Shown here piece by piece: positions 1-64,000 of a stretch of 64,000 bases of DNA. The notes under the pieces are model-generated. The model was not told where the DNA came from and did not search any database. It saw nothing but the letters and a program-made list of their open reading frames with translations. The position numbers were made by a program, and so were the translations under genes. The number at the start of each line of letters is the position of its first letter. Position 1 is the first letter of the stretch. The DNA comes from Lacipirellula parvula (lineage in GTDB: Bacteria; Planctomycetota; Planctomycetia; Pirellulales; Lacipirellulaceae), in contig NZ_AP021861.1 in the NCBI RefSeq assembly GCF_009177095.1, positions 5,996,501 to 6,060,500 of the forward strand. Direction: 5' to 3'.

Positions 1-2360
1 AGATCGCTGATGTCGAGATTGATGCCGACCCAGGCGATGATGGCGCCATGCTCGTCGCGCACCGGCACGCCACGCGCCAGGACGGGATGCCACTTGCCAT
101 CGACGCCGCGAAAGCGATGCTCGACGTCCCATGCATCGCCCGATTGCACGCACTGCCGCCACGCGGCGATTGTTTGCTCGACGTCGTCGGGATGGAGCAC
201 GTCGGTCCAACCAGTGTCGGAGCATTCTTGCTGCGTCATGCCGACAAGATTGAGGAACGACTCGCTGCAGTAGATGTTTCGTCCCGCGGCATCGCAGATC
301 CAAATGCCGTAGTCGATCGACTCGCCGATGGCGCGGTACATCAGTTCGCTGTTCCGCAGCGCTGCTTCGCCTTGCTTGCGCGCGGTGATGTCGACCACCG
401 TGCCGATGTAACCGATGCGACGACCGTTCACATCGCGAAGCGGTACGGCGTTCCCCTGCACCCACGTGACAGCGCCGTCAGGACGCCGAAAACGAAATTC
501 TGCCGACGACGACGCCTCTTCGGTAAGCGCCTGCTGCCAACCGGCAAGAGCTGCCTCGCGATCGTCGACGTGGATCGCGCTCATCCATCCCTTGCCGCGA
601 GCTTCGTCCGCGGATAGGCCGGCCATCTCGCACCAACCTTCATTGACGAACATGTTGTCGCCGTGAAGATCCGTTTGAAAAATGCCGACCGGGGCATGGC
701 TCGCCAAGGTGCGGAACCGCTCTTCGCTCGCTCGGAGCGCCGCTTCGCCTTGCTTGCGATCGGTGACGTCGAGCGTCGCGCCGAGCATCCGCACGGCACG
801 GCCCCCTTCGCGAATCACCGAGCCAGTGCTGAACAGCCAAATGGTCTCACCGCTCGGTCGTTGTGCGCGGAACTCAAGCTCCAGCGGCGCATCTTTCTCA
901 ACAGCATTGGCGAGCGCCTGCCGCACGAGCCTGCGGTCGTCGGGATGAACAAGCGATTCGAACCCATCGGCTCCAGGGTCCAAATCTGCCGGCGTTACGC
1001 CGACGATGCCCTGCAGCGACTCTGACCAGGAGACGCGGTTCTCGGCAATATCCCACGCCCAAACGCCGACCTTGCCGGTCTGCGTCGCCAGAAGCAATCG
1101 CCGCTCGCTCTCACGGAGCGCTTGCTGCGCCTGCTTGCGATCAGTGACGTCGACCGCGACGCCGCCGACGCCAACGATTTCGCCAGCGGCGTTCCGCAGC
1201 GGGAACTTTGCCGCCAGAAAGTGCCGATCAACGCCCAACTGTGGAATCGTCTCTTCGAATTCCGCCGCTTCGCCAGATGTCAGAACTTGCTGATCTGCGG
1301 CGCGAAGCGCGTCGGCCACTTCGCGCGGCATCAGGTCGTAGTCGGTCATGCCGATGACGCCGCGCGGCTTCCCAAGCGACTGCGAAGCGACCGGATTGCA
1401 AAGCGTGTAGCGCCCTTCAAGATCCTTGATGAAAATCGCCACTGGGGCGTTCATTGTCACGGCGCGGAATCGCTGCTCGACGTCGCGGAGCGCTTGTTCG
1501 TGTTGCCGTTCTTCAGTGAGGTCGCGCATCGCGCCGATGACGCGCACGGCCTTCCCTTCGCTATCTCGAATCACATGGCCGCGCGTTGAGACGAGCGCGT
1601 AGCTGTCATCGGCGCGCTGAAATCGATACTCGGCCGACCAAGCCGTCTCTCCCTTTTCGATCGCAACCTTGATGATGCGCAAAACGCCGTCGCGATCCTT
1701 CGGGTGGATCTTGTTAACGCCCCAGTTCAGGTCGCCGCCAATCTCGGCGGATTGGTAGCCAAACAGCGTCTCCGCGCCTGCGTTGCGAGCCACGAGATCG
1801 GTTTCAAGATCCCAATCCCAGATGTAGTCGCCAGTCGCTTCGGCCACGAGACGGTAGCGTAGCTCGCGTTCTTCGAGCTCCGCCTCAGTCGCGCTCGCGA
1901 GCAGCGGGTTCCATTCGCAGAGAAATCCGCCAGGCTGACCATCGTCATTGAGTAATGCTAGCAGCGTGAGCGAACCTGCTCCGTCGCGTCCTTCGACGCC
2001 CGCGATGACAATTGGCGTCATGGCGTTCGAGCTGTCGCTCATCGCAGCGAAAATCTGATCGCCGGCGACCTCCCAAACGTCGTTCCATAAATCTGTAGCT
2101 GGAGCGCCGACTGCCTTCGTGCGATCGGCAAACTGGCTCTGAAAGCGATCGTTCGCCAACTGGGCGAAACTCGCTCCCCACCACACCGCTTGCGGACGTT
2201 GGCTGGCCAATACGATGTGCAGCGCCGTCCTCAAACTAACGGGCCACGCCTGCGACTCGCCAAGTGGATGCTTCGACCAGTCAATCGCCTTGAGTTGCCG
2301 CCCCAGCGCGCTGAGGCCCCATGGCGGCGTCGCGGCATCACTGGGGAGCGGAGCATTCAT
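1..2360 (-). CDS. Multi-PAS sensor protein, C-terminus beyond the window
   Basis: I translated parts of this minus-strand frame by hand; it runs off the left edge, leaving about 786 residues. The chosen start is the ATG at 2360, the only start codon after an in-frame TAG near 2440. The N-terminus resembles the PAS-like input domain of large planctomycete and proteobacterial kinases (WSKHPLGESQAWP, then LRTALHIVLASQ). Roughly five PAS/PAC units follow, each ending in a typical PAC stretch such as LDVTDRKQGEAALRASE or RDEHGAIIAWVGINLDISD. The family senses small molecules, redox state or light through PAS folds and passes the signal to a kinase, GGDEF or PP2C output. That output domain is not in the window, so kinase versus cyclase cannot be decided. 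The opposite-strand open frames here are shadows of this gene. Confidence 0.85.
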   Translation of the reverse strand, partial: MNAPLPSDAATPPWGLSALGRQLKAIDWSKHPLGESQAWPVSLRTALHIVLASQRPQAVWWGASFAQLANDRFQSQFADRTKAVGAPATDLWNDVWEVAGDQIFAAMSDSSNAMTPIVIAGVEGRDGAGSLTLLALLNDDGQPGGFLCEWNPLLASATEAELEERELRYRLVAEATGDYIWDWDLETDLVARNAGAETLFGYQSAEIGGDLNWGVNKIHPKDRDGVLRIIKVAIEKGETAWSAEYRFQRADDSYALVSTRGHVIRDSEGKAVRVIGAMRDLTEERQHEQALRDVEQRFRAVTMNAPVAIFIKDLEGRYTLCNPVASQSLGKPRGVIGMTDYDLMPREVADALRAADQQVLTSGEAAEFEETIPQLGVDRHFLAAKFPLRNAAGEIVGVGGVAVDVTDRKQAQQALRESERRLLLATQTGKVGVWAWDIAENRVSWSESLQGIVGVTPADLDPGADGFESLVHPDDRRLVRQALANAVEKDAPLELEFRAQRPSGETIWLFSTGSVIREGGRAVRMLGATLDVTDRKQGEAALRASEERFRTLASHAPVGIFQTDLHGDNMFVNEGWCEMAGLSADEARGKGWMSAIHVDDREAALAGWQQALTEEASSSAEFRFRRPDGAVTWVQGNAVPLRDVNGRRIGYIGTVVDITARKQGEAALRNSELMYRAIGESIDYGIWICDAAGRNIYCSESFLNLVGMTQQECSDTGWTDVLHPDDVEQTIAAWRQCVQSGDAWDVEHRFRGVDGKWHPVLARGVPVRDEHGAIIAWVGINLDISD

Positions 2361-2495
2361 TCGGTCGGCCCGGGATCGAAGCGCAAGTCGTGCCGCGTCA
2401 CCCCGACGTGGTCCAGCGTTGATTATCGCCCCGCCATGCCTCTATCGCAATCGACCTTCACGGCCATCGCGGTCGAATTGCCTGTAGTCTACAGC

Positions 2496-3008
2496 CTAAG
2501 CGTCGACGTGGGCGTCCGCAGACTCGGCGTGGAGTTTCACTTCCTCGGCAGGCGACTTTTCCAACGCTTCCTCGATCTCGGCCAGATGAAGCGGGTCGGC
2601 CTTAGCGACGATCAACGATTTGCCGCGCCGCAACTCTTCTTCGTAATCCTGAGCGTGGTCTTCCTTGATCCCCCACCCCGTCATGGCGCCGACGAGGCCA
2701 CCAACGATTCCGCCGGTGATGCCGCTCGCGATAGCGCCGACAAACAAGACTGGCCCGAGACCCGGGATGACCAACAGCGCTGAACTTGCGAGCAGACCTA
2801 GCGTCGCGCCGGTGGCGGCCCCGACGGCGGCGGATTTCTCCATCTCGTCGCCTTGAGTCATCGGCCCCGCCGCGTCGAGACGCTCAGCAGTGTCGCGGCT
2901 GATGATCGAGATATATGATCCATAGCCTAATGCCTCGAGATCCCGTCGAGCGTCGCTCGCCGCTGCATACGTTCCAAAAACCGCAACTACGCAATCTTGT
3001 TTTGGCAT
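2496..3008 (-). CDS. General-stress-like glycine-zipper membrane protein
   Basis: This is a 170-residue protein. The N-terminal 50 residues look like the small alpha/beta domain of Bacillus YflT/GsiB-type general stress proteins (VVAVFGTYAAASDARRDLEAL). A long Ala/Gly-rich hydrophobic stretch at about 60-115 has GxxxG repeats (GIVGGLVGAMTGWG), a glycine zipper likely to insert in or associate with the membrane. The tail is acidic and helical. GGAGG lies about 10 bases before the ATG, supporting the start. The role is probably stress-related, inferred from the fold resemblance only; the substrate is unknown. It stands alone between a PAS sensor and a long gene-poor stretch. Confidence 0.7.
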   Translation of the reverse strand: MPKQDCVVAVFGTYAAASDARRDLEALGYGSYISIISRDTAERLDAAGPMTQGDEMEKSAAVGAATGATLGLLASSALLVIPGLGPVLFVGAIASGITGGIVGGLVGAMTGWGIKEDHAQDYEEELRRGKSLIVAKADPLHLAEIEEALEKSPAEEVKLHAESADAHVDA

Positions 3009-3336
3009 CGAACTCTCGCCTCCAGTAGTGTCTGAACGCCGAACAATTAGCTAACTCAAACAGACGCATTACTCGGCGCGTCTGCAAATAACTGCATTGC
3101 GTGTGCCAATTTCACTCTGACGAAGTGTATCAGAACTCGAAGCCTAGCCATTCCACCAATAACAAAAGCCGCCGAGTCGCTAACGACTCGACGGCCTGGG
3201 TCGTGTCCCTGATAGCTGGCGAGCGACGCTTACCGCATTGCGTGATTGACGCCGTCGCCAACTAAATGAGTTGTGAAATCGGACCGCCGCTGGCGAGGAT
3301 CAGCCTCGTGGCGATCGGCGGGATAAGATGCCGCCC
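3009..3336. other. Gene-poor stretch with hairpins
   Basis: No credible ORF was found. It contains a hairpin-plus-T-run terminator at 3158-3195 (listed separately) and a second dyad around 3282-3322 (CCGCCGCTGGCGAGG against GGCGATCGGCGG). Confidence 0.5.
3158..3195 (-). terminator. Rho-independent terminator downstream of the 55-aa gene
   Basis: Read on the minus strand, a 12-bp stem (GCCGTCGAGTCG, loop TTAG, CGACTCGGCGGC, one mismatch) is followed at once by TTTTGTTATT. It lies 140 bases downstream of the small ORF at 3337-3504, the only nearby minus-strand gene that could feed it. Confidence 0.7.
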
Positions 3337-3504
3337 TTAGGCGGGAGCTCGACTGGCCGTCGCAAGACAAGGTCGTACGAGCCCGGCTTGGAACAGCAGT
3401 TCCAGACAGCGTCGTTCGCCGAGGATGGCGCGATTCTCCCGCTCCTTCCGCGACCAGCTGCGCCGAATTTCGTTAACACGCGATTGGATGGTTCGTTGGC
3501 TCAT
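3337..3504 (-). CDS. Small basic protein, 55 aa
   Basis: The start ATG at 3504 has a near-perfect Shine-Dalgarno (AGGAGGGAG, 8 bases upstream), much better than the upstream in-frame start at 3684. The product is short and strongly basic (MSQRTIQSRVNEIRRSWS..., many Arg/Lys/Glu, pI clearly high) with a predicted N-terminal helix and an alanine-rich end. I know small planctomycete proteins with a similar 'IRxxWS..ER..RA' pattern, but no function. A terminator hairpin lies downstream at 3158-3195, which supports a monocistronic transcript. It might be a nucleic-acid-binding or regulatory peptide; that is inference only. Confidence 0.6.
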   Translation of the reverse strand: MSQRTIQSRVNEIRRSWSRKERENRAILGERRCLELLFQAGLVRPCLATASRAPA

Positions 3505-4132
3505 CACATCTCCCTCCTGTTCGTGTCCCCCACGGGCCCTTACTAGGCCCCGTTTCTCAGTTGATAAAAGTATTAGGCAAACGTCGTGCCGAGCCGCTCG
3601 TTGTTCCGTCAGGCGACCGAAAACTGTTCGGTCGCAGCACGTTACGTTGCCGCCGCCATTGCTTGGCTTCTCCTCGCACAGCACTTGGAGAAGATTTATT
3701 CGCCAGCCGGCCTAAAAAACTTCCAGCCCGGTCGGCGGCCGTCCAAGTGAACGTCGACGCCCCTATTTACGGCACGACCGGCAAGGTAGTTCGCAAGTTC
3801 CTTGCGATTGCCTCGCCAAGCGTTCAGCGTTTTTTCTCGCTGTGTAGAAAGATGCGGAAAGCTTTGCGTTATTCCGCCTCCGCTGGCGCCTGACGGGCGC
3901 TCTCGAGCAGCGACAACTGCCTGAAAAGCGGGGAGCAATTGCGGTCCACGGCATCGAAGCAGCTTGATCAACGCGTTCATCCCGCTCGCCTCAACTCCTC
4001 CTCGCTCCCCACGCGTCTAGGTACAATGAGAGGCTCGAAGAGGGACTAAACTCCCGACTTTTCCTGCTATTTCTCCCTGCGGCTCTCGGTGCGCTGCAAG
4101 GGCTCTCCCGGCACCCAACGGAGTTCTCCCTG
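3505..4132. other. Gene-poor stretch
   Basis: Overlapping short open frames on both strands show no family resemblance, no good ribosome site and no consistent codon pattern; the best is a 94-codon minus-strand frame at 3696-3980. A TACAAT at 4022-4027 could be the -10 of the oxidoreductase gene that starts at 4133, but no convincing -35 precedes it. Confidence 0.4.
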
Positions 4133-5407
4133 ATGAGTCGCCACTCGACTGCTTCACGCCGCACGTTCCTCAAAACCGCGGCCGCAGCGAGCACCGCGAT
4201 CGCGCTGCCGACTTTCATTCCGGCGCGGGTGCTCGGACGCGAAGGCGCCGTCGGTCCCAACGATCAAATCGTCATCGGCTTCATCGGCGCCGGCGGCCGT
4301 GCGCGGCAGTTGATGGATCAGGTGCCAGAAGGGGGCCGCATCGTCGCGCTGGCCGATTGCTTCCCTGAGCGGATGGCCGAGACCCTCGACCAGAAGAAGC
4401 AGCAGTGGAAAACGTACACCGACTATCGCACGATGTTCGATAAGGAGCAGCTCGACGCGGTGGTCGTGGCGACTCCCGATCATGGTCGCACCCTCCCCTG
4501 CATGCGGGCGATGCAAGCGGGGCTCGACATCTACGCCGAAAAGCCGCTCACCGCCTACATCCGCGAAGGCCGCATCCTCGCTGATGCGGCGCGGAAGCTG
4601 GGCCGCGTCTTCCAGGTCGGCTCGCAACAGCGCAGCATGGAGATCAATGACTACTGCTGTGCGTTCGTCCGCGACGGCAAGCTCGGCAAGCTGAAAAAAG
4701 TGCTCGCTGTCAACTATGTCGGTCCGCAGGCGATGCAAAACTTCCCTGCCGAGCCCGTGCCGACCGGCGGCGACTGGGACGTTTGGTGCGGCCCGACTGA
4801 ACTGCGGCCGTACAACGGTTCGCTTCGCTTCGCATGGATGGGCTGGCGCGACTACTCGGGCGGCGAGATGACCAACTGGGGCGCTCACGGCGTCGATCAA
4901 ATTCAGTGGGCCCTCGGCAAGAGCCACACCGGCCCGGTCGAGCTGTGGCCGATCACGCCCGGCCCGAACGGCAAAGTTGGCATGCGATACGACGACGGCG
5001 TCGAGGTGAGCTTCGAGTTGGAGAACACCGGACCGATGGGGGGCGGCATCTTCGTCGGCGAAGACGCGAAGATGGAAATCAATCGCAACAAATTCGCCAC
5101 CAACCCGCCCGGCTTCGCGAAGGACGCCCCCAAGCCAGCCGTGCAAGACAAATGGGAAGGCGACGGCTGGATCGCGCGGCCGCACATTCAAAACTGGCTC
5201 GACTGCATCCGTACCCGTGAGTTGCCGAACGCCGACGTCGAGATCGGCCACCGTTCGATCAGCGTCTGCCACTTGGCAAACATCACCCGCGAAGTGGGCC
5301 GGCCGCTGAAGTGGGACCCGGTCGCCGAGACGTTCCCCGAAGACCCCGAAGCTTGCAAGCTGCTCGACCGCCCGCGCCGTGAAGGATACGAGCTGCCGGT
5401 CGTTTGA
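4133..5407 (+). CDS. Tat-exported Gfo/Idh/MocA family oxidoreductase
   Basis: A 424-residue NAD(P)-dependent sugar or inositol-type dehydrogenase. A twin-arginine signal (SRRTFLKTAAAAS, residues 8-20) shows that it is exported folded, with the cofactor bound, as is common in planctomycetes. The Rossmann GxGxxG-like loop is GFIGAGGRARQ (49-59), and the family's EKP motif is at 136-138 (AEKPLT). The C-terminal GFO/IDH/MocA domain contains WGAHGVDQIQWAL. It is followed after 70 bases by a sulfatase in the same direction, so the two may form an operon for sulfated glycans. The substrate cannot be read from the sequence. Confidence 0.92.
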   Translation: MSRHSTASRRTFLKTAAAASTAIALPTFIPARVLGREGAVGPNDQIVIGFIGAGGRARQLMDQVPEGGRIVALADCFPERMAETLDQKKQQWKTYTDYRTMFDKEQLDAVVVATPDHGRTLPCMRAMQAGLDIYAEKPLTAYIREGRILADAARKLGRVFQVGSQQRSMEINDYCCAFVRDGKLGKLKKVLAVNYVGPQAMQNFPAEPVPTGGDWDVWCGPTELRPYNGSLRFAWMGWRDYSGGEMTNWGAHGVDQIQWALGKSHTGPVELWPITPGPNGKVGMRYDDGVEVSFELENTGPMGGGIFVGEDAKMEINRNKFATNPPGFAKDAPKPAVQDKWEGDGWIARPHIQNWLDCIRTRELPNADVEIGHRSISVCHLANITREVGRPLKWDPVAETFPEDPEACKLLDRPRREGYELPVV

Positions 5408-5439
5408 TCTTCACTATCGAGCTGACTGAGTTATTTGAA

Positions 5440-5538
5440 CCACGACGGCACAACGAGCACGACGTAAGACCAACACCATGAATGCGATGACTACCTTGAC
5501 CTACTTCTTTCCCCGTCGTGTCCTTCGTGCCGTCGTGG
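5440..5538. repeat. Inverted repeat spanning the sulfatase start
   Basis: Arms 5440-5464 and 5514-5538 match in inverted orientation at 21 of 25 positions (CCACGACGGCAC core). The right arm lies inside the signal-peptide codons of the sulfatase. Confidence 0.75.
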
Positions 5539-6905
5539 TGCTCCTCTCCTGCGTCTGCCTCGCCGCGAGCGCCGCGGAGAGCGAGGCCGCCGAGCAGCCG
5601 AACATCATCTTCATCCTCGCCGATGATCTCGGTTACGGCGATCTCAGCTGCTATGGACAAAAGAACTTCAAGACGCCGAACCTCGATCGCATGGCGAAGG
5701 AGGGGATGCGGTTCACACAGCATTACGCCGGCTGCACCGTCTGCGCGCCGTCGCGGGCGTGCCTGCTCTCGGGCCAGCATACGGGCCACGTCCACCAACG
5801 AGCGAACGGCCCGATCGAGTTCCGGCCCGATCCGCAAGACATCTCGATCGGCCGACTGCTGAAGAACGCCGGCTATCACACGGCGATGATCGGCAAGAGC
5901 GGGCTCGCGTGCAACTCGCAGAACGGCAACCATCCGGCTGAGAAAGGCTTCGATCACTTCTTCGGCTACATCAGCCATGGCGCCGCCCACCGTTACTACC
6001 CCCAAGTGCTGTGGCGCGACGGCGAGAAGGTGCAGTATCCCGACAACCACGGCAAAGAAGGGAAGCACTACTCGACCGACATGTTCGTCGCCGATGCGAA
6101 AGAGTACATCAAGGAACACAAGGACGGGCCGTTCTTCCTTCACCTCTCGCTGCAGGCGCCGCACGCCGACCTGAACGTCCCCGCGAAGTGGCGCGACCCG
6201 TTCGTCGGCAAGTTCAAAGAAAAACCGCACACCAAAGACAGCCACTACCGCAACGAGACGCATCCGAAGGCGACCTTCGCCGGGATGGTGACGAACCTCG
6301 ATGATGCGGTCGGCCAGATTCTCGACGAGCTGAAGGAGCAGGGAATCGACGAGAACACGATCGTGATGTTCGCCAGCGATAATGGCCCGATGAGCGAAGG
6401 AGGTTGGGATCGCAACTTCTTCAACTCCGGCGGACCGCTCAAAGGGGGCAAGCGCGACATGTACGAAGGGGGCGTCCGCGTGCCGATGATCGCGTGGCAG
6501 CCGGGCAAGATCGCCGCGGGCGAGACGAGCGACCACGTCTCGGCGTTCTGGGACTTCGTGCCGACCGCGTGCGAGGCAGCAGGAATCAAACCGCCGGCCG
6601 ATACAGACGGCCTCTCCTACCTGCCGACGCTCTACGGCAAGGGCGAGCAGCCGGAGCACGATTACCTCTACTGGGAGTTCCACGAGCGCGGCGGCAAGCA
6701 GGCCGTGCGACAAGGCGATTGGAAGGCCGTGCGGCTCGACTTCCAGACCGATCCCAGTCGGCCGCTGGAACTGTACAACCTCGCAGATGATCTGGCCGAG
6801 ACGAAGAACGTGGCGGCGGAGCATCCGGAGATTGTGGCGAGGATGCGGGAGATCATGCGCAAGGCGCATGTCGATACCGAGCTGTTTAAGATTCCTGCAA
6901 ACTGA
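5478..6905 (+). CDS. Arylsulfatase A-like sulfatase
   Basis: A 475-residue type I (formylglycine) sulfatase that should hydrolyse sulfate esters, most likely on polysaccharides, outside the cytoplasm. Residues 1-38 are a signal peptide (hydrophobic LRAVVVLLSCVCLAASA). The N-terminal metal site is ILADDLGYGD (46-55). The formylglycine motif C-A-P-S-R is at 89-93, and a second metal site is seen in MFASDNGPMSEGG. Length is normal for the family. The gene follows the Tat oxidoreductase by 70 bases. Oddly, the codons for the n-region and h-region of the signal peptide lie in one arm of an intergenic-type inverted repeat, so the present N-terminus may be recent; the ATG three codons downstream is an alternative start. 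Confidence 0.93.
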   Translation: MNAMTTLTYFFPRRVLRAVVVLLSCVCLAASAAESEAAEQPNIIFILADDLGYGDLSCYGQKNFKTPNLDRMAKEGMRFTQHYAGCTVCAPSRACLLSGQHTGHVHQRANGPIEFRPDPQDISIGRLLKNAGYHTAMIGKSGLACNSQNGNHPAEKGFDHFFGYISHGAAHRYYPQVLWRDGEKVQYPDNHGKEGKHYSTDMFVADAKEYIKEHKDGPFFLHLSLQAPHADLNVPAKWRDPFVGKFKEKPHTKDSHYRNETHPKATFAGMVTNLDDAVGQILDELKEQGIDENTIVMFASDNGPMSEGGWDRNFFNSGGPLKGGKRDMYEGGVRVPMIAWQPGKIAAGETSDHVSAFWDFVPTACEAAGIKPPADTDGLSYLPTLYGKGEQPEHDYLYWEFHERGGKQAVRQGDWKAVRLDFQTDPSRPLELYNLADDLAETKNVAAEHPEIVARMREIMRKAHVDTELFKIPAN

Positions 6906-6951
6906 GATCTTGCTCGTGTTTCCGTTCGATACGCGACGCCCAACGGCGCGC

Positions 6952-6977
6952 GGACTGGTCGCCTAAGCGACCAGTCC
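6952..6977. terminator. Hairpin between convergent genes
   Basis: A perfect 11-bp stem (GGACTGGTCGC, loop CTAA, GCGACCAGTCC) lies between the sulfatase stop and the convergent gene ending at 7009. There is no T-run, so it is either a factor-assisted bidirectional terminator or an RNA-stabilising stem. Confidence 0.5.
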
Positions 6978-7008
6978 GAACCCTCGCTTGGGTGTGCGCC
7001 CGGTTCGC

Positions 7009-8469
7009 TTACGCGAAGATTTCGATGCCTAGGAGCTTGGGCTCGGTCGTTGCGATCTTGCGAGTGCGCGCCCGGGCGACGCTCGGTCGGCCGTAGAGAA
7101 TGAGATAGGCGATGAATCCCGGGACGCCAAGCAGAAACGCGGCAACGGCCCAGGCGACGGGACGCGGGCGGTTATTCTCGCGCTGCCAGCGGTAGACGAA
7201 TACGGCGAGAACAGTCGAGAGGACGAACAACCCAAGCGAGACTTGCCACGATCCGACGGTAATCTCTTGCAGCGCCTCGCCAAAGGTACTGCCAGGGTGG
7301 ACCTCTACCCATCCAAGAGGAGCAAACCAGACCATGCTCGGCGCGTACAGCAACAACAATGGCGCCGCGAGACAGAGAATTATTGCTGCGGCAAACGGCG
7401 TTGTCTCCTCGCGACGATTCGTCGTCACCTCCTCGGTGCGGAGGACCTCGCTCGCGGGGCTCAGCCAAGTGAGATGGCGAATGGTTGCTGTGGGAGTGTT
7501 CTCAAGCCGCTCGACGACCAATCGCTCGTTCGTGACTGGATAGACGTTGACGGCCGCGCCGTGCAGATCGGCCGGCAGCCGATACTCGACTTGCTCGCCA
7601 TTCGACGGATTTAGCAGCACGACGCGCTCCGTCGTGCGGATCACCAGCCGCGGATTCCTTGGCGCTTGTATCGCCTGGAAGTCTTCATCGGCCTCCTGCC
7701 CGGCCGCTGCCTGCTTCGCCTCGCCGGCCTGCGCGCGGGAGGCTGGAACCCCGGCCATCGTCAGTGCCAGAGGGCGAGGAATGGCGGCAATTTTCTCCGT
7801 ACTGAGCGCTTGAAGCTTGATTTCGAGGAGATCGTCTCCATCGAACAGGTAAATGTTCGGCGTGGGCGTCGCCCCGCCAATGTCGAGCCCGCTGTATTGG
7901 TTGCTGAATGACAATCCGCTCAACTTTCTGCCAGTCACCAAGCCAGTCGAGTGGTAGAAGCGCGGCCCCACTTCAAAATAGTCCTCCTTGTCCGGGGGCG
8001 TGAACTGAAAGCCCGCACGACTGAGATACTGGCTAGGGAGCTTTGATTCGCGATTATAGCCAACCAAATAGGCGCGCCCGTCGACGGCGGCGTCGCGCAC
8101 GACAAACCAGCGAAGGTGGTCTTCGCACCAGAGTATTCTATTGCCCCAATTGATTGGCCCCTCGGTCCAAGGCAGGGGACGATTATTACCGACAAGAATC
8201 ACCGGATTCGCCAGCTCACGGTTTCGCGGAACCTCCTCGCCTGCAAGCGTTTTGTAGGGAAGCCGCCGACTCCCTCCGTTGGAAATCACATATCGATCGA
8301 GCAGCGGCTCGCCGTCGATGGCGATGCAAAGCGATTCCGTCGACCTGGGCTGCGAGAAGCTCCCGACGACGGAGACGCCCATGCCCGCGGCGACAATCCA
8401 GATCGCGGCGACGCCGATCGTTAGCGAAAGGAACAGCCGCAGCGAGGGGAAGTTTGATTGGCGAGGCAT
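7009..8469 (-). CDS. Membrane protein of the GntR/ABC operon
   Basis: A 486-residue protein of unknown function. There is one N-terminal membrane segment (about 10-33), a long extracytoplasmic region of about 300 residues rich in beta pattern, then at least three C-terminal membrane segments (about 355-375, 400-420 and 437-457). The soluble part contains an insert rich in Ala/Glu/Gln (AGEAKQAAAGQEADED). It is the last gene downstream of a GntR regulator, an ABC ATPase and an ABC permease, all on the minus strand, and is separated from the permease by a repeat element. That position suggests it is a partner or substrate-handling subunit of the transporter, but the sequence gives no reaction. 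Confidence 0.75.
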   Translation of the reverse strand: MPRQSNFPSLRLFLSLTIGVAAIWIVAAGMGVSVVGSFSQPRSTESLCIAIDGEPLLDRYVISNGGSRRLPYKTLAGEEVPRNRELANPVILVGNNRPLPWTEGPINWGNRILWCEDHLRWFVVRDAAVDGRAYLVGYNRESKLPSQYLSRAGFQFTPPDKEDYFEVGPRFYHSTGLVTGRKLSGLSFSNQYSGLDIGGATPTPNIYLFDGDDLLEIKLQALSTEKIAAIPRPLALTMAGVPASRAQAGEAKQAAAGQEADEDFQAIQAPRNPRLVIRTTERVVLLNPSNGEQVEYRLPADLHGAAVNVYPVTNERLVVERLENTPTATIRHLTWLSPASEVLRTEEVTTNRREETTPFAAAIILCLAAPLLLLYAPSMVWFAPLGWVEVHPGSTFGEALQEITVGSWQVSLGLFVLSTVLAVFVYRWQRENNRPRPVAWAVAAFLLGVPGFIAYLILYGRPSVARARTRKIATTEPKLLGIEIFA

Positions 8470-8550
8470 GGGGAGCCTATTGGGAGCGGAGTGGGGAGGC
8501 GATAGGTGTTGGCTGGGCGAGATGGATGTAAATCCAACAACATTCGTGAG

Positions 8551-8645
8551 GTCCCCTCCCCTTGATGGGGAGGGTTAGGGAGGGGTGAAGGAAGCGTGTA
8601 ATAGCGCTCCCCCCTCCCCAGCCCTCCCCTCAAGGGGGAGGGAGC
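8551..8645. repeat. G/C-rich interspersed inverted repeat
   Basis: GTCCCCTCCCCTTGATGGGG opens a left arm and CCCTCCCCTCAAGGGGGAGG belongs to an inverted right arm, with a GAAGCGTGTAATAGCGC core. A single arm of the same family recurs at 62778-62805. It sits between the permease and the last gene of its operon. Confidence 0.75.
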
Positions 8646-8700
8646 CGGAACCTTCTAATAATCTGACGTTACTGCTGTCCGACCGAATCAATCCACGCGC

Positions 8701-9345
8701 TTAATAATCACGTCGTTGGGCGACATCGATCGCCGTGCTCGCGTACAGCGCGGTGAGCGCGAGCGAAACGGCGGCCGCGATCCAAGGCCACGGCTGATAG
8801 ACCAGAATCAGCGAGACGAACATCGCGCCAATCAGCGGCCCCAATCGCGAGCCGAACCAACGCGCCCGGCGGATGCCGCTCAGGAACGCCGCCGAGTAAA
8901 TCAGCGGCAGCACGAACCAAACTTGCCACGCGCCGATCGTCATCGACCAGTAAAAGGGGGCTGCAAAGCGTCCCGGCCAAGCGGACCAGAGCGCGTAGAA
9001 GATGATGTACGCCGCAACGAAGCCGACGACGAGCAGCATCCCTACCGCGATCTTCAACTGAAACGTCGTGCGCCGGTCGATGGGACGGAATAGCAGGTAG
9101 CGATACGTTCCCTTCGAATCTTCCCATGCCGTTTGCTTCAAGCCGACGCCGACGGCGACGCTGTAGCCGATGAGCAGGACCCACGCCCAGAAACCATTCA
9201 GAAACGGGATCTCGACCACCGGCGACGTTGAGACGACGGCGGAGAGCAGAAAGTTCAAGCAAAAACCTGAAGCAATCGCGAAGGCCGCCGCCGCCACGAT
9301 CGGCAGGCTCTCACGCAACTCCTTGAGGACGAGCGTACGAATCAT
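8701..9345 (-). CDS. ABC transporter permease
   Basis: A 214-residue integral membrane protein with about six hydrophobic segments (for example VAAAAFAIASGFCLNFLL and LLVVGFVAAYIIFYALW), matching ABC-2-type permeases of the YtrB/BcrA kind. The ATG at 9345 is preferred because ACGGAG lies 8 bases upstream; the upstream TTG at 9363 has no such site. It overlaps the ATPase gene by 35 bases, which implies translational coupling. Together with the ATPase it should form a heteromeric or homodimeric exporter; the substrate (a lipid, peptide or antibiotic) is not shown. Confidence 0.8.
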   Translation of the reverse strand: MIRTLVLKELRESLPIVAAAAFAIASGFCLNFLLSAVVSTSPVVEIPFLNGFWAWVLLIGYSVAVGVGLKQTAWEDSKGTYRYLLFRPIDRRTTFQLKIAVGMLLVVGFVAAYIIFYALWSAWPGRFAAPFYWSMTIGAWQVWFVLPLIYSAAFLSGIRRARWFGSRLGPLIGAMFVSLILVYQPWPWIAAAVSLALTALYASTAIDVAQRRDY

Positions 9346-10258
9346 CGGTCGACTCCGTGACAAACAGGGGGAGCGAGCGTTTGGGCCCGCGGGTGTATTC
9401 GATGAACGCGTCTTCCAGATTCAAATCGAGCACGTCGATTGCGAGCGGCTCAAGCGACTCGGCCAGTTCACGTTGCTCGGCGTCGAAGCCAACCGTAATC
9501 AGTTCGAGGTTCGAGCCGACGTGCCGTGAGCTGACGACTCCGCCGCCTCCCGACCAATCGGGCGGAACGCCGCGGAATTCGAGCGTGACGAGCTTGATCG
9601 ACTCGCGGAAATGCTCGGTCGGACAATCGACCCGAAGGACGCCGTCAACCATCACGCCAATGCGGTCGGCGATGCGTTCGACGTCGCCCAGGATGTGCGA
9701 GCTGAACAGGATCGTGCGACCCTTGCGCTGGATGATTTGAATAAGCGACTCGAGGAAGTCGCGGCGGACGACCGTGTCGAGGCCGAGCGTCGGGTCGTCG
9801 AGAATCAAGAGCTCCGGCTCGGGCGCCACGGCAAGCGCGAGCGAGACTTGGGCCCGCTGGCCGTTGGAGAGGCGGCGGAGTTTGCCGCGGCGGGGCAGTT
9901 CAAAGTGATTGATGATCTGATCGACAAGCCGGCCGTTCCAACGCGTGTAGAACGGCGCCACGAAGTCGATCGCCTGCTGGATCGTCATCCAGTCGTAGAG
10001 CGGATGCCCCTCGGCGATGTAGGCGATTCGCTGTCGCACTTCGGCCGGCATCTCGGCGACGTTGTGGCCGAGAAGCGTCGCTTCGCCGGCGTCGGGCTGC
10101 ACCATGCCCATCAGCATTTTGATGAGCGTGCTTTTGCCGGCGCCGTTGCGACCGAGCAGGCCGTAGACGCAGCCGCTGGGAATCGCGAGGTTCACCGAGT
10201 TTACGACTGGGCGATTGCCGTAGAACTTTGTTAAGCGAGTGGTGGCGAGGGGGAGCAT
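9311..10258 (-). CDS. ABC transporter ATP-binding protein
   Basis: A 315-residue nucleotide-binding subunit of the CcmA/YtrB type. It has Walker A GRNGAGKST (36-44), signature LSNGQ (130-134), Walker B LLILDDPT (150-157) and an H-loop SSHI soon after. A C-terminal extension of about 90 residues follows the ATPase core, as is usual in ABC-2 exporters. It is the second gene of the operon led by the GntR regulator, with the permease overlapping its 3' end. It acts at the inner face of the cytoplasmic membrane and powers the adjacent permease. Confidence 0.93.
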   Translation of the reverse strand: MLPLATTRLTKFYGNRPVVNSVNLAIPSGCVYGLLGRNGAGKSTLIKMLMGMVQPDAGEATLLGHNVAEMPAEVRQRIAYIAEGHPLYDWMTIQQAIDFVAPFYTRWNGRLVDQIINHFELPRRGKLRRLSNGQRAQVSLALAVAPEPELLILDDPTLGLDTVVRRDFLESLIQIIQRKGRTILFSSHILGDVERIADRIGVMVDGVLRVDCPTEHFRESIKLVTLEFRGVPPDWSGGGGVVSSRHVGSNLELITVGFDAEQRELAESLEPLAIDVLDLNLEDAFIEYTRGPKRSLPLFVTESTDDSYARPQGVA

Positions 10259-10304
10259 TTTTAGAAGGGAGAGCGAATTAAAGATGGGGAAGTTTTTACT
10301 GCAT

Positions 10305-10403
10305 GTCAGTGGTCCGTGGTCAGTCGTCAGTCGTCAGTGGCTGAAATGCCGCAGGCACTAGGCGGCGACAGCAGCCAGTGACGACTGACCACGGGCCACT
10401 GAC
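10305..10403. repeat. 25-bp inverted repeat with 49-bp centre
   Basis: Arms 10305-10329 and 10379-10403 are inverted copies identical at 24 of 25 positions (GTCAGTGG.CCGTGGTCAGT). The element lies between the regulator and ATPase genes of one operon, so it is transcribed and could form a strong RNA stem that tunes expression of the downstream genes. Confidence 0.85.
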
Positions 10404-10408
10404 ACTTA

Positions 10409-10804
10409 CTACTCCTTCGTTCCTGCGAATTGAAACTGGCCGATCCTTTTTTGGAGCATTTCGGTCACTTGCTCGGCGGCGAAGCCGAGGTGGACGGCTT
10501 CGGTGAGGAAGCGGTCGATGAGGGCGGCGAGCCGGCGTTCGCGGGCTTGATTGGTGAGCTCCGCCTGCCGGGAGGCGATGAACACTCCCAGCCCGGGGCG
10601 GGTGTTGAGCACCCCCTCTCGCTCGAGCTCGGTGTAAGCACGGGCGATCGTGTTCGGATTAACCACCAGGTCTTTCGAGAGCTGGCGGACCGACGGCAGC
10701 CGGTCGCCCGGCTGAACGCGGCCCCGAGCGACGGCCTCGCGGACCTGCTCGATGAGCTGGCGGTAGATGGGCGTTCGGGCGGTGGAATCGCATTGAAATT
10801 TCAT
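10409..10804 (-). CDS. GntR-family regulator, YtrA subfamily
   Basis: A 131-residue transcription regulator. The N-terminal winged helix-turn-helix has the family pattern (PIYRQLIEQV, GDRLPSVRQLSKDL, VNPNTIARAYTELEREG at about 13-66). A short C-terminal helical tail of about 60 residues, without a ligand-binding domain, places it in the YtrA subfamily, which represses its own ABC-transporter operon. It is the first gene of the operon GntR - ATPase - permease - membrane protein. A matching promoter with an overlapping palindrome is directly upstream (10816-10854), so autoregulation is very likely. Confidence 0.92.
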   Translation of the reverse strand: MKFQCDSTARTPIYRQLIEQVREAVARGRVQPGDRLPSVRQLSKDLVVNPNTIARAYTELEREGVLNTRPGLGVFIASRQAELTNQARERRLAALIDRFLTEAVHLGFAAEQVTEMLQKRIGQFQFAGTKE

Positions 10805-10815
10805 CTCAACCTCGG

Positions 10816-10854
10816 CACTGTACCAATCGTACTAGTACAGTGAATTTGGGTCAA
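10816..10854 (-). promoter_or_regulatory. Promoter and operator of the GntR/ABC operon
   Basis: On the minus strand TTGACC (10849-10854), 17 bases, then TACGAT (10826-10831) form a sigma70-like promoter. A perfect inverted repeat CACTGTAC-n11-GTACAGTG (10816-10842) covers the -10 box and transcription start, and a second palindrome GTACTAGTAC (10829-10838) sits inside it. Regulator binding would block RNA polymerase. Confidence 0.8.
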
Positions 10855-11251
10855 GAGATGATTTTTGAAAATCGTGGGAGGTCGAAAATGGTAATGGGGA
10901 AGCTGAATGTGAAATGGGGTGTTGGCGTCTCCCCATTCCACATTCAGCATTCCCATTTTCATTGTCACCGCTCCGGCGGCTCGTTGAGCCGCGGCTACTG
11001 GGGCCGCAGCTAGGATGCTGAAAATAATTGACTCGTTGCGGGCGCTTCGTTACGCTCCAGGAGTCGTCAATCGGCAAGCAGGCAGCTAGCGATGACGGCT
11101 CTTCTCTTGCTCTTTTCTGTTGATTCCACCGAGATGCCAAGCGGCGTCGAGGTACAAGTCTCTTCCAGACGTTTCGGCCGCGGCCTTGCGCCGCGATGGC
11201 TGCTCGACGGCGTTTATGTTGTCCCTGCTCATTTGGCATCGGAGAGGTTCC
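10855..11251. other. Divergent intergenic region with repeats
   Basis: No gene was recognised between the GntR promoter and the PEP-CTERM gene. It contains a 30-bp repeat copy (10969-10998) and nearby short motifs of the CATTC/GGGAATG type that also recur next to the copy at 18353. Confidence 0.4.
10969..10998 (+). repeat. 30-bp palindromic repeat, copy 1
   Basis: Core GGCGGCTCGTTGAGCCGC forms a hairpin. Identical to copy 2 at 12242-12271; seven copies were found in the window. Confidence 0.85.
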
Positions 11252-12235
11252 ATGCTTGTCGCCCCTCGTTCACGTTGGTCGCTCGTCACGTTGATGGGTC
11301 TAGCGATGTTTCTCCCGCAAGCGACCGAGGGCGCTGCATGGATGGACGACTTCAGCGACGGCAGCGTCACGGATGGGAATCCCGTTCCCTGGGTTCTCAA
11401 CCTCAACGGCGCCGGCCCCTTCCCGGGAACGTACGACGCCTCCGGCGGCGATTTTTACATGAAACCCGCTGCTGGATCGGTCACGAACCAGATGTCGGCG
11501 CTCGTGCCGATCACGCTCGGCCCCACCTATGTTCGGACGCAGGGGACTGTACTGCCGGATCCCAACAATCCAAACAACAAAGCGGGCAATCTGGTTCTCA
11601 CAGCTCGCGTCAACCCGCAGAACCTGACGGGCTACCTGCTGTACCTCGACCTTAGCGGCAATCTCAACATTCAAGCTCTCACCGGCGGCGGCGCGTCCGT
11701 CGACCTCGGCGGGGCCGACCTCGCGTTCAACGCCGGCACTGAGGTCGTGATGGAATTCAACGCCGTCGGCAATCAACTGACCGGCTACGCGTGGGCCGCC
11801 AACGATCCGGCCGGCAAGCCAGCGCTACCGCAGATCTCGGTCTCGCACTCCAGCTTCACGAGCGGATATGCCGGGCTCGCCTTCGCCGAGGACGCCGACG
11901 GGACGGCCGGAATCTACCGCTATGCGGCCGCTCAAGAAACGCCGTTCGTAGACGTGAATCCGTCGAACGGCGACTTCGACGGCGATGGCGACGTCGACGG
12001 CGTCGACTTTCTCACATGGCAGCGCGGCTTCGGACTCACTGGGCAACCCAATGCGACCACCGGCGACGCCAATGGAGACGGCAACGTCGACGCGGCGGAC
12101 CTTGCCTTGTGGAAGAGCCATTTTGGCGGTCCGCCGACGCCAGTCGGAGCGGTGCCGGAGCCTGGTTCGCTGGGGCTGCTGATTGCGGCTGGGATGGCGC
12201 TGGCGGCAGTGCAGCGTCGAAGAGCCTTGCGCTAG
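11252..12235 (+). CDS. Dockerin-like/PEP-CTERM exported protein
   Basis: A 327-residue secreted protein. The start at 11252 is chosen because GGAGAGG lies just upstream and the product then begins with a clean signal peptide (SLVTLMGLAMFLPQATEGA). The middle is a beta-rich domain of about 200 residues resembling concanavalin-type carbohydrate-binding folds (inference only). A dockerin-like pair of calcium loops follows (DFDGDGDVDGVDFLTWQRG, then DANGDGNVDAADLALW). The end is VPEPGSLG, a hydrophobic helix and QRRRALR, the PEP-CTERM tail recognised by exosortase. No exosortase gene is in this window. Confidence 0.85.
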   Translation: MLVAPRSRWSLVTLMGLAMFLPQATEGAAWMDDFSDGSVTDGNPVPWVLNLNGAGPFPGTYDASGGDFYMKPAAGSVTNQMSALVPITLGPTYVRTQGTVLPDPNNPNNKAGNLVLTARVNPQNLTGYLLYLDLSGNLNIQALTGGGASVDLGGADLAFNAGTEVVMEFNAVGNQLTGYAWAANDPAGKPALPQISVSHSSFTSGYAGLAFAEDADGTAGIYRYAAAQETPFVDVNPSNGDFDGDGDVDGVDFLTWQRGFGLTGQPNATTGDANGDGNVDAADLALWKSHFGGPPTPVGAVPEPGSLGLLIAAGMALAAVQRRRALR

Positions 12236-12241
12236 GAGGCT

Positions 12242-12271
12242 CGCTCCGGCGGCTCGTTGAGCCGCGGCTAC
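12242..12271 (+). repeat. 30-bp palindromic repeat, copy 2
   Basis: Identical over 30 bp to the copy at 10969-10998. Together the two copies flank the PEP-CTERM gene in direct orientation. Confidence 0.85.
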
Positions 12272-12277
12272 GACACG

Positions 12278-13330
12278 TTACCGGGCGTAGCTTAGTTCCG
12301 TCGCAGTGAGTTGGAGATCGTCTTTCAGTTCGCGCCGCGGGGCGATCTTCAGCTTCTGCAGTTCGCCGTGATACGCGCGGACGGCTTCTTCGGGGGCGAG
12401 TTCGCCGTCAGCGACCCGACGAAGGATCGAGACAAACGACAGCGGGTACTCGGCGTCTTTGATTTTGCGCCCGAACAGCGCCACGCGAGCGCCATGCTTC
12501 TTCGCTTCGGCAAGCAACGTAAAGGCGTCGAAACTCGTGCCGCTGCTGCCGCCGAGGACGCCGACGATCATGCTCGTGTCGTAGCAAACGAGTTCTTCGA
12601 GGACTTCAGGGCCGAAGAAGGGAATCTTGAGGAACTCGGGCCGGCCGCTTTGCGGGACGCCGGCGAGCATGCGGCAGATGTGATCGTTGACGAACGCGCC
12701 GACTTCCGGCGCGGGAACGACGCCGTCGATGTTCGGCGCAAAGACTTCCAGAAAGTAGTGGAAGCCACATTGCTCGGCGTAGGCGCGGAACTCGCGAAAC
12801 GCTTCGAGCGTCGCGTAGTCGCTGTCGAGCGAGTTGTTAAACGTCGCCGAGTAGAGGCCAAGATTCACCTTCGGCTCGCCATCTTCGGTCGCCATCAGGC
12901 TGCCATACTGGGCTTCTTCGAGATAACAACTCGCGAACGGCAGCGACGGCGATTGGCGATAGTTGCCGCCGCGCGGGATCCAGACGTCGGTGGCGTCGTT
13001 CGCCCGGATCGCTGGCGTGACGTCACTGGCGTCGAACAATCCTTCGCGGTGGGCGAGCAGATCCATCGTCGAGACCGAAGCGAGCATAATATCGACGGCG
13101 CCTTGGCGGACGATCTCACGAATCTGGTCGCGGAAGTCGGCGATCGAACGATAGCGGCTCGACCGAGCGGCCGCTTTGTCGGTCTTCGTCGCAGCGGCAC
13201 CGCCGTACGGTTCGCCGGGGCTCGTGACGCCCCACGCCATGTCGGCGTCCTTCGCATCGGCGAGGATGAAGTGGCCGCAATCGAGATTCTGGCGGAGAGC
13301 GGAGAGCTTTTCGACGAGTCGGGACTTCAT
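12278..13330 (-). CDS. Predicted class I aldolase-like TIM-barrel protein
   Basis: A 350-residue cytoplasmic protein; the start at 13330 (MKSRLVEKL) is preferred to the upstream open frame, which reads through low-complexity codons. The pattern of alternating strands and helices, and segments such as PEFLKIPFFG, MIVGVLGGSSGTSFDAF and GARVALFGRKI, resemble DeoC/LacD-type class I aldolases, in which a Lys in a strand like FLKIPF forms the Schiff base. I recognise similar uncharacterised planctomycete proteins but no proven substrate. A sugar-phosphate lyase role would fit the polysaccharide-degradation genes around it. It could also be a non-catalytic barrel. Confidence 0.6.
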   Translation of the reverse strand: MKSRLVEKLSALRQNLDCGHFILADAKDADMAWGVTSPGEPYGGAAATKTDKAAARSSRYRSIADFRDQIREIVRQGAVDIMLASVSTMDLLAHREGLFDASDVTPAIRANDATDVWIPRGGNYRQSPSLPFASCYLEEAQYGSLMATEDGEPKVNLGLYSATFNNSLDSDYATLEAFREFRAYAEQCGFHYFLEVFAPNIDGVVPAPEVGAFVNDHICRMLAGVPQSGRPEFLKIPFFGPEVLEELVCYDTSMIVGVLGGSSGTSFDAFTLLAEAKKHGARVALFGRKIKDAEYPLSFVSILRRVADGELAPEEAVRAYHGELQKLKIAPRRELKDDLQLTATELSYAR

Positions 13331-13500
13331 GGATGGCGAACGAAGAATTTCGCTCGGAACGGCGGTGAGTCGGCAGTGAACGCGAGGTGTTGATATTACC
13401 TGCGCGGCTGCGGAGCGACTACCGTGCGAACCCGCGTCGCGACCGTTGGTCGCCGCGGAACGTGACAATTCTTCGTAGTTCTTTTAATGTTCGCGGCGAG

Positions 13501-13590
13501 TCTAGCCCCGGGCTTCGCCCGGGGGTCGGCCGCCACACCGGTAAGCGTGACGTTGTGCAGCGTCACCCCCGGGCGGAGCCCGGGGCTAGA
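13501..13590. repeat. 90-bp palindromic element, copy 1
   Basis: The ends are inverted: TCTAGCCCCGGGCTTCGCCC at the left and a matching CGGAGCCCGGGGCTAGA at the right, with a variable centre. A second 90-bp copy with the same ends but a different centre is at 48894-48983. Confidence 0.85.
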
Positions 13591-13608
13591 AGATGTGCAA
13601 GCGAAGAT

Positions 13609-15171
13609 TCAACGACGGCGGCGCGAGCCAATGCATGCCAACGCCGCGAGCGACGCCAACGCGAGCGTCGACGGTTCAGGCACGACGCTGCTGATGTAGA
13701 TTCCTTCCAGCGGCCGCGTGTTCACGCCAGCTTCGAAAGCAAGTTCCACGATGAAGTCGCCGTGATCGTTGAAACGCAGTTGGCCGCCGCCCTGCGGGCC
13801 GCCGAACGTGCCCGGCATCGACAGATCGGCGATGGGGCGAATGTCGGTCCCGTCACCGAGGACGTCGACGTTCATACCCGTGATGAGTTGCCGCACCAAG
13901 GTCGTCGTGCCGGCGGCGACGTACCACAGACCGACATTCTCATCGGCGAGTTCCGCCACGAACATCATGTCGCCGGCAGCATTTGTATGGACGCCATTAA
14001 AGAATTTGAAGGTCGAGTTGGCGCCGGGAGCCGCTTGACCTTCAATCGCAAGGGCCGAGAGTGCGCCGTTGTTCCACTTGTAGATACCATCGGTCGCGGT
14101 GACGTCCGACTCGCCGGTGAAGAAGACGTCGTCGTTGCCGCTAATGGTGACACTGGAGAGTAGCCAGTCGAACTTCTCGCCGGGAACGCCCGGCACGTTA
14201 GTAATCCCGCTCAAGACTACCGGCTCCAACAAACCACGTGCGGTCGTGAAGAGCCCGCTATTGCCGAAGGCGCCCCAATCGCCGCCCATGACAATGTGGC
14301 CGGCATTGTTGATCGCCTCTTTCTGCACGCCACTAAACTTCGTGCCGGCGGGGAGCCCAGGAACGTCGAGATAGTTGGTACGTGCGACAACCTGCAAATT
14401 GGCGTCGCTCGTGCCGACGAGCACGGCTTCTTCATCGCCCGACGGGCCATAGCCAACGTCGAACAACGCGACGCCCGTGCTGGTGATGCACGGCGTTTCG
14501 AACGATGCATCTTCGACGACAAACGCCGTGTTAGGAATGAGGGTGACGTCTTCTTGCACCAACCGCACTAAGTTGGCCGAGTTCGTTCCGCGCCACAGGC
14601 CCAGGTCGTTGTTGCCGACGCGGCCATAGAAAACCATCTGGCCGTTGTTGTTCCCCTCCACGCTGACGAAGGGTTCCCACGGATCGGTGTTGCCTGGCGC
14701 ATCGGCGCCGCCGACGCGATTGACGAACGCGAGGCCGGCGCGATTCGGGCCAATATAGTTCACGTCGTCCTGATCGACGCCAAAGCTTGCGGGAGCGGCC
14801 ACGTTGCCGTTGTGGTCGAGAAACCCGGGCTGCGTTTGAACCACTGGCTGGCCGATACCGGGGGCGTTCTGCACGTCGTCGTTGCGGAGAAGGTCGGTGA
14901 GGACGCCGTTCTCCCAGGTGAAGATGCCGTTGTGAGAAAAGGGATTGCCCGGCCAGCCGCCCCAAGTGACTACTTTGCGGCTGTTGTTGAGCCCCGAAAC
15001 CGTGATCGTCGGGGCGTAAAAGAATCCTGTCGTCCCCGGAACGGCCTGAGACTGCAACATCACCGGTTCGAGGTCGATGGCGACGGCTCTGGGCGCGTCG
15101 AGCAGAGCAGCAGCGATCGCAAACGAAAGAGTAACAAGCGCTGTACGGCAACGGAGGAGCATGAGCATCAT
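13609..15171 (-). CDS. PEP-CTERM protein with repeated beta-strand motifs
   Basis: A 520-residue secreted protein. The start at 15171 is chosen from a GAGG five bases upstream and a signal peptide directly after (ALVTLSFAIAAALLDAPRAVA). The body has repeated beta-propeller-like segments (NNGQMVFYGRVG, NNAGHIVMGGDWG, NAAGDMMFVAEL), resembling the DUF7453-type secreted proteins of planctomycetes. The end is VVPEPSTLALASLAALACIGSRRRR, a canonical PEP-CTERM tail. The function is unknown; it is likely surface-exposed. The open frame upstream of 15171 runs into a 30-bp repeat copy and is probably not translated. Confidence 0.82.
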   Translation of the reverse strand: MMLMLLRCRTALVTLSFAIAAALLDAPRAVAIDLEPVMLQSQAVPGTTGFFYAPTITVSGLNNSRKVVTWGGWPGNPFSHNGIFTWENGVLTDLLRNDDVQNAPGIGQPVVQTQPGFLDHNGNVAAPASFGVDQDDVNYIGPNRAGLAFVNRVGGADAPGNTDPWEPFVSVEGNNNGQMVFYGRVGNNDLGLWRGTNSANLVRLVQEDVTLIPNTAFVVEDASFETPCITSTGVALFDVGYGPSGDEEAVLVGTSDANLQVVARTNYLDVPGLPAGTKFSGVQKEAINNAGHIVMGGDWGAFGNSGLFTTARGLLEPVVLSGITNVPGVPGEKFDWLLSSVTISGNDDVFFTGESDVTATDGIYKWNNGALSALAIEGQAAPGANSTFKFFNGVHTNAAGDMMFVAELADENVGLWYVAAGTTTLVRQLITGMNVDVLGDGTDIRPIADLSMPGTFGGPQGGGQLRFNDHGDFIVELAFEAGVNTRPLEGIYISSVVPEPSTLALASLAALACIGSRRRR

Positions 15172-15279
15172 GTAAGCCTCGTGAGAGGAGTCGAAAAGGT
15201 CGCCAAGAGCAGGAAGAGCTACTTGCAAAAAAGTGCACCGCCTACTTGTTCGTCGACATGCCGAGGGTAGTGTCGCACA

Positions 15280-15309
15280 GTAGCCGCCGGTCAACGACCC
15301 GCCGGAGCG
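15280..15309 (-). repeat. 30-bp palindromic repeat, copy 3
   Basis: Inverted orientation, with small differences (ACCGGCGG in place of ACCCGCGG). Confidence 0.8.
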
Positions 15310-15416
15310 GCAAGCAACGGTCGAACCAACCAAGCATGCAGCGTAATGGCGATCACGAAATCCGGCGATGCCATGCGTGAAATCGACCGCGTCGTGCGCG
15401 GCGACCGCTAATCGGA

Positions 15417-18113
15417 TTACGAGCGGTACTTGCCGAATCGGCTCGGCAACATTGCGCCGCCAGCGGCCAGAAGCAGCAACACGCATGGGGCTGGCTCAGG
15501 AACCGCCGCGGACGATGCGTTGCTGGCAGGCGCCGCATTCCGCTGCCAGACAAGAAAGTCGGCCCCGTCGACTGTACCGTTGCGATCGGCGTCACCGTTG
15601 GTATTGGTGGTTTGGCTCGTCGAACCGAAACTCGCGCGCCAGATGGCAAGATCATCGCCGTTGACGAAGCCGTCGTTGTTGAAGTCGGCTCCGGCAAGCG
15701 GCGCCGCGGCGACAGCCAACGTCCCTGTGGCGAGCAGGTCGCTCGCGTCCCACGCCATCCCGGCAGGGAGCGCTGGCAAATCGAGCGCGAAGACACCGCT
15801 CGCCATCGTGAAGTTGAGTAGATCGAAGCTATCACCGACCGTTGGCACGAAACTATCGACGAGCTCGATGCTCAACGTACCGCCGGCGGCGAGCGTTCCG
15901 CTGACGACCAATTGGTCGAACCCGCCCGTTGCGGCGGCGGCAATCTGCAAATGGATGGCGCCGCTCTGCATCGTCAAGTCGCCATGGATCTCTGTGATGC
16001 CAATCCATTCGCCAGGCGAGATGACGCCCCCTTGATTGACGACACTAAAGTCGACGACGTCGGCCACCAGCGTGCCGCCGGTGAATTCAAACGCGCCGCC
16101 GTTCGCACCTTTCGCTAGTTGGCCGACACGCAACCAGCCGTCGCCGGAGAGTCGGTAGACGCCCGCCGCGTTGGCCCCGCTGCCGCCAAGCGTGATCGCA
16201 TTCGCCGCGACCGCGCCGCCGGAATGATTGACGCTCCCCTGCCCCGCCGCGCCGACTTGCAGCGCGGCGGCGACTTCGATCCAACCGGCGGTGACGTTGA
16301 ACGTTGCGACGTTCCCGGCGTTCGGCGCTATGGCAAGCGTGCCCGCATGCTGCCCCACGGCGTCGACGGCGACCGAGCCGTTTTGAATCGCCGCGACGTC
16401 GTAGCGCGACGGCTGCCAGTTGTGCGTCAGCGCCACGTCGGGGTTCGCATCCCAGTTAGTGATTTGTGCGTACCGCTGGTTCGTGCCGCCATTGAAGATG
16501 ATCGTCGTCGGCGCCGGCCAGGCTGCGATGTCGTTAATGTACTCTTCGAGATTCGTGTAACCATCGGCGTCGAAGTCGCCGTTGTTGTCGGCGGCGCTCG
16601 GATCGAGGCCGTGCGCCAGTTCCCAAAAGCTGGGCATACCGTCGCCATCGACGTCCCAATCGGCGCCGCGATTGTACGGGGCGACGCCGGTGACGGGATC
16701 GGCCCGCTTGGCGAGCATCGCCCGCCACTCGACCCCTTCGTTCGGATCGTGATTGAATGGATCGTCGGCCCACGCCTTGATCTTGCCCGTGCCGGTGCGG
16801 ACCTCCTGGATGATCCGCTCGTCGAGCGTGTCGATCACGTTGTCGCGGGTCCACCAGTTGGCGCCCATGTAGTCGAGGACGCGATTGTACGCCGTGGTGG
16901 CCGTATCGGTGACGCCGTTGTACGTTGGCACGCCCCCCGACCATACGGGGCCGGCCTGAAAGCTCGAGGCGCCGAAATCGCTGTTGGCAAGGGCGACGCC
17001 ATCGTTGGCATCGCCGTCCTTATTCGTGTCTTTCAGATTGCCCGAGTGGTAGACGCGGGTGCCGCTGGAGTTGCTGCCGCTAAAAATGCCCGTGCCGCCG
17101 CTCGCCGTCGTGATCGCCGTGCTTGCGCCGCCGACAGGATTGTCGCCGCCCGGACCCGCTCGATAAAAGTTGCCGACGAAGTTATTAAAACTCGGCTGCC
17201 CGCTCGCTCCGCCGCCGGCCGTGCCGAACCAGTTGTAAAAAACGTTGTTACGGAAGTCGTTGAACGCCCCTGTGCCGACTTCGCTGCCGACGCGCGGCAG
17301 CCGCCCCTTTTGGTGGGCGTACAGATTATGGTGAATGCTGAACTTCGCATTCGAGCCTCCCTGAAGTAGCGAACCGAGGCCGTGGCCGGTGTAGGTAATG
17401 CCGCTCGCCTCGGCGTCGGCTTGCGGGTAGTTCTGCCCCTGCGAAATGTTGCTGTACTGGATCGTGACGTTGTTGGCGAGTTCGTTGGCCGAGATCGTTT
17501 CGTCGGTGGAGTATGCCGTGGTGACGTGATCGATCATCAGGTTCGTCCCGGTGATGTCGATCGCATCGTAGACGTAAGAGTCCGGAAAATCGCCCGGCGT
17601 CGGCTGGATGCCTTCTTCCGGCTTAGAGAAATTCCGCATGCCGTAGCCAGGGGCGATCGTTACGTTGCGAAGGATGGCGTTCGTGCCGCTCGCCTTCACA
17701 AGGCCGCCCATGATCGTCACCGGCCCCGGCGCCGTCTGGCCCGCGACGGTGACGTGACTGCCGAGGTTGTAGCGGCTGTTGGTATCCCAGCCGTTGTCGT
17801 GGCCGCTCTCGGCGCCGAACCGGCCGAGCCAAAACGTGCCAGCGACGTCGAACACGATCGTCCGCGGCTGGACGACGCCGCTGACCGTGAAGTTGGAATC
17901 GCTTAGCCCGTAGCGCAGCGTGCCGACGCCGGCGTCGGTGTAGTTTCTGTCGAGCTTCGTCACGTGGTAGACAAGGCCGCCGCGACCGCCGGTAACGTTT
18001 GAAGCAGCGCCATCGGCGCCGGCAAAGGCGGGGAGCGATTGGGCATGCGCGGCGCCGGGTGTGCTGAACGCAACGAGTGCCGCGGCGAGGAGAAGCGTGA
18101 GGCGGAGCGGCAT
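15417..18113 (-). CDS. Pectate-lyase-like beta-helix protein, dockerin and PEP-CTERM
   Basis: An 898-residue exported protein. Signal peptide 1-24 (LTLLLAAALVAFSTPGAAHA). The N-terminal half is a right-handed beta-helix of the pectate lyase superfamily (GGLVYHVTKLD, PRTIVFDVAGTF, VTVAGQTAPGPVTIMG, MIDHVTTAYSTDE). A calcium-type linker follows (DVDGDGMPSFWELAHGLDP, then DFDADGYTNLEEYI), then about 200 residues of beta-solenoid stretches, a dockerin-like pair (DFNNDGFVNGDDLAIW, then DADRNGTVDGADFLVWQ) and a VPEPAPC tail. It probably cleaves polygalacturonate or a related polyuronate outside the cell. The gene downstream on the minus strand (13609-15171) ends 245 bases away. Paralogous to the next gene over its whole length. 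Confidence 0.88.
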   Translation of the reverse strand: MPLRLTLLLAAALVAFSTPGAAHAQSLPAFAGADGAASNVTGGRGGLVYHVTKLDRNYTDAGVGTLRYGLSDSNFTVSGVVQPRTIVFDVAGTFWLGRFGAESGHDNGWDTNSRYNLGSHVTVAGQTAPGPVTIMGGLVKASGTNAILRNVTIAPGYGMRNFSKPEEGIQPTPGDFPDSYVYDAIDITGTNLMIDHVTTAYSTDETISANELANNVTIQYSNISQGQNYPQADAEASGITYTGHGLGSLLQGGSNAKFSIHHNLYAHQKGRLPRVGSEVGTGAFNDFRNNVFYNWFGTAGGGASGQPSFNNFVGNFYRAGPGGDNPVGGASTAITTASGGTGIFSGSNSSGTRVYHSGNLKDTNKDGDANDGVALANSDFGASSFQAGPVWSGGVPTYNGVTDTATTAYNRVLDYMGANWWTRDNVIDTLDERIIQEVRTGTGKIKAWADDPFNHDPNEGVEWRAMLAKRADPVTGVAPYNRGADWDVDGDGMPSFWELAHGLDPSAADNNGDFDADGYTNLEEYINDIAAWPAPTTIIFNGGTNQRYAQITNWDANPDVALTHNWQPSRYDVAAIQNGSVAVDAVGQHAGTLAIAPNAGNVATFNVTAGWIEVAAALQVGAAGQGSVNHSGGAVAANAITLGGSGANAAGVYRLSGDGWLRVGQLAKGANGGAFEFTGGTLVADVVDFSVVNQGGVISPGEWIGITEIHGDLTMQSGAIHLQIAAAATGGFDQLVVSGTLAAGGTLSIELVDSFVPTVGDSFDLLNFTMASGVFALDLPALPAGMAWDASDLLATGTLAVAAAPLAGADFNNDGFVNGDDLAIWRASFGSTSQTTNTNGDADRNGTVDGADFLVWQRNAAPASNASSAAVPEPAPCVLLLLAAGGAMLPSRFGKYRS

Positions 18114-18244
18114 GAGGAGAAGACTCGACCGGCTACGTGTTGATGGCGAAGAGAGCCGTCATTTTAAGCTGCGGGCCACCGTCACGGGGCGAATCGGCAA
18201 CGCCGGTTCTGGATCAGTGAATCTTGCGTTCCGCAACCGCGACA

Positions 18245-18274
18245 GCAGCCGCCGGTCAACGACCCGCCGGAGCG
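18245..18274 (-). repeat. 30-bp palindromic repeat, copy 4
   Basis: Lies between the two large pectate-lyase genes, inverted, 78 bp from copy 5, which points the other way. Confidence 0.8.
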
Positions 18275-18305
18275 AGTACAAATGGGGAATGGGGAAATAA
18301 CAGAG

Positions 18306-20945
18306 TCACGACCGAAGTCCACATTCCCCATGCAGCGTTCGCCATTTATCACCGCTCCGGCGGGTCGTTGACCCGCGGCTAGAGAGCGCGGCGATCACGC
18401 AAAGAAGCAAACTTGATGGCTCGGGGACTGCCACGGAAGTCGCAGCACCATCGGCAGACGTGAAGCCTCGCTGCCAAACAAGGAAATCGGCGCCGTCAAC
18501 GGCGCCGTTGCCGTCAGCATCGCCCGTGGCGTTGTTCGTTTGTCCGGTGCTGCCGAAGCCTATCCGCCAAACGGCGAGATCATCGCCGTTCACAAAACCG
18601 TCGCCGTTAAAGTCGGCGGGACTGAGCGGCGCGTCGGCGACGACGTTGAGGAAGACCGTCACGTTGCCAGGGCTGAGTTGCCATGCCAGCCCTGAAGCGA
18701 GTGCGGGCAATTCGAACGCATCGAACATGCCGCCAGCGCCGCCGCTGGCGGCGAGGAAGGGTATCGAATCGCCGAGTTGCGGTTGGTACGCGCCGCCGCC
18801 GAGGTTGACGAGCGCCACGCGCAATGTGCCGCCAAGGTCGGCCGTACCGTCGACTTCGAGCCGGTCGAACTGCCCGAGTTGGGTGCCGCCGATTTCGATT
18901 TCGAGCACGCCGCTGTTAAGGGCGAGATCGCCGTCGATTTGCATCAACCCAGGACTTTCGCCAGCAGCGATGACGCCGCCGTTGTTGACGAGATCAAAGT
19001 CGACGGCGTCGGCGCTCAGCGTGCCGCCGGTAAAATTGAACGCCCCGCCGTTGGCGCCCTTGGCGAGCCGGCCTGTGCGCAGCACGCCGCTGCCGGAGAG
19101 ATGGTACTCGCCGCTTGCCCCGACGCCGCCCCCCAGCAGCACTTCGTCGGCGAGCACCAATCCCCCCGTATGGTTCACCGTGCCGCTGCCGGCGGCGCCA
19201 ACTTCGAGCCGTTCGGCGACGTCGATCCAACCGGCCGTCACGTTAAGCGTCGCCGCATTGCCGACCGCGGGCGCCACTTGCAGCACACCTGCGTGCTGGC
19301 CGATAGCGTCGATGGCGACCGTGCCGCCATTGATCACCGAGGCGTCGTATTTCGACGGCTGCCAGTTGCTGCCGGCCGTGACACCGCCATCGTTGGTTCG
19401 CCAGTTGGTGATCTGAGCGTAGCGCGTATTCGTTGCGCCGTTGAACACAATCGGCGCCGGCGCGGGAAACTCGCCCGCTTCGTTGAGGTATTCGACGACG
19501 TTCACGTAGCCGTCGCCGTCGAAGTCGAGTCGATTGTCGGCGGCGGAATTGGGATTGAGGCCATGGGCGAGTTCCCAAGCGTTCGGCATGCCGTCGGCAT
19601 CGCTGTCCCAACCGGCAGGCCGAGTCGTCGTCGGAGCCGCGAGCAGGTTCGCCAGTTCAGTCGCGTTCGGCGCTGCGGCGCCGACGCCGCCGGACGGGCC
19701 GGTGTTCGTCTTCACGTTGTTGATAATCCGCTGATCAATCGCTTCGCGGTTCCACCAGAAGTTGCCGACATGGTCGAGCACCTGCTCATAGGCCGCCGGC
19801 GCCGTTTGCGTGGTGACGGGCGCCGTCGCGAACGGCGTCACCATTTGCGTCATCGTTTGGTCGGTGACCGGCGTCGAGACAGCGAACGCCCCCCAGCCGA
19901 GATCGCTGCCGTTCGGTACGCCGCCGGGATTGAGCTGTTTATCGGCGTCGACGAAATTGCCCGACTGATAGACGCGCGAGGTGACGTTTTTGTCGACCGA
20001 GAACGCGCGGTTGGCGGGCCCGGTGGTATTCGGCCCGGCGACAAGGTAGTTGCCGACGTAGTTGACGTCGGTGAACTCTTGCTCCGCCTCACTGCTGCCG
20101 CCGGTGTAGCTCGCGCGATCGCGCCAGTTGTAGATGACATTGTTGCGAAAGTCGGCCGTCAGCGTTTCGGCGTTGTAGGTGCCGAAGCGGGCCTGCCGAC
20201 TGGCGTTGCTGGCGTAGAGGTTGTGGTGGAACGTCACGCTGGAATCGATCTGCGGACGAATCAGCGAACCGTACGCGTGACTGTTCGTCAGCGCGTCCGC
20301 AATGATCGAGTACTGCACCGTGACGTTGGTATTGTTGTTCGCTACGGAAAGATCTTCATCTTCAGCCCAAGATGCGGAAACGTGATCAAGAATCATGTTC
20401 GTCGCCACCGTCTGCCCCGCCCCATTGCCGCCGGCGAACGTGATCGCATCTTCACCGTCGCCCGTTCCCTTGCGGAATGTCATGTAGCGGAGCACCACGT
20501 TGCTGTTGACGGTGTTATTGCTCTTCGTGATTTGCGTGGTGTTGCCGTAGACGGTCACGGGACTCGGCGCCGTTTGGCCGGCGATGTAGATATTGTTGAC
20601 CGTCTTGATGTCGAGGCTGCCCTGCGTGAGTTGAAACGTACCGCCGACATCGAAGACGACCAGCACGTTGCTCGCCATTTGCTTGCGGGCGGCGTCGTAA
20701 AAGGCGCCCCGCAGCGTGCCGACGGCGGGCTTGCCGTCGGGGGCGAGCGTGTCGGCCGTGGTGGTGACGTGGTAGACGGTGGCGTTAGAAAACCAGCCCC
20801 CGGCCGGCGCCGTGCCGGTGAATGAACCGCCGAATCCCTCGGCGCCGGGGAAGAAGGGGAGTTGGGCATGCACTTGCGCTGCAGCGACGGTCGCTAGGAT
20901 GAGCGCAGCTGCACGCAATGCGAAAGGTATCTTGATCAGCGGCAT
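18306..20945 (-). CDS. Pectate-lyase-like beta-helix protein with altered PEP-CTERM tail
   Basis: An 879-residue paralog of the gene at 15417-18113, with the same order: signal peptide (ALILATVAAAQVHA), pectate-lyase-like beta-helix (VFDVGGTFQLTQG, IYIAGQTAPSPVTVYG, MILDHVSASWAEDE), a calcium-type linker (DSDADGMPNAWELAHGLNP), a repeat domain almost collinear with its neighbour (WQPSKYDASVINGGTVAIDA) and a dockerin-like pair (DFNGDGFVNGDDLAVW). The end is VPEPSSLLLCVIAALSS followed by RGSTTRRSGDKW: a 30-bp palindromic repeat (18353-18382) lies inside the last codons and has replaced the usual end of the hydrophobic helix and basic tail. The tail may no longer work as an exosortase signal. Confidence 0.88.
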   Translation of the reverse strand: MPLIKIPFALRAAALILATVAAAQVHAQLPFFPGAEGFGGSFTGTAPAGGWFSNATVYHVTTTADTLAPDGKPAVGTLRGAFYDAARKQMASNVLVVFDVGGTFQLTQGSLDIKTVNNIYIAGQTAPSPVTVYGNTTQITKSNNTVNSNVVLRYMTFRKGTGDGEDAITFAGGNGAGQTVATNMILDHVSASWAEDEDLSVANNNTNVTVQYSIIADALTNSHAYGSLIRPQIDSSVTFHHNLYASNASRQARFGTYNAETLTADFRNNVIYNWRDRASYTGGSSEAEQEFTDVNYVGNYLVAGPNTTGPANRAFSVDKNVTSRVYQSGNFVDADKQLNPGGVPNGSDLGWGAFAVSTPVTDQTMTQMVTPFATAPVTTQTAPAAYEQVLDHVGNFWWNREAIDQRIINNVKTNTGPSGGVGAAAPNATELANLLAAPTTTRPAGWDSDADGMPNAWELAHGLNPNSAADNRLDFDGDGYVNVVEYLNEAGEFPAPAPIVFNGATNTRYAQITNWRTNDGGVTAGSNWQPSKYDASVINGGTVAIDAIGQHAGVLQVAPAVGNAATLNVTAGWIDVAERLEVGAAGSGTVNHTGGLVLADEVLLGGGVGASGEYHLSGSGVLRTGRLAKGANGGAFNFTGGTLSADAVDFDLVNNGGVIAAGESPGLMQIDGDLALNSGVLEIEIGGTQLGQFDRLEVDGTADLGGTLRVALVNLGGGAYQPQLGDSIPFLAASGGAGGMFDAFELPALASGLAWQLSPGNVTVFLNVVADAPLSPADFNGDGFVNGDDLAVWRIGFGSTGQTNNATGDADGNGAVDGADFLVWQRGFTSADGAATSVAVPEPSSLLLCVIAALSSRGSTTRRSGDKWRTLHGECGLRS
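18353..18382 (+). repeat. 30-bp palindromic repeat, copy 5, inside a gene end
   Basis: Overlaps the final codons of the pectate-lyase gene 18306-20945 and encodes SRGSTTRRSG on the minus strand. Confidence 0.85.
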
Positions 20946-20962
20946 GCAGAGCTCACGTTGCG

Positions 20963-22495
20963 CTAGTTCTTGGTGGCCAAGTCGTTGATGTAGACTTCCA
21001 AGTTCGTATACCCTTCATCGCTCAGCGTTGCGCCATTGCCATCACTCGGATCGCGCGGATCGAGCCCATGCTTGCGTTCCCACGCGTCGGCGATGCCGTC
21101 GCGATCGGCGTCGAAATCAGCGGGCCGTCGTTGTTCTTGCAAATCATCGATGCCTGGCAGCTTGCCGTCGGCGCCGCGGAACTCTTCTTGCGAATCAACT
21201 AACCCGCCGGTGCGGTTCCGCACGGAGTCGACGATTCGCTGGTCGATCGCATCGCGTGCGAGCGAGGCCCCGACGCCCGCGAGGACTGCTTCGTACGCTT
21301 GCTCCGCCGGTTGAGCGACTGCGGCGACTTGTTCGCCGAACGGCAACGGCTTGCCAGCGGTGGCGAGGCGATCGTCTTTCGCAAACCCGTCAAAACCTTT
21401 GGCAAGCTCCGCATCATCCTCCGGCACAGAGCCGTCGTGATCGTCGTCCTGATCGAGGTCGCGCCAATTGCCGATGGCGACGACTTCGCTCCGCCCTGGC
21501 GTCTTCTCGCGGAAGAAATACTTTGCCTTCTTCGCGGGCCCGCAAATAAAGACGTTGCCGAGCAAGTTGACGCGAACGTCTCCCCCTTCGCTACGGTGGG
21601 CGGCTTGATCGCCCCAGTCGTAGACGACGTTGTTCGCCAGATTGAGATCGGTGCGACGGCGATCGCCTTCCGCTTGGCCGTCGTCGAGCGTCTGCTGCCC
21701 GCCGATCGATGGATTGCGGGCGCGGTTGTGGGCCCACAGGTTGCCGTAGAGGGTGTAGCCGCCAATGTTCTTGGCCTGATCCTCCGGCGTCAATTCACCG
21801 CGGATGAGCGAGCCGTAGCCGTGGGCGCCCTTCGGGTGGAACGAGTTGTTGAGTCCCTCGGCAATGATCGAATTCTGAATCGTGACGTCGCGGGCCCGCG
21901 TGACCGAAAGGACTTCGTCGATGCCCCACGCGGCGGAGACGTGGTCGAGGATCACCCGCTCGCTCTCGTTGCCGACGTACATCGCGTTGGCGGAGGCGGG
22001 GTTTAGCTTTCTTGGCGTCGCTCCGGCGGGTCGTTGCCCCGCGGCTACTGGTACTGGGCGCGCGTTGAAATCGCCGGTGCGGAAGCGCATGTGGCGGAGG
22101 ATGACGTTTTTTGTGCCGGAGACTTCGGCGGGGAAGCCCCAGCAAGTGACGCCGCCGGGGGCCGTTTGGCCGGCGATGGTGAGGTCAGGCTTACGGATTT
22201 CGAGTTCGGCATGGAGCGGAATGGTGCCGCCGACGTCGAACACGATCGTCCGCGGTCCCTCGGCCGAACGGATCGCGTGGCGGAACGAGCCTTCGATTTT
22301 GGGCTCGGTCTTCGGGTCGTAATCCGCGAGCGTCGTCACATGATAGACGTCGCCCCCGCGGCCGCCGGTGGCCTGCGCGCCCTGGCCGACGGCGCCCGGA
22401 AACGCCGGCGGCGCGGCCTGCATTGCAGACGCGACGCCGGCGTAGGCCAGTGCGATCACGATGGCGAATCGTGCAACGTGACGTGTGAGGCTCAT
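20963..22495 (-). CDS. Pectate-lyase-like beta-helix protein, no PEP-CTERM tail
   Basis: A 510-residue exported member of the same superfamily. The ATG at 22495 is preferred to an upstream TTG because GGAG lies five bases upstream. Signal peptide 1-24 (FAIVIALAYAGVASA). Beta-helix motifs include VYHVTTLADYD, PRTIVFDVGGTIPL, LTIAGQTAPGGVTCWG and VILDHVSAAWGIDE; the end carries a calcium-type segment (DFDADRDGIADAWERKHGLDP) and an EYIND-like LEVYINDLAT. A stretch PVAAGQRPAGATPRK comes from a 30-bp palindromic repeat at 22019-22048 inserted in frame, just before the catalytic core. Third lyase in a tandem set; no dockerin or PEP-CTERM. Confidence 0.88.
   Translation of the reverse strand: MSLTRHVARFAIVIALAYAGVASAMQAAPPAFPGAVGQGAQATGGRGGDVYHVTTLADYDPKTEPKIEGSFRHAIRSAEGPRTIVFDVGGTIPLHAELEIRKPDLTIAGQTAPGGVTCWGFPAEVSGTKNVILRHMRFRTGDFNARPVPVAAGQRPAGATPRKLNPASANAMYVGNESERVILDHVSAAWGIDEVLSVTRARDVTIQNSIIAEGLNNSFHPKGAHGYGSLIRGELTPEDQAKNIGGYTLYGNLWAHNRARNPSIGGQQTLDDGQAEGDRRRTDLNLANNVVYDWGDQAAHRSEGGDVRVNLLGNVFICGPAKKAKYFFREKTPGRSEVVAIGNWRDLDQDDDHDGSVPEDDAELAKGFDGFAKDDRLATAGKPLPFGEQVAAVAQPAEQAYEAVLAGVGASLARDAIDQRIVDSVRNRTGGLVDSQEEFRGADGKLPGIDDLQEQRRPADFDADRDGIADAWERKHGLDPRDPSDGNGATLSDEGYTNLEVYINDLATKN
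22019..22048 (+). repeat. 30-bp palindromic repeat, copy 6, inside a coding region
   Basis: In frame within the pectate-lyase gene 20963-22495; encodes about 10 residues with no counterpart in the two paralogs next door. Confidence 0.85.
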
Positions 22496-22834
22496 GACAC
22501 TCCAAACGTAGAACGAGCGCAAGCGGCAGTCACTCGCGATACAGTGTTGGCCCCTGAGGGGCCGAGTGATGTAGCCAGGGGCGCGAGCCCCTGGTCTGTG
22601 GGCTGAACAGATTACTTAGCCCCGCGAGGGGCGACACTGTTCGGCATAGCTTTGGGGAATTGTGTCGCCCCTCACGGGGCTCTGAATCATCAGGAGCTTC
22701 GAACCAGGGGCTCGCGCCCCTGGCTACAGCATATCGCCCCCTCCGGGGCTGACATCCGATACGTAATCCTGTCCCCTTCAGGGGGAGAGTTGGAACTTCC
22801 AAAGTAGTCGAGGCCGCCTCCCCCCCCTTCGCTC
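22496..22834. other. Intergenic stretch filled by palindromes
   Basis: No gene was seen. Most of it is the nested inverted repeat at 22570-22728. A further GTCCCCTTCAGGGGGAGAG is near 22769-22788. Confidence 0.5.
22570..22728. repeat. Nested palindromic element
   Basis: Outer arms 22570-22595 and 22703-22728 are perfect 26-bp inverted copies (CCAGGGGCGCGAGCCCCTGG inside). Inner arms 22618-22637 and 22662-22681 match at 19 of 20. It could fold into a long cruciform or RNA hairpin. Confidence 0.85.
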
Positions 22835-23761
22835 TTACTTGCGCCGTCCCACCGCCAACGCAGCCAACGCCGCGATTCCGCACAGGCTCAGCGTCGCCGG
22901 TTCCGGCACTGCCGCGGTCACTTCTACGCGAAAGAGACTCGTATCGAATTGCGCCGCCGTGCCGCTCGCGCTCGATGGCCGCAACGTGAACGTGTCGAAC
23001 GTGAAGCTCGGCGTCGTATCGGTGAAGCTGACCGTCGCCGTGCCAGCGCCGCCGATGCTGCCGCCGCTCATCGTGCTGACGATGTCGAGGCCGCTTGATG
23101 CGTTGCGGGTGAGCGTCATCACATAGGTGTACTGCGTGTCGCTCGCGTAGCCAGTCGCGCCGGTGGCGACGCCGTTGGCCAGGGCGAGCCAATCGCCGCT
23201 GCCGCTCAGGAGGGCGCCGTTGCCGTCGTGCTCGCGGAGCTGGAAGGGATTGCTGTTGCCGAGCGTCGGCCCCATGTTCATGAACATGCTGTAACCGGAA
23301 TAGGTTCCCGAACCGGGGGCGCCATTCGCAGCCAGTCGCGTCGCGGCGGGGCTATCGACGACGGCAAGCCGGAAATCCTGGCTCGTATTGCCGGCGTTCA
23401 CCGTGCGCGGCGTGAACGTCCAAGTAACCCGCAGCGAATCGCCCGTATTGGCCAGCGTCACCGGCGAGGCTTCGGGCGTGAAATAGGTGGTCCACGACGA
23501 CGATCCAGTCGAAACGGAACCTGCCAACGGCCCGCCGGCGCCCGTGGGATCAAGCGTACCGCCGCCCCCTTGGAACCAGGCCGATTCGAGATCGGTGTCG
23601 GCGTCGCCGTCGACGCCCATTTCAGAATAAGTGGGCGAAGCGGGGTCCGAGTCGGTCCCGTCGGCCCAACGGTCGTTCACCAGAATCGCGGCATTGGCTA
23701 CCGACGAGAAGCCAACAAGCAGACAACCCGCCGCAGCGAGTCGCCAAGTCGTAACGTGCAT
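22835..23761 (-). CDS. PEP-CTERM protein, unknown beta-rich domain
   Basis: A 308-residue secreted protein. The start at 23761 has GGGAGGG just upstream and a signal peptide (LAAAGCLLVGFSSVANAA). The body is beta-rich with no recognised family (ESAWFQGGGGTLDP, SLRVTWTFTPRTVN, PSFTFDTFTLRPSS). The end is VPEPATLSLCGIAALAALAVGRRK, a typical PEP-CTERM tail. There is no dockerin-like segment. A large intergenic gap lies upstream, where a long transcript leader or regulation would be possible. Confidence 0.8.
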   Translation of the reverse strand: MHVTTWRLAAAGCLLVGFSSVANAAILVNDRWADGTDSDPASPTYSEMGVDGDADTDLESAWFQGGGGTLDPTGAGGPLAGSVSTGSSSWTTYFTPEASPVTLANTGDSLRVTWTFTPRTVNAGNTSQDFRLAVVDSPAATRLAANGAPGSGTYSGYSMFMNMGPTLGNSNPFQLREHDGNGALLSGSGDWLALANGVATGATGYASDTQYTYVMTLTRNASSGLDIVSTMSGGSIGGAGTATVSFTDTTPSFTFDTFTLRPSSASGTAAQFDTSLFRVEVTAAVPEPATLSLCGIAALAALAVGRRK

Positions 23762-24633
23762 GAGCGTCCCTCCCAGAGATGAGAAACCAAGGAGATGCCG
23801 AGTGCGAACCGACGGCGCGACTTGAAGTCCCGAGGCTCGCGTCATGCCGAGCGTCGAGGTGCTGCAAGACCGCGATCTACAAGACCGCCGCAGAAAAGTT
23901 AGAGAAGCAATGTCCGCACCGGCGACTGCAGGGTTTAGTCTATTCGCGGGATCTCTGCATCCAAGTAGCCAATGTTGCAATGTTATTCCGAAAAGACGCA
24001 ACGCCCCGGCAATTACGTCGCGAAATAGAAGTTCCGCACCGTCCAATCTTATTTTTGAGGTAATTAGCTATCGCGACGCTCTCGCCCCGAGCTGCCGACA
24101 ACAGCGCGTGACGCCTCGATCGCGGGCGCTTCGTGGCGAAATTCTCGACATTTCAGCCGCGCACTAGCGAAGCCGACTGAGCCACTTCGCTTGCCTGCCC
24201 GCAGTCGACTCGACTCCTCCGCGGAAAACATTTGCGAAACCTCATCCTCGCGTTGCTCGATTCGCTGATTGACGACGCAGACGACAGCGTTTGGCCGTGC
24301 GTAATTTCGGACCAATGTTGCAATAAATGACACTAGACCGCAAACGGCGTCGCAGCGAAGATCAATCACGGCGGCGGCAAGCCCTCGGTGGCGTGTCGTT
24401 GCTCGCTGATTAGATTGCATGATGCACGCGATTGAACGGGCCGCAGCTTAACAAGCCCGACTTAACAAGCTCGACGCCCGATCAATCCTTTTCCCATTGT
24501 TCGTCGATTCCGACTTGCTCGTTGTTGTCGTAGCCGAAGATCGCTCGACTCACTAACTCCTTGCCGCGCGGCCGTCGCGACCTCGCGGCGATTCGCCAGT
24601 GCGCTGGGAGCCTGTTCAGCGCAGAGGATTTCC
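23762..24633. other. 872-bp divergent intergenic region
   Basis: No credible ORF was found; a 118-codon minus-strand frame at 24064-24420 lacks a ribosome site and family resemblance. The 13-mer CCAATGTTGCAAT occurs twice in the same orientation (23969-23981 and 24312-24324). Confidence 0.5.
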
Positions 24634-25710
24634 ATGAACCAATCTGCACCGGCGCCAACTGCCACCGGTGGCGGCAAGCCCCCTCAAGTTCGGCGGGCAC
24701 GATGCGCCGTCGCGGCGCGAGCCTTCACGCTGGTCGAGCTGCTCGTCGTCATCGCGATCATCGGCGTGCTGGTGGCGCTGCTACTCCCGGCCGTGCAAGC
24801 CGCCCGCGAAGCCGCGCGGCGGACGCAGTGCCAGAACAATCTCAAGCAAGTCGGCTTGGCAACGCAAAACTACCACGACTCGCGGCGAGAACTGCCGCCG
24901 TCGCGCGTGGCGGATGGCCAGCAGACGTGGCTGGCGTTGATCCTCGACTACATGGAGCAAGCGAGCGTCAAGAAGCTGTGGAACCCGCAGCTCGGCTGCT
25001 ACTACGACCAAACGCTCGCCACGCGGAATGCGAGCGTCGAAGCTTACTACTGCCCGTCGCAGTCGCACGAAAATCGCGCGATCTTGGTCCCGGAGATTCC
25101 ACAGGACGGACACTCTCACGTTCGCGGCGATCCAGAAATCCCCGGAACGACGGTTGGCTACTCTGGCGCGCTGGCAGACTACCGCGGAGTGCTTGGTTCG
25201 ACCTGCCCAGTATTCGCCACGAATGATGCGGGAACGCAGATTCAAGTCACCGACTTCGACGGCGGCATGGGCCATTATGCCGACGGTGCCATCCCGCAGT
25301 GCGACCGAAGCAAAGTCCGCTTTGGCGGCGCCGGCAATCGAGGCGTGATCGGCTTCAAAGCAATGACCGCGCTCAAGAGCGTTACCGACGGGACGTCGCT
25401 CACGGTGCTAGGCGGCGAGGTCGGCCGTTACGCTTCGGAAGCGGGCCACGCCTTTAATGGCGACCACAATGCAGCCATCATGCTCGGCGAAGGTCGCGGC
25501 TTTTGTCAAAAGTGCGAATTGAATAAAGCCGAGGGAGGCGACAACGGCTTCGGCGGCGTTCACTCCGGCATCGTGCTTTTCGTCATGTGCGATGGCAGCG
25601 TGCAATCGATTTCCAAAGAAACCGACTTGCCCGTGCTTGACCGCATGGCAACGCGGGCCGGCGACGATCTGTACGCTCTGAACGGCACAGCGACAAGCTG
25701 CCGGCCGTAG
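24634..25710 (+). CDS. DUF1559 protein, prepilin-type N-terminus
   Basis: A 358-residue protein of the very large planctomycete family DUF1559. It has a prepilin-like cleavage site and hydrophobic helix ([33 protein letters not shown], about 30-63), then the DUF1559 domain with paired Cys ([10 protein letters not shown]), and it ends near the H-X9-DG motif ([12 protein letters not shown]). Such proteins may be minor pseudopilins of a type II/IV secretion-like machine, but the function is not proven. GAGG precedes the ATG. Together with the lipoprotein and PEP-CTERM genes just downstream it forms a cassette that recurs at 51051-53720 and, without the lipoprotein, at 55714-57982. Confidence 0.93.
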
Positions 25711-25735
25711 TGTTCTTGCTGAGCGAAGGCGATTG

Positions 25736-26140
25736 ATGTTCTGGAGCCTGTTAAAGCACCGAGTGCCGTCGCTCGCAGTCGCGCTGATGCTGTGCGCGGG
25801 CTGCGGCGATTCGCTCCGCACATCCGTCGGCGGGCGAATTACTCGCGCCGATGGTTCGCCACTCATCGGCGCGACCGTCACCGTACGCTCCGACGCGACT
25901 GGCAAGTGGGCTCGCGGCGTCACTGATGCCGACGGCGCCTTCCAGCTAGGCGGAGCCACCGCCGACGAAGGTATCGAACCTGGCGAATACTACGTCACTA
26001 TCACGGAAGAACGCGGCGATATGGGACAGTTGCCGGCCACGATTCCCGCACGCTATGCGAAACGAACGGCGTCGGGCATTGCGCTCACCGTCGCCGCGGG
26101 CGAATCGCAGGAACTCATTCTGCAACTCGACCCAACATAA
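25736..26140 (+). CDS. Carboxypeptidase-regulatory-like lipoprotein
   Basis: A 134-residue protein; the ATG at 25736 is used rather than the TTG immediately before it. The signal ends in a lipobox-like LMLCAGC, so it is probably a lipoprotein. The mature part is one Ig-like carboxypeptidase regulatory fold (GGRITRADGSPLIGATVTVRS, DADGAFQLGG, GEYYVTITEE), a common fold of surface proteins. It starts 26 bases after the DUF1559 gene and lies 92 bases before the PEP-CTERM gene, so the three are likely one transcript. Confidence 0.75.
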   Translation: MFWSLLKHRVPSLAVALMLCAGCGDSLRTSVGGRITRADGSPLIGATVTVRSDATGKWARGVTDADGAFQLGGATADEGIEPGEYYVTITEERGDMGQLPATIPARYAKRTASGIALTVAAGESQELILQLDPT

Positions 26141-26231
26141 AAATCACCTCCGATCGGCGGCTCGCTGGCCTCGCAGCAGACCGCTCGGTTGCCTCTCATC
26201 AACGCCATCTTATCGTCCGGAGACATCACGC

Positions 26232-27779
26232 ATGCTTTCGCACCAAGCCTCGCCGTCGACGAAGCTTTCTGGATTGTTCGCCGCCGGGCTATTCGTCGTG
26301 TTGTCGTCGGCTCCTGCGGCCCACGCCGCCATCACCTGGGACGGCCAAGCCAACACGCAGTGGTGGTTTGATCCCGTCAACTGGAACGCCAACAGCAACG
26401 CCAATAACGTCCTGCCGCCGATTGATCCGATCGCCAGCGGCGATACGCAAATCAACATCGGCACCACTGGCGCCTGGAATCTCACCGGCGAGGGCGTCGT
26501 CTACGATCCCGCGAACGATCCCTTCTTCACCTCCGCCAGTTCCGTGACGTTCCCCACCGGCTCGCCGCTCGTGTCGACGCCCGGCGTCATGCGCGACTAC
26601 GGCCCGGAGACGATCTACCGCCTCTACATCACTCGCAATCAAACCAACACGAACATCCTCACCATCAAGAGCGGCGATCTCGTCATCGAGAGCACGACGA
26701 TCATCGGCCGCTCGGGGAGCACTGCCGAAGCGGCGAACCTCGGCAAGATTGTGCAGACGGGCGGTTCGCTGCGGCTGCCGACGGCGACGCTCGACCTTGG
26801 CCAGCGCGAAACCTCCGGTTGGGGCAACGGCACCTACGATTACCGCGGCGGCGTCCTCGAAGTGCAGCAGGCGGGCGGCACGCAGGGGATTCGCCTCTCG
26901 GCTGGCAGCTCGACCAACGGCACCGGCGGCAAGGGCCGGTTCATCATGCACAACCCCAGCACGGCAGGGCATGTCCGCACGTTCGACTTCACGCTCGCCG
27001 CCGACGGCAACAACGGCGACGGCATTACCACGGGCGTCGCGACGGTCGAGTTCCACTTCGAAAACGGCGGCACTCGGCCGATTCAGGTCGATCGCAACCT
27101 CACTATCAACAACGGCCTCGATGCGGACAGCATCGGTACGCGCTCCTCGCGACTCGAACTTGTACTCGACTCAGCGCCGATGCTCACGGCGGGCGTGCCG
27201 CAGAATCTCGGGCTGTTCGACGTCAACTTTGGCGGCACGTTCAGCGGCATCATCAACGGCACTGGCGACTTGGACGGCGACGCCGTCTTCAACGATGATC
27301 GCGTCTTCTCGAACGCCGCCGGCTCCGTCCACTATCGCCAGGGCGACACCGTTTCGGCGACGTTCGGCAACACGAAGTACAATTGGACGATCAGCTACAC
27401 GGGCGACATCACCTGGACCGATCCCGTCGCCGGCTCGGTGGCGGCCGTCGCGGGCAGCGGCGGGACCGACGTCGTGCTCGTGGGCCTCAGTTCCGAAACG
27501 CTCGCCGTCGACGACGCCGACTTCAACAACGACGGCACGGTGGACGGCAAGGACTTTTTGATTTGGCAGCGCGGGTTCGGCTCGGGGACGAACAACGGAA
27601 CCGGCGACGCGAACGGCAACGGCGCGGTCGACGCGGCCGATCTCACGATCTGGAAGAGCCAGTTCGGCGGCCCAGCGCCCGGCGTCGCCGCCGTTAGTGC
27701 GATCCCTGAGCCGGCGACGATGGCCCTGGCGTTCGTAGCGATGTGCGGGCTGCTCGCAGTGCGTCGCCGCACGGCTTAG
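26232..27779 (+). CDS. Dockerin-like/PEP-CTERM exported protein
   Basis: A 515-residue secreted protein. Start at 26232, with a GGAG upstream and a signal peptide (LSGLFAAGLFVVLSSAPAAHA). The body is a series of beta-solenoid-like repeats (GGVLEVQQAGGTQGIRLSAG, RTFDFTLAADGNNGDG) similar to autotransporter-like proteins. Then a dockerin-like pair (DFNNDGTVDGKDFLIWQRG, then DANGNGAVDAADLTIWK) and a tail IPEPATMALAFVAMCGLLAVRRR. Last gene of the DUF1559 cassette; likely surface-anchored. Confidence 0.85.
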   Translation: MLSHQASPSTKLSGLFAAGLFVVLSSAPAAHAAITWDGQANTQWWFDPVNWNANSNANNVLPPIDPIASGDTQINIGTTGAWNLTGEGVVYDPANDPFFTSASSVTFPTGSPLVSTPGVMRDYGPETIYRLYITRNQTNTNILTIKSGDLVIESTTIIGRSGSTAEAANLGKIVQTGGSLRLPTATLDLGQRETSGWGNGTYDYRGGVLEVQQAGGTQGIRLSAGSSTNGTGGKGRFIMHNPSTAGHVRTFDFTLAADGNNGDGITTGVATVEFHFENGGTRPIQVDRNLTINNGLDADSIGTRSSRLELVLDSAPMLTAGVPQNLGLFDVNFGGTFSGIINGTGDLDGDAVFNDDRVFSNAAGSVHYRQGDTVSATFGNTKYNWTISYTGDITWTDPVAGSVAAVAGSGGTDVVLVGLSSETLAVDDADFNNDGTVDGKDFLIWQRGFGSGTNNGTGDANGNGAVDAADLTIWKSQFGGPAPGVAAVSAIPEPATMALAFVAMCGLLAVRRRTA

Positions 27780-27801
27780 TTGGCGGCGCTGATTGAAGAC
27801 T

Positions 27802-27948
27802 GGACAGGATAACAGGATTTGGGGGGATCGACAAGATTTGTCATTCATTGCTGTCGCTGAGAAGACGAACTTGATTGAGCTGCGGTCATTCAACCGCTCA
27901 CTCTCCTCTAAAATCCAGTGAATCCTGCGAAATCCTGTGATCCTGTCC
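27802..27948. repeat. 19-bp inverted repeat with a long centre
   Basis: Arms 27802-27820 and 27930-27948 are inverted copies identical at 18 of 19 (GGACAGGATAACAGGATTT). Confidence 0.8.
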
Positions 27949-28012
27949 AACCTCGATCGACAAACCACTCCGCGCAAGGCGGCCACAAATCGCACACCTC
28001 TTCAAAAGAACT

Positions 28013-28100
28013 AACCGCAGAGGAACGCGAATGGACGCAGACCATCCAGATGAAAATTGCTGGTTACGTTTCAACTAACAATCTGCGTTCATCTGCGGTT
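28013..28100. repeat. Imperfect inverted repeat
   Basis: AACCGCAG...ACGCAGA at 28013-28041 and TCTGCGTTCATCTGCGGTT at 28082-28100 face each other. A different but related kind (ACAGAGGACACAGAGAGCAC) occurs at 44270-44366. Confidence 0.6.
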
Positions 28101-28137
28101 CCGCCTTTCGCTCTTAGCCGCAGGCCGTTGTAAAAGT

Positions 28138-28167
28138 CGCTCCGGCGGGGGCGTTGCCCCGCGGCTG
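28138..28167 (+). repeat. 30-bp palindromic repeat, copy 7
   Basis: The most diverged copy (GGGGGCGTTGCCCC centre). Ends two bases before the stop of the DUF1501 gene. Confidence 0.75.
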
Positions 28168-28169
28168 GG

Positions 28170-29603
28170 TCAGGCAATCAGTTGCTTGACCACTTGGCCG
28201 TGGACGTCGGTGAGGCGGAAGTCGCGGCCGGCGTGGCGGTAGGTGAGGCGTTCGTGGTCGAAGCCGAGCAGGTGCAAGATCGTCGCGTGCAGGTCGTGGA
28301 CGTGGACGCGGTTCTCCACCGCTTTGAAACCGAAGTCGTCGGTGGCGCCGTAAACTTGGCCCCCCTTCACGCCGCCGCCGGCGAGCCAGGTGGTGAAGCC
28401 GTAATGATTGTGATCGCGGCCGTTGACCTTGCCTTGGTTGGCGCCGGCCGTCGGTAGTTCGACCGACGGCGTGCGCCCAAACTCGCCGCCCCAAATGACG
28501 AGCGTCTCATCGAGTAAGCCGCGCTGCTTCAGGTCGACCAAGAGGGCGCCGATCGCCTGGTCGCACTCGCCGGCGAGCTTGCGGTGGATGATCTCGAGGT
28601 CGTCGTGGCTGTCCCACGGCTGACCCTCGCCGTGCCACACCTGCACGAAGCGGACGCCGCGCTCGACGAGCCGACGGGCGATGAGGATTTGCCGCGCCTG
28701 CGTGCCGGGGCCGTACATGTCGCGGATGTACTGCGGCTCGCGGCTGACGTCGAACGCCTCGGCCGCCTCGGTTTGCATGCGGAAACCAAGTTCGTACGAC
28801 TGAATGCGGGACTCGAGCGCGGCGTCGTCCTGACGAGCCTGCTGATGGCGGAGATTGAGCTTCGCGAGCAAATCGAGTTGCTCGCGTTGCCGCGGCAGCG
28901 AGATCGCCTCGTTTCGGATGTTTTCGATCAGCTGCTCGATTGCCGTGTGCTGCGTGTCGAGGTAAGCGCCTTCGAACGCCCCGGGCAAGAAGCCCGATTG
29001 CCAGTTCTGTGTTTCCTGAATCGGATAGCCGTTGGGGCACATCGCGACGAACGCCGGCAGGTTTTGATTCTGCGAGCCGAGGCCGTAGCAAACCCACGAG
29101 CCGAGGCTGGGGCGAATCTGCCGAGCGTCGCCGCAGTTCATTAGCATCAGCGACGGCTCGTGATTCGGCACGTCGGCGTGCATCGAGCGGATGACGGCGA
29201 TGTCGTCGATCGACTCGGCAGTCTTCGCAAAGATCTCACTGACTTCAATGCCGCTCTGGCCGTACTTCTTGAACTTGAACGGCGAGCCGAGGGCGGCGCC
29301 GGTGGGACGTTCAGTAGCGAGATTTTGCGTCGGCAGGTTCTGGCCGGCGTATTTGTTGAGCAGCGGCTTCGGATCGAACGTGTCGATGTGCGAGGGGCCG
29401 CCGTTCATGAAGAGATGAATGACGTGCTTCGCCTTCGCCGGGAAGTGCGCGACCCGCGGCAGGAGCGGGTTGGCGATTTCAGCGGAAGACGCTTCGCCGG
29501 CCAGCATGCTGCCGAGGCTGAGCGCGCCGAGGCCCATGCCGCAACGCTGCAGCAACTCGCGACGAGTGAGAGCGAGATGTTCCGGGCGAGGTTGGTGGGG
29601 CAT
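28170..29603 (-). CDS. DUF1501 Tat-exported protein
   Basis: A 477-residue member of DUF1501, a planctomycete alkaline-phosphatase-like family related to sulfatases. Start at the ATG 29603; the upstream in-frame TTG lacks a ribosome site. Tat-type N-terminus (LTRRELLQRCGMGLGALSLG). Metal-site-like segments are HLFMNGGPSHIDTFDPK and LVIWGGEFGRTPS. It follows the DUF1549/1553 cytochrome gene, and this pair is a constant planctomycete arrangement. The partner reaction is unproven; the pair is thought to act in the periplasm. Confidence 0.9.
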   Translation of the reverse strand: MPHQPRPEHLALTRRELLQRCGMGLGALSLGSMLAGEASSAEIANPLLPRVAHFPAKAKHVIHLFMNGGPSHIDTFDPKPLLNKYAGQNLPTQNLATERPTGAALGSPFKFKKYGQSGIEVSEIFAKTAESIDDIAVIRSMHADVPNHEPSLMLMNCGDARQIRPSLGSWVCYGLGSQNQNLPAFVAMCPNGYPIQETQNWQSGFLPGAFEGAYLDTQHTAIEQLIENIRNEAISLPRQREQLDLLAKLNLRHQQARQDDAALESRIQSYELGFRMQTEAAEAFDVSREPQYIRDMYGPGTQARQILIARRLVERGVRFVQVWHGEGQPWDSHDDLEIIHRKLAGECDQAIGALLVDLKQRGLLDETLVIWGGEFGRTPSVELPTAGANQGKVNGRDHNHYGFTTWLAGGGVKGGQVYGATDDFGFKAVENRVHVHDLHATILHLLGFDHERLTYRHAGRDFRLTDVHGQVVKQLIA

Positions 29604-29631
29604 GGTTCCGACTCTCTGATTCAAACAATGC

Positions 29632-29705
29632 AGATCTCACGCAAAGGCGCGAAGTCGCAAAGGAAATGCAGTTATTGGCTCTCTTCTTTGCGCCTTCGCG
29701 AGAGA
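29632..29705. repeat. Intergenic repeat related to 63755-63808
   Basis: AGATCTCACGCAAAGGCGCG at 29632 has a loose inverted partner (TTTGCGCCTTCGCGAGAG) ending near 29705. Confidence 0.7.
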
Positions 29706-29716
29706 AATCCTTTACC

Positions 29717-32416
29717 TCAATCCACAAACGCAAACTCATTACACATCAACAGCACCTGCGCCAGTTGCGACCAGCGGTCGAGCGGCGCCGGCGCGGCGGT
29801 GCGCGGGCCGTCGATGCCGTCGAGCGTGTTCCAAGCTTCCACTGAGCCGTCTTCGCGGGTGAGAGTAATATTCGCTCGCCAGAAGAACGTGTCGTGGTGG
29901 TGATTGTTTTCGATCGAATCGACGATCAGGTCGATCGTGTCGCCCGCGCTGACGGGGAATGATTCCACGCTCGTTGCGCTGCCGCCGGTCGGCACATGCC
30001 ACTCGCCAACGCGGCCGCGAGCGCTGGAGACGATGCGCCCCAGCACGCCGTTACCTTCGGCGGCGTGCCGCTGCAGTTCGCCTTCGATCCGCAGCGTGCC
30101 GGCGGCGGGGACGGTGAAGCGGCGGATCGCGGCGTGCGTTGCGTCGCCGGGATGCCCGCCTTGGACGTTGAGCATCGCCCAGCCGGCCTCGACTTCGGGA
30201 AATGCTTCGCCGCCGTTCCAAGTTCCGTTCGCGAAGTGCGGGAACTGATGGAAGTCGGCGCGGTCGCTCAGCGGATCGTACGTGCCGTAGCCATACTGCC
30301 ACCGCGGCTGAGAGGCGACCTGCGCGGCCGCATCGGCCTGGGCGCCGGCGGCGACGAACGTGGCGGCCTCGGCGATTTCCTCGACGCTTGGCTTGCGTCC
30401 GAGCGCGAATTGATAGAGCTGCGAAACGCGATCGGTGTCGGCCAGCGGCGGCGAGTTCTCCGGCACGGCGGCGCTCCGCTCGGCAAGGCCCCGCGCTTGC
30501 TCGATCGCGAACGGGCTGTTGAGCATGAACAACGCTTGGCTCGGCGACGCCGTTTGCGGACGGGCCGCGGCGGGGGTGTTCGGATTCGCGAAGTCGAATG
30601 TGCGGAAGAACGCCGGCAGGTTCTGGCGTTCGATGAAGCCGTAGATCGCGCGGCGATTCGAATAAGGAGCGGTCGTGAGCTGCACCGACGGACCGCCCAT
30701 CGTCACGTCGAGCCGGCCAGCTGCCTGCAGCAAGCCGTCGCGAAGCGATTCCATGTCGAGTCGGCGGCGATTCATGCGGGCCAACAGCGCGTTCGTCGGG
30801 TCGACCTCGTGGCAATCGGGCCGCGGGGCGCTTGACTGGCGGTAGACGTTCGACGTCACGATGCGGCGGATGAGCCGCTTCGTCGACCACGACTCATCCA
30901 TGAACGTGACCGCGAGCCAATCGAGCAGTTCGGGGTGCGTCGGCGCCTCGCCGCGAACGCCGAAGTCGCTCGGCGTCGCCACGATGCCGCGGCCGATCAG
31001 CCTGCCCCACACGCGGTTCACCCACACGCGAGCGGTGAGCGGGTTGTTGCGGCTGGCGATCGCGTTGGCGAGTTCCAGACGGCCGCTGCCGTTTTGAAAT
31101 GGCTGCGGCTCGCCTTCGGCAAAGCAACTGAGGAAGTGCCGTGTCACCTCCGGCCCCGGCGACCCGTTGTTGCCGCGGAGGAAGATGTGCTGCGTCGCCG
31201 GTTGCGGGGCGTCGGCCATGGCCGCGGGCAGATCGTCGCGCGGCGTTTCGGTGCAACTCGCCAGCACGCCGTAGAGCGAATAGTAGTCGGCCGTCGGAAT
31301 CGCATCGTACTTGTGATCGTGGCAGCGAGCGCACGCAACGCTCAGCCCCATCAGCCCGCGGGTCATCAAGTCGATGCGATCGTCGTTGATTAGTTGGGAA
31401 TCGTTGAGGAATCGCCGGCCGAGCGTGAGGAACCCGCTCGCGGCCGCGGCGTTCGGATCACCCGACTGGTCGGCGGCAATCTGATTGACGACGAACCGGT
31501 CGAACGGCATATCGCCGTTGAACGCGCTGATCACCCAATCGCGGTACTTGAAGGCGTTCGGGTAATTGCGGTCTTCTTGAAAGCAGTAGCCCTTTGTGTC
31601 GGCGTAGCGGGCGACGTCGAGCCAGTAGCGGCCCCAGCGTTCGCCGAACTGCGGCGACGCGAGCAGCCGGTCGACGGCTTGTTCGTACTCGGCGTCGCTG
31701 GAGTTAGCGGCGAATTGCTCCAACTCGGCGGCGGTTGGCGGCAGACCAGTGAGATCGAAGTGGAGCCGACGGAGTAGCGTTCGCGGATCGGCGGCGGGCG
31801 ATGGTTTGACATTCGCCGCTTCGAGCCGCGCGAGGATGAACGCATCAATCACCGTGCGCGTCCACGCGCGATCGGCGACTGCGGGCGCCGCGACTTTTTG
31901 CGGGGCCTTGAGCGACCAATGATTGCGCGGGTCGACCGTCGGCGCCTCGTCGGCAGTGGCCGCTTCATTGCGCGGGTCGGGGGCGCCCATCGCCACCCAT
32001 TGTTCGAAGTCGGCAATGATCTCGTCGGAGAGCTTGCCCGACGGCGGCATCTCGTACGATTCGTACTTGAGCGCCGAGATGAGCGTGCTCTCGGCCGGAT
32101 TGCCGGGTTCAATCACCGCGCCGCCGGGGCCGCCGTTGCGGAGATGCTCGGCCGAGTCGAGCCGGAAGTCGCCCTTCGGCGAACCGGCCGCAGCGGAGTG
32201 GCACGAGTAGCAATGCTCGACCAGCACGGGGCGGATGCGGGTTTCGAAGAATTCGACCGCCGCGGGGTCGAGCGCGGCCTCATCGGCGCGAGCGAAGGAG
32301 ACAGCCAGCAGTGACGACAGCGAGAGAGCCAGCAACGATACCGGAGCGCGGCGCCAAAGCTTCCGCGCAACATGAGTATTCCTCAATCGTCGCAACGCAT
32401 CCCGCATGGCGATCAT
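29717..32416 (-). CDS. Planctomycete cytochrome PSD1 protein (DUF1549/DUF1553)
   Basis: An 899-residue exported protein. A long hydrophobic signal (about 24-42) is followed by a cytochrome-type motif C-Y-S-C-H (69-73) in the PSCyt1 domain, then DUF1549 (HFDLTGLPPTAAELEQF, WGRYWLDVARYADTKG), DUF1553 (RVWVNRVWGRLIGRG) and a C-terminal beta-rich region (GGHPGDATHAAIRRF) typical of these proteins. It should be a periplasmic heme protein working with the DUF1501 protein downstream. The region between YYSLYGVLASCTETP and the DUF1553 start is short (HIFLRGNNGSPG follows almost at once); in many relatives a coiled-coil linker of about 100 residues is there. Possibly a naturally compact form. Confidence 0.9.
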   Translation of the reverse strand: MIAMRDALRRLRNTHVARKLWRRAPVSLLALSLSSLLAVSFARADEAALDPAAVEFFETRIRPVLVEHCYSCHSAAAGSPKGDFRLDSAEHLRNGGPGGAVIEPGNPAESTLISALKYESYEMPPSGKLSDEIIADFEQWVAMGAPDPRNEAATADEAPTVDPRNHWSLKAPQKVAAPAVADRAWTRTVIDAFILARLEAANVKPSPAADPRTLLRRLHFDLTGLPPTAAELEQFAANSSDAEYEQAVDRLLASPQFGERWGRYWLDVARYADTKGYCFQEDRNYPNAFKYRDWVISAFNGDMPFDRFVVNQIAADQSGDPNAAAASGFLTLGRRFLNDSQLINDDRIDLMTRGLMGLSVACARCHDHKYDAIPTADYYSLYGVLASCTETPRDDLPAAMADAPQPATQHIFLRGNNGSPGPEVTRHFLSCFAEGEPQPFQNGSGRLELANAIASRNNPLTARVWVNRVWGRLIGRGIVATPSDFGVRGEAPTHPELLDWLAVTFMDESWSTKRLIRRIVTSNVYRQSSAPRPDCHEVDPTNALLARMNRRRLDMESLRDGLLQAAGRLDVTMGGPSVQLTTAPYSNRRAIYGFIERQNLPAFFRTFDFANPNTPAAARPQTASPSQALFMLNSPFAIEQARGLAERSAAVPENSPPLADTDRVSQLYQFALGRKPSVEEIAEAATFVAAGAQADAAAQVASQPRWQYGYGTYDPLSDRADFHQFPHFANGTWNGGEAFPEVEAGWAMLNVQGGHPGDATHAAIRRFTVPAAGTLRIEGELQRHAAEGNGVLGRIVSSARGRVGEWHVPTGGSATSVESFPVSAGDTIDLIVDSIENNHHHDTFFWRANITLTREDGSVEAWNTLDGIDGPRTAAPAPLDRWSQLAQVLLMCNEFAFVD

Positions 32417-32679
32417 TGCCTCGGGGTTTGAACGGTCTCACCTCGCGCCCTGCGGGCCCGGTCATTATATACCGACGGGCAGCCAGCTACACCCGCGATG
32501 CGGTGCGGACGCGATCGCCTTTTGCGACGGCGCCTGTTCGTTCGAGCCAAGCGAGCGATGAGTAAATCGCTGCAATGCCGCATTAGACAACGACTTCGGT
32601 AACAAGATGCGCGGACCAGTAGCTCGCCGCCCGCCAAGGAGCAGCGTGAAACTAGAGCAATTAGCGAAGCCGCGAACCG
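32417..32679. other. Intergenic stretch
   Basis: Nothing recognisable. Open frames here are shadows with no family resemblance. Confidence 0.3.
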
Positions 32680-34209
32680 CTAAGAGCGGTCTGGAGACGT
32701 TGCGATTGCTCGTAACTTCTTTCTCATCGTTGCGGCCTGCTCCGGATGCTTGTTGACGAGGTTCGTCGTCTCGTCGAACTCGGCGGAGAGGTTGTAGAGC
32801 GCGCCCTTTTTGGCAACCTTCGTCGGCGGCCCAGGGTTGAGGCTGTCGCGCGACGGTCCCGCAGGGACGAACTTCCAAGGTCCCATCCGCAGCGAGTGCG
32901 GATCGCGGCCTTCATGCACCAGATGCGGCCGGCCGGTCTTATCCTCGCCGAGCAGCGCGTCGAGTTCGTCGCGGCTGTCTTGGCAAGCACCGGTCGGAAT
33001 CTTCGCGCCGGCAAGCGCCGACAGCGTTGCCGCGAGGTCGACCTGCCCAAACAGCGCGCCGGTCGTCCCGCCGGCCGGCACGCGGGCGGGCCAGCGAACG
33101 AAGAACGGCACGCGGGTTCCCCCTTCGAACGCCGAGTACTTCCCGGCACGGTACGGTCCATTAGGATCGTGCTCGCCGAGCAACTCGTTCGCTTGGTCGA
33201 CGTAACCGTCGTCGAGCACCGGCCCGTTGTCGGAGCTGAAGATCACGAGCGTGTTGTCGGCGAGGTTGTGCTTCTCGAGCGAGTCGAGCACTTGGCCTAC
33301 GGTCCAATCGAGTTGCATGATCGCATCGCCGCGGAGGCCGTGGCCGCTCTTGCCTGCGAAGCGCGAGTGAGGCACGCGCGGTACATGGATGTCTTGCGTG
33401 GCGAAGAACAGGAAAAACGGCTCGGCATGATGCCGCTCGATAAAGTCGACGCCCTGCCCTGCGATCACGTCGGCCATCTCCTCGTCGATCCACCGAGCCT
33501 GCTCGCCGCCGGTCATCCAACCGATGCGGGAGATGCCGTTGACGATCGACTGATCGTGCCCATGCGACCAGCGCTGCTTCAGCTTTTCCGGCTGCTCGGC
33601 GCCCGACGGGGACAGGTCGATTCTCTCGGCATAGCTCACTTCGATCGGATCGGCCGGATCGAGATCGACGACGCGACCGCCGGAAACGTAAACGCAAGGC
33701 ACACGATCGCCCGTGGCGGCAATGATAAAATGTTCGTCGAAGCCAATTTGCTCGGGACTTGGTTTGATCGGCTCATTCCAGTTCACCTTCCCTTCGCCGA
33801 GCCCGAGATGCCACTTGCCGATCACGCCAGTCTTGTAGCCGACGCTCTGCAGCAAGCTCGCGATCGTTGGCGTACCAGGCTTGATAATGAGGTTCGCATC
33901 GCCGGGCAAGATGCCGGTCCCTTCCTGGCGAAACGCATACTGCCCCGTCAGCAACGCGAACCGTGACGGCGTACAGGTTGGCGCCGAGGAGTGCGCGTCG
34001 CGAAACGCAAGCCCTTGCTGGGCGAGCTTGTCGATGTTCGGCGTCGGAATCTTGCCGCCGTTGATCGAGACGTCGCCGTAGCCGAGATCGTCGGCGTAAA
34101 TCAACACGATGTTAGGGCGCGCGACGCCGGCCGGCTCCGCGGCCTGCAGCGGCGCTACGTTGATCAGTATAGCGGACAGACCGAACAGAATCGAAACGAC
34201 GCGTGTCAT
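32680..34209 (-). CDS. Sulfatase part, possible separate start
   Basis: An ATG at 34209 starts a 509-residue arylsulfatase A-like protein with its own signal peptide (VVSILFGLSAILINVAPLQA), metal site YADDLGYGD, the formylglycine motif C-T-P-S-R at 79-83 and TLVIFSSDNGPV. An AAGG lies about 10 bases upstream, so independent translation is possible. It shares its frame with the kinase, and whether the product is separate, fused or both cannot be decided here. It should remove sulfate from an exported substrate. Confidence 0.7.
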   Translation of the reverse strand: MTRVVSILFGLSAILINVAPLQAAEPAGVARPNIVLIYADDLGYGDVSINGGKIPTPNIDKLAQQGLAFRDAHSSAPTCTPSRFALLTGQYAFRQEGTGILPGDANLIIKPGTPTIASLLQSVGYKTGVIGKWHLGLGEGKVNWNEPIKPSPEQIGFDEHFIIAATGDRVPCVYVSGGRVVDLDPADPIEVSYAERIDLSPSGAEQPEKLKQRWSHGHDQSIVNGISRIGWMTGGEQARWIDEEMADVIAGQGVDFIERHHAEPFFLFFATQDIHVPRVPHSRFAGKSGHGLRGDAIMQLDWTVGQVLDSLEKHNLADNTLVIFSSDNGPVLDDGYVDQANELLGEHDPNGPYRAGKYSAFEGGTRVPFFVRWPARVPAGGTTGALFGQVDLAATLSALAGAKIPTGACQDSRDELDALLGEDKTGRPHLVHEGRDPHSLRMGPWKFVPAGPSRDSLNPGPPTKVAKKGALYNLSAEFDETTNLVNKHPEQAATMRKKLRAIATSPDRS

Positions 34210-35664
34210 GCCGCTGCCTTGGAAGGGACTCTCTTCAGTGGTCGCACTATCGGCGAGCGGCAACGTCACCGTGAAGGTCGTGCCCCGATCGATCACGCTG
34301 TTGAACGCAATCTCGCCGCCGTGATTATGAACCACCGACTGACAGATGCTAAGCCCCAACCCCGTGCCGCCGACGCCGGGGCTGCGCGTGCGAGCCGATT
34401 CCGCGCGGAAAAATCGTTGAAAAATGTGCTGCTGCTCTTCGTTCGAGATGCCGGTTCCCGTGTCCGCAATGCTGAGCCGCACGCTCGTCCCGTCGACGAT
34501 CGCCTCGACTGTCACCTCGCCGCCGGCAGGAGTGTACTTCACGGCGTTGTCGAGCAGGTTGTTGAGCACCTGCCGGAGATGGTTGCGGTTCCCTTCGACC
34601 AGCGCGTAGTCGACGCGGCCGACGCGCAGTTTCACCCCGCGAGCTTCCGCAACGCCAGAGAACATGTCGACTGCTTTGAAAGTCAGGTCGTTCAAATCAA
34701 CGCGTTGAAACTGAGCCACCGGAAGCTCCGCCTCGGTTTCGGACAGCAGCAGCAACTGATTGACGAGCGCTTCGAGCGCGCCGCACTCTTCGATCACATC
34801 GACCATCAGGTCTTCGTATTCCTCGGGAGAGCGAGCGCCGTTGAGGGCGACTTCGACCGAACTCCGAATCGCGGCAAGCGGCGTCCGCAGTTCATGCGCC
34901 GCGTTCGCCAAGAAGTCGCGTTTTACGTTCAAGTACGCAGCAATACGATCGAGGAGGCTGTTGATCGTCTCGGCAAGCTGATCGAGTTCGTCGCCTGAGC
35001 CGCGAATGATCAAGCGTTCTTCGAGGTGGTTGGGGCGCAATCTCGCGGCGGTGGTGATGATCTCGCCCAAGGTGTGCACGGCGCGAGACGCAAGCCAGTA
35101 CCCGCCAATCGGCGCCGCCAACAGCACCGCGGCGGCGGCCAGCAACACCCAGCGATCGATCCGCGCCATGTCCTCGTTGATGCGATCGAGCGTGGCGCCG
35201 ACGCGGATGCCGGCCACGCCGTCGATCGCATGGGGAGCCCGCATCTGCACGATGCGATACCCCTCAAAAGTCACCGGAGTTGCATCCTCATCGATATTGG
35301 GCCGCGGCAATCGCGGACGCGCATCTTGAGTCGCCCATAGCTGATCGCCGCGATCGTCGACCAGCTTCACATACCAACCACGATGCTCGTGGCTTTGCGC
35401 CATGCGCTCCAGGTCGGTCTTCAGCGACTCCAAATTGCCGTGATGCACCGAGTTGATCGAAAGCACAATTTCATGCGCATCGTCGATGAGCACCTGGTCG
35501 AGTTCGTGCACGAGCGCCCAGCGCACTCCTTGGCGCAGGCCGATCAGCGTCACCAGCGCCGTGATAATGACGACGATGGCGTTCCAGACGGCGAGTCGAA
35601 ACCGCAAAGTCCGCCACGTCGGCCCCTGAGACTTCGTGCGTTTGGCGGGATTCAACGACGGCAT
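32680..35664 (-). CDS. Histidine kinase fused in frame to a sulfatase
   Basis: A single open frame of 994 residues. The start at 35664 (MPSLNPAKR) is preferred to an upstream GTG at 35712. Residues about 1-480 are a sensor kinase: TM1 about 25-46, an extracytoplasmic sensor, TM2 about 172-194, HAMP, the H box FLANAAHELRTPLAA (His about 257), N box NLLDNAVKYTP, G box GGTGLGLSI, ending in a normal TFTVTLPLAD. The frame then continues without a stop through PFQGSGMTRVV into a sulfatase with its own hydrophobic signal, metal site YADDLGYGD and formylglycine motif C-T-P-S-R. The reading frame was checked by eye over 34201-34260. The response regulator gene is just upstream. Either a true fusion with cytoplasmic kinase and exported sulfatase, or two genes of which the first lost its stop. 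Confidence 0.8.
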   Translation of the reverse strand: MPSLNPAKRTKSQGPTWRTLRFRLAVWNAIVVIITALVTLIGLRQGVRWALVHELDQVLIDDAHEIVLSINSVHHGNLESLKTDLERMAQSHEHRGWYVKLVDDRGDQLWATQDARPRLPRPNIDEDATPVTFEGYRIVQMRAPHAIDGVAGIRVGATLDRINEDMARIDRWVLLAAAAVLLAAPIGGYWLASRAVHTLGEIITTAARLRPNHLEERLIIRGSGDELDQLAETINSLLDRIAAYLNVKRDFLANAAHELRTPLAAIRSSVEVALNGARSPEEYEDLMVDVIEECGALEALVNQLLLLSETEAELPVAQFQRVDLNDLTFKAVDMFSGVAEARGVKLRVGRVDYALVEGNRNHLRQVLNNLLDNAVKYTPAGGEVTVEAIVDGTSVRLSIADTGTGISNEEQQHIFQRFFRAESARTRSPGVGGTGLGLSICQSVVHNHGGEIAFNSVIDRGTTFTVTLPLADSATTEESPFQGSGMTRVVSILFGLSAILINVAPLQAAEPAGVARPNIVLIYADDLGYGDVSINGGKIPTPNIDKLAQQGLAFRDAHSSAPTCTPSRFALLTGQYAFRQEGTGILPGDANLIIKPGTPTIASLLQSVGYKTGVIGKWHLGLGEGKVNWNEPIKPSPEQIGFDEHFIIAATGDRVPCVYVSGGRVVDLDPADPIEVSYAERIDLSPSGAEQPEKLKQRWSHGHDQSIVNGISRIGWMTGGEQARWIDEEMADVIAGQGVDFIERHHAEPFFLFFATQDIHVPRVPHSRFAGKSGHGLRGDAIMQLDWTVGQVLDSLEKHNLADNTLVIFSSDNGPVLDDGYVDQANELLGEHDPNGPYRAGKYSAFEGGTRVPFFVRWPARVPAGGTTGALFGQVDLAATLSALAGAKIPTGACQDSRDELDALLGEDKTGRPHLVHEGRDPHSLRMGPWKFVPAGPSRDSLNPGPPTKVAKKGALYNLSAEFDETTNLVNKHPEQAATMRKKLRAIATSPDRS

Positions 35665-35721
35665 GGCGTCATTCCGTGAAAGTGGTCTGCAAGGCCGCGT
35701 CTCGCTCCGCACGAACGTCGT

Positions 35722-36393
35722 TTAGACGCCCTTGAGCACGTAGCCCCGACCGCGGACGGTTTGCAACAACGGCTCGCCGAAGTCGCGATCGATCTTCCCG
35801 CGCAGTCGCGTGATGTGGACTTCGATCACGTTGGTCACGCCTTCCCAATTCGAATCCCACAGATGCTCGCTCAGCATCTTGCGGGTCAGCACTTGCCCCG
35901 CGTTCCGCATCAGGAACTCAAGCAGGCTGAACTCGGTTGGGGTGAGATCGATTTCTTGACCGTCGCGCGTAACCCGACGCGTCGCCAAGTCGAGCGACAG
36001 CGGCCCGACGCACAGACTCTGAGCCGTCAGATTGTGGGCGCGCCGTGCCACGGCCGAGAGCCGCGCGAGCAGTTCGGGAAACGAAAATGGCTTGATTAGA
36101 TAGTCGTCGGCGCCGGCGTTCAGGCCGTCGACGCGTTCCTCCACAGAGCCCAAGGCAGTCAGGATGATCACCGGCGTGCGGATTCCCTGGCTGCGGATGG
36201 TGCGGAGCACGTCGATACCCGACTGATCCGGGAGCATCAGGTCGAGGACGACGGCGTCGCACTTCTGGGCGACGACGACGTCGAGCCCCTTCGCCCCGGT
36301 GGCGGCGAGCGTGCAACGATGACCGGCGTCTTCGAGACCGCGGCGAATCGCTTTCCCGAGAATGTCGTCATCTTCTACGACAAGGACTTCCAT
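35722..36393 (-). CDS. OmpR/PhoB-type response regulator
   Basis: A 223-residue regulator. Receiver domain: acidic pocket VVEDDD (5-10), phospho-acceptor D51 (AVVLDLMLPD) and conserved K101 (DYLIKPF). The C-terminal winged helix-turn-helix is of the OmpR kind (LTPTEFSLLEFLMRNAGQVLTR, VHITRLRGKI, TVRGRGYVL). It resembles the CusR/CopR branch, and the partner kinase is CusS-like, but the signal (metal or other) is not shown. The kinase gene follows after 57 bases. It may control the sulfatase that is fused or coupled to the kinase. Confidence 0.93.
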   Translation of the reverse strand: MEVLVVEDDDILGKAIRRGLEDAGHRCTLAATGAKGLDVVVAQKCDAVVLDLMLPDQSGIDVLRTIRSQGIRTPVIILTALGSVEERVDGLNAGADDYLIKPFSFPELLARLSAVARRAHNLTAQSLCVGPLSLDLATRRVTRDGQEIDLTPTEFSLLEFLMRNAGQVLTRKMLSEHLWDSNWEGVTNVIEVHITRLRGKIDRDFGEPLLQTVRGRGYVLKGV

Positions 36394-36708
36394 ATTGCAT
36401 CTGTTCCGTAAGTGAGGCGAGAAGTTGAATGACGGGGGCGGCGATTAAAGCCACCGGCTTCGCCGGTGGACGAATGGCCGCCAGGCTTAATTCGTACATC
36501 GTCCACCGGCAGAGCCGGCGGCTTTCATCCCTGAAGTTGCGACAGTCCTATTATTAAGAATAGCGTCCGCGGGCTCCTGGGGGCGACGGGCTAATTAGCG
36601 GAAATCCGTACCAGCACGGGAGTAATAGCGGTCTGTCTATTTTGTAATTACCGTTGACGGCTGCCGCCGATCAGTGAAAGTATACAAAATTGAAAGGTAA
36701 CTTCGAAC
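36394..36708. other. Divergent intergenic region
   Basis: Holds the inverted repeat 36447-36525. TTGACG at 36654-36659 and TATACA at 36681-36686 are 21 bases apart, too far for a good promoter; no other promoter was seen for the dabA-like operon. Confidence 0.35.
36447..36525. repeat. 25-bp inverted repeat
   Basis: Arms 36447-36471 and 36501-36525 match in inverted orientation at 22 of 25. Each arm is itself a hairpin (CCACCGGCTTCGCCGGTGG). Confidence 0.8.
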
Positions 36709-36712
36709 ATGA

Positions 36713-39700
36713 ATGCAATTCCGAGTCACCGCTGGCCGCTTTTTCAAACATGAAAAACAACCGCACCGATTAAACAGCTCCCGCCCGTCGCCTCCCCCTC
36801 CCTCCCAGCTCGTAATCGGAGCTCCTCCCGCTGTGGCGCTAACTGCTTCTTCTGAGCGCCCTGCCCCGATCGACCTTTCTCCAGAGAAAGCCGATCGCTT
36901 GCTTCGTTCGATCGAGCAGGCCGCCCATCTGCTGCCGACTCAGGGCCCGATCACGGTCTTCGTCCATCATAATACGCTCCACGCCTTCGAGGAGTTGCGC
37001 TTCGACGCGGCGCTCGGCCGCTCGCAACGCGTCTACGGCAGTCAACCGTTCCTGATGGAAGAACGCTACCGACGCGAACTCGCGCGCGGGCGAATCAAGG
37101 AAGCGGATCTCGCCGCCGTCCTCGAAGCAGACCTCGCCGATCGCGCCGACGAACTCATCGGGCTGCTGGGAACGCGTTTCCACCTCCGGCTCGCGATGCT
37201 CAAGCATTCGCTGCGCACGGCGCCGAGCCCCGAACTACGGTGGGTGGTCGCCGAGACCGACGCGCTGCGCACCTTTCGCAGCGACGTCCCGCCGGAGATT
37301 CGCCGGCGACTGGTCGAGGGAACGCGTCGCTGGATCATGCGCGACTTCCGTGCGGGTGTCGCGAATTCGGGACAACTAAGCGAGCCGTTGCTGGAGCAGT
37401 TGATTGAGAAAACACTCGATCAGTTTGATCGCCAAAAGATCGAATCGTGGCACGACGCCCAGTGGGAGGAAGTTTGTTTGCAACTCTTGTGGCGACTTTC
37501 TTTCGACGGCGTCCAGCGCACCGGCCGAACGACTCCCGCCCCGCCGGCAGCCCTGCGCCACCGCGACGCCCTGCTGCAGGCGACCGGAGTCGACGCCGAC
37601 GAGTTGGCCAACGAAGTGCTGATTCGCTACGCCGCGGCCTTCCTCGACCAAGGGTACGCCCACTGGCCGCTTCCTGATCGCGACGCCGGGTTCTATCAGT
37701 CGTTCCTGAGAGTGTACGGTCATTCGGGAGGCGTCGTTCCCCACTGGCTCATGGGGATCAAACGCGAACTTGCCAGACTGCAGCGCGAGCAAGTCACGCC
37801 GCTCGCGTGCATCGAGGAATCGCTCGACCTCCTCGGCGTCTCGGCCGAGGAACGCGACGAGTTCATCGCGGCGTCGTTGCTTGCGCTGCGCGGCTGGGCC
37901 GGCATGATCTGGCAGATGGAGACGAACGCCGAATGGGCCGTACGGCCGGCGCCGCGCGGCACGCTCGTCGAATTCCTGGCGGTACGGCTGCTGCTCGATC
38001 GCTTCGCCGCCGCTCACATCGCGAAAGAAGCGCTGGGCGATGCGGAGCCGCTCGCAATGCTTCGCTCACGAGTCACCGCAATTCACGCCGCGCGCACGCC
38101 CACCGGCAAGACGCAACTGGCGTTCTTGGTTTTCCAGCTCTGCCAAGTGCGGGGCGTCCTGCCTGAAGAACTCTTCCGTTTGCCTGAAAAGACTTGGGGG
38201 CAGCTGGCGGACGAGCTGTCCGCCTTCGACGACTTCGAGCGCCGCCGCACATTTCAGTTGGCCTACGAGCGCCGCTACCGCAATCAAACGCTCGACGCCC
38301 TCGCGATTCACAACCGCTGCCAGCAGCCGAATGACGCCGCCTCGCGGCAGGCGCCTTCGTTCCAGATCGTTTGCTGCATCGACGACCGCGAAGAATCGTT
38401 CCGGCGCCACTTGGAGGAAGTCGATCCTGCGTGCGAGACGCTTGGATACGCCGGCTTCTTCGGCGTGGCGATGTATTACCGCGGCGTTGCCGACGCCCAC
38501 AGCCGGCCTCTGTGTCCGGTGGCAGTCAAACCGCAGCATTACGTCAAAGAACTGCCGGCGTACGCACTCGAAGAAGTCGATCGTCGTCGGTCGCGCTTTC
38601 GGCGGCTGTTCGGCGCGGCTTCGCATCAGTTTCACCGGGGCAGCCGTTCGCTTCTCGGCGGCGCCGTCACGGCCCTCTTCGGCACGCTGGCGTCCGTGCC
38701 GCTCGTGACTCGGATCCTGTTTCCGCGCATTTCCGCGCAGATCCGCAAGCTGTTCGGTCAGATCGTTCGCCCGCCCGCAGCAACGCAGTTGCTGCTTGAG
38801 CGAAGCGAAGCGAAGCCCGGCCCCGACGCAGGCCACGTGGGCTACAGCGTCGACGAAATGACCGACGTCGTCGAGCAGACGCTTCGCGATACGGGACTTA
38901 CTCGCAATTTTTCACGACTGGTACTGTTCTGTGGACATGGTTCGTCCAGCTTGAACAACCCGCATGAAAGCGCCTACAACTGCGGCGCTTGTAGCGGCGG
39001 CAGCGGCGGACCGAATGCCCGCGCCTTCTGCCAAATGGCAAACGACCCACGCGTCCGAGCGAGACTGGCAGACCGCGGGCTCGACATTCCCGCAGAAGCC
39101 TACTTCATCGGCGCGTTTCACAACACCTGCACCGATGGCGTCGACTACTTCGATCTCGATCGCCTGCCGGCCGCCCACCAAGAACTGTTCGCGACGACGC
39201 GGCGAACCATCGACGAAGCGCGGCGCCGCAACGCCCACGAACGCTGCCGACGTTTTGAATCGGCGGAACTATCGCTCACGCCCGCCGCGGCGCTCGCGCA
39301 TGTCGAGCTCCGCTCGGAAGACTTGTCGCAAGCGCGGCCCGAGTACAATCACGCGACCAACGCAGCAGTCTTCGTCGGACGACGTGCACGGAGCCGCGGG
39401 CTTTTCATGGATCGGCGCACCTTCCTGGCGTCGTACGATCCGACGCAAGACGCCGAGGACGGGGCAATCCTGGCAAGAATCCTCGCCGCGGTAATCCCCG
39501 TTTGCGCGGGCATCAATCTGGAGTACTACTTCTCCTGCGTCGACGTCGAGGGCTACGGCTGTGGCTCAAAGTTGCCCCACAACATCACGTCGCTGCTGGG
39601 GGTGATGGAAGGGGCGTCGAGCGATTTGCGGCCAGGGCTTTCGGCCCAGATGATCGAAATCCATGAACCGCTCCGAATCCTGTTCGTCATTGAAACAACG

Positions 39701-39982
39701 CCGGCCGCACTGGAGCGAATCATGACCGCCAACCCGACGATCGCGCGGCTTTGCCGCAACGAGTGGGTGCAACTGGCGACGTTGAGTCCTGAAAACGCGA
39801 CGATCCACCTCTTCAGCAACGGGCGATTCGAGCGATACGTTACCGAATCCGACCAACTGCCCGAAGCAGCGGCTTCGATCGATTGGTACCGCGGCTGGCG
39901 CGATCATCTGGGCTACGCTTCAATCAAAGCGTCCGTCTCGCCAACTCCCGCTTCCAGGCTCAAGGGGAGGACGCCGCGATGA
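36713..39982 (+). CDS. dabA: DabA-like inorganic-carbon transporter subunit (DUF2309)
   Basis: A protein of up to 1089 residues of the DUF2309 family, whose characterised members (Halothiobacillus DabA) are zinc-containing, carbonic-anhydrase-like subunits of a complex that accumulates inorganic carbon. Zinc-site motifs are present: [13 protein letters not shown] and, later, [12 protein letters not shown] with NCGACSGG. The N-terminal [14 protein letters not shown] matches the family. The end overlaps the next gene by four bases (ATGA). The start is uncertain: the ATG at 36713 gives a 40-residue low-complexity N-terminus, while a GTG at 36833 would give 1049 residues, close to the family size. 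Two mini-ORFs overlap the first ATG. Confidence 0.9.
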
Positions 39983-41370
39983 ACGACGAGCAACTCTTCC
40001 AACTGCTGGGAACGTCCGTCGTTGCGTGCCCGACGCTGCTGTTGACGGTGCTGGGCGTCTCGTCGCTTGTCGGCCGGCCGCTACGCGAACGGACGGCGAG
40101 CCGGCTCACTCAGGGCGCCGTGGCGACGGGGCTACTTGCATCGATCGGCATTCTCGTGCTGATGCTAATTACCGATCGCCGACTGGTTGAACTCGACATG
40201 GGCCACTGGCTGGCACTTGAGAAGCAGCACTTTCATTTCACCTTCAAGTTCGTGTTTGATCGGCTCTCCGTGCCATTCGTGATTCTCTCCTTCGCCCTCT
40301 GCGGCGTGACCGGCGCGTTCGCAAGCAAGTACCTACATCGCGAGCCGGGCTACGGGCGATTTTTCGTGCTATATGCGATGTTCCTGCTGGGGATGGTCGT
40401 CACCTCGCTGGCCGGGACGATCGAAACATTGTTCGCCGGGTGGGAACTCGTCGGCCTGTCGTCCGCGCTTCTCGTCGGCTTCTTCCACGAACGCTCGGCG
40501 CCGGTGCGAAACGGGCTGCGCGTTTGGACCGTCTATCGCGTGGCCGATGCGGCGTTCCTGTTGGCGACGCTCGCGCTCCACCATCTCGCTGGTGGCGGCG
40601 ACTTCGGCGGATTGATGGGGAACAGCCCATGGCCCGCGGGGCATGCAGCGCTCACTACGAATCAGGCGTTGTTCGTCGGCCTGCTGCTGTTGGTCGCCGC
40701 GGCCGGCAAGAGCGCGCTCGTTCCGTTCTCAGGCTGGCTGCCGCGCGCAATGGAAGGGCCCACGCCGTCGAGCGCTATTTTCTACGGCGCCCTGTCGGTT
40801 CATCTCGGCGCCTTCTTGTTGCTGCGATTCGGCCCACTGCTCGAAGCATCGACGCTCCTGTGCGTCGTGGTCGTGGCGCTTGGGCTTGTTTCAGCAATTT
40901 TTGGAGCACTCGCCGCGCGAGTGCAAACCGACGTGAAAAGCGCCCTCGCCTTTGCCGCGCTCACTCAGGTAAGCATCATTTTCGTCGAAATCGGCTGCGG
41001 CCTCCGTTACATCGCGCTGATCCACATCATCGGCCATGCCTGCTTGCGAACGCTGCAACTCCTGCGGGCACCGACGCTGCTGCACGACTACCACGACCTC
41101 GAAAACGCCATCGGCGGCCATCTCCCGCAACAGGCGACGTTCTGGCAACGCATTGTGCCCGCGGCACTGCGTCGCCAGGCGTTCCGCTTGGCATTTGAAC
41201 GCGGCTTCTTCGACACGCTGCTTGGCGACTACTGCGTTCGTCCGTTTCTCAGCTTCTTCCGACGGTGCGACGCCATGGAACGACGCTGGACGAATTTCCT
41301 GGCAGGCCAAACGTCGCGCAACGCCGCGCCCCTCCAAGCAACGGGAGACGTCGCCGACGACATACAGTGA
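39979..41370 (+). CDS. dabB: DabB-like membrane subunit (NuoL/MrpA-like)
   Basis: A 463-residue polytopic membrane protein of the proton-conducting NADH dehydrogenase subunit 5 family. The start at 39979 overlaps the dabA stop (ATGA) and has GGGGAGG upstream. Family motifs include [19 protein letters not shown] and [24 protein letters not shown]. DabB is the cation-coupled channel of DabA/DabB, so this pair should import or hydrate CO2/HCO3- using the membrane potential. No other complex I genes are nearby, which supports the DAB role rather than respiration. Confidence 0.88.
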
Positions 41371-42791
41371 CTGAACTCCACCTTCCCTGGTTGCAACTGG
41401 CGATCGCGCTGCCAGCGCTCGGCGCGCTGTCACTAATCGGCCTGCGCAACCATGCAGCGACTCAGCGCCGCACGCTCCTCTGCAGCGGGTTGTCGCTCGC
41501 GTGCGCAGCAGGAGCCTGGCTCGACTTCGGTTCACTCCATGCAATTGCAGCACACGACCGCTGGTCGATCGCCTCTCGGCTCTTCGGCGTCGAGTTCTTC
41601 GTCATCGACGAATTAAATGCGCCGCTACTGCCGATGGCGGCGCTAATCAGCTTCGTCACCGCGCTCGCGACGCTGCGCACAAAATTCCGCCACTATCCGT
41701 TCACGATCAGTTTGCTCTCCGAGACGATCCTGCTCGCGACGCTCAGCTGCCGCCACTCGTGGGGCATCGTCGCCCTGCTCGCGATCAGCGTGCTGCCGCC
41801 GCTATGGGAACTCCACAGTCGCGGCAAACCAATGCGCGTGTTTGCGATTCATATTTCATTCTTCGTCACGCTGCTCGTCGCTGGATGGTGGCTTGTCGAA
41901 CGAACAACGCCCGGCACGGCGTCCTCGAGTCTCGCGTTTGGACTGTTGACCGCCGCCGTGCTGCTGCGCTGCGGGGCCGTGCCGTTCCACTGCTGGATCA
42001 CCGACCTGTTCGAACACGCCGCGTTCGGCACGTCGCTGTTGTTCGTCACGCCCATGGTCGGCGTCTACGCGGCTGTGCGCTTGCTACTGCCGACGGCTCC
42101 CGACTGGGCCCTGCAGAGTCTCGCACTAGTCTCCATCGTCACGGCCGTCTACGCCGCTGGGATGGCGCTGGTGCAACGCGACGGCCGGCGGTTCTTCTGC
42201 TATTTGTTCTTGAGCCACTCGTCGCTCGTGCTCGTCGGACTTGAATCGGCCACTCCCATCGGTTTGACTGGCGCTCTCTGCCTCTGGATCTCGGTCGGCC
42301 TGGCGCTCACCGGATTCGGCCTGACGCTGCGAGCGATCGAATCCCGTACTGGCCGCCTCTCGCTCAGCGAATTCCACGGCCTTTACGAACATACGCCAAC
42401 GCTCGCGGCGTTCTTCCTGATTACCGGCCTCGCGAGCATCGGCTTTCCCGGGACGATCGGCTTCGTCGGCGCCGAACTGCTGCTTGAGGGCGCCATCGGC
42501 GTCCACCCGTGGATCTGCTTGCTGGCGGTGCTCACTGCCGCGCTCAACGGCATCGCCGTGCTGCAGGCTTACTTCCGCATCTTCACGGGCAAGCGTTACT
42601 TCCCGACGATCTCCCTGCGAAGCCGCCTACCGGAACGGATCGCCGTGCTGGCCCTTGCAGCGCTCCTGCTCGGCGGCGGCCTCTTTCCTCAGCCAGGGCT
42701 GACCTCGCGTTACCGCGCCGCCAGCGAATTGATCGCCGCCCGCCTTGAGCGGCTTGGCCAGAGGTCGGCGATGCGAGCTGCCAGCGACTGA
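41367..42791 (+). CDS. Second NuoL/M-like membrane subunit of the DAB operon
   Basis: A 474-residue polytopic membrane protein of the same antiporter-like family. The GTG at 41367 overlaps the dabB stop (GTGA), so it is translationally coupled. Hydrophobic segments occur throughout, with motifs such as [22 protein letters not shown] and [15 protein letters not shown]. It is not a copy of the dabB-like protein; resemblance to it is that of distant paralogs. Typical DAB operons carry one such subunit, so this could add a second ion path or be a partner in a larger complex. The function is inferred from the operon only. Confidence 0.85.
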
Positions 42792-43019
42792 CCGAGAGCA
42801 TGTCGGCCGTAAGCGGCCAAACTTACCGCTTTCTGCGGCTTCTTTTCCCCGGTTTTGCTGGCGTCCAAAGTGTCCGGCGCCGATGCAAATATTGACGCCT
42901 CGGCGACCCGAGCCAACTCGGACCGCGTTGACTTTTCCCCAGCCGCGAACTAGAAGTATCAGTGACTGCTAATAGGTTTTGGCAGGCGATTTTCGGGCCC
43001 AGCGGCCCCTCTGGACGCC
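42792..43019. other. Intergenic stretch
   Basis: No gene, terminator or repeat was recognised. Confidence 0.3.
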
Positions 43020-43361
43020 ATGATTCGCTCACTGATCAACGCCGCGAACGTCGCTTGCCAATGGGGCGGGCAATGCGCGTTTCGATCAATGGTGCTGGCG
43101 ATCGCACTAGTCGCGTACGGCTCGATCCCGAGTCTCTCGCTCGTGCAGACCGAGGTCGAATCTGAGGTTCAAGAAGAGGCCGCGACCGCTTCCAAACCGA
43201 TCGGAGAGTTCCGACGCAGCCTCCGCTACGTCGACCTCGCTTACCCGGTGAAGAGCGGCCAAGTGGCGGCCCATGTTTGTCGTTCGCCAGCCTTAGCGGC
43301 CCATTACGTTGATTCGATTCCGCACCTCTCGGCCGGACTGGCGCTTCCGCTGCGCTGTTAG
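43020..43361 (+). CDS. Possible small exported protein, 113 aa
   Basis: A short frame with an N-terminal hydrophobic segment (MVLAIALVAYGSIPSLSL, about 24-41) followed by an acidic stretch (QTEVESEVQEEAATASK), giving the appearance of a signal-anchored small protein. The ribosome site is weak and no family is recognised. It lies between the dab-like operon and the carbonic anhydrase, in the same direction. Confidence 0.4.
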   Translation: MIRSLINAANVACQWGGQCAFRSMVLAIALVAYGSIPSLSLVQTEVESEVQEEAATASKPIGEFRRSLRYVDLAYPVKSGQVAAHVCRSPALAAHYVDSIPHLSAGLALPLRC

Positions 43362-43592
43362 CAGGGCAACCGCCTCCGGCGCGCTCTTGCGGTGCGCCTG
43401 TGAGGTCGCTCGACGAACTCGGCGGCGTTTGCCAGAGCGTTTCTTCCATCCAGTCGAACTTGCGGTTGCCTCGTCGAGCCTACGCGAGCGCATCTTGCGT
43501 CCGTCGGCTCCGGCTGCTCGCTTCGACTTACATGCCGCGGCCGACCATCGGCTGCGCCATTCACCGACTTACGATTCGGAATCTTACCTACC

Positions 43593-44258
43593 ATGCAAAA
43601 ACTAGTAGACGGCGTTCATCGCTTCCAAAACGACGTGTTCTCCACGCACGAGCGCTTCTTCAAGCGGCTCGTCGAGGGCCAAAAGCCTCTGGCGCTGTTC
43701 ATCACCTGTTCGGACTCGCGCATCGATCCGAACATGATCACTCAGACCGAGCCAGGCGAACTATTCATCCTCCGCAATGCGGGGAACATCGTTCCCACCT
43801 ACTCCAATACCAGCAGCGGTGAAGCGGCGACCATCGAGTACGCCGTCGCCGTCCTCGGCGTGCAGGATGTCATCGTCTGCGGCCACTCCCACTGCGGCGC
43901 CATGGGCGCACTGCTCGACCCGAGCCAGGTGACGAACCTCCCTTCGGTGCGCGGCTGGCTCGGCCACGCCGAGGCGACTGCTCGCATCATTCGCGAAAAT
44001 TACGGACACATCACCGATCCGCAGGCAAAGCTCACCGCGACCGTCGAGGAAAACGTCCTCGTCCAGCTTGAAAACCTCCGCACTCATCCCAGCGTCCTAG
44101 CTGCGATGGGGCGCAACGAGTTGCGGCTCCACGGTTGGGTTTACAAGTTCGAAACAGGCCAAGTCTTCGCATTCAATCCGCAAGACGGACAGTTCGAATC
44201 GGTGGGCGACCAAGGCTTCGAGCCCCGTCCGATCATGCCGCACTTGCGAGCGATCTAA
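43593..44258 (+). CDS. Beta-class carbonic anhydrase
   Basis: A 221-residue beta carbonic anhydrase interconverting CO2 and bicarbonate. Zinc ligands: C39 (FITCSDSR), H98 and C101 (CGHSHCG); the D41/R43 dyad is intact. Full length for the family, with no signal peptide, so cytoplasmic. It stands between the DAB operon and the SulP gene, which fits a carbon-concentrating or CO2-supply function. The ribosome site is weak. Confidence 0.95.
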
Positions 44259-44269
44259 ACACAGGCGAT

Positions 44270-44366
44270 TAACCACAGAGGACACAGAGAGCACGGAGAA
44301 GAGGGCGCTGATTGAGGCAGCCAATCTTCTTCGTGCTTTTTCTATGTGGCCTCTGTGTTCTCTGGT
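44270..44366. repeat. Imperfect inverted repeat before the SulP gene
   Basis: AACCACAGAGGACACAGAGA at 44270 faces TGGCCTCTGTGTTCTCTGGT ending at 44366. Confidence 0.7.
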
Positions 44367-44401
44367 GAGAGCACTTGATGATTGCAGTTCTCTAGCCGCC
44401 A

Positions 44402-46360
44402 ATGAACAAACCTGAACCAGCCTCGCCGCTGCGTTATTGGAAGCAAGACTTCCTCTCGTCGATCGTCGTCTTCTTCGTCGCCCTCCCCCTCTGCATGGGC
44501 GTTGCGCTCGCGTCCGGCGCCCCGGTGGCGGCGGGCCTCATCACTGGTATCGTCGGCGGCATCGTGGCCGGCTCGCTCGCCGGTTGTCAGCTGCAAGTCA
44601 GCGGTCCCGCCGCCGGCCTCACCGTCATCGTTTTTGAAATCATCCAGCGGCTTGGCCTCGAAATGCTTGGCCTCGCCGTCCTCATTGCCGGCGCGATGCA
44701 GATCGTCGCCGGCGGACTGAAGCTCGGCCCCTGGTTCCGCGCCGTCTCGCCCGCCGTCATCCACGGCATGCTCGCGGGCATCGGCGTCCTCATCTTCGCC
44801 AGCCAGTTCCATGTGATGGTCGACGACAAACCGCGTCGTAGCGGCTTGGAAAATCTCGCGACCATCCCGCAAGCGATCTACAAGACATTCAACGGCCCGC
44901 CGCTTGCCGGCGAAGAAGAGCGCATCTTCCGCCGCCACGCTCTGCAGGAGATGGCCGACCTCCATCACGATCAGATCAACATGCGGGTCCACGCCGCGGA
45001 GCTCATTCCTTACGCGCACATCGCCCCAGCGAGCCCGGCGCTCGAGCAAGTCGAAGAACCGCAGCTCAAAACGCTCATCCCCGAGCAGGAACGCATCACG
45101 CGACACCTGCTGCAACTTCGCGACGAGATGATTACGGCCGAGGGCGCCTCGGACGGCCAAGTTCACCTCGACGCGGCCAAGGTCGCGCTCCAGGAGGCGA
45201 TCGTCCGTAGCGAAGCTGCTGAGGCGGCGCTTCGCTCAGGCAAAGCGGTTGATGCGATCGCTACGCAAGAGGCCGCCGTGGCCGCGATCGATGTTGCCGC
45301 CAAGCGGCTGAGGAACCATCGCATTGCCGCGATCCTTGGCATCGGCACGATCGTGATCATCATCCTGTGGCAAAAACTCTCGCCGCGGAAGCTTCGGCTC
45401 GTCCCGGCGCCGCTGATCGCGATCGTCGCGGCGCTGCTGGCTGCTTACTTCCTGATGCTGCCCGTATTCTACGTCGAACTCCCCGGCAGCCTGTGGGAGG
45501 AGGTTCGCCTGCCGACGCTCACGCTGTTGCAAAACGCCCATTGGGGCGAGCTGCTGCAAACCGCGGCGCTTATCGCCATTATCGCCAGCGCCGAAACGCT
45601 GCTGTGCGCCACCGCCGTCGACCAACTGGCGCATGGTCAACGCACGAACTACGACCGCGAACTGACGGCTCAAGGAGTCGGCAATATCATCTGCGGCACG
45701 CTCGGCGCGCTGCCGATGACCGGCGTCATCGTCCGCAGCTCAGCTAATGTCCAGGCCGGCGCCAAAAGCCGCCTCTCGACCATTCTTCATGGCGTTTGGC
45801 TGTTGGTGTTCGTCGTCGCGCTCGGCGGCCTCTTGCAGATGATTCCCACCGCCAGCCTCGCCGCGGTGCTCGTCTACACCGGTTACAAGCTGGTGAACAT
45901 CAAGGAGATCAAACGACTCCTCGAGTTCGGCTGGGGCGAGGTCGCCATCTATCTGGCGACGCTGATCACGATCGTTGCGAAAGATCTGCTGGTCGGCGTC
46001 GTCGTTGGCATCGCGCTCGCCGCGGCCAAGCTCCTGTACACCTTCTCGCGGCTTGGCATCAAGATTGACCGCGATGAAGCGCAGAACCGCTACCGCATGC
46101 GACTCGCCGGAGCGGCAACGTTCGTCCGGCTGCCCAAACTGGCTGCCGCACTCGAGCAGTTCCCCAGCGATGCGGAAGTTCAGGTCGAACTCGACCGTCT
46201 GTCGTACATCGATCACGCCTGCCTCGAATTGCTCACCTCCTGGGGCGAGCAGCACCAAGCCTCCGGCGGGCGGCTGTCGATCGATTGGGACACGCTACGC
46301 GCCAGTGCGCACCGCTCGTCGCCTCGCAGGAGGACAACTGGCGAACCAGAAGCAGCGTAG
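44402..46360 (+). CDS. SulP-family anion (likely bicarbonate) transporter
   Basis: A 652-residue polytopic membrane protein. The N-terminal region has the SulP core (VALPLCMGVALASGAPVAAGL, GPAAGLTVIVFEII), a second set of helices starts after residue 305, and a C-terminal STAS-like domain lies at about 560-640 (VQVELDRLSYIDHACLELL). Bacterial SulP members such as BicA carry bicarbonate. A hydrophilic insertion of about 140 residues (about 165-305, helix-rich, with Ala/Glu/Gln runs such as EAAEAALRSGKAVDAIATQE) sits between two helices and is unusual. It follows the carbonic anhydrase, so bicarbonate is the likely substrate, although sulfate is possible. Confidence 0.88.
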   Translation: MNKPEPASPLRYWKQDFLSSIVVFFVALPLCMGVALASGAPVAAGLITGIVGGIVAGSLAGCQLQVSGPAAGLTVIVFEIIQRLGLEMLGLAVLIAGAMQIVAGGLKLGPWFRAVSPAVIHGMLAGIGVLIFASQFHVMVDDKPRRSGLENLATIPQAIYKTFNGPPLAGEEERIFRRHALQEMADLHHDQINMRVHAAELIPYAHIAPASPALEQVEEPQLKTLIPEQERITRHLLQLRDEMITAEGASDGQVHLDAAKVALQEAIVRSEAAEAALRSGKAVDAIATQEAAVAAIDVAAKRLRNHRIAAILGIGTIVIIILWQKLSPRKLRLVPAPLIAIVAALLAAYFLMLPVFYVELPGSLWEEVRLPTLTLLQNAHWGELLQTAALIAIIASAETLLCATAVDQLAHGQRTNYDRELTAQGVGNIICGTLGALPMTGVIVRSSANVQAGAKSRLSTILHGVWLLVFVVALGGLLQMIPTASLAAVLVYTGYKLVNIKEIKRLLEFGWGEVAIYLATLITIVAKDLLVGVVVGIALAAAKLLYTFSRLGIKIDRDEAQNRYRMRLAGAATFVRLPKLAAALEQFPSDAEVQVELDRLSYIDHACLELLTSWGEQHQASGGRLSIDWDTLRASAHRSSPRRRTTGEPEAA

Positions 46361-46378
46361 CTGTCGCAATCTATAGCA

Positions 46379-47338
46379 CTATCGTTGACTCACTTCGTCG
46401 CCCTGCACCGCGGCCCGCACGTCGCTCGTCCGCGGTATCCCCTGCTGCACGCGGGCATGCTCGGTGACGTGCACCGCCTTCTCCGTCGGCTCCAGCGGCA
46501 CGTGATGGATACGCGCCTGTACCTGCGTCATCTCGGCGCCGAACAGCAGAATGAGGCACGAGTAGTACACCCACAGAATCACGATCACAAGCGACCCCGC
46601 GGCCCCATAGCTCGAACCGAGCGAGCTGTGACCTAGATAGAGCCCAAACAGCAACTTGCCAATCACGAACAGCCCCGCCGTCACGAACGCCCCCAGCCAC
46701 ACGTCGCGCCACGCCACCTTCACGTCAGGCAGCACGCGGTAAATCAGCGCGAACAGCAGCGTGATTAGCGCCAGCGATAAAAGCGATTCGATGAATTGAA
46801 CCCCGACGACGTACGGCGACGCCACTCGCACCGCCGCGGCCATCGCGGCGCTCGTCACGAGCGAAATCAACATCAGAAACCAGATCACCAGCACCATCGC
46901 GAACGCAAAGAAGCGGTCGATGATCATCTGCACGATCCCCAACCCCGGCTTCGGCTGAACTTCCCAGATCGTGTTGAGCGAATCTTTCAGCTCCGTGAAA
47001 ACGCCGGTCGCGGCGAAGATCATCGTGGCGATGCCGATCCCCGTCGCGATCGGCGTCGCCGCCCGCGGCTGGGCGTTGGCGATCAGCGTCTCGATCGCCG
47101 CGGCGCCGTCGTTGCCAATTAGGAAAGCCGCTTGGGCGAGAATCTCGCGCAGCGCCACCTCCGAGCCGAAGCTCCGCTCGGCAATTTTGAAGGCGATGAC
47201 GACGATTGGCGTGAGGGAAAAAACGGCGTAGAAGGCAATCGCCGCCGCCATCCGCGGCACTTTGTCTTCGTGCCATTCAAAGAACGCACCGCGCAAGACG
47301 CGCGGCAACTCGTGCAGCGTTCGGGAAGGAAACAACAT
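46379..47338 (-). CDS. YihY/BrkB family inner membrane protein
   Basis: A 319-residue protein with about six membrane helices (MAAAIAFYAVFSLTPIVVIAF, FAMVLVIWFLMLISLVTSAAM, SLVIVILWVYYSCLILLFGAEMTQV). It belongs to the YihY/BrkB (formerly RNase BN) family of uncharacterised inner membrane proteins. The soluble C-terminus has ARIHHVPLEPTEKAV. Its stop is 18 bases from the stop of the convergent SulP gene. The function is unknown. Confidence 0.9.
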   Translation of the reverse strand: MLFPSRTLHELPRVLRGAFFEWHEDKVPRMAAAIAFYAVFSLTPIVVIAFKIAERSFGSEVALREILAQAAFLIGNDGAAAIETLIANAQPRAATPIATGIGIATMIFAATGVFTELKDSLNTIWEVQPKPGLGIVQMIIDRFFAFAMVLVIWFLMLISLVTSAAMAAAVRVASPYVVGVQFIESLLSLALITLLFALIYRVLPDVKVAWRDVWLGAFVTAGLFVIGKLLFGLYLGHSSLGSSYGAAGSLVIVILWVYYSCLILLFGAEMTQVQARIHHVPLEPTEKAVHVTEHARVQQGIPRTSDVRAAVQGDEVSQR

Positions 47339-47450
47339 CGCCGGGCCTGCCGCCTGCAGTTCGTGGGTCCTCGATTAGACCCATAGCGGCAAACTCCGTG
47401 CCGCACGGTCGGATGCATGCCGGCGACGACCTGGGGCGAAAATCAACGGC

Positions 47451-48089
47451 CTATGGCGTGATCCGGCAAACAAACCGCCCGGCAATCTCGTACGAGTTGG
47501 CCACTTGGCGAACGCGAGTCGTTTCCAGAACGACCGGCAGTAGATTGACGCCAGCGTAAGTAAAATCAATCGCCAGGTACGGCTGCGGGATCCGCCGCGT
47601 GTGGAACAGCGCGGCGCCTCCGCCCGAGACGTTGAGCGTCAGCACCCGCTCCGCCGGCGCCGTAATCCGCAAGTCGCCGCTGAGCGGAATCACCGTCACC
47701 GGCGCCGCGACGATATGCCGCCGCTGAGCACGCGTATCGGTCCCCATGAATTTGCGATTGGCGAAGCACTCCACCAGCCGCATCACATCGCGTTTGCTCG
47801 CCGTTTGCGCCCCGGCGCCGAGGTGAACGTTCAGCTCGCGCATCACTTCGTGGTAGCAGATCGGCTTGGCGACTCCACGCAGGAGCTTGCCGTCCTTCTC
47901 TTGCGGTCGCGCAAAGAAAACCGAACCGCACCGCCGGCAGAGCCACGGGCTGGCAGGCGCCGAGACGCTCGGCCGACGCAGCATCACGGGCGTGCTGCAG
48001 CTGCCGCAACGCTCGATAGCGTCATCGAGTGCGCAGACTGCGCCGCCAACGGCGGCGTAGTCATCGTCGACGGCGGAGGTTTCGATCAT
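47451..48089 (-). CDS. Zinc-ribbon plus PilZ-like protein
   Basis: A 212-residue cytoplasmic protein. The N-terminal half has two CxxC pairs (CGSC, then CRRC), a zinc ribbon. The C-terminal half looks like a PilZ domain: AQRRHIVAAPVTVIPL for the Arg-rich loop and LTLNVSGGGAALFH where the canonical DxSxxG would be, here N-x-S-x-G. PilZ domains bind cyclic di-GMP; the substituted Asp may reduce binding. Planctomycetes have many such proteins. The partner is unknown. Confidence 0.65.
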   Translation of the reverse strand: MIETSAVDDDYAAVGGAVCALDDAIERCGSCSTPVMLRRPSVSAPASPWLCRRCGSVFFARPQEKDGKLLRGVAKPICYHEVMRELNVHLGAGAQTASKRDVMRLVECFANRKFMGTDTRAQRRHIVAAPVTVIPLSGDLRITAPAERVLTLNVSGGGAALFHTRRIPQPYLAIDFTYAGVNLLPVVLETTRVRQVANSYEIAGRFVCRITP

Positions 48090-48315
48090 CGGTAGCGGCT
48101 CGCTGCTGAGTCGTTACGGATCTCTGACGGGGAAAAGCCTGAGGGACATTGGCAAGCTTATGTCAACTTTCGCCTGGATGCGGTTTGCCGTCGTCGATTG
48201 GATCGAGAAATGGCCGTCGCAACCGTCCGGTTGTTCCGGTAGTAGCGACGCACAGACAAAATGTTCTTATTCGATCCCGAATTCTTCCGACAGGCGAGCC
48301 GTTTCCGCGTTTCGC

Positions 48316-48741
48316 TCAGACGCCGGCCGCAGCCGGAGCGTAATACTGGCTCCGCATCGCCTCGATGCCCTTCGCCAGCACCGTCCGCCAGGCTCGGTCA
48401 GTCACGGGCGAGAACTTCGGGTCATGCTTCGCGATCGTCTTCACGAGGGCGTTCACCCACAGGTCGTACCACTGCGGCTTGATGTCCATCCGCCCCTGCG
48501 AATGCGATTCGCCGAGCTTGTCGACCTTCATCCGTCCGACGGCCGTGCCGTTGAAATACATGATCATGAACGAGATGCCGTCGCGGAGCAGCCGCTTTTG
48601 CTTCGCCATATCGGTGTTGACGAATTTGCCGGCGATGACGCTCGACGACGCCAAAAACGCATCGTAGAAATCATCGAAAAATTTCGGCGAGAGGCAGCAC
48701 GCGCCGTAGCTGCTTTGAACTAGGTCTTTGTCGGCAGTCAT
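48316..48741 (-). CDS. Single-domain globin
   Basis: A 141-residue protein of the bacterial globin superfamily. Helix patterns fit: FFDDFYDAFLASSSVIAGKF, TDMAKQKRLLRDGISFMIMY, then LGESHSQGRMDIKP, with His80 as the proximal heme ligand, and WYDLWVNALVKTIAKHDP. It should bind heme and an oxygen- or NO-type ligand. No reductase or sensor domain is attached, and nothing in the context shows its role. Confidence 0.8.
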   Translation of the reverse strand: MTADKDLVQSSYGACCLSPKFFDDFYDAFLASSSVIAGKFVNTDMAKQKRLLRDGISFMIMYFNGTAVGRMKVDKLGESHSQGRMDIKPQWYDLWVNALVKTIAKHDPKFSPVTDRAWRTVLAKGIEAMRSQYYAPAAAGV

Positions 48742-48893
48742 TCGTCTGTTTCCCGCGATTGATAAGGCAGAGGCCGAGGCGCCTCTCTATTTTCAACTTA
48801 GGTCGCGGGGCGAGGAGACGAGCGGAATCCCGTTGGGGTTTCGGTTTGTAGCAACCGCTGCTGGAATGGCCGCACGGCCCTGGACGCATCGAC

Positions 48894-48983
48894 TCTAGCC
48901 CCGGGCTCCGCCCGGGGGTCGGTTTGCCATTCAGAGAAGCGTAGTCGCTCGCACTGCCCCCCCGGGCGGAGCCCGGGGCTAGG
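48894..48983. repeat. 90-bp palindromic element, copy 2
   Basis: Same terminal inverted sequences as the copy at 13501-13590, again 90 bp, with an unrelated centre. Confidence 0.85.
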
Positions 48984-49009
48984 AATGCAACTGCGACGTT
49001 CGCCGCGTC

Positions 49010-50626
49010 TTAGCGACGCCGGCGCAACCCGCAGAACGCGGCCGCCGCGAGAATGAGCGGCAGCGCCGCCGGCTCAGGAACCGCCGCAGCGGCCGCTGCC
49101 CCGATGCTCGTGCTCACGAACCCCAAGTACTGCCGCCACAAATCTAAATCAGCGTCATCCACAACGCCGTCGGCGTTCCCATCGGCGGCATTTTGCTTGA
49201 GCGGATAGTAACCGGTGCTGCCGTTCTCGCGCTGCCAGACAAGAAAGTCGGCGCCATCGACCGTGCCGTTGCCGTCAAAATCGCCCGGCGGCAGCAGGTT
49301 GTCGATGATGGACCGCGCATCGCTGATCTGCAGATCGTTCAACAGCGCCGCCGCATTGTCTAGCAGCGTTTGCTTCGCAGCGTCGCCCGCATACGCCTTC
49401 CGCGCACGATAGAGTTGGAACACCAACTCCAGTTCCGCCTCGCCATACTCGACGCCGGTAAAATCCTGCAGCTTCAGCAAATAGTCGTAGCCCGTTTCCA
49501 CCGTCGGCTCGAACATCGTTCCTTCGCCGAAGTCGTTCCAAGTGGCAAGTTGCACGAAGTCGAGCTTGCTGGCGTACTGGTTGGCGAGGCTCAACGTGCG
49601 ATCGAGCACCTGCCCGTTGTTGTGCGGAATGTCGAACGGAATGATGTCGCCGACGCCCCCTTGGACGTAGTAGTCGTTGAAACCAGGAAACGCGACGCCG
49701 CCAAACGAGCCTGACGCCGTCGCGCGAAACTTGTAAAAGTCTTCAACGTGCTGATCATACGTCCGGCTCGCGTCTTGATAGATCCACGCATACTCGCCGT
49801 CGGCGTTCACTCCGGCGTCGTTCCGCTCGTACCACAGCGTTTGGAAATCAACCGGCTCGCCCGCTTGTCCTAGAATCTCGGTCCATTGCGCCGGCTGTTG
49901 AAACGCGATCGGCCCAAAAACGTTCAACAGCGGATCGTTGTCGGCGTTGATGCGAATGTAGTTCGGATCGTTGAAGTAATTGTCGCGTAGATAAGCGACA
50001 TTGGCCTTCGCCTGGCTGATATTCGTCGAGAAGCGATCTTCGAGAACGACGTTGTAATCGAGGCCGAAATCGTTCGTCTGGGCGATAATCGCGTTCGAGC
50101 TGTTCAGCAGGTCGTTAATGTCGCCGTTCGAACCCTGGACGCCATACCAGTTGACCATGACGCCGTCGACGCCGCTCATCTTCATCAACAGCAGATGATA
50201 CTCGATGACGTCGGCGTCGCGCGACGCATACGGACCGATCTTTGGATAGTAGTGAGCGGCAATCTGACGGCGTCCCTGCGAATCCACGACGTTGGGATTC
50301 TTGTTGCTCATCTTCCAGTGCCAGCCCCATGCACTGCCGCCGAGCGTCGCCGGGGTTTCGAACCACGGCATGTAGTGCATGTAGACCTTCGCTGGATTGG
50401 TCTTCACCGGATCGGCCGCAACGACGACGCGCAGCGACGACGCTGCAATCAGCAGCGCGGCGAGCAGCGGCAGCGATCGGAGAAGTCGGCTCAAAGGGGC
50501 GTTGCCAATCAAAGCGAGCGCACGGCAGAACGCGGCCCGCGGAGAGTTGAGGAGTCGTTTAACGTCGCTTCGCCGGCTCGCGCCAGCCGGCGGGAGCTTG
50601 CTTCGACAACTCCAGGTTAATCTCAT
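49010..50626 (-). CDS. GH71/GH99-like enzyme, dockerin-like and PEP-CTERM
   Basis: A 538-residue exported protein. A hydrophobic signal is at about 47-70 (RLLRSLPLLAALLIAASS). The catalytic domain resembles the GH71/GH99 families (VYMHYMPWFETP, GWHWKMSNKN, GVDGVMVNWYG, TWNDFGEGTMFEP). A dockerin-like segment (DFDGNGTVDGADFLVWQ, then DGNADGVVDDADLDLW) and a VPEPAALPL...RRRR tail follow. It probably attacks an alpha-mannan or similar glycan. The ATG at 50626 overlaps the end of the lipoprotein gene by 68 bases; TTG codons at 50512 or 50494, just before the signal peptide, could be the true start. Confidence 0.83.
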   Translation of the reverse strand: MRLTWSCRSKLPPAGASRRSDVKRLLNSPRAAFCRALALIGNAPLSRLLRSLPLLAALLIAASSLRVVVAADPVKTNPAKVYMHYMPWFETPATLGGSAWGWHWKMSNKNPNVVDSQGRRQIAAHYYPKIGPYASRDADVIEYHLLLMKMSGVDGVMVNWYGVQGSNGDINDLLNSSNAIIAQTNDFGLDYNVVLEDRFSTNISQAKANVAYLRDNYFNDPNYIRINADNDPLLNVFGPIAFQQPAQWTEILGQAGEPVDFQTLWYERNDAGVNADGEYAWIYQDASRTYDQHVEDFYKFRATASGSFGGVAFPGFNDYYVQGGVGDIIPFDIPHNNGQVLDRTLSLANQYASKLDFVQLATWNDFGEGTMFEPTVETGYDYLLKLQDFTGVEYGEAELELVFQLYRARKAYAGDAAKQTLLDNAAALLNDLQISDARSIIDNLLPPGDFDGNGTVDGADFLVWQRENGSTGYYPLKQNAADGNADGVVDDADLDLWRQYLGFVSTSIGAAAAAAVPEPAALPLILAAAAFCGLRRRR

Positions 50627-51020
50627 TCGCCCCAGGCGCGACAGTAAATTTCAGGCCCGAGGTCTCTGGCGAGGCGTACCAGGCGGGCGTGATCGCCGCT
50701 CCGGCCGGCGCCGGGCCGCCTAACTCGGTTTGGTTCACCGCTGGGCGCTCGCGGGCGACGATCGTCACGCTGTACTCGCCCGGCTTCAAGCCCGCCTCGC
50801 GACCGGTGTAGACCTCGTAGTTGCCGGCTGCATCGCTCATCGCGTACGACTGCGTCCCGCCGCTTGTAGGAACGAACGAGATCGAACCCGAAGGAACCGG
50901 CGCGCCTTCCAGCGTAACGATGCCCTCGACGGTCGCTTGGTTGCTCGTGCCGCCGCAACCGACAAGCAAGGCCGACAGCATCAAGGCGGGGTAAACAAAC
51001 GATGTACTGAACTGGCGCAC
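50559..51020 (-). CDS. Carboxypeptidase-regulatory-like lipoprotein
   Basis: A 153-residue protein with a lipobox-like LLVGCGG and an Ig-like regulatory fold (EGIVTLEGAPVPSGSISFVP, DAAGNYEVYTG, GEYSVTIVARE). Paralog of the gene at 25736-26140. It follows the DUF1559 gene by 30 bases and precedes the GH99-like gene, probably within one transcript. Confidence 0.75.
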   Translation of the reverse strand: MRQFSTSFVYPALMLSALLVGCGGTSNQATVEGIVTLEGAPVPSGSISFVPTSGGTQSYAMSDAAGNYEVYTGREAGLKPGEYSVTIVARERPAVNQTELGGPAPAGAAITPAWYASPETSGLKFTVAPGANEINLELSKQAPAGWREPAKRR

Positions 51021-51050
51021 GCCGAGCCCTCGCTAGGTTCCTATTGCTTG

Positions 51051-52139
51051 CTACGGCAGCCGCGCAATTTCGCCGCCGTCGCGCGTCGAGAGGGCGCGAT
51101 AGCTCAGCATATCGATTCCCTCTTGAACGAACTGCACCGAACCGTCGGCCATCACGAATTGGGCGCCGCCGGCGTGCATGCTCTTGAAGCCGCGGACCGA
51201 TTTCGAAATCGTCGCATCTTTGAAGTCTTCCGGCGACAACTGAATCGGCAGATAGTTCAGCGGAATGCTGCAAGTCGCCCAATCGCCGTCGGAGAAGAAG
51301 GCCGCCGAGTGGTAATCGGTGAAGACGACGTTCTCGCCGGCCAGGAACGTGTTGCTGCTGCCGTCGGTGATTCGCTTCATGTTCAGCGGCGTCCAGATGC
51401 TGGCCCGCTGAAAGATGCCGTTGTTAGACATCGTGTTGTGCGTGTCAGGCGAACCGCTGATGTTGCTGGCAGGCGGATCGACGTTCGTGCTGCAAGGCGT
51501 CGCTTCGACGGAGAGGAGCGAATCGCCGATGCAGCCTTTGTAGCTGGTCGTCGCGGTAATCGTGCCTGGTTGAAAGTTCCAGTACCATTGCTGGCCATCC
51601 GACGGCGCAGCCGAATCGTCTGAGGGGCAACTCAAAATGGGAAGCTGAGTGGAAACAATTGGTCGAATTGCTAAATTGCCCATCCCAAAACCGATGGTCG
51701 CACGGGCACGAAACATCACGCCCGGAGCGCAAACGTAATTGGCGACAATCTGAGCATGAGAAGCCTGCTGCTCAATATAAGGGAGGATGTCGACGATCCA
51801 CCCTTTGCCGTTGTACCCCGGCTTGGGAACGGCAACCGTTTCTCGAACTGCAGCACTACCGCTGCCGCACTGAGCCGTCTGATTGTCCCAGCCGTCTACA
51901 TGCGGAATGCTCTGCGGAAAGCACTTCTTAGCATCGTGGTGGTTCAGACAAGCCAATCCGATATTCTTTAGGTTGTTCGTGCACTGCGAGCGCCGCGCCG
52001 CCTCCCGCGCCGCTTGCACCGCGGGCAGCAAGAGCGCCACCAAGACGCCGATGATGGCGATCACCACCAGCAGTTCCACTAGCGTGAAGCCGCCGCTTCG
52101 CCAGGCGCTCCGCGAACAGCTGTTCATTCTTCTGGACAT
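51051..52139 (-). CDS. DUF1559 protein, prepilin-type N-terminus
   Basis: A 362-residue member of the family. The start at 52139 has GAGGAG nearby; the long upstream frame is rejected. Prepilin-type segment [20 protein letters not shown] near residue 17, followed by [17 protein letters not shown], and the C-terminal H-X9-DG motif (HAGGAQFVMADG). The gene sits between two PEP-CTERM genes and a lipoprotein, all on the minus strand, forming the second copy of the cassette seen at 24.6 kb. Confidence 0.93.
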   Translation of the reverse strand: MSRRMNSCSRSAWRSGGFTLVELLVVIAIIGVLVALLLPAVQAAREAARRSQCTNNLKNIGLACLNHHDAKKCFPQSIPHVDGWDNQTAQCGSGSAAVRETVAVPKPGYNGKGWIVDILPYIEQQASHAQIVANYVCAPGVMFRARATIGFGMGNLAIRPIVSTQLPILSCPSDDSAAPSDGQQWYWNFQPGTITATTSYKGCIGDSLLSVEATPCSTNVDPPASNISGSPDTHNTMSNNGIFQRASIWTPLNMKRITDGSSNTFLAGENVVFTDYHSAAFFSDGDWATCSIPLNYLPIQLSPEDFKDATISKSVRGFKSMHAGGAQFVMADGSVQFVQEGIDMLSYRALSTRDGGEIARLP

Positions 52140-52182
52140 ACATGCAACTCCTCTGCAATTCCGCTTCCACGCGGTTCGTGCG

Positions 52183-52983
52183 TTAGCGTGCGACTCGCTG
52201 CGACCGCCCGACGCCGTACAACGCCAATCCAGCAACGGCCAACAAGCCGAACGTCGCCGGCTCCGGCACGGCCGCCACCGCGGGCGCCGCCGCTCCCGTT
52301 CCGAAGTTTGCCTTCCAAGTCGCCAAGTCCGCCGGACTGAGCGCCGTCGGCGATCCGCCGCGCTGCCAGACGAGGAAGTCGACCCCATCGACGCGGCTAT
52401 CGCTGTTGAAATCCCCCGGCACGCCAGCCTGCGTGATCAGGCTTAGGTCGTTCCAACGCACCGTGTAGGTGCCCGAACTGCCGTACCCACCTGGATCGAG
52501 TTGCATATGCATATGGGCCAGAGAATTCAGATCGAGGCCGGGCGTGGTGCCTGGCGCGCTGTACCAGGTCGGAGACGTGATGGGCATCGTCAGCACGTGG
52601 TTTCCTAAGAGCTGACCGTACCAAGCAAAGTTGGCGCTTGTGCCATCAGCGTCGATCAACGTAACAATTGGCCCCAGATGACCATCGGCCGTAGGCAACC
52701 CTTCAAGTGTGACGTCAAGTTTGATGTCCGTGCTCCCCGCGCCTTGAATTGCCAGCGCACCGATGTAGACGTAGTTGCTGCCGTATCCGGTAGCGGTCAC
52801 GTTGTAGCTTGTCGCGCCGTAGTCGATGGTCGCTGAAGGCGCCACCCAGGAGGCGTAAAGCGCATCCTCAAAAAAACCCAAGTCGAAGCTGGCGATCTGC
52901 ACGTCGGCTCGCGCCGTTCCGCTGAACGACAACGGCAAGCAGACAGCCGTGCCGAGAACAATGAGAGTGAGCAGGTTCTTCAT
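52183..52983 (-). CDS. PEP-CTERM protein with dockerin-like segment
   Basis: A 266-residue exported protein. Start at 52983 (MKNLLTLIVLG). The domain after the signal is a beta-sandwich-like region, paralogous to the gene at 53088-53720 (TATGYGSNY, GLDLNSLAHMHMQLDPGGYG). Unlike that gene it adds a dockerin-like stretch (DFNSDSRVDGVDFLVWQRG, ADLATW) before the VPEPATFG tail. It was probably formed by duplication of a neighbour. Confidence 0.8.
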   Translation of the reverse strand: MKNLLTLIVLGTAVCLPLSFSGTARADVQIASFDLGFFEDALYASWVAPSATIDYGATSYNVTATGYGSNYVYIGALAIQGAGSTDIKLDVTLEGLPTADGHLGPIVTLIDADGTSANFAWYGQLLGNHVLTMPITSPTWYSAPGTTPGLDLNSLAHMHMQLDPGGYGSSGTYTVRWNDLSLITQAGVPGDFNSDSRVDGVDFLVWQRGGSPTALSPADLATWKANFGTGAAAPAVAAVPEPATFGLLAVAGLALYGVGRSQRVAR

Positions 52984-53087
52984 GTGAGTCGCATCCCCGT
53001 CTCGAAAATCTCGAACTTGTGTTGCAACAACGGCGCGCCGTGCACTGCGTGCCCCCAGCAGCAGTGCACGGCGGCCGCCGATGATTC

Positions 53088-53720
53088 TTACGACCTCGCC
53101 CGTTGGCGGCGGCAACCCAGCACCAAGGCGCCGGCGCACGCGGCGAGCGTCAATGTCGCCGGCTCAGGCACCACGTTGGTCAACCGCAGGTTTTGCCATT
53201 CAATCGTGTATTGCCCTTGCGATCCGAAACCGCCCGGATCGAGTTGCATGTGCATGTGCGTCAGCGTGTTGAGGTCGAGACCCGGCGTCGTCCCCGCCAC
53301 GGCGGTCCACGTCGGCGAATCGACCGGCAGCGTCAGCACATGGCTTCCTAAGGTCTGCCCGTACCACGCATAGTTGACGTGCGTGCCGTCGCCGTCGATG
53401 AGGCCGACGATCGGACCCAACATGCCGTCAGCAGCCGCCGGACCGCTCAAGTTGACGGTCAACTCGATGGTGTTGTTGCCGGCGCCGACGATCTCCGGAA
53501 AGCCGATGTACTTGTAATTACTGCCGTAGCCCGTCGCCGTGATGCTGTAGCTCGTGGGGCCGGAGACGACGGTGCTCGACGGCAGGGCCCACGAAGGATA
53601 AAGGGCGTCGGAAACGAAGTTGTCGAAGTTTGTAATCAGCGCATCGGCCTGGGCGACTCCCGACAGCAACATGCTGCCAAGCGCTGCCATCAAGGCGCAG
53701 CGACGCAAAGACTTCATCAT
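53088..53720 (-). CDS. PEP-CTERM protein without dockerin-like segment
   Basis: A 210-residue exported protein with a signal peptide (CALMAALGSMLLSGVAQA), a beta-rich domain (TATGYGSNYKYIGFPEI, GLDLNTLTHMHMQLDPGGFG) and a VVPEPATLTLAACAGALVLGCRRQR tail. It is collinear with the gene at 52183-52983 but lacks the dockerin-like insert. First gene of the minus-strand cassette. Confidence 0.82.
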   Translation of the reverse strand: MMKSLRRCALMAALGSMLLSGVAQADALITNFDNFVSDALYPSWALPSSTVVSGPTSYSITATGYGSNYKYIGFPEIVGAGNNTIELTVNLSGPAAADGMLGPIVGLIDGDGTHVNYAWYGQTLGSHVLTLPVDSPTWTAVAGTTPGLDLNTLTHMHMQLDPGGFGSQGQYTIEWQNLRLTNVVPEPATLTLAACAGALVLGCRRQRARS

Positions 53721-54212
53721 TGGATCTTTCTCCCTTCGAAGGTGTTCAAGAGTGATGAGAGGAGTGTTGACGGAAGAGGTCGAGACGCGATCAATCGCGC
53801 CTAGAAATGCAAAAACGTTGGTGTCAGCCGAATGAGATAAACCGCCGCCTATGGCACACGCAAATGAGAGCCGATGCGACGAATAGCGAGCAAGAACGTG
53901 GAGAAAAAGAGTCGACTTAAAATTTCGATCAAGACGATATCGGAGAAGTAGGTGGCCTCATCCTTGCAACCTGTAGCGTTCATGCTATGCTAAGAAAAAG
54001 AGGGTGTCAACGGTTCTACCGCTCTTTTCTGAGATACGCTCTATACGGCCGCCGCGTAGCGATACCGTCGGCATTGGCCGGCTGTTTCGCAGGAACGCCC
54101 GGCAGCCGCACATTGCAAATTCACTCGCACCCGCTGCGACGCTAGCGGCCACGCGAGCTGCCAACCCCGAATTAACGAGCCCCGAACTCAATCCGCCTTT
54201 CGCGACGCACGC
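53721..54212. other. Divergent intergenic region between PEP-CTERM gene and regulator
   Basis: No ORF. A small dyad TAGCGTTCATGCTA (53974-53987) could be an operator, but there is no supporting second copy. Confidence 0.35.
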
Positions 54213-55289
54213 ATGCCGGCTCCAGCCAAATATACGGAGGTGATGTCCGTCATCCAGCGTCGCATTGACGAGGGCGACTACCTGCTCAGCAGCATCCCCG
54301 GCGAGCGGAAGATCGCCGAAGATACGGGCGTTAGCTACATGACGGCTCGCCGGGCCGTCTCTGAATTACTTGAACTGAAGGTGCTCACCCGCCATCCGTC
54401 CGGCGCCCTCGACGTCCACCCGTCGTACGCCAAGCGGACTCGACCTGCGGAGGTGGTGCTCCTTTATCCCGCGTATGCGTCGACTTACCTGACGCAGCTT
54501 CGTGGCCTCGTCTCCGAGTTCGCCGACGAACGCGAAGTCCGTCTGCGGCCGGTGCAGTTCGTTCATTGGGATGAAAGCACTGTCGTCGAAGCCGCCGCCC
54601 AGGCTCGCGGCGCCATCGTCATTCCGTCAGGCGAACCGCTTCCGCCGCGGCTGATCGAGGCGTTCAAAGCCAAAAAGATCGTAATGCTCGACGGCGACTA
54701 TTCCGACGTCGGCATCAGGTCGATCCGACTCTTCTCGCAAGCCAGTATTCAGAAGGTTCTCAACCACCTGTACGACCTGGGCCATCGGCAGATCGATTGC
54801 GTCAATACTCAGAATCAGAACGCCGAGATCCGCCGCCGTATCGACATTTGGCGGCAATGGATCGAGCGTAAGGGCATCGCCGGCCGCCTATGGGACAACC
54901 CGGCCGCTCCCTACACCGATCCGACGATCGCCGCCTACAAGTTAATGTCGCGTCTGCTCGACAACGGCCAGATCGAAGCGACGGCGCTAGTCGGCACCAC
55001 ATGCCCGGCCGCCATCGGCATGATGCGTGCGAGTTGGGAACGGGGCGTGCACGTCGGCAAAGAGCTGTCGATTTGCGCGATGAACATCGAACCGCCGGCC
55101 GAGTTCTTCTGCCCGTCGATTACCGGCCTGCAAATGCCGAAGCTCGCCGGAGTGCTGGGGGCTTGCTTCGACTGGATCTTCGGGCCCGATCAGTTCGACG
55201 GGGCCAAACTGCTCGAACCCAAAAGCGCCGCGTTATTTGAGGGCGAATCAACCCGCCGCCCCACTGCCGCCTCCATCGCCAAGAAGTAA
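54213..55289 (+). CDS. GntR-type regulator with sugar-binding-like effector domain
   Basis: A 358-residue transcription regulator. The N-terminal winged helix-turn-helix (GERKIAEDTGVSYMTARRAVSELLE, about 30-55) is followed by a periplasmic-binding-protein-like domain of the LacI/XylR kind (VVLLYPAYASTYLTQLRG, LFSQASIQKVLNHLYDLGHRQIDCVN, CAMNIEPPAEFF). Such regulators respond to sugars. It lies between two PEP-CTERM/DUF1559 cassettes on opposite strands and may control one or both. An array of possible binding sites is at 55468-55530. Confidence 0.85.
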   Translation: MPAPAKYTEVMSVIQRRIDEGDYLLSSIPGERKIAEDTGVSYMTARRAVSELLELKVLTRHPSGALDVHPSYAKRTRPAEVVLLYPAYASTYLTQLRGLVSEFADEREVRLRPVQFVHWDESTVVEAAAQARGAIVIPSGEPLPPRLIEAFKAKKIVMLDGDYSDVGIRSIRLFSQASIQKVLNHLYDLGHRQIDCVNTQNQNAEIRRRIDIWRQWIERKGIAGRLWDNPAAPYTDPTIAAYKLMSRLLDNGQIEATALVGTTCPAAIGMMRASWERGVHVGKELSICAMNIEPPAEFFCPSITGLQMPKLAGVLGACFDWIFGPDQFDGAKLLEPKSAALFEGESTRRPTAASIAKK

Positions 55290-55713
55290 TTGCCTGGCGA
55301 AGGCGTATTTAGCGACAGATTCTGGCGACTAACGCCCTCTTGAGAGGGATATTAGCCTGTACAGAAGACGGACGGCCGTTATATAACACGGATCGCCCGT
55401 GGCTGATGATGACTATCCGGTTTCCAGCGCGGCCTCCGGATGCTAGCGTCCGCTCGCCCTCATGAGGCGCTGGGGAAAACCCTTCAACCCGCTATTTCCT
55501 GGGAAACTACGCTATTTGCTGGGCAAAACGCCCGTTGTAGAACATAGTCGCGAGTCAGCTCACTCGTCTTTTCTCTTGTCATTGCGCATTTGTTTTCAGC
55601 GCTTCCCGCAAAAATCACGCCCCAGCCGCCGTTTGGCACGTCACTGGCATAAGGGGGCCCGCCGAGAGCGAGGCCCCGCCTTGCCGTGCGAGGCCAGAAC
55701 GAGGAGCGAGAAT
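55290..55713. other. 424-bp intergenic region upstream of DUF1559
   Basis: No ORF. It holds the three-fold CTGGG-AAAC array described separately at 55468-55530. Confidence 0.4.
55468..55530 (+). promoter_or_regulatory. Possible operator array before the DUF1559 gene
   Basis: Three related sequences, CTGGGGAAAAC (55470-55480), CTGGGAAAC (about 55499-55507) and CTGGGCAAAAC (about 55519-55529), are spaced about 20-30 bases. The last two contain short dyads, TTTCC-TG-GGAAA and TTTGC-TGG-GCAAA. This is consistent with binding sites of the adjacent regulator (54213-55289). Confidence 0.45.
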
Positions 55714-56748
55714 ATGCCTGTCACCGGACGCCAACGCCGCCATTCCGGATTTACGTTAGTCGAACTATTGGTTGTGATCGCCATTATTGGCGTCCTCGTA
55801 GCCTTACTGCTGCCCGCCGTGCAAGCCGCCCGCGAGGCCGCCCGCCGCAGCCAATGCTTGAACAACTTCAAGCAGCTCGGGTTGGCGATGCAGAACCATC
55901 ACGACACGTTCCGCTATCTGCCCGTGGATATCAATCGGCAGCCATCGCTGACGAAGCATCGATCGCAGCTGTACCTCCAATTGCTGCCGTTTATGGAAGG
56001 CTCCGCGTTACGCGCGGCTTACGATTTCACAGCTGCTGCCACAGCCCCCAAAAACTTGAACCTGCTGTCGCGCCCGGAACCAATGTTGGCGTGCGCCAGC
56101 GACGAATCGCAGCTTCATACTGAAGGCGGTAACGACAACGGCGGCGATCGTAAATCGAGCTACGGGTTTAACTACGGCTATGGCACATACTCTCAGCTCG
56201 TGAGCGATCCACTGCGTCGCGGACCGTTCTGGGCGAATCCGGGCGTCCCCAACGACGACGCCAAGAAAGAGTTTTGGCGTTTCGGCAAGGAGACCGGTAC
56301 GCCAAATAAGGAGCAAGACACTTCCGGCCAACAGGTCAACTACAAGAACATCAGCGATGGCTTGAGCAATACCTTTCTACAGCTTGAAATGCGCCAAGTC
56401 CCGTCGGACGACGAAAACGATCAAGACCGTCGAGCCCGCGTTTGGATCTTTACCGCGGGTTCCTACCAGATCACGACTCGCATGGCGCCCAACTCTTCGG
56501 CGCCAGACGTCACCGTATGCTCGACGCAAAACAACGCCATCGCGCCATGCCTACGGAAGTCTGGCGCTGCGCAATTCATTCTTGCCTCGCGCAGCGCCCA
56601 CTCGGGCGGCGTCAACGCCTCAAAGTGCGACGGCTCCGCTGAGTTCGTCAGCGACGGCGTCGATCTCGCCGTGTGGCGTTCGCAAAGCACCATCGCCGCC
56701 GACGATCCGCCGCTGTACGCGAACGACCCCGAAGGCAACGGCCAGTAG
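55714..56748 (+). CDS. DUF1559 protein, prepilin-type N-terminus
   Basis: A 344-residue member of the family. The start at 55714 has GAGGAG upstream. Prepilin-like segment near residue 12 ([20 protein letters not shown]), DUF1559 region, and the C-terminal H-X9-DG motif [12 protein letters not shown]. Third copy in the window. It is followed by a dockerin-like/PEP-CTERM gene after 76 bases, without an intervening lipoprotein. Confidence 0.93.
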
Positions 56749-56824
56749 CCGCACGTGAAACATCTCTCGCCGCAAACAAGTCACTAATCACCACTCGCCA
56801 GTCACTACCCAGGATTCTCCCCTC

Positions 56825-57982
56825 ATGCGTCGCTCCCTACTCTCGTCCACGCTCGTCGCTTTGCTCACTGGATTGCTCGCCAGCGTTGCCGTCACGCCCG
56901 CCCAAGCTATTACTGTCACCGGCCGCGGCTTTTCGAACCATAGCCACGACCAGTTCAGCACCACGACTTCGGCCGGCTCGCCCTTCTTCACCGGCTCGAC
57001 CAACTCCAGCGACGGCACCCAATACACCATCGGCCCGTCGAACGGACTCACCGGGAGCATCCGCACCCCGAATGGCCCTGGCTCCTCGCCCACAGGTTCG
57101 AGCACGACGGTCAGCGGCCACGTCTCGATCACCGGCAACGCCACTTCCGTCGGCGCCGATGCGGCAGCCGGTACGGCCGACGACTGGCTCAACGGCAACG
57201 GCGTGCCCGCCGGCGTAACGCTGAGCTACGACATCCTGTTTACCATTTCGTCGGCCAACGGCATGAACCTCATCACTGCCAACGGCAACACCGGCAACGG
57301 GCTGGCGATCGCCAACACCGCCAACCAGAACTACGGAAATCTCGATGCCGGCGAGCAGCTAAATTTCAGCACGATCACCGCCAGCAACTACGTGTGGGGC
57401 GGAGCACCGACCGAATCATTTAGCTTCACGCCGATTTCCACCGGGACCACGCGCTTCACCGCGTTCCGTTCGAATAGCCTCGACATTGCCTCCGAAGGCG
57501 CCACCCTCTCCGATGGGACCAATACGTGGGGATTCGGCACCTCCACCGGCACGGTCGTCAGCAATATCCCGATCACCAACACGCTCAGCGCGACGTTCAG
57601 TCCCGCTGGTGGCGACGTGCCGTTGACCCTGAAGACCGACGTCGGCGCCTGGGCCCTGAAGGGCTTCCAACTCAGCACGCCGATCTCGTACGACGTCATC
57701 GCCGTCGCGCCGCCAGTCAACGCCGACTTCAACGCCGATACGTTCGTCGACGGCGCCGACTTCCTCATCTGGCAACGCGGCTACGGCCTCGCCACCGGCG
57801 CCCTGCTCGCCGACGGCGACGCCAACGGCGATGGTGCGGTAAACGACCTCGACCTCGCGGCTTGGAATGCCAACTTCGGCGCCGGCCCGACGCCGCCGAT
57901 CTCGGCGGTCCCGGAACCTGCCGCGCTAACGCTTGCAGGCATCGCAATCCTCGCCTCGGCTGCGATGCGGCGACGATCGTAG
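56825..57982 (+). CDS. Dockerin-like/PEP-CTERM exported protein
   Basis: A 385-residue exported protein with a signal peptide (STLVALLTGLLASVAVTPAQA), a beta-rich domain with GSTNSSDGTQYTIGPSNG, and a dockerin-like pair (DFNADTFVDGADFLIWQRG, then DANGDGAVNDLDLAAW) before the VPEPAALTLAGIAILASAAMRRR tail. It is second in the cassette behind DUF1559. A strong terminator follows. Confidence 0.85.
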   Translation: MRRSLLSSTLVALLTGLLASVAVTPAQAITVTGRGFSNHSHDQFSTTTSAGSPFFTGSTNSSDGTQYTIGPSNGLTGSIRTPNGPGSSPTGSSTTVSGHVSITGNATSVGADAAAGTADDWLNGNGVPAGVTLSYDILFTISSANGMNLITANGNTGNGLAIANTANQNYGNLDAGEQLNFSTITASNYVWGGAPTESFSFTPISTGTTRFTAFRSNSLDIASEGATLSDGTNTWGFGTSTGTVVSNIPITNTLSATFSPAGGDVPLTLKTDVGAWALKGFQLSTPISYDVIAVAPPVNADFNADTFVDGADFLIWQRGYGLATGALLADGDANGDGAVNDLDLAAWNANFGAGPTPPISAVPEPAALTLAGIAILASAAMRRRS

Positions 57983-58023
57983 ATCGGCGTCGACCAATCA
58001 GTTGCAAACGAACAGCCAACAAG

Positions 58024-58054
58024 AAGGCCACCGCGAATCAGCGGTGGCCTTTTT
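58024..58054 (+). terminator. Rho-independent terminator after the PEP-CTERM gene
   Basis: A perfect stem (AAGGCCACCGC, loop GAATCA, GCGGTGGCCTT) is followed by a T-run. Confidence 0.9.
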
Positions 58055-58144
58055 CATTATTATGCGCCGAGGAAGTGCAGCACGGCGGAAGCGCGCGTGG
58101 CTCTTGGGGACCGTAAGGCAACTTGCCGTACTACGAGAGCGCAC

Positions 58145-58184
58145 GAAAAAACCTCCGCAATCGCATGTGCGACTCCAGAGGTTC
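58145..58184 (-). terminator. Rho-independent terminator of the initiator tRNA
   Basis: On the minus strand AACCTC pairs with GAGGTT around an inner CGCA/GCGA stem, followed by TTTTTT. Confidence 0.8.
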
Positions 58185-58190
58185 TTCAAG

Positions 58191-58264
<74 letters not shown>

Positions 58265-58275
58265 TCAGATCGGCA

Positions 58276-58304
58276 ATTCTAGCTCACATTCCGCTGACCG
58301 ACAA
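58276..58304 (-). promoter_or_regulatory. Promoter of the initiator tRNA
   Basis: On the minus strand TTGTCG (58299-58304), 17 bases, then TAGAAT (58276-58281), directly upstream of the tRNA. Confidence 0.8.
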
Positions 58305-58369
58305 GGAGCCGTTTTCGGGGTGCAAACAGCGCTATGGCCCTCATTGCAGCGATCTCACGCCCGCTCGGC

Positions 58370-59989
58370 TCAAATCTTTACCTCATTCCAAATGCTATAC
58401 GCTGAAATCACCGCCAAGCCCATGAAAAACACGCCCGCCAGCAGCAGCCCCATCCGCAGGAACCAGTTCGGCCGCAGCTCCCGCGGCAACAAAATGAGAT
58501 TCACCGCCAGCACGTGCCAGCAGCTGAAACCCATCGCTGCGTTGTAGAGTGCGGCGGCCCACTTCAGCAGCCGCACTGAGTCCCACAGCGTGAGCGACAC
58601 CAGCCCGAACGCCGCGTACGCGCACAACGTCCCGAAGAAGAGATAGCGAATGCGGTGCGGATCCCACCGTCGCAGCGGCGGCAGCGCGGTCCAACTTACT
58701 TCGACCCACCGCCGCAGCGCGTTCTCGGCAGTGGTGGTGATGTTCGGCGCCAGCACGAGGAAGCCGCAGAACAGCACCGCGAACCACATGAACTGCCCCC
58801 ACACGGGCCCCGCCGCGTCGCGCAAACCGTTCGCCGTCAGCGCGGCCGCCTCCCAATCGCGGGCCTGCGTGTTGCGCGGCAAGAACTGAATCGACAACAT
58901 GCACGGCAGCGCGATACCGACAAAACACGCCGGCATCCACACCACCAGCTGATCGCGCAACACGTAGCGATACCACCCGCGGAACCGCCGCAGCGATTCG
59001 GCGGTGACCAGAAAAATCATCCCCGTGTGCGAGAGCTGCATCTTCTCGCCGCCGACCATGCTGGGAATGACGCCGACGTTGGCGCCCATGCCCCACCCTT
59101 GGTCGCGGGTGTACGAGCTGATCGCCGTGTTCGTCAGCCCGCCGCTGCCGGAGATCGCCGCGAGCGCCCCCAGCACCGCCAGCATCCGCGAGTCGATCAC
59201 AGGAAAACCGTCGCCGTTCCACAGCGACACAAAAATATTCTGCGTCAGCGGTTGGCCGTCGTCGCCCCCCCCCATTACTGGCACGCTACCGAACTTCACG
59301 AAGCCAGTAAGAATCTCGATCCACGTCTCCGCGTTGGAGTAAAGGAATGCCACCGTGATCAAAAACCCCAGCACGACGACGATCTTAAAACTGATTAATC
59401 CCTTCAGCGAGTTGTAAACCGTCCCGCCGAAAATGAGGGGCGTCATCATCCCGATGAACAAGATGTAGCGCAGCGTTCGCAACAACGCGTCGCCGGTGAG
59501 CGAGACGCCGAGCAGCTGATACGTCTCCGTCGGCTGCGCAATCTCGCCGACCATCACCGCTGCCAGCGGCGTCGCCGCCGCCGAGGCGATGTACGGAAAC
59601 ACCGAGCCGAAGTCGAGCACCAAGTACAGCGCCAGCCAGAAGAACGGCCCCGGCAGCAACCGGAACTTGCCAGTAAAGATCGACTCGCCCGAGTAGAGCG
59701 TGTAGCGGCTGATCTCGAGGTTGTAGACGACCTGCCCGAGGATCGAGAGCGTCGACAGCCACAAAATCGCTCCGCCGTACTTGGCCGTCGTCAGCGGCCC
59801 CGCCATCCACTCGCCGGCGCCGATCGCAGCGCCCCCCATCACAAGCCCCGGCCCGATCAGCTGCGTCCAACTTTTCAGCGACATCGGCGGCGCTTCGCGC
59901 AACTCGCCGATCTGCCACGGCGGCATCTCCCGCGAACCAATCAGCGGCGCAGTAGGCGGAGAAGTCGACGAAGCGTGCGGATCGGCCAT
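58370..59989 (-). CDS. Nramp-like transporter
   Basis: A 539-residue polytopic membrane protein with a LeuT-fold Nramp pattern (GPGLVMGGAAIGAGEWMAGP as TM1, ISGSGGLTNTAISSYTRDQGWGMGANVG). The DPGN motif of metal-transporting Nramp proteins is replaced by GAGE, and no MPH motif is present in the matching helix, so the substrate may not be a divalent metal. The family includes such divergent members, common in planctomycetes. Confidence 0.82.
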   Translation of the reverse strand: MADPHASSTSPPTAPLIGSREMPPWQIGELREAPPMSLKSWTQLIGPGLVMGGAAIGAGEWMAGPLTTAKYGGAILWLSTLSILGQVVYNLEISRYTLYSGESIFTGKFRLLPGPFFWLALYLVLDFGSVFPYIASAAATPLAAVMVGEIAQPTETYQLLGVSLTGDALLRTLRYILFIGMMTPLIFGGTVYNSLKGLISFKIVVVLGFLITVAFLYSNAETWIEILTGFVKFGSVPVMGGGDDGQPLTQNIFVSLWNGDGFPVIDSRMLAVLGALAAISGSGGLTNTAISSYTRDQGWGMGANVGVIPSMVGGEKMQLSHTGMIFLVTAESLRRFRGWYRYVLRDQLVVWMPACFVGIALPCMLSIQFLPRNTQARDWEAAALTANGLRDAAGPVWGQFMWFAVLFCGFLVLAPNITTTAENALRRWVEVSWTALPPLRRWDPHRIRYLFFGTLCAYAAFGLVSLTLWDSVRLLKWAAALYNAAMGFSCWHVLAVNLILLPRELRPNWFLRMGLLLAGVFFMGLAVISAYSIWNEVKI

Positions 59990-60206
59990 GCAATGCTCGG
60001 ACGGAAAAGGACGAACAACAAGAGAATGACCGGCCGAACGAGCCCGACGCGGCGATGAGGCGGAAAGCCGATTGTCGCATTTGCGGGCGGCCCGTGGTAG
60101 GTTGTTCGTTCACTTGCGACAGACTAATCTCGGGCGCGGCCGCTCAAACAGCGACCCGCGGCCCATTCTTTTCACGTGCAGTTTTGCACTCAATGAGCCA
60201 ATTGCC

Positions 60207-61262
60207 ATGACGACGTTTCCAAAGCATATTGCTCTGTCATCACTGCTGATGTCGTGGTGCGTCATTCGTTGTATGGGAGCCGAACCGATGGGCGTTGAAC
60301 CTCGCGCTGTGGGAAAGATTGAACGACACGATGCGGCGCTCGACGCCCTCGTCGACGTGAACGCGCCGGTCGAGATCGTCGCCGAAGGCTTCGTCTGGAG
60401 CGAAGGCCCCGTTTGGTGGGCCGCCGACAAGTCGCTGCTCTTCTCCGACATCCCACGCAACGCGATCTTCAAGTGGAACGAACGCGACGGCCTCGAAGAA
60501 TTCCTCAACCCCGCCGGCTACACCGGCGAAGTCCCGCGCGGCGGCGAACTCGGTTCGAACGGCCTCGTCATCGACGACAAAGACCAACTCGTGATGTGTC
60601 AGCATGGCGATCGCCGCATCGCCCGCCTGGAGGCGCCGCTCGCTGCCGGCAAGAAGCCCGAAGCGAAGTTCACCAACATCGCCGATCGCTGGGAAGGCAA
60701 GCGATTCAACAGCCCGAACGATCTCGTCCGCCACTCCAGTGGCGCCATCTACTTCACCGACCCGATGTACGGTTTGCTCAAAGGGGGCGACCCGAAGACG
60801 GCCGAGATCGACTTCATGGGCGTCTACCGCTGCGGCCCCGATGGCAAGGTGACCCTCGCCACCCGCGCGATGACGAAGCCGAACGGTCTCGCCTTCTCGC
60901 CCGACGAAAAGATTCTCTACGTCGGCCAGTCTGATAGCACCGCCCCGCTGTGGCGGGCGTTCGACGTGCAAGCCGACGGCTCGCTCGCCAACGAACGCGT
61001 CTTCTTCGACGCCACCGAGCTGGCGAAGCAAGGCCTGAAGGGTTCGCCCGACGGCTTCAAAGTCGACAAGGACGGCAACATCTTTGCCTCCGGCCCCGGT
61101 GGCGTGCTGGTGATCTCGAAGGATGGAAAACACCTCGGCACGATCTCGACCGACGACGTCGTCTCGAACTGCGCCTGGGGTGACGACGGCAGCACGCTCT
61201 TTATGACGACGAACAGCCGCCTGGCCCGCGTAAGAACCAAAACCCGCGGCGCGGGGTTTTAG
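60207..61262 (+). CDS. SMP-30/gluconolactonase-type protein
   Basis: A 351-residue exported protein. Start at 60207 (MTTFPKHIALSSLL) with a hydrophobic signal. A six-bladed beta-propeller of the SMP-30/gluconolactonase family: FVWSEGPVWWAADKSLLFSDIP (calcium site Glu), FNSPNDLVRHSSGAIYFTDPMYG and KPNGLAFSPDEKILYV. It probably hydrolyses a sugar lactone outside the cytoplasm. The genes downstream are a zinc dehydrogenase and an SDR, which fits sugar-acid metabolism. Confidence 0.9.
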   Translation: MTTFPKHIALSSLLMSWCVIRCMGAEPMGVEPRAVGKIERHDAALDALVDVNAPVEIVAEGFVWSEGPVWWAADKSLLFSDIPRNAIFKWNERDGLEEFLNPAGYTGEVPRGGELGSNGLVIDDKDQLVMCQHGDRRIARLEAPLAAGKKPEAKFTNIADRWEGKRFNSPNDLVRHSSGAIYFTDPMYGLLKGGDPKTAEIDFMGVYRCGPDGKVTLATRAMTKPNGLAFSPDEKILYVGQSDSTAPLWRAFDVQADGSLANERVFFDATELAKQGLKGSPDGFKVDKDGNIFASGPGGVLVISKDGKHLGTISTDDVVSNCAWGDDGSTLFMTTNSRLARVRTKTRGAGF

Positions 61263-61286
61263 ACAAATGCTTGAAGGCTCTTAAGC

Positions 61287-61571
61287 ATGCGTCTCATCAG
61301 ACTGCTCGAATTCGTCGACTACGAAGCGATCCTCCCGTTTCCCTTGGGCACGATCGTTCTAGTGCCAATTTGGGCTAATAGAGTAGGGAATTCACTAGCA
61401 TCCGCGCTCTCCCTCTGCGGAATCGTACTGCTCGCCGGACAGTTTATGATTCTCACTCGCACTTTTGACCGAGGCACAGGACAGAAACTGCCGTACTTTG
61501 CAGTTAACAACGTGGTTTTAACACTAGCAATCACAGCAATCGTTGCCGCTTGCTTCAGAATTAGGGCCTAG
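61287..61571 (+). CDS. Small membrane protein, 94 aa
   Basis: A short protein with about three hydrophobic segments (ILPFPLGTIVLVPIW, ALSLCGIVLLAGQFMILT, VVLTLAITAIVAACF). Less GC-rich than its neighbours. A GAAGG occurs upstream but is not close. No family was recognised. Confidence 0.5.
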   Translation: MRLIRLLEFVDYEAILPFPLGTIVLVPIWANRVGNSLASALSLCGIVLLAGQFMILTRTFDRGTGQKLPYFAVNNVVLTLAITAIVAACFRIRA

Positions 61572-61717
61572 CGTCGCGCGGAGGCGTCCAGATTGCATCC
61601 TGTCGACAGGCGTCGCAATCCCCACCCGCCAGGCGCCGCACTCCCGCATGGCGTTCCCCTCCGGCTATATTGAAGGGCTCCCTTCCCCTGCCCTTCCCAC
61701 TCCTGCCGCCCACGCCG

Positions 61718-62749
61718 ATGAAGGCCCTGCTCCTCAGCGAGTATCGCAAACTAAGCGTCGTCGAGATGCCGACGCCCGAGATCGCTCCAAACGAAGTCCT
61801 CGTCCGCGTCGGCGCCTGCGGCATCTGCGGCAGCGACGTCCACGGCTACGACGGCTCGACCGGCCGTCGCATTCCGCCGTTGGTGATGGGGCACGAAGCC
61901 GCCGGCGTCATCGAAGCCGTCGGCTCGAGCGTCGCCGACTTCCACGTCGGCGAGCGCGTCACCTTCGACTCGACCGTCTACTGCGGCGAGTGCGGCTACT
62001 GCCGCGCGGGCCGCGTGAACCTTTGCGACAACCGCCAAGTTCTCGGCGTCTCGTGCGGCGACTACCGCCGCCACGGCGCCTTCGCCGAGTTCGTCGCCGT
62101 CCCCGCCCACATTCTCTACCGCCTGCCTGATTCGCTGCCGCTCGAACATGCCGCCCTTATTGAGGCTGTGTCGGTCGCCGTCCACGGCGTGAAGCGGGCC
62201 GTTCCCAAAAAAGATGACAACGTGGTCGTCGTTGGGACGGGGATGATCGGCCTGCTCATCGTGCAAGTGCTGCGCCACTACGGCTGCCGGCGGCTGATCG
62301 CCGTCGACGTCGACGACGATCGCCTGGCCCTCGCCAAGAAGTTCGGCGCCACCGACGTGTTCAACGCCAAGCAAGTCGACGCGACGAAAGCGATCCTTGA
62401 ACTCACTGCCGGCCGCGGCGTCGCTGCCGCGTGGGAAGCGGTCGGCGCCACGCCCACCGTGCAAACTGCCGTCAACTCGGTGAGCAAAGGGGGCCACGTC
62501 ACGCTGGTCGGCAACGTTTCGCCGACGATCGAACTGCCGCTGCAAACCGTCGTCACCCGCGAGCTCACCCTCCACGGCACCTGCGCCTCAAGCGGCGAGT
62601 ACCCCGAGTGCATCGACCTGATGGCGAGCGGCGCCGTCGACGTTCGCCCGCTGCTGAGCGCCGCAATCTCGATCGACGACGCACCGGCGTGGTTCGAACG
62701 CCTCTACGCCCACGAACCGGGCCTCATGAAAGTCGTCGTCACGCCGTGA
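61718..62749 (+). CDS. Zinc-dependent alcohol dehydrogenase family
   Basis: A 343-residue medium-chain dehydrogenase. Catalytic zinc ligands C37, H59 and E60 (ACGICGSDVHG, MGHEAAG); structural zinc cysteines C89, C92, C95 and C103; the Rossmann VVVGTGMIGLL. It resembles sorbitol/threonine/galactitol-phosphate type enzymes; the substrate is probably a polyol or sugar acid. It stands in a set with the SMP-30 and SDR genes. Confidence 0.92.
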   Translation: MKALLLSEYRKLSVVEMPTPEIAPNEVLVRVGACGICGSDVHGYDGSTGRRIPPLVMGHEAAGVIEAVGSSVADFHVGERVTFDSTVYCGECGYCRAGRVNLCDNRQVLGVSCGDYRRHGAFAEFVAVPAHILYRLPDSLPLEHAALIEAVSVAVHGVKRAVPKKDDNVVVVGTGMIGLLIVQVLRHYGCRRLIAVDVDDDRLALAKKFGATDVFNAKQVDATKAILELTAGRGVAAAWEAVGATPTVQTAVNSVSKGGHVTLVGNVSPTIELPLQTVVTRELTLHGTCASSGEYPECIDLMASGAVDVRPLLSAAISIDDAPAWFERLYAHEPGLMKVVVTP

Positions 62750-62777
62750 CGCCGATATGTACATATTGAATTTTGTG

Positions 62778-62805
62778 GTCCCCTCCCCTTGAGGGGGAGG
62801 GAGCC
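62778..62805 (+). repeat. Single-arm copy of the G/C-rich interspersed repeat
   Basis: GTCCCCTCCCCTTGAGGGGG and GGAGGGAGCC match one arm of the element at 8551-8645. Confidence 0.7.
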
Positions 62806-62918
62806 AGAAAAAAAACGAAACGACGAACCACCCACGCCGAAACGCACCACTCCCCCCGGCTTGAAGAGCCGGGGGCTAATCAAAACTCACAACTCAAAAC
62901 CCGCAACTCGCAACTTCA

Positions 62919-63701
62919 ATGAGCACCGACAACTTCGACCTCACCGGCAAAACGGCTCTCATCACCGGCGCCAGCCGCGGCCTTGGCCAAATCTTCGGCC
63001 GCGCCCTCGCCCGCGCCGGCGCCGACCTCATCGTCACCAGCCGGAAGGCCGCCGACCTCACGCCCTTCTGCCACGAGATCGAAGCGATGGGCCGGCAAAT
63101 CCTGCCGCTCGAACTCGACGTCCGCGATCAATACAGCATCGAGGCGATGTGCAAAGCCGCCCTCGCCGCGGTCGACAAGATCGACATCCTGGTGAACAAC
63201 GCCGGCTGCAACGTTCGCAAGCCAGCGCTCGAAGTCACCTGGGACGATTGGAACCTGATCCTCGACACGAACCTCCGCGGCTCGTTCTTCGTCGCGCAAG
63301 GCATCGCCCGCCACATGGTCGAGCGCGGTTACGGCCGCATCATTAACATCGGCTCAGTCACCTCGGTCTGCGGCTACGCCGGCCTCGGCCCCTACGGCGC
63401 CAGCCGCGGCGGCATCAAGCAGCTGACGATGAGCCTCGCCGACGATTGGGGCGCTCACGGCATCACCGTGAACTGCCTCGCCCCGGGCTGGTTCAAGACG
63501 AACCAAAACCGCGCCCTCTACGAACAAGAGGGCTGGGTCGACTATCTCACCGACCGCATCCCCCTGAAGCGCCCCGGCAAACCCGACGACCTCGAAGGCG
63601 CCATCGTGTTCTTAGCCTCGGACGCCAGCGCCTACGTCACTGGCCAAACGCTCCTCGTCGACGGCGGCATCTCCGGCGGGCCGGTGAAGATCAAGCTGTA
63701 A
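62919..63701 (+). CDS. SDR oxidoreductase with Arg at the catalytic Lys position
   Basis: A 260-residue classical short-chain dehydrogenase. Cofactor motif TGASRGLG (16-23), NNAG (93-96), active-site tyrosine Y159, but the YxxxK lysine is Arg163 (YGASRGG). Overall it resembles gluconate 5-dehydrogenase/sugar dehydrogenases. The Arg may change or reduce activity; planctomycete paralogs with this feature seem to exist from what I recall. It is third in a line with SMP-30 and the zinc dehydrogenase. Confidence 0.9.
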   Translation: MSTDNFDLTGKTALITGASRGLGQIFGRALARAGADLIVTSRKAADLTPFCHEIEAMGRQILPLELDVRDQYSIEAMCKAALAAVDKIDILVNNAGCNVRKPALEVTWDDWNLILDTNLRGSFFVAQGIARHMVERGYGRIINIGSVTSVCGYAGLGPYGASRGGIKQLTMSLADDWGAHGITVNCLAPGWFKTNQNRALYEQEGWVDYLTDRIPLKRPGKPDDLEGAIVFLASDASAYVTGQTLLVDGGISGGPVKIKL

Positions 63702-63754
63702 GAACCTGAGCGACGACAGCACGCAGCAACAGTCACTCTGCATTCCCTTTGCGC

Positions 63755-63808
63755 CTTCGCGCCTTTGCGTGAGACATGTCTTTTAAGATCTCACGCAAAG
63801 GCGCGAAG
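63755..63808. repeat. Perfect 20-bp inverted repeat
   Basis: Arms 63755-63774 and 63789-63808 are exact inverted copies (TCTCACGCAAAGGCGCGAAG). The same sequence occurs at 29632-29654. Confidence 0.9.
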
Positions 63809-63832
63809 AAATACAGAATAGGCAGTTAATCT

Positions 63833-64000
63833 CTAAGGTTCCACCACCGGCCGGCCTTCAGGATCGACTTCCGGCAGCGTCGCTTCGCTGCCGTCAGGCG
63901 CCATCGTCGCCAGGTGAACCACCGCCTCGCCCTGCTGCACGAGCGGGTTGTTCGTGTGGCCGATGACGATCCCCTCTTCCGCGGCAATCAGCGGCGCCGC
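63833..64000 (-). CDS. Aspartoacylase/succinylglutamate desuccinylase-like, C-terminal end
   Basis: The last 55 codons of a minus-strand gene that starts beyond the window. The sequence AAEEGIVIGHTNNPLVQQGE then AVVHLATM is typical of the C-terminus of the AstE/AspA zinc-carboxypeptidase-like family. The reaction is not shown by this fragment. Confidence 0.7.
   Translation of the reverse strand, partial: AAPLIAAEEGIVIGHTNNPLVQQGEAVVHLATMAPDGSEATLPEVDPEGRPVVEP

Follow-up and report, generated by a model that had tools for sequence, protein, structure and literature searches.

A histidine kinase and a formylglycine sulfatase encoded in one reading frame in three Lacipirellula species

Introduction

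The cytochrome b/c1 precursor of Bradyrhizobium japonicum (fbcH) is a bacterial polyprotein that is cleaved at a signal peptide lying within the chain. It joins a membrane protein in frame to an exported protein via a retained signal sequence, and its parts belong to one complex. Sensor kinases of the HisKA/HATPase_c type are composed of a transmembrane segment (TM), a sensor, a second TM, and HAMP, HisKA, and HATPase_c domains, with an OmpR-type response regulator (RR) encoded nearby. The S1_15 sulfatases (e.g., 6s20, 7oze, and 9bas) are separate proteins in the portions of the literature available to us. In Bacteroides thetaiotaomicron, BT3333, an S1_15 sulfatase, and BT3334, a hybrid two-component sensor, are separate proteins that share one locus according to the accessible part of the source (PMC6994673).

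A 64,000-nucleotide stretch of the Lacipirellula parvula genome, hereafter the window, carries a frame in which a sensor histidine kinase (HK) is followed by a sulfatase. As in fbcH, a membrane protein is fused to an exported-type protein through a retained signal sequence; here, however, the partners are a kinase and an unrelated hydrolase, and cleavage is only predicted. The kinase half displays the layout described above with an adjacent RR, but it continues into another hydrophobic segment, the third, and an enzyme of exported type, and it scores below the cut-off of TIGR01386 (heavy metal sensor kinases), the nearest NCBIfam model (240.5 bits versus 292.55). The sulfatase half shares with S1_15 enzymes its best structure matches, the CTPSR motif, and, by alignment, the sugar-triad residues (Asp-Arg and His), but lies behind a kinase. 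Sensor and S1_15-type sulfatase are encoded together as at the BT3333/BT3334 locus, in contrast with which they form one frame, and the kinase is of the classical type: the fused protein has no Response_reg match at an E-value of 0.001, and is thus not a hybrid two-component protein. A literature search judged on the opening lines of abstracts returned no kinase-sulfatase fusion, in keeping with the original prediction, whose author knew of none.

Architecture of the fused protein

The open reading frame (ORF) covers 32680..35712 on the reverse strand at full length (1010 aa from a GTG), and the ATG at 35664 yields a protein of 994 aa (Table 1). Pfam matches HAMP, HisKA, HATPase_c, and Sulfatase in this one chain; both halves are intact, as had been proposed. 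The junction reads CTC GCC GAT AGT GCG ACC ACT GAA GAG AGT CCC TTC CAA GGC AGC GGC ATG ACA CGC; the absence of a stop bears out the uninterrupted frame. The sulfatase Met is residue 486 (34207-34209), and a stand-alone sulfatase would therefore have 509 residues, the size given in the original prediction. A structure model of the fused protein is of low confidence (mean pLDDT 63.6); 355 of its 994 residues score under 50, and the weakness is chiefly in the kinase half, where the alignment had only three rows.

Table 1. Features of the fused ORF and its surroundings (window coordinates; residues of the 994-aa protein).
Feature	Position	Strand	Remarks
Fused ORF: histidine kinase - linker - signal helix - sulfatase	32680..35664	-	994 codons + stop
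Kinase half, residues 1-485	34210..35664	-	
TM1, residues 25-43	35536..35592	-	mean hydropathy 2.39
TM2, residues 173-191	35092..35148	-	mean hydropathy 2.01
HAMP domain, residues 190-241	34942..35097	-	Pfam
HisKA domain, residues 248-312	34729..34923	-	Pfam; HELRTP around His257 (presumably the H box)
HATPase_c domain, residues 359-471	34252..34590	-	Pfam; NLLDNAVKYT (presumably the N box), DTGTGI and GGTGLGL (presumably the G boxes)
Linker, residues 472-485	34210..34251	-	14 codons; equal length in three species
Former signal peptide, residues 486-508	34141..34209	-	ATG, Thr-Arg, hydrophobic helix, possible site LQA/AEP
Sulfatase domain, residues 517-887	33004..34116	-	Pfam
CTPSR, residues 564-568	33961..33975	-	
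OmpR-type response regulator (Response_reg + Trans_reg_C)	35722..36393	-	57 nt upstream of fused ORF
dabA (inorganic carbon uptake)	36713..39982	+	divergent; recurrent neighbour of RR-HK pair
Carbonic-anhydrase-like homolog (presumably a carbonic anhydrase)	43593..44258	+	kinase-dab segment between it and sulfatase in window
PSCyt1/PSCyt2/PSD1 protein	29717..32416	-	downstream of sulfatase in window genome, L031, L032, G001
DUF1501 protein	28170..29624	-	downstream of PSCyt1/PSCyt2/PSD1 protein in window genome, L031, L032, G001

The kinase half is a sensor histidine kinase with intact boxes, scoring 54.7 bits with PF00512 (cut-off 26.9) and 108.8 bits with PF02518 (cut-off 26.4). The ~130 residues between TM1 and TM2 presumably form a periplasmic sensor. 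The adjacency of the RR, previously predicted and here matched by Response_reg and Trans_reg_C, suggests that it is the partner of the kinase.

The sulfatase half belongs to the formylglycine (S1) sulfatases (PF00884, 179.7 bits), and its CTPSR, which we take to be the formylglycine motif (C-x-P-S-R), is invariant in all 12 rows of the sulfatase alignment. The best solved structures, matched over nearly the whole domain, are 7oze (7.9e-157), 6s20 (3.5e-155), 9bas (S1_15A, 4.3e-152), and 9bau (S1_15B, 1.2e-142), which point to S1_15 as the closest subfamily, an assignment made from PDB matches. Residues D653, R654, and H703 align with an Asp-Arg pair and a His of 6s20, in agreement with the triad for galacto-configured sugars. 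In 6s20 numbering the His is 225, as in the accessible text of PMC6994673, and the pair is 175/176, against 173/174 there; 6S20 is one of two structures in that text and its chain name fits, suggesting that it is BT3333. The enzyme is S1_15-like and would be predicted to act as a 6-O-sulfatase on Gal/GalNAc.

Conservation and origin of the fusion

A stop-free, in-frame junction of 15 codons is expected by chance in about 1 in 5 pairs of adjacent co-oriented genes (a hand estimate at ~62% GC), and the fusion would thus be weak evidence in one genome alone. The same fusion, with a linker of 14 codons and no stop, is found in L. limnantheis I41 and in one metagenome-assembled genome (MAG), although ~40-65% of synonymous sites in kinase and sulfatase differ among the three genomes, which lifts it above chance. 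This agreement between three separately assembled genomes, the window genome being one contig and the L. limnantheis record a chromosome, leaves the removal of a stop by an assembly or sequencing error with a practically negligible probability, and the stop was not lost in this assembly only.

Three other members of the genus (G001, G002, and G005) encode kinase and sulfatase as separate genes. In G005 these are adjacent and parted by two in-frame stops (codons 486 and 540); in the draft genomes G001 and G002 they lie on different contigs. Relatives with separate genes had been named as grounds for doubting the fusion; they do exist, but represent the pre-fusion state and not an error. Further fusions were sought via close homologs. 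A 1110-aa frame reported for G005 must span the two stops in its DNA and was rejected as a fourth fusion, and a 1085-aa frame of G681 was rejected as an independent one, as it holds two sulfatases in tandem.

Judged from dN/dS among the three fused genomes, both halves are under purifying selection, with values of 0.14-0.31 for TM1 and sensor, 0.07-0.08 for HAMP-HK, and 0.08-0.13 for the sulfatase. The linker with the Met (15 codons) reaches 0.53-0.88, yet contains neither indel nor stop. The signal segment is drifting too (0.42 and 0.51 in two pairs, the third being saturated at synonymous sites). As a control, the spacer between the RR stop and the kinase ATG measures 57, 55, and 38 nt in the three genomes (105, 100, and 80 nt when counted as far as a kinase codon common to all three); since it differs in all three, neither its length nor its frame is kept. 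In a linker this short the absence of stops is weak evidence by itself, and the weight lies on the lack of indels relative to this one control spacer.

The fused genes form one clade in the trees of both halves (support 100/99 and 100/100), and the fusion thus arose once. Left out of the sulfatase tree were L020 and L021, which duplicate L079 and L080, as well as L022, a further G015 sulfatase. In the kinase tree, G005 is the neighbour of the fused clade (99/98); in the sulfatase tree it groups with G001 and G002 (97/88) and not beside that clade, so that adjacency may or may not have preceded fusion, the order assumed in the reading preferred below.

The former signal peptide and the fate of the chain

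Kinase and sulfatase are very probably translated as one chain. Another reading proposes two products, the full fusion and a sulfatase started internally at Met486, the fusion being a tolerated read-through of minor importance. It is rather unlikely: G000 and G004 keep the ATG, and the Shine-Dalgarno-like stretch ahead of it is modest in G004 (-5.3) and weak in G000 (-3.7), but in L. limnantheis the ATG is replaced by CTG behind a weak stretch (-2.4, against a background with a median of -2.2 and a lowest tenth beginning at -5.6). Furthermore, a drifting junction should show indels, as does the RR-HK spacer. A TTG three codons past the CTG in L. limnantheis is a possible start. Shine-Dalgarno strength was discarded as a test of internal initiation, as most of the 42 long frames of the window, taken at their presumed starts, lie near background.

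The third hydrophobic segment foreseen in the original prediction is confirmed, with a hydropathy of 1.95 in the window protein and of 1.50 and 1.74 in the other two, against 1.47-2.17 for five signals of separate sulfatases. The structure model has a helix at residues 485-502, partly of low confidence. The proposed topology, with a cytoplasmic kinase, the signal segment as third membrane pass, and the sulfatase outside, is consistent with these features. Signal peptidase sites are recognised by the -3/-1 rule, and the candidate sites of the three fused proteins (LQA/A, ACA/Q, and ARA/Q), read by eye, fit this pattern. The retained signal peptide is thus a possible cleavage site separating the two halves, a point left unweighed in the prediction; given a single chain, cleavage by signal peptidase appears likely.

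Alternatively, the chain may stay uncut as a three-pass membrane protein, whose tethered periplasmic sulfatase would serve as an extra sensor or act beside the sensor domain. The topology works without a cut, all three species maintain the fusion without any change in linker length, and in the window protein the third segment comes close to TM2 in hydropathy. The other two third segments, however, are Ala-rich and less hydrophobic than their own TM2 (2.13 and 1.87), like ordinary signal peptides; cleavage-like sites are kept, and the recurrent partners of the kinase lie elsewhere. An uncut chain is considered improbable. Its functional form, a stable two-component sensor with a built-in exo-enzyme, in which the sulfatase reports substrate or product to the periplasmic sensor of its own kinase or is held beside it, is judged unlikely in turn, marginally more so.

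Genomic neighbourhood

The kinase recurs together with its response regulator and, in many cases, with a divergent dabA-nuoL cluster (we take the frames after dabA to be nuoL-type). Of the 23 kinase loci examined, 22 have the response regulator, 13 have dabA, and only four, all from the genus Lacipirellula, have this sulfatase beside the kinase. Conversely, at all 15 sulfatase loci examined from other genera, no such kinase, regulator, or dabA was found within ~6 kb. These counts leave unsupported the proposal that the sulfatase is the target of the kinase. A functional partnership, in which the fusion joins a sensor of sulfated sugars to its enzyme, finds a precedent in the BT3333/BT3334 locus, but is made quite unlikely by the same distribution. 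A literature search judged on abstract openings returned no usable papers on DabA regulation, internal signal peptides, or the fbcH precursor.

In G001 and G002 the unfused sulfatase and the carbonic-anhydrase-like gene are immediate, divergently oriented neighbours; the window has the homolog of the latter on the far side of the kinase-dab segment. This arrangement supports a rearrangement at the origin of the fusion.

Discussion

The reading preferred here, held with slightly better than even confidence as a whole, is that the fusion is fixed, that its product is a single chain, and that this chain is cut at the old signal peptide, with kinase and sulfatase keeping separate functions. In the ancestor of the three Lacipirellula species, a segment comprising the dab cluster and the RR-HK pair would have come to lie directly upstream of a sulfatase gene, after which the kinase stop would have been lost. 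The chain would run from TM1, sensor, TM2, and HAMP to the cytoplasmic kinase, followed by the linker, the signal peptide as third pass, and the sulfatase outside. Since an acceptable site survives in the signal peptide, signal peptidase I most likely cleaves the chain at that point. The products would be a free S1_15-type 6-O-sulfatase in the periplasm and a kinase that keeps one additional membrane segment as its tail. The kinase would continue to work with its regulator, and probably for the dab cluster as well; sulfated sugars would remain the substrate of the sulfatase, the amount of which would now be set in fixed ratio to the kinase.

The locus is a clear example of a merger, across a membrane boundary, between two genes that are unrelated. 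As the genus retains both unfused and adjacent forms, the fate of a mid-protein signal peptide can be addressed directly. The locus also brings to light a two-component system repeatedly found beside the DabA carbon-uptake genes of planctomycetes. Should the chain stay whole, it would represent a new layout for a bacterial sensor.

Architecture of the Fused Protein

The original prediction of one frame joining a sensor kinase to a sulfatase is borne out in the window: HAMP, HisKA, HATPase_c and Sulfatase domains are all found, each exceeding the Pfam cut-off, in the same 994-residue protein. The HATPase_c domain ends with FTVTLPLA (residue 471), followed by 14 residues and then by Met486-Thr-Arg and a hydrophobic stretch, which is a former signal peptide. 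The sulfatase carries the CTPSR motif (residues 564-568). The response regulator, expected next to the kinase, indeed lies 57 nt upstream of it. Its TAA stop falls in the kinase frame, and the regulator-to-fusion interval is otherwise stop-free; this coincidence is probably due to chance, since the frames differ in the other two fused genomes.

Coordinates of the features discussed (window positions unless a locus is named)
Feature	Position	Strand	Remark
Fused ORF	32680-35664	minus	994 residues from ATG; single open frame
Regulator-to-fusion interval	35665-35724		
Response regulator	35722-36393	minus	OmpR-type
Stretch from regulator to dabA	35722-39982		
Carbonic-anhydrase-like gene	43593-44258		just past the kinase-dab segment
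SulP-like gene	44402-46360		just past the kinase-dab segment
DUF1501 genes after unfused kinases	L047:2-226; L048:7816-9117		G001/G002
Sulfatase match of G002	L049:2254-3387		broken by one TGA
Tandem sulfatase frame of G681	L081:1684-4938		1085 aa

The hydrophobic segments of the fused protein are TM1 (25-43), TM2 (173-191) and a third (489-507). The third has a mean hydropathy of 1.95, 1.50 and 1.74 in the three fused proteins, which falls within the 1.47-2.17 spanned by the signals of five separate sulfatases. The structural model, weak throughout, predicts a helix at 485-502 with a local pLDDT mostly below 50. By the rule for signal peptidase sites, candidate cut sites with Ala at -1 (LQA, ACA, ARA) are present in all three fused proteins. 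The gene is very probably translated as one chain, which would consist of TM1, TM2, a cytoplasmic kinase, a third segment crossing the membrane and an exported sulfatase; this order of pieces suggests that the kinase lies on the inner side of the membrane and the sulfatase on the outer side. Signal peptidase I would cut such a chain at the former signal peptide, and we consider this cleavage fairly probable if a single chain is made.

The solved structures nearest to the sulfatase half include S1_15 enzymes. The S1_15 relatives described so far are exo-6-O-sulfatases of galactose-type sugars (PMC6994673, PMC10154612). Residues D653-R654 and H703 align with an Asp-Arg pair and a His of structure 6s20, taken to be BT3333; in 6s20 numbering the His is 225, as in the paper, whereas the Asp-Arg pair is 175/176 instead of the 173/174 given there. 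Another genome, G681, possesses a frame with two tandem sulfatases, the second of which resembles that of the window (55% identity). The kinase and sulfatase halves are of known kinds, each on its own. Their arrangement is new to us. Literature text searches found no kinase-sulfatase fusion in titles or abstract openings, in agreement with the original prediction.

Conservation of the Junction

The window's genome assembly is a single contig of 6,922,258 bases. Searches covered 59 nearest relatives and 43 family, 396 order and 392 phylum genomes, in overlapping samples each counting the window's own genome. Both halves were matched together in three genomes, those of the window, of L. limnantheis I41 (G003), from the same genus, and of the MAG PNKX01 (G004); with strict thresholds and the best 2 to 19 candidates per genome scored, fusions joining more distant kinases and sulfatases would escape. 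Alignment of the homologues finds the junction stop-free in all three, with a gapless linker of 14 codons.

Pairwise dS between the fused genomes is 0.54-1.45 for the kinase and sulfatase segments. The dN/dS ratio is 0.14-0.31 for TM1 plus sensor, 0.07-0.08 for HAMP-HK and 0.08-0.13 for the sulfatase; it is 0.53-0.88 for the linker plus Met, which make up the 15 codons 472-486. For the signal segment, two pairs give 0.42 and 0.51, and the third is saturated. On these sequence comparisons, the letters of the linker drift at constant length and frame. The adjoining spacer, between the stop codon of the regulator and the kinase ATG, served as control: it measures 57, 55 and 38 nt in the three genomes, or 105, 100 and 80 nt when counted up to a kinase codon common to all three, and its frame is different in each. 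In L. limnantheis, the obvious sulfatase start is lost, since CTG replaces its ATG; a TTG lies three codons further. From this one 15-codon stretch, set beside one control, we infer that selection for read-through translation maintains the frame.

Origin of the Fusion

The three fused proteins form one clade in both the kinase tree (22 rows; support 100/99) and the sulfatase tree (35 rows, after three were dropped beforehand; 100/100). Their unfused congener G005 has the same order of regulator, kinase and sulfatase; counting from the kinase start, two stops interrupt its frame, at codons 486 and 540. In the kinase tree G005 branches as sister of the fused clade (99/98), but in the sulfatase tree it clusters with G001 and G002, two draft genomes of the genus (97/88). 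By eye, its kinase-sulfatase and regulator-kinase spacers (L045) contain inverted-repeat-like stretches, e.g., TTTGCGACCTTTTGTTC with GAACAGAAGGTCGCAAA, perhaps inserted elements.

In G001 and G002, each kinase ends at its own stop, and the kinase-regulator-dabA-nuoL segment and the sulfatase lie on different contigs. The sulfatase and a carbonic-anhydrase-like gene are divergent there (carbonic anhydrase, SulP and nuoL are presumptive names, given from the look of the sequences). PSCyt and DUF1501 genes come after the sulfatase in G001; the sulfatase contig of G002 is short. The G002 sulfatase match also ends before full length, its TGA reflecting either a broken gene or a draft-genome sequence error. 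In both genomes, the unfused kinase is followed by a DUF1501 protein distinct from the one after the sulfatase. It is 88% alike between G001 and G002 over 75 residues, and its likeness to the DUF1501 of the window is about 30%. In the simplest account, the kinase-dab segment would first have come to separate the sulfatase from the carbonic-anhydrase-like gene, with loss of the kinase stop following.

Gene Neighbourhoods

Kinase loci were examined in the window, L031, L032, L082 (from the phylum sample) and 19 others, which include 16 of the 18 kinase matches listed outside the genus among the nearest relatives. The regulator is present in 22 of these 23 loci and dabA, an inorganic carbon uptake gene, in 13 (the window, L031, L032, L045, L047, L048, L051, L057, L059, L060, L062, L064 and L082). 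The sulfatase of the fusion adjoins the kinase in four, three fused and one adjacent. Around the sulfatase, neither this kinase nor the regulator nor dabA occurs within about 6 kb at the 15 loci examined among the 39 matches listed outside the genus in the same sample of nearest relatives. The proposal that the kinase is joined to its target is thus disfavoured by the neighbourhoods. Together, these counts indicate that the kinase belongs with the regulator and often with the carbon-uptake cluster, and that the sulfatase is a newcomer beside it. In planctomycetes, the regulator-kinase pair may control the dabA cluster.
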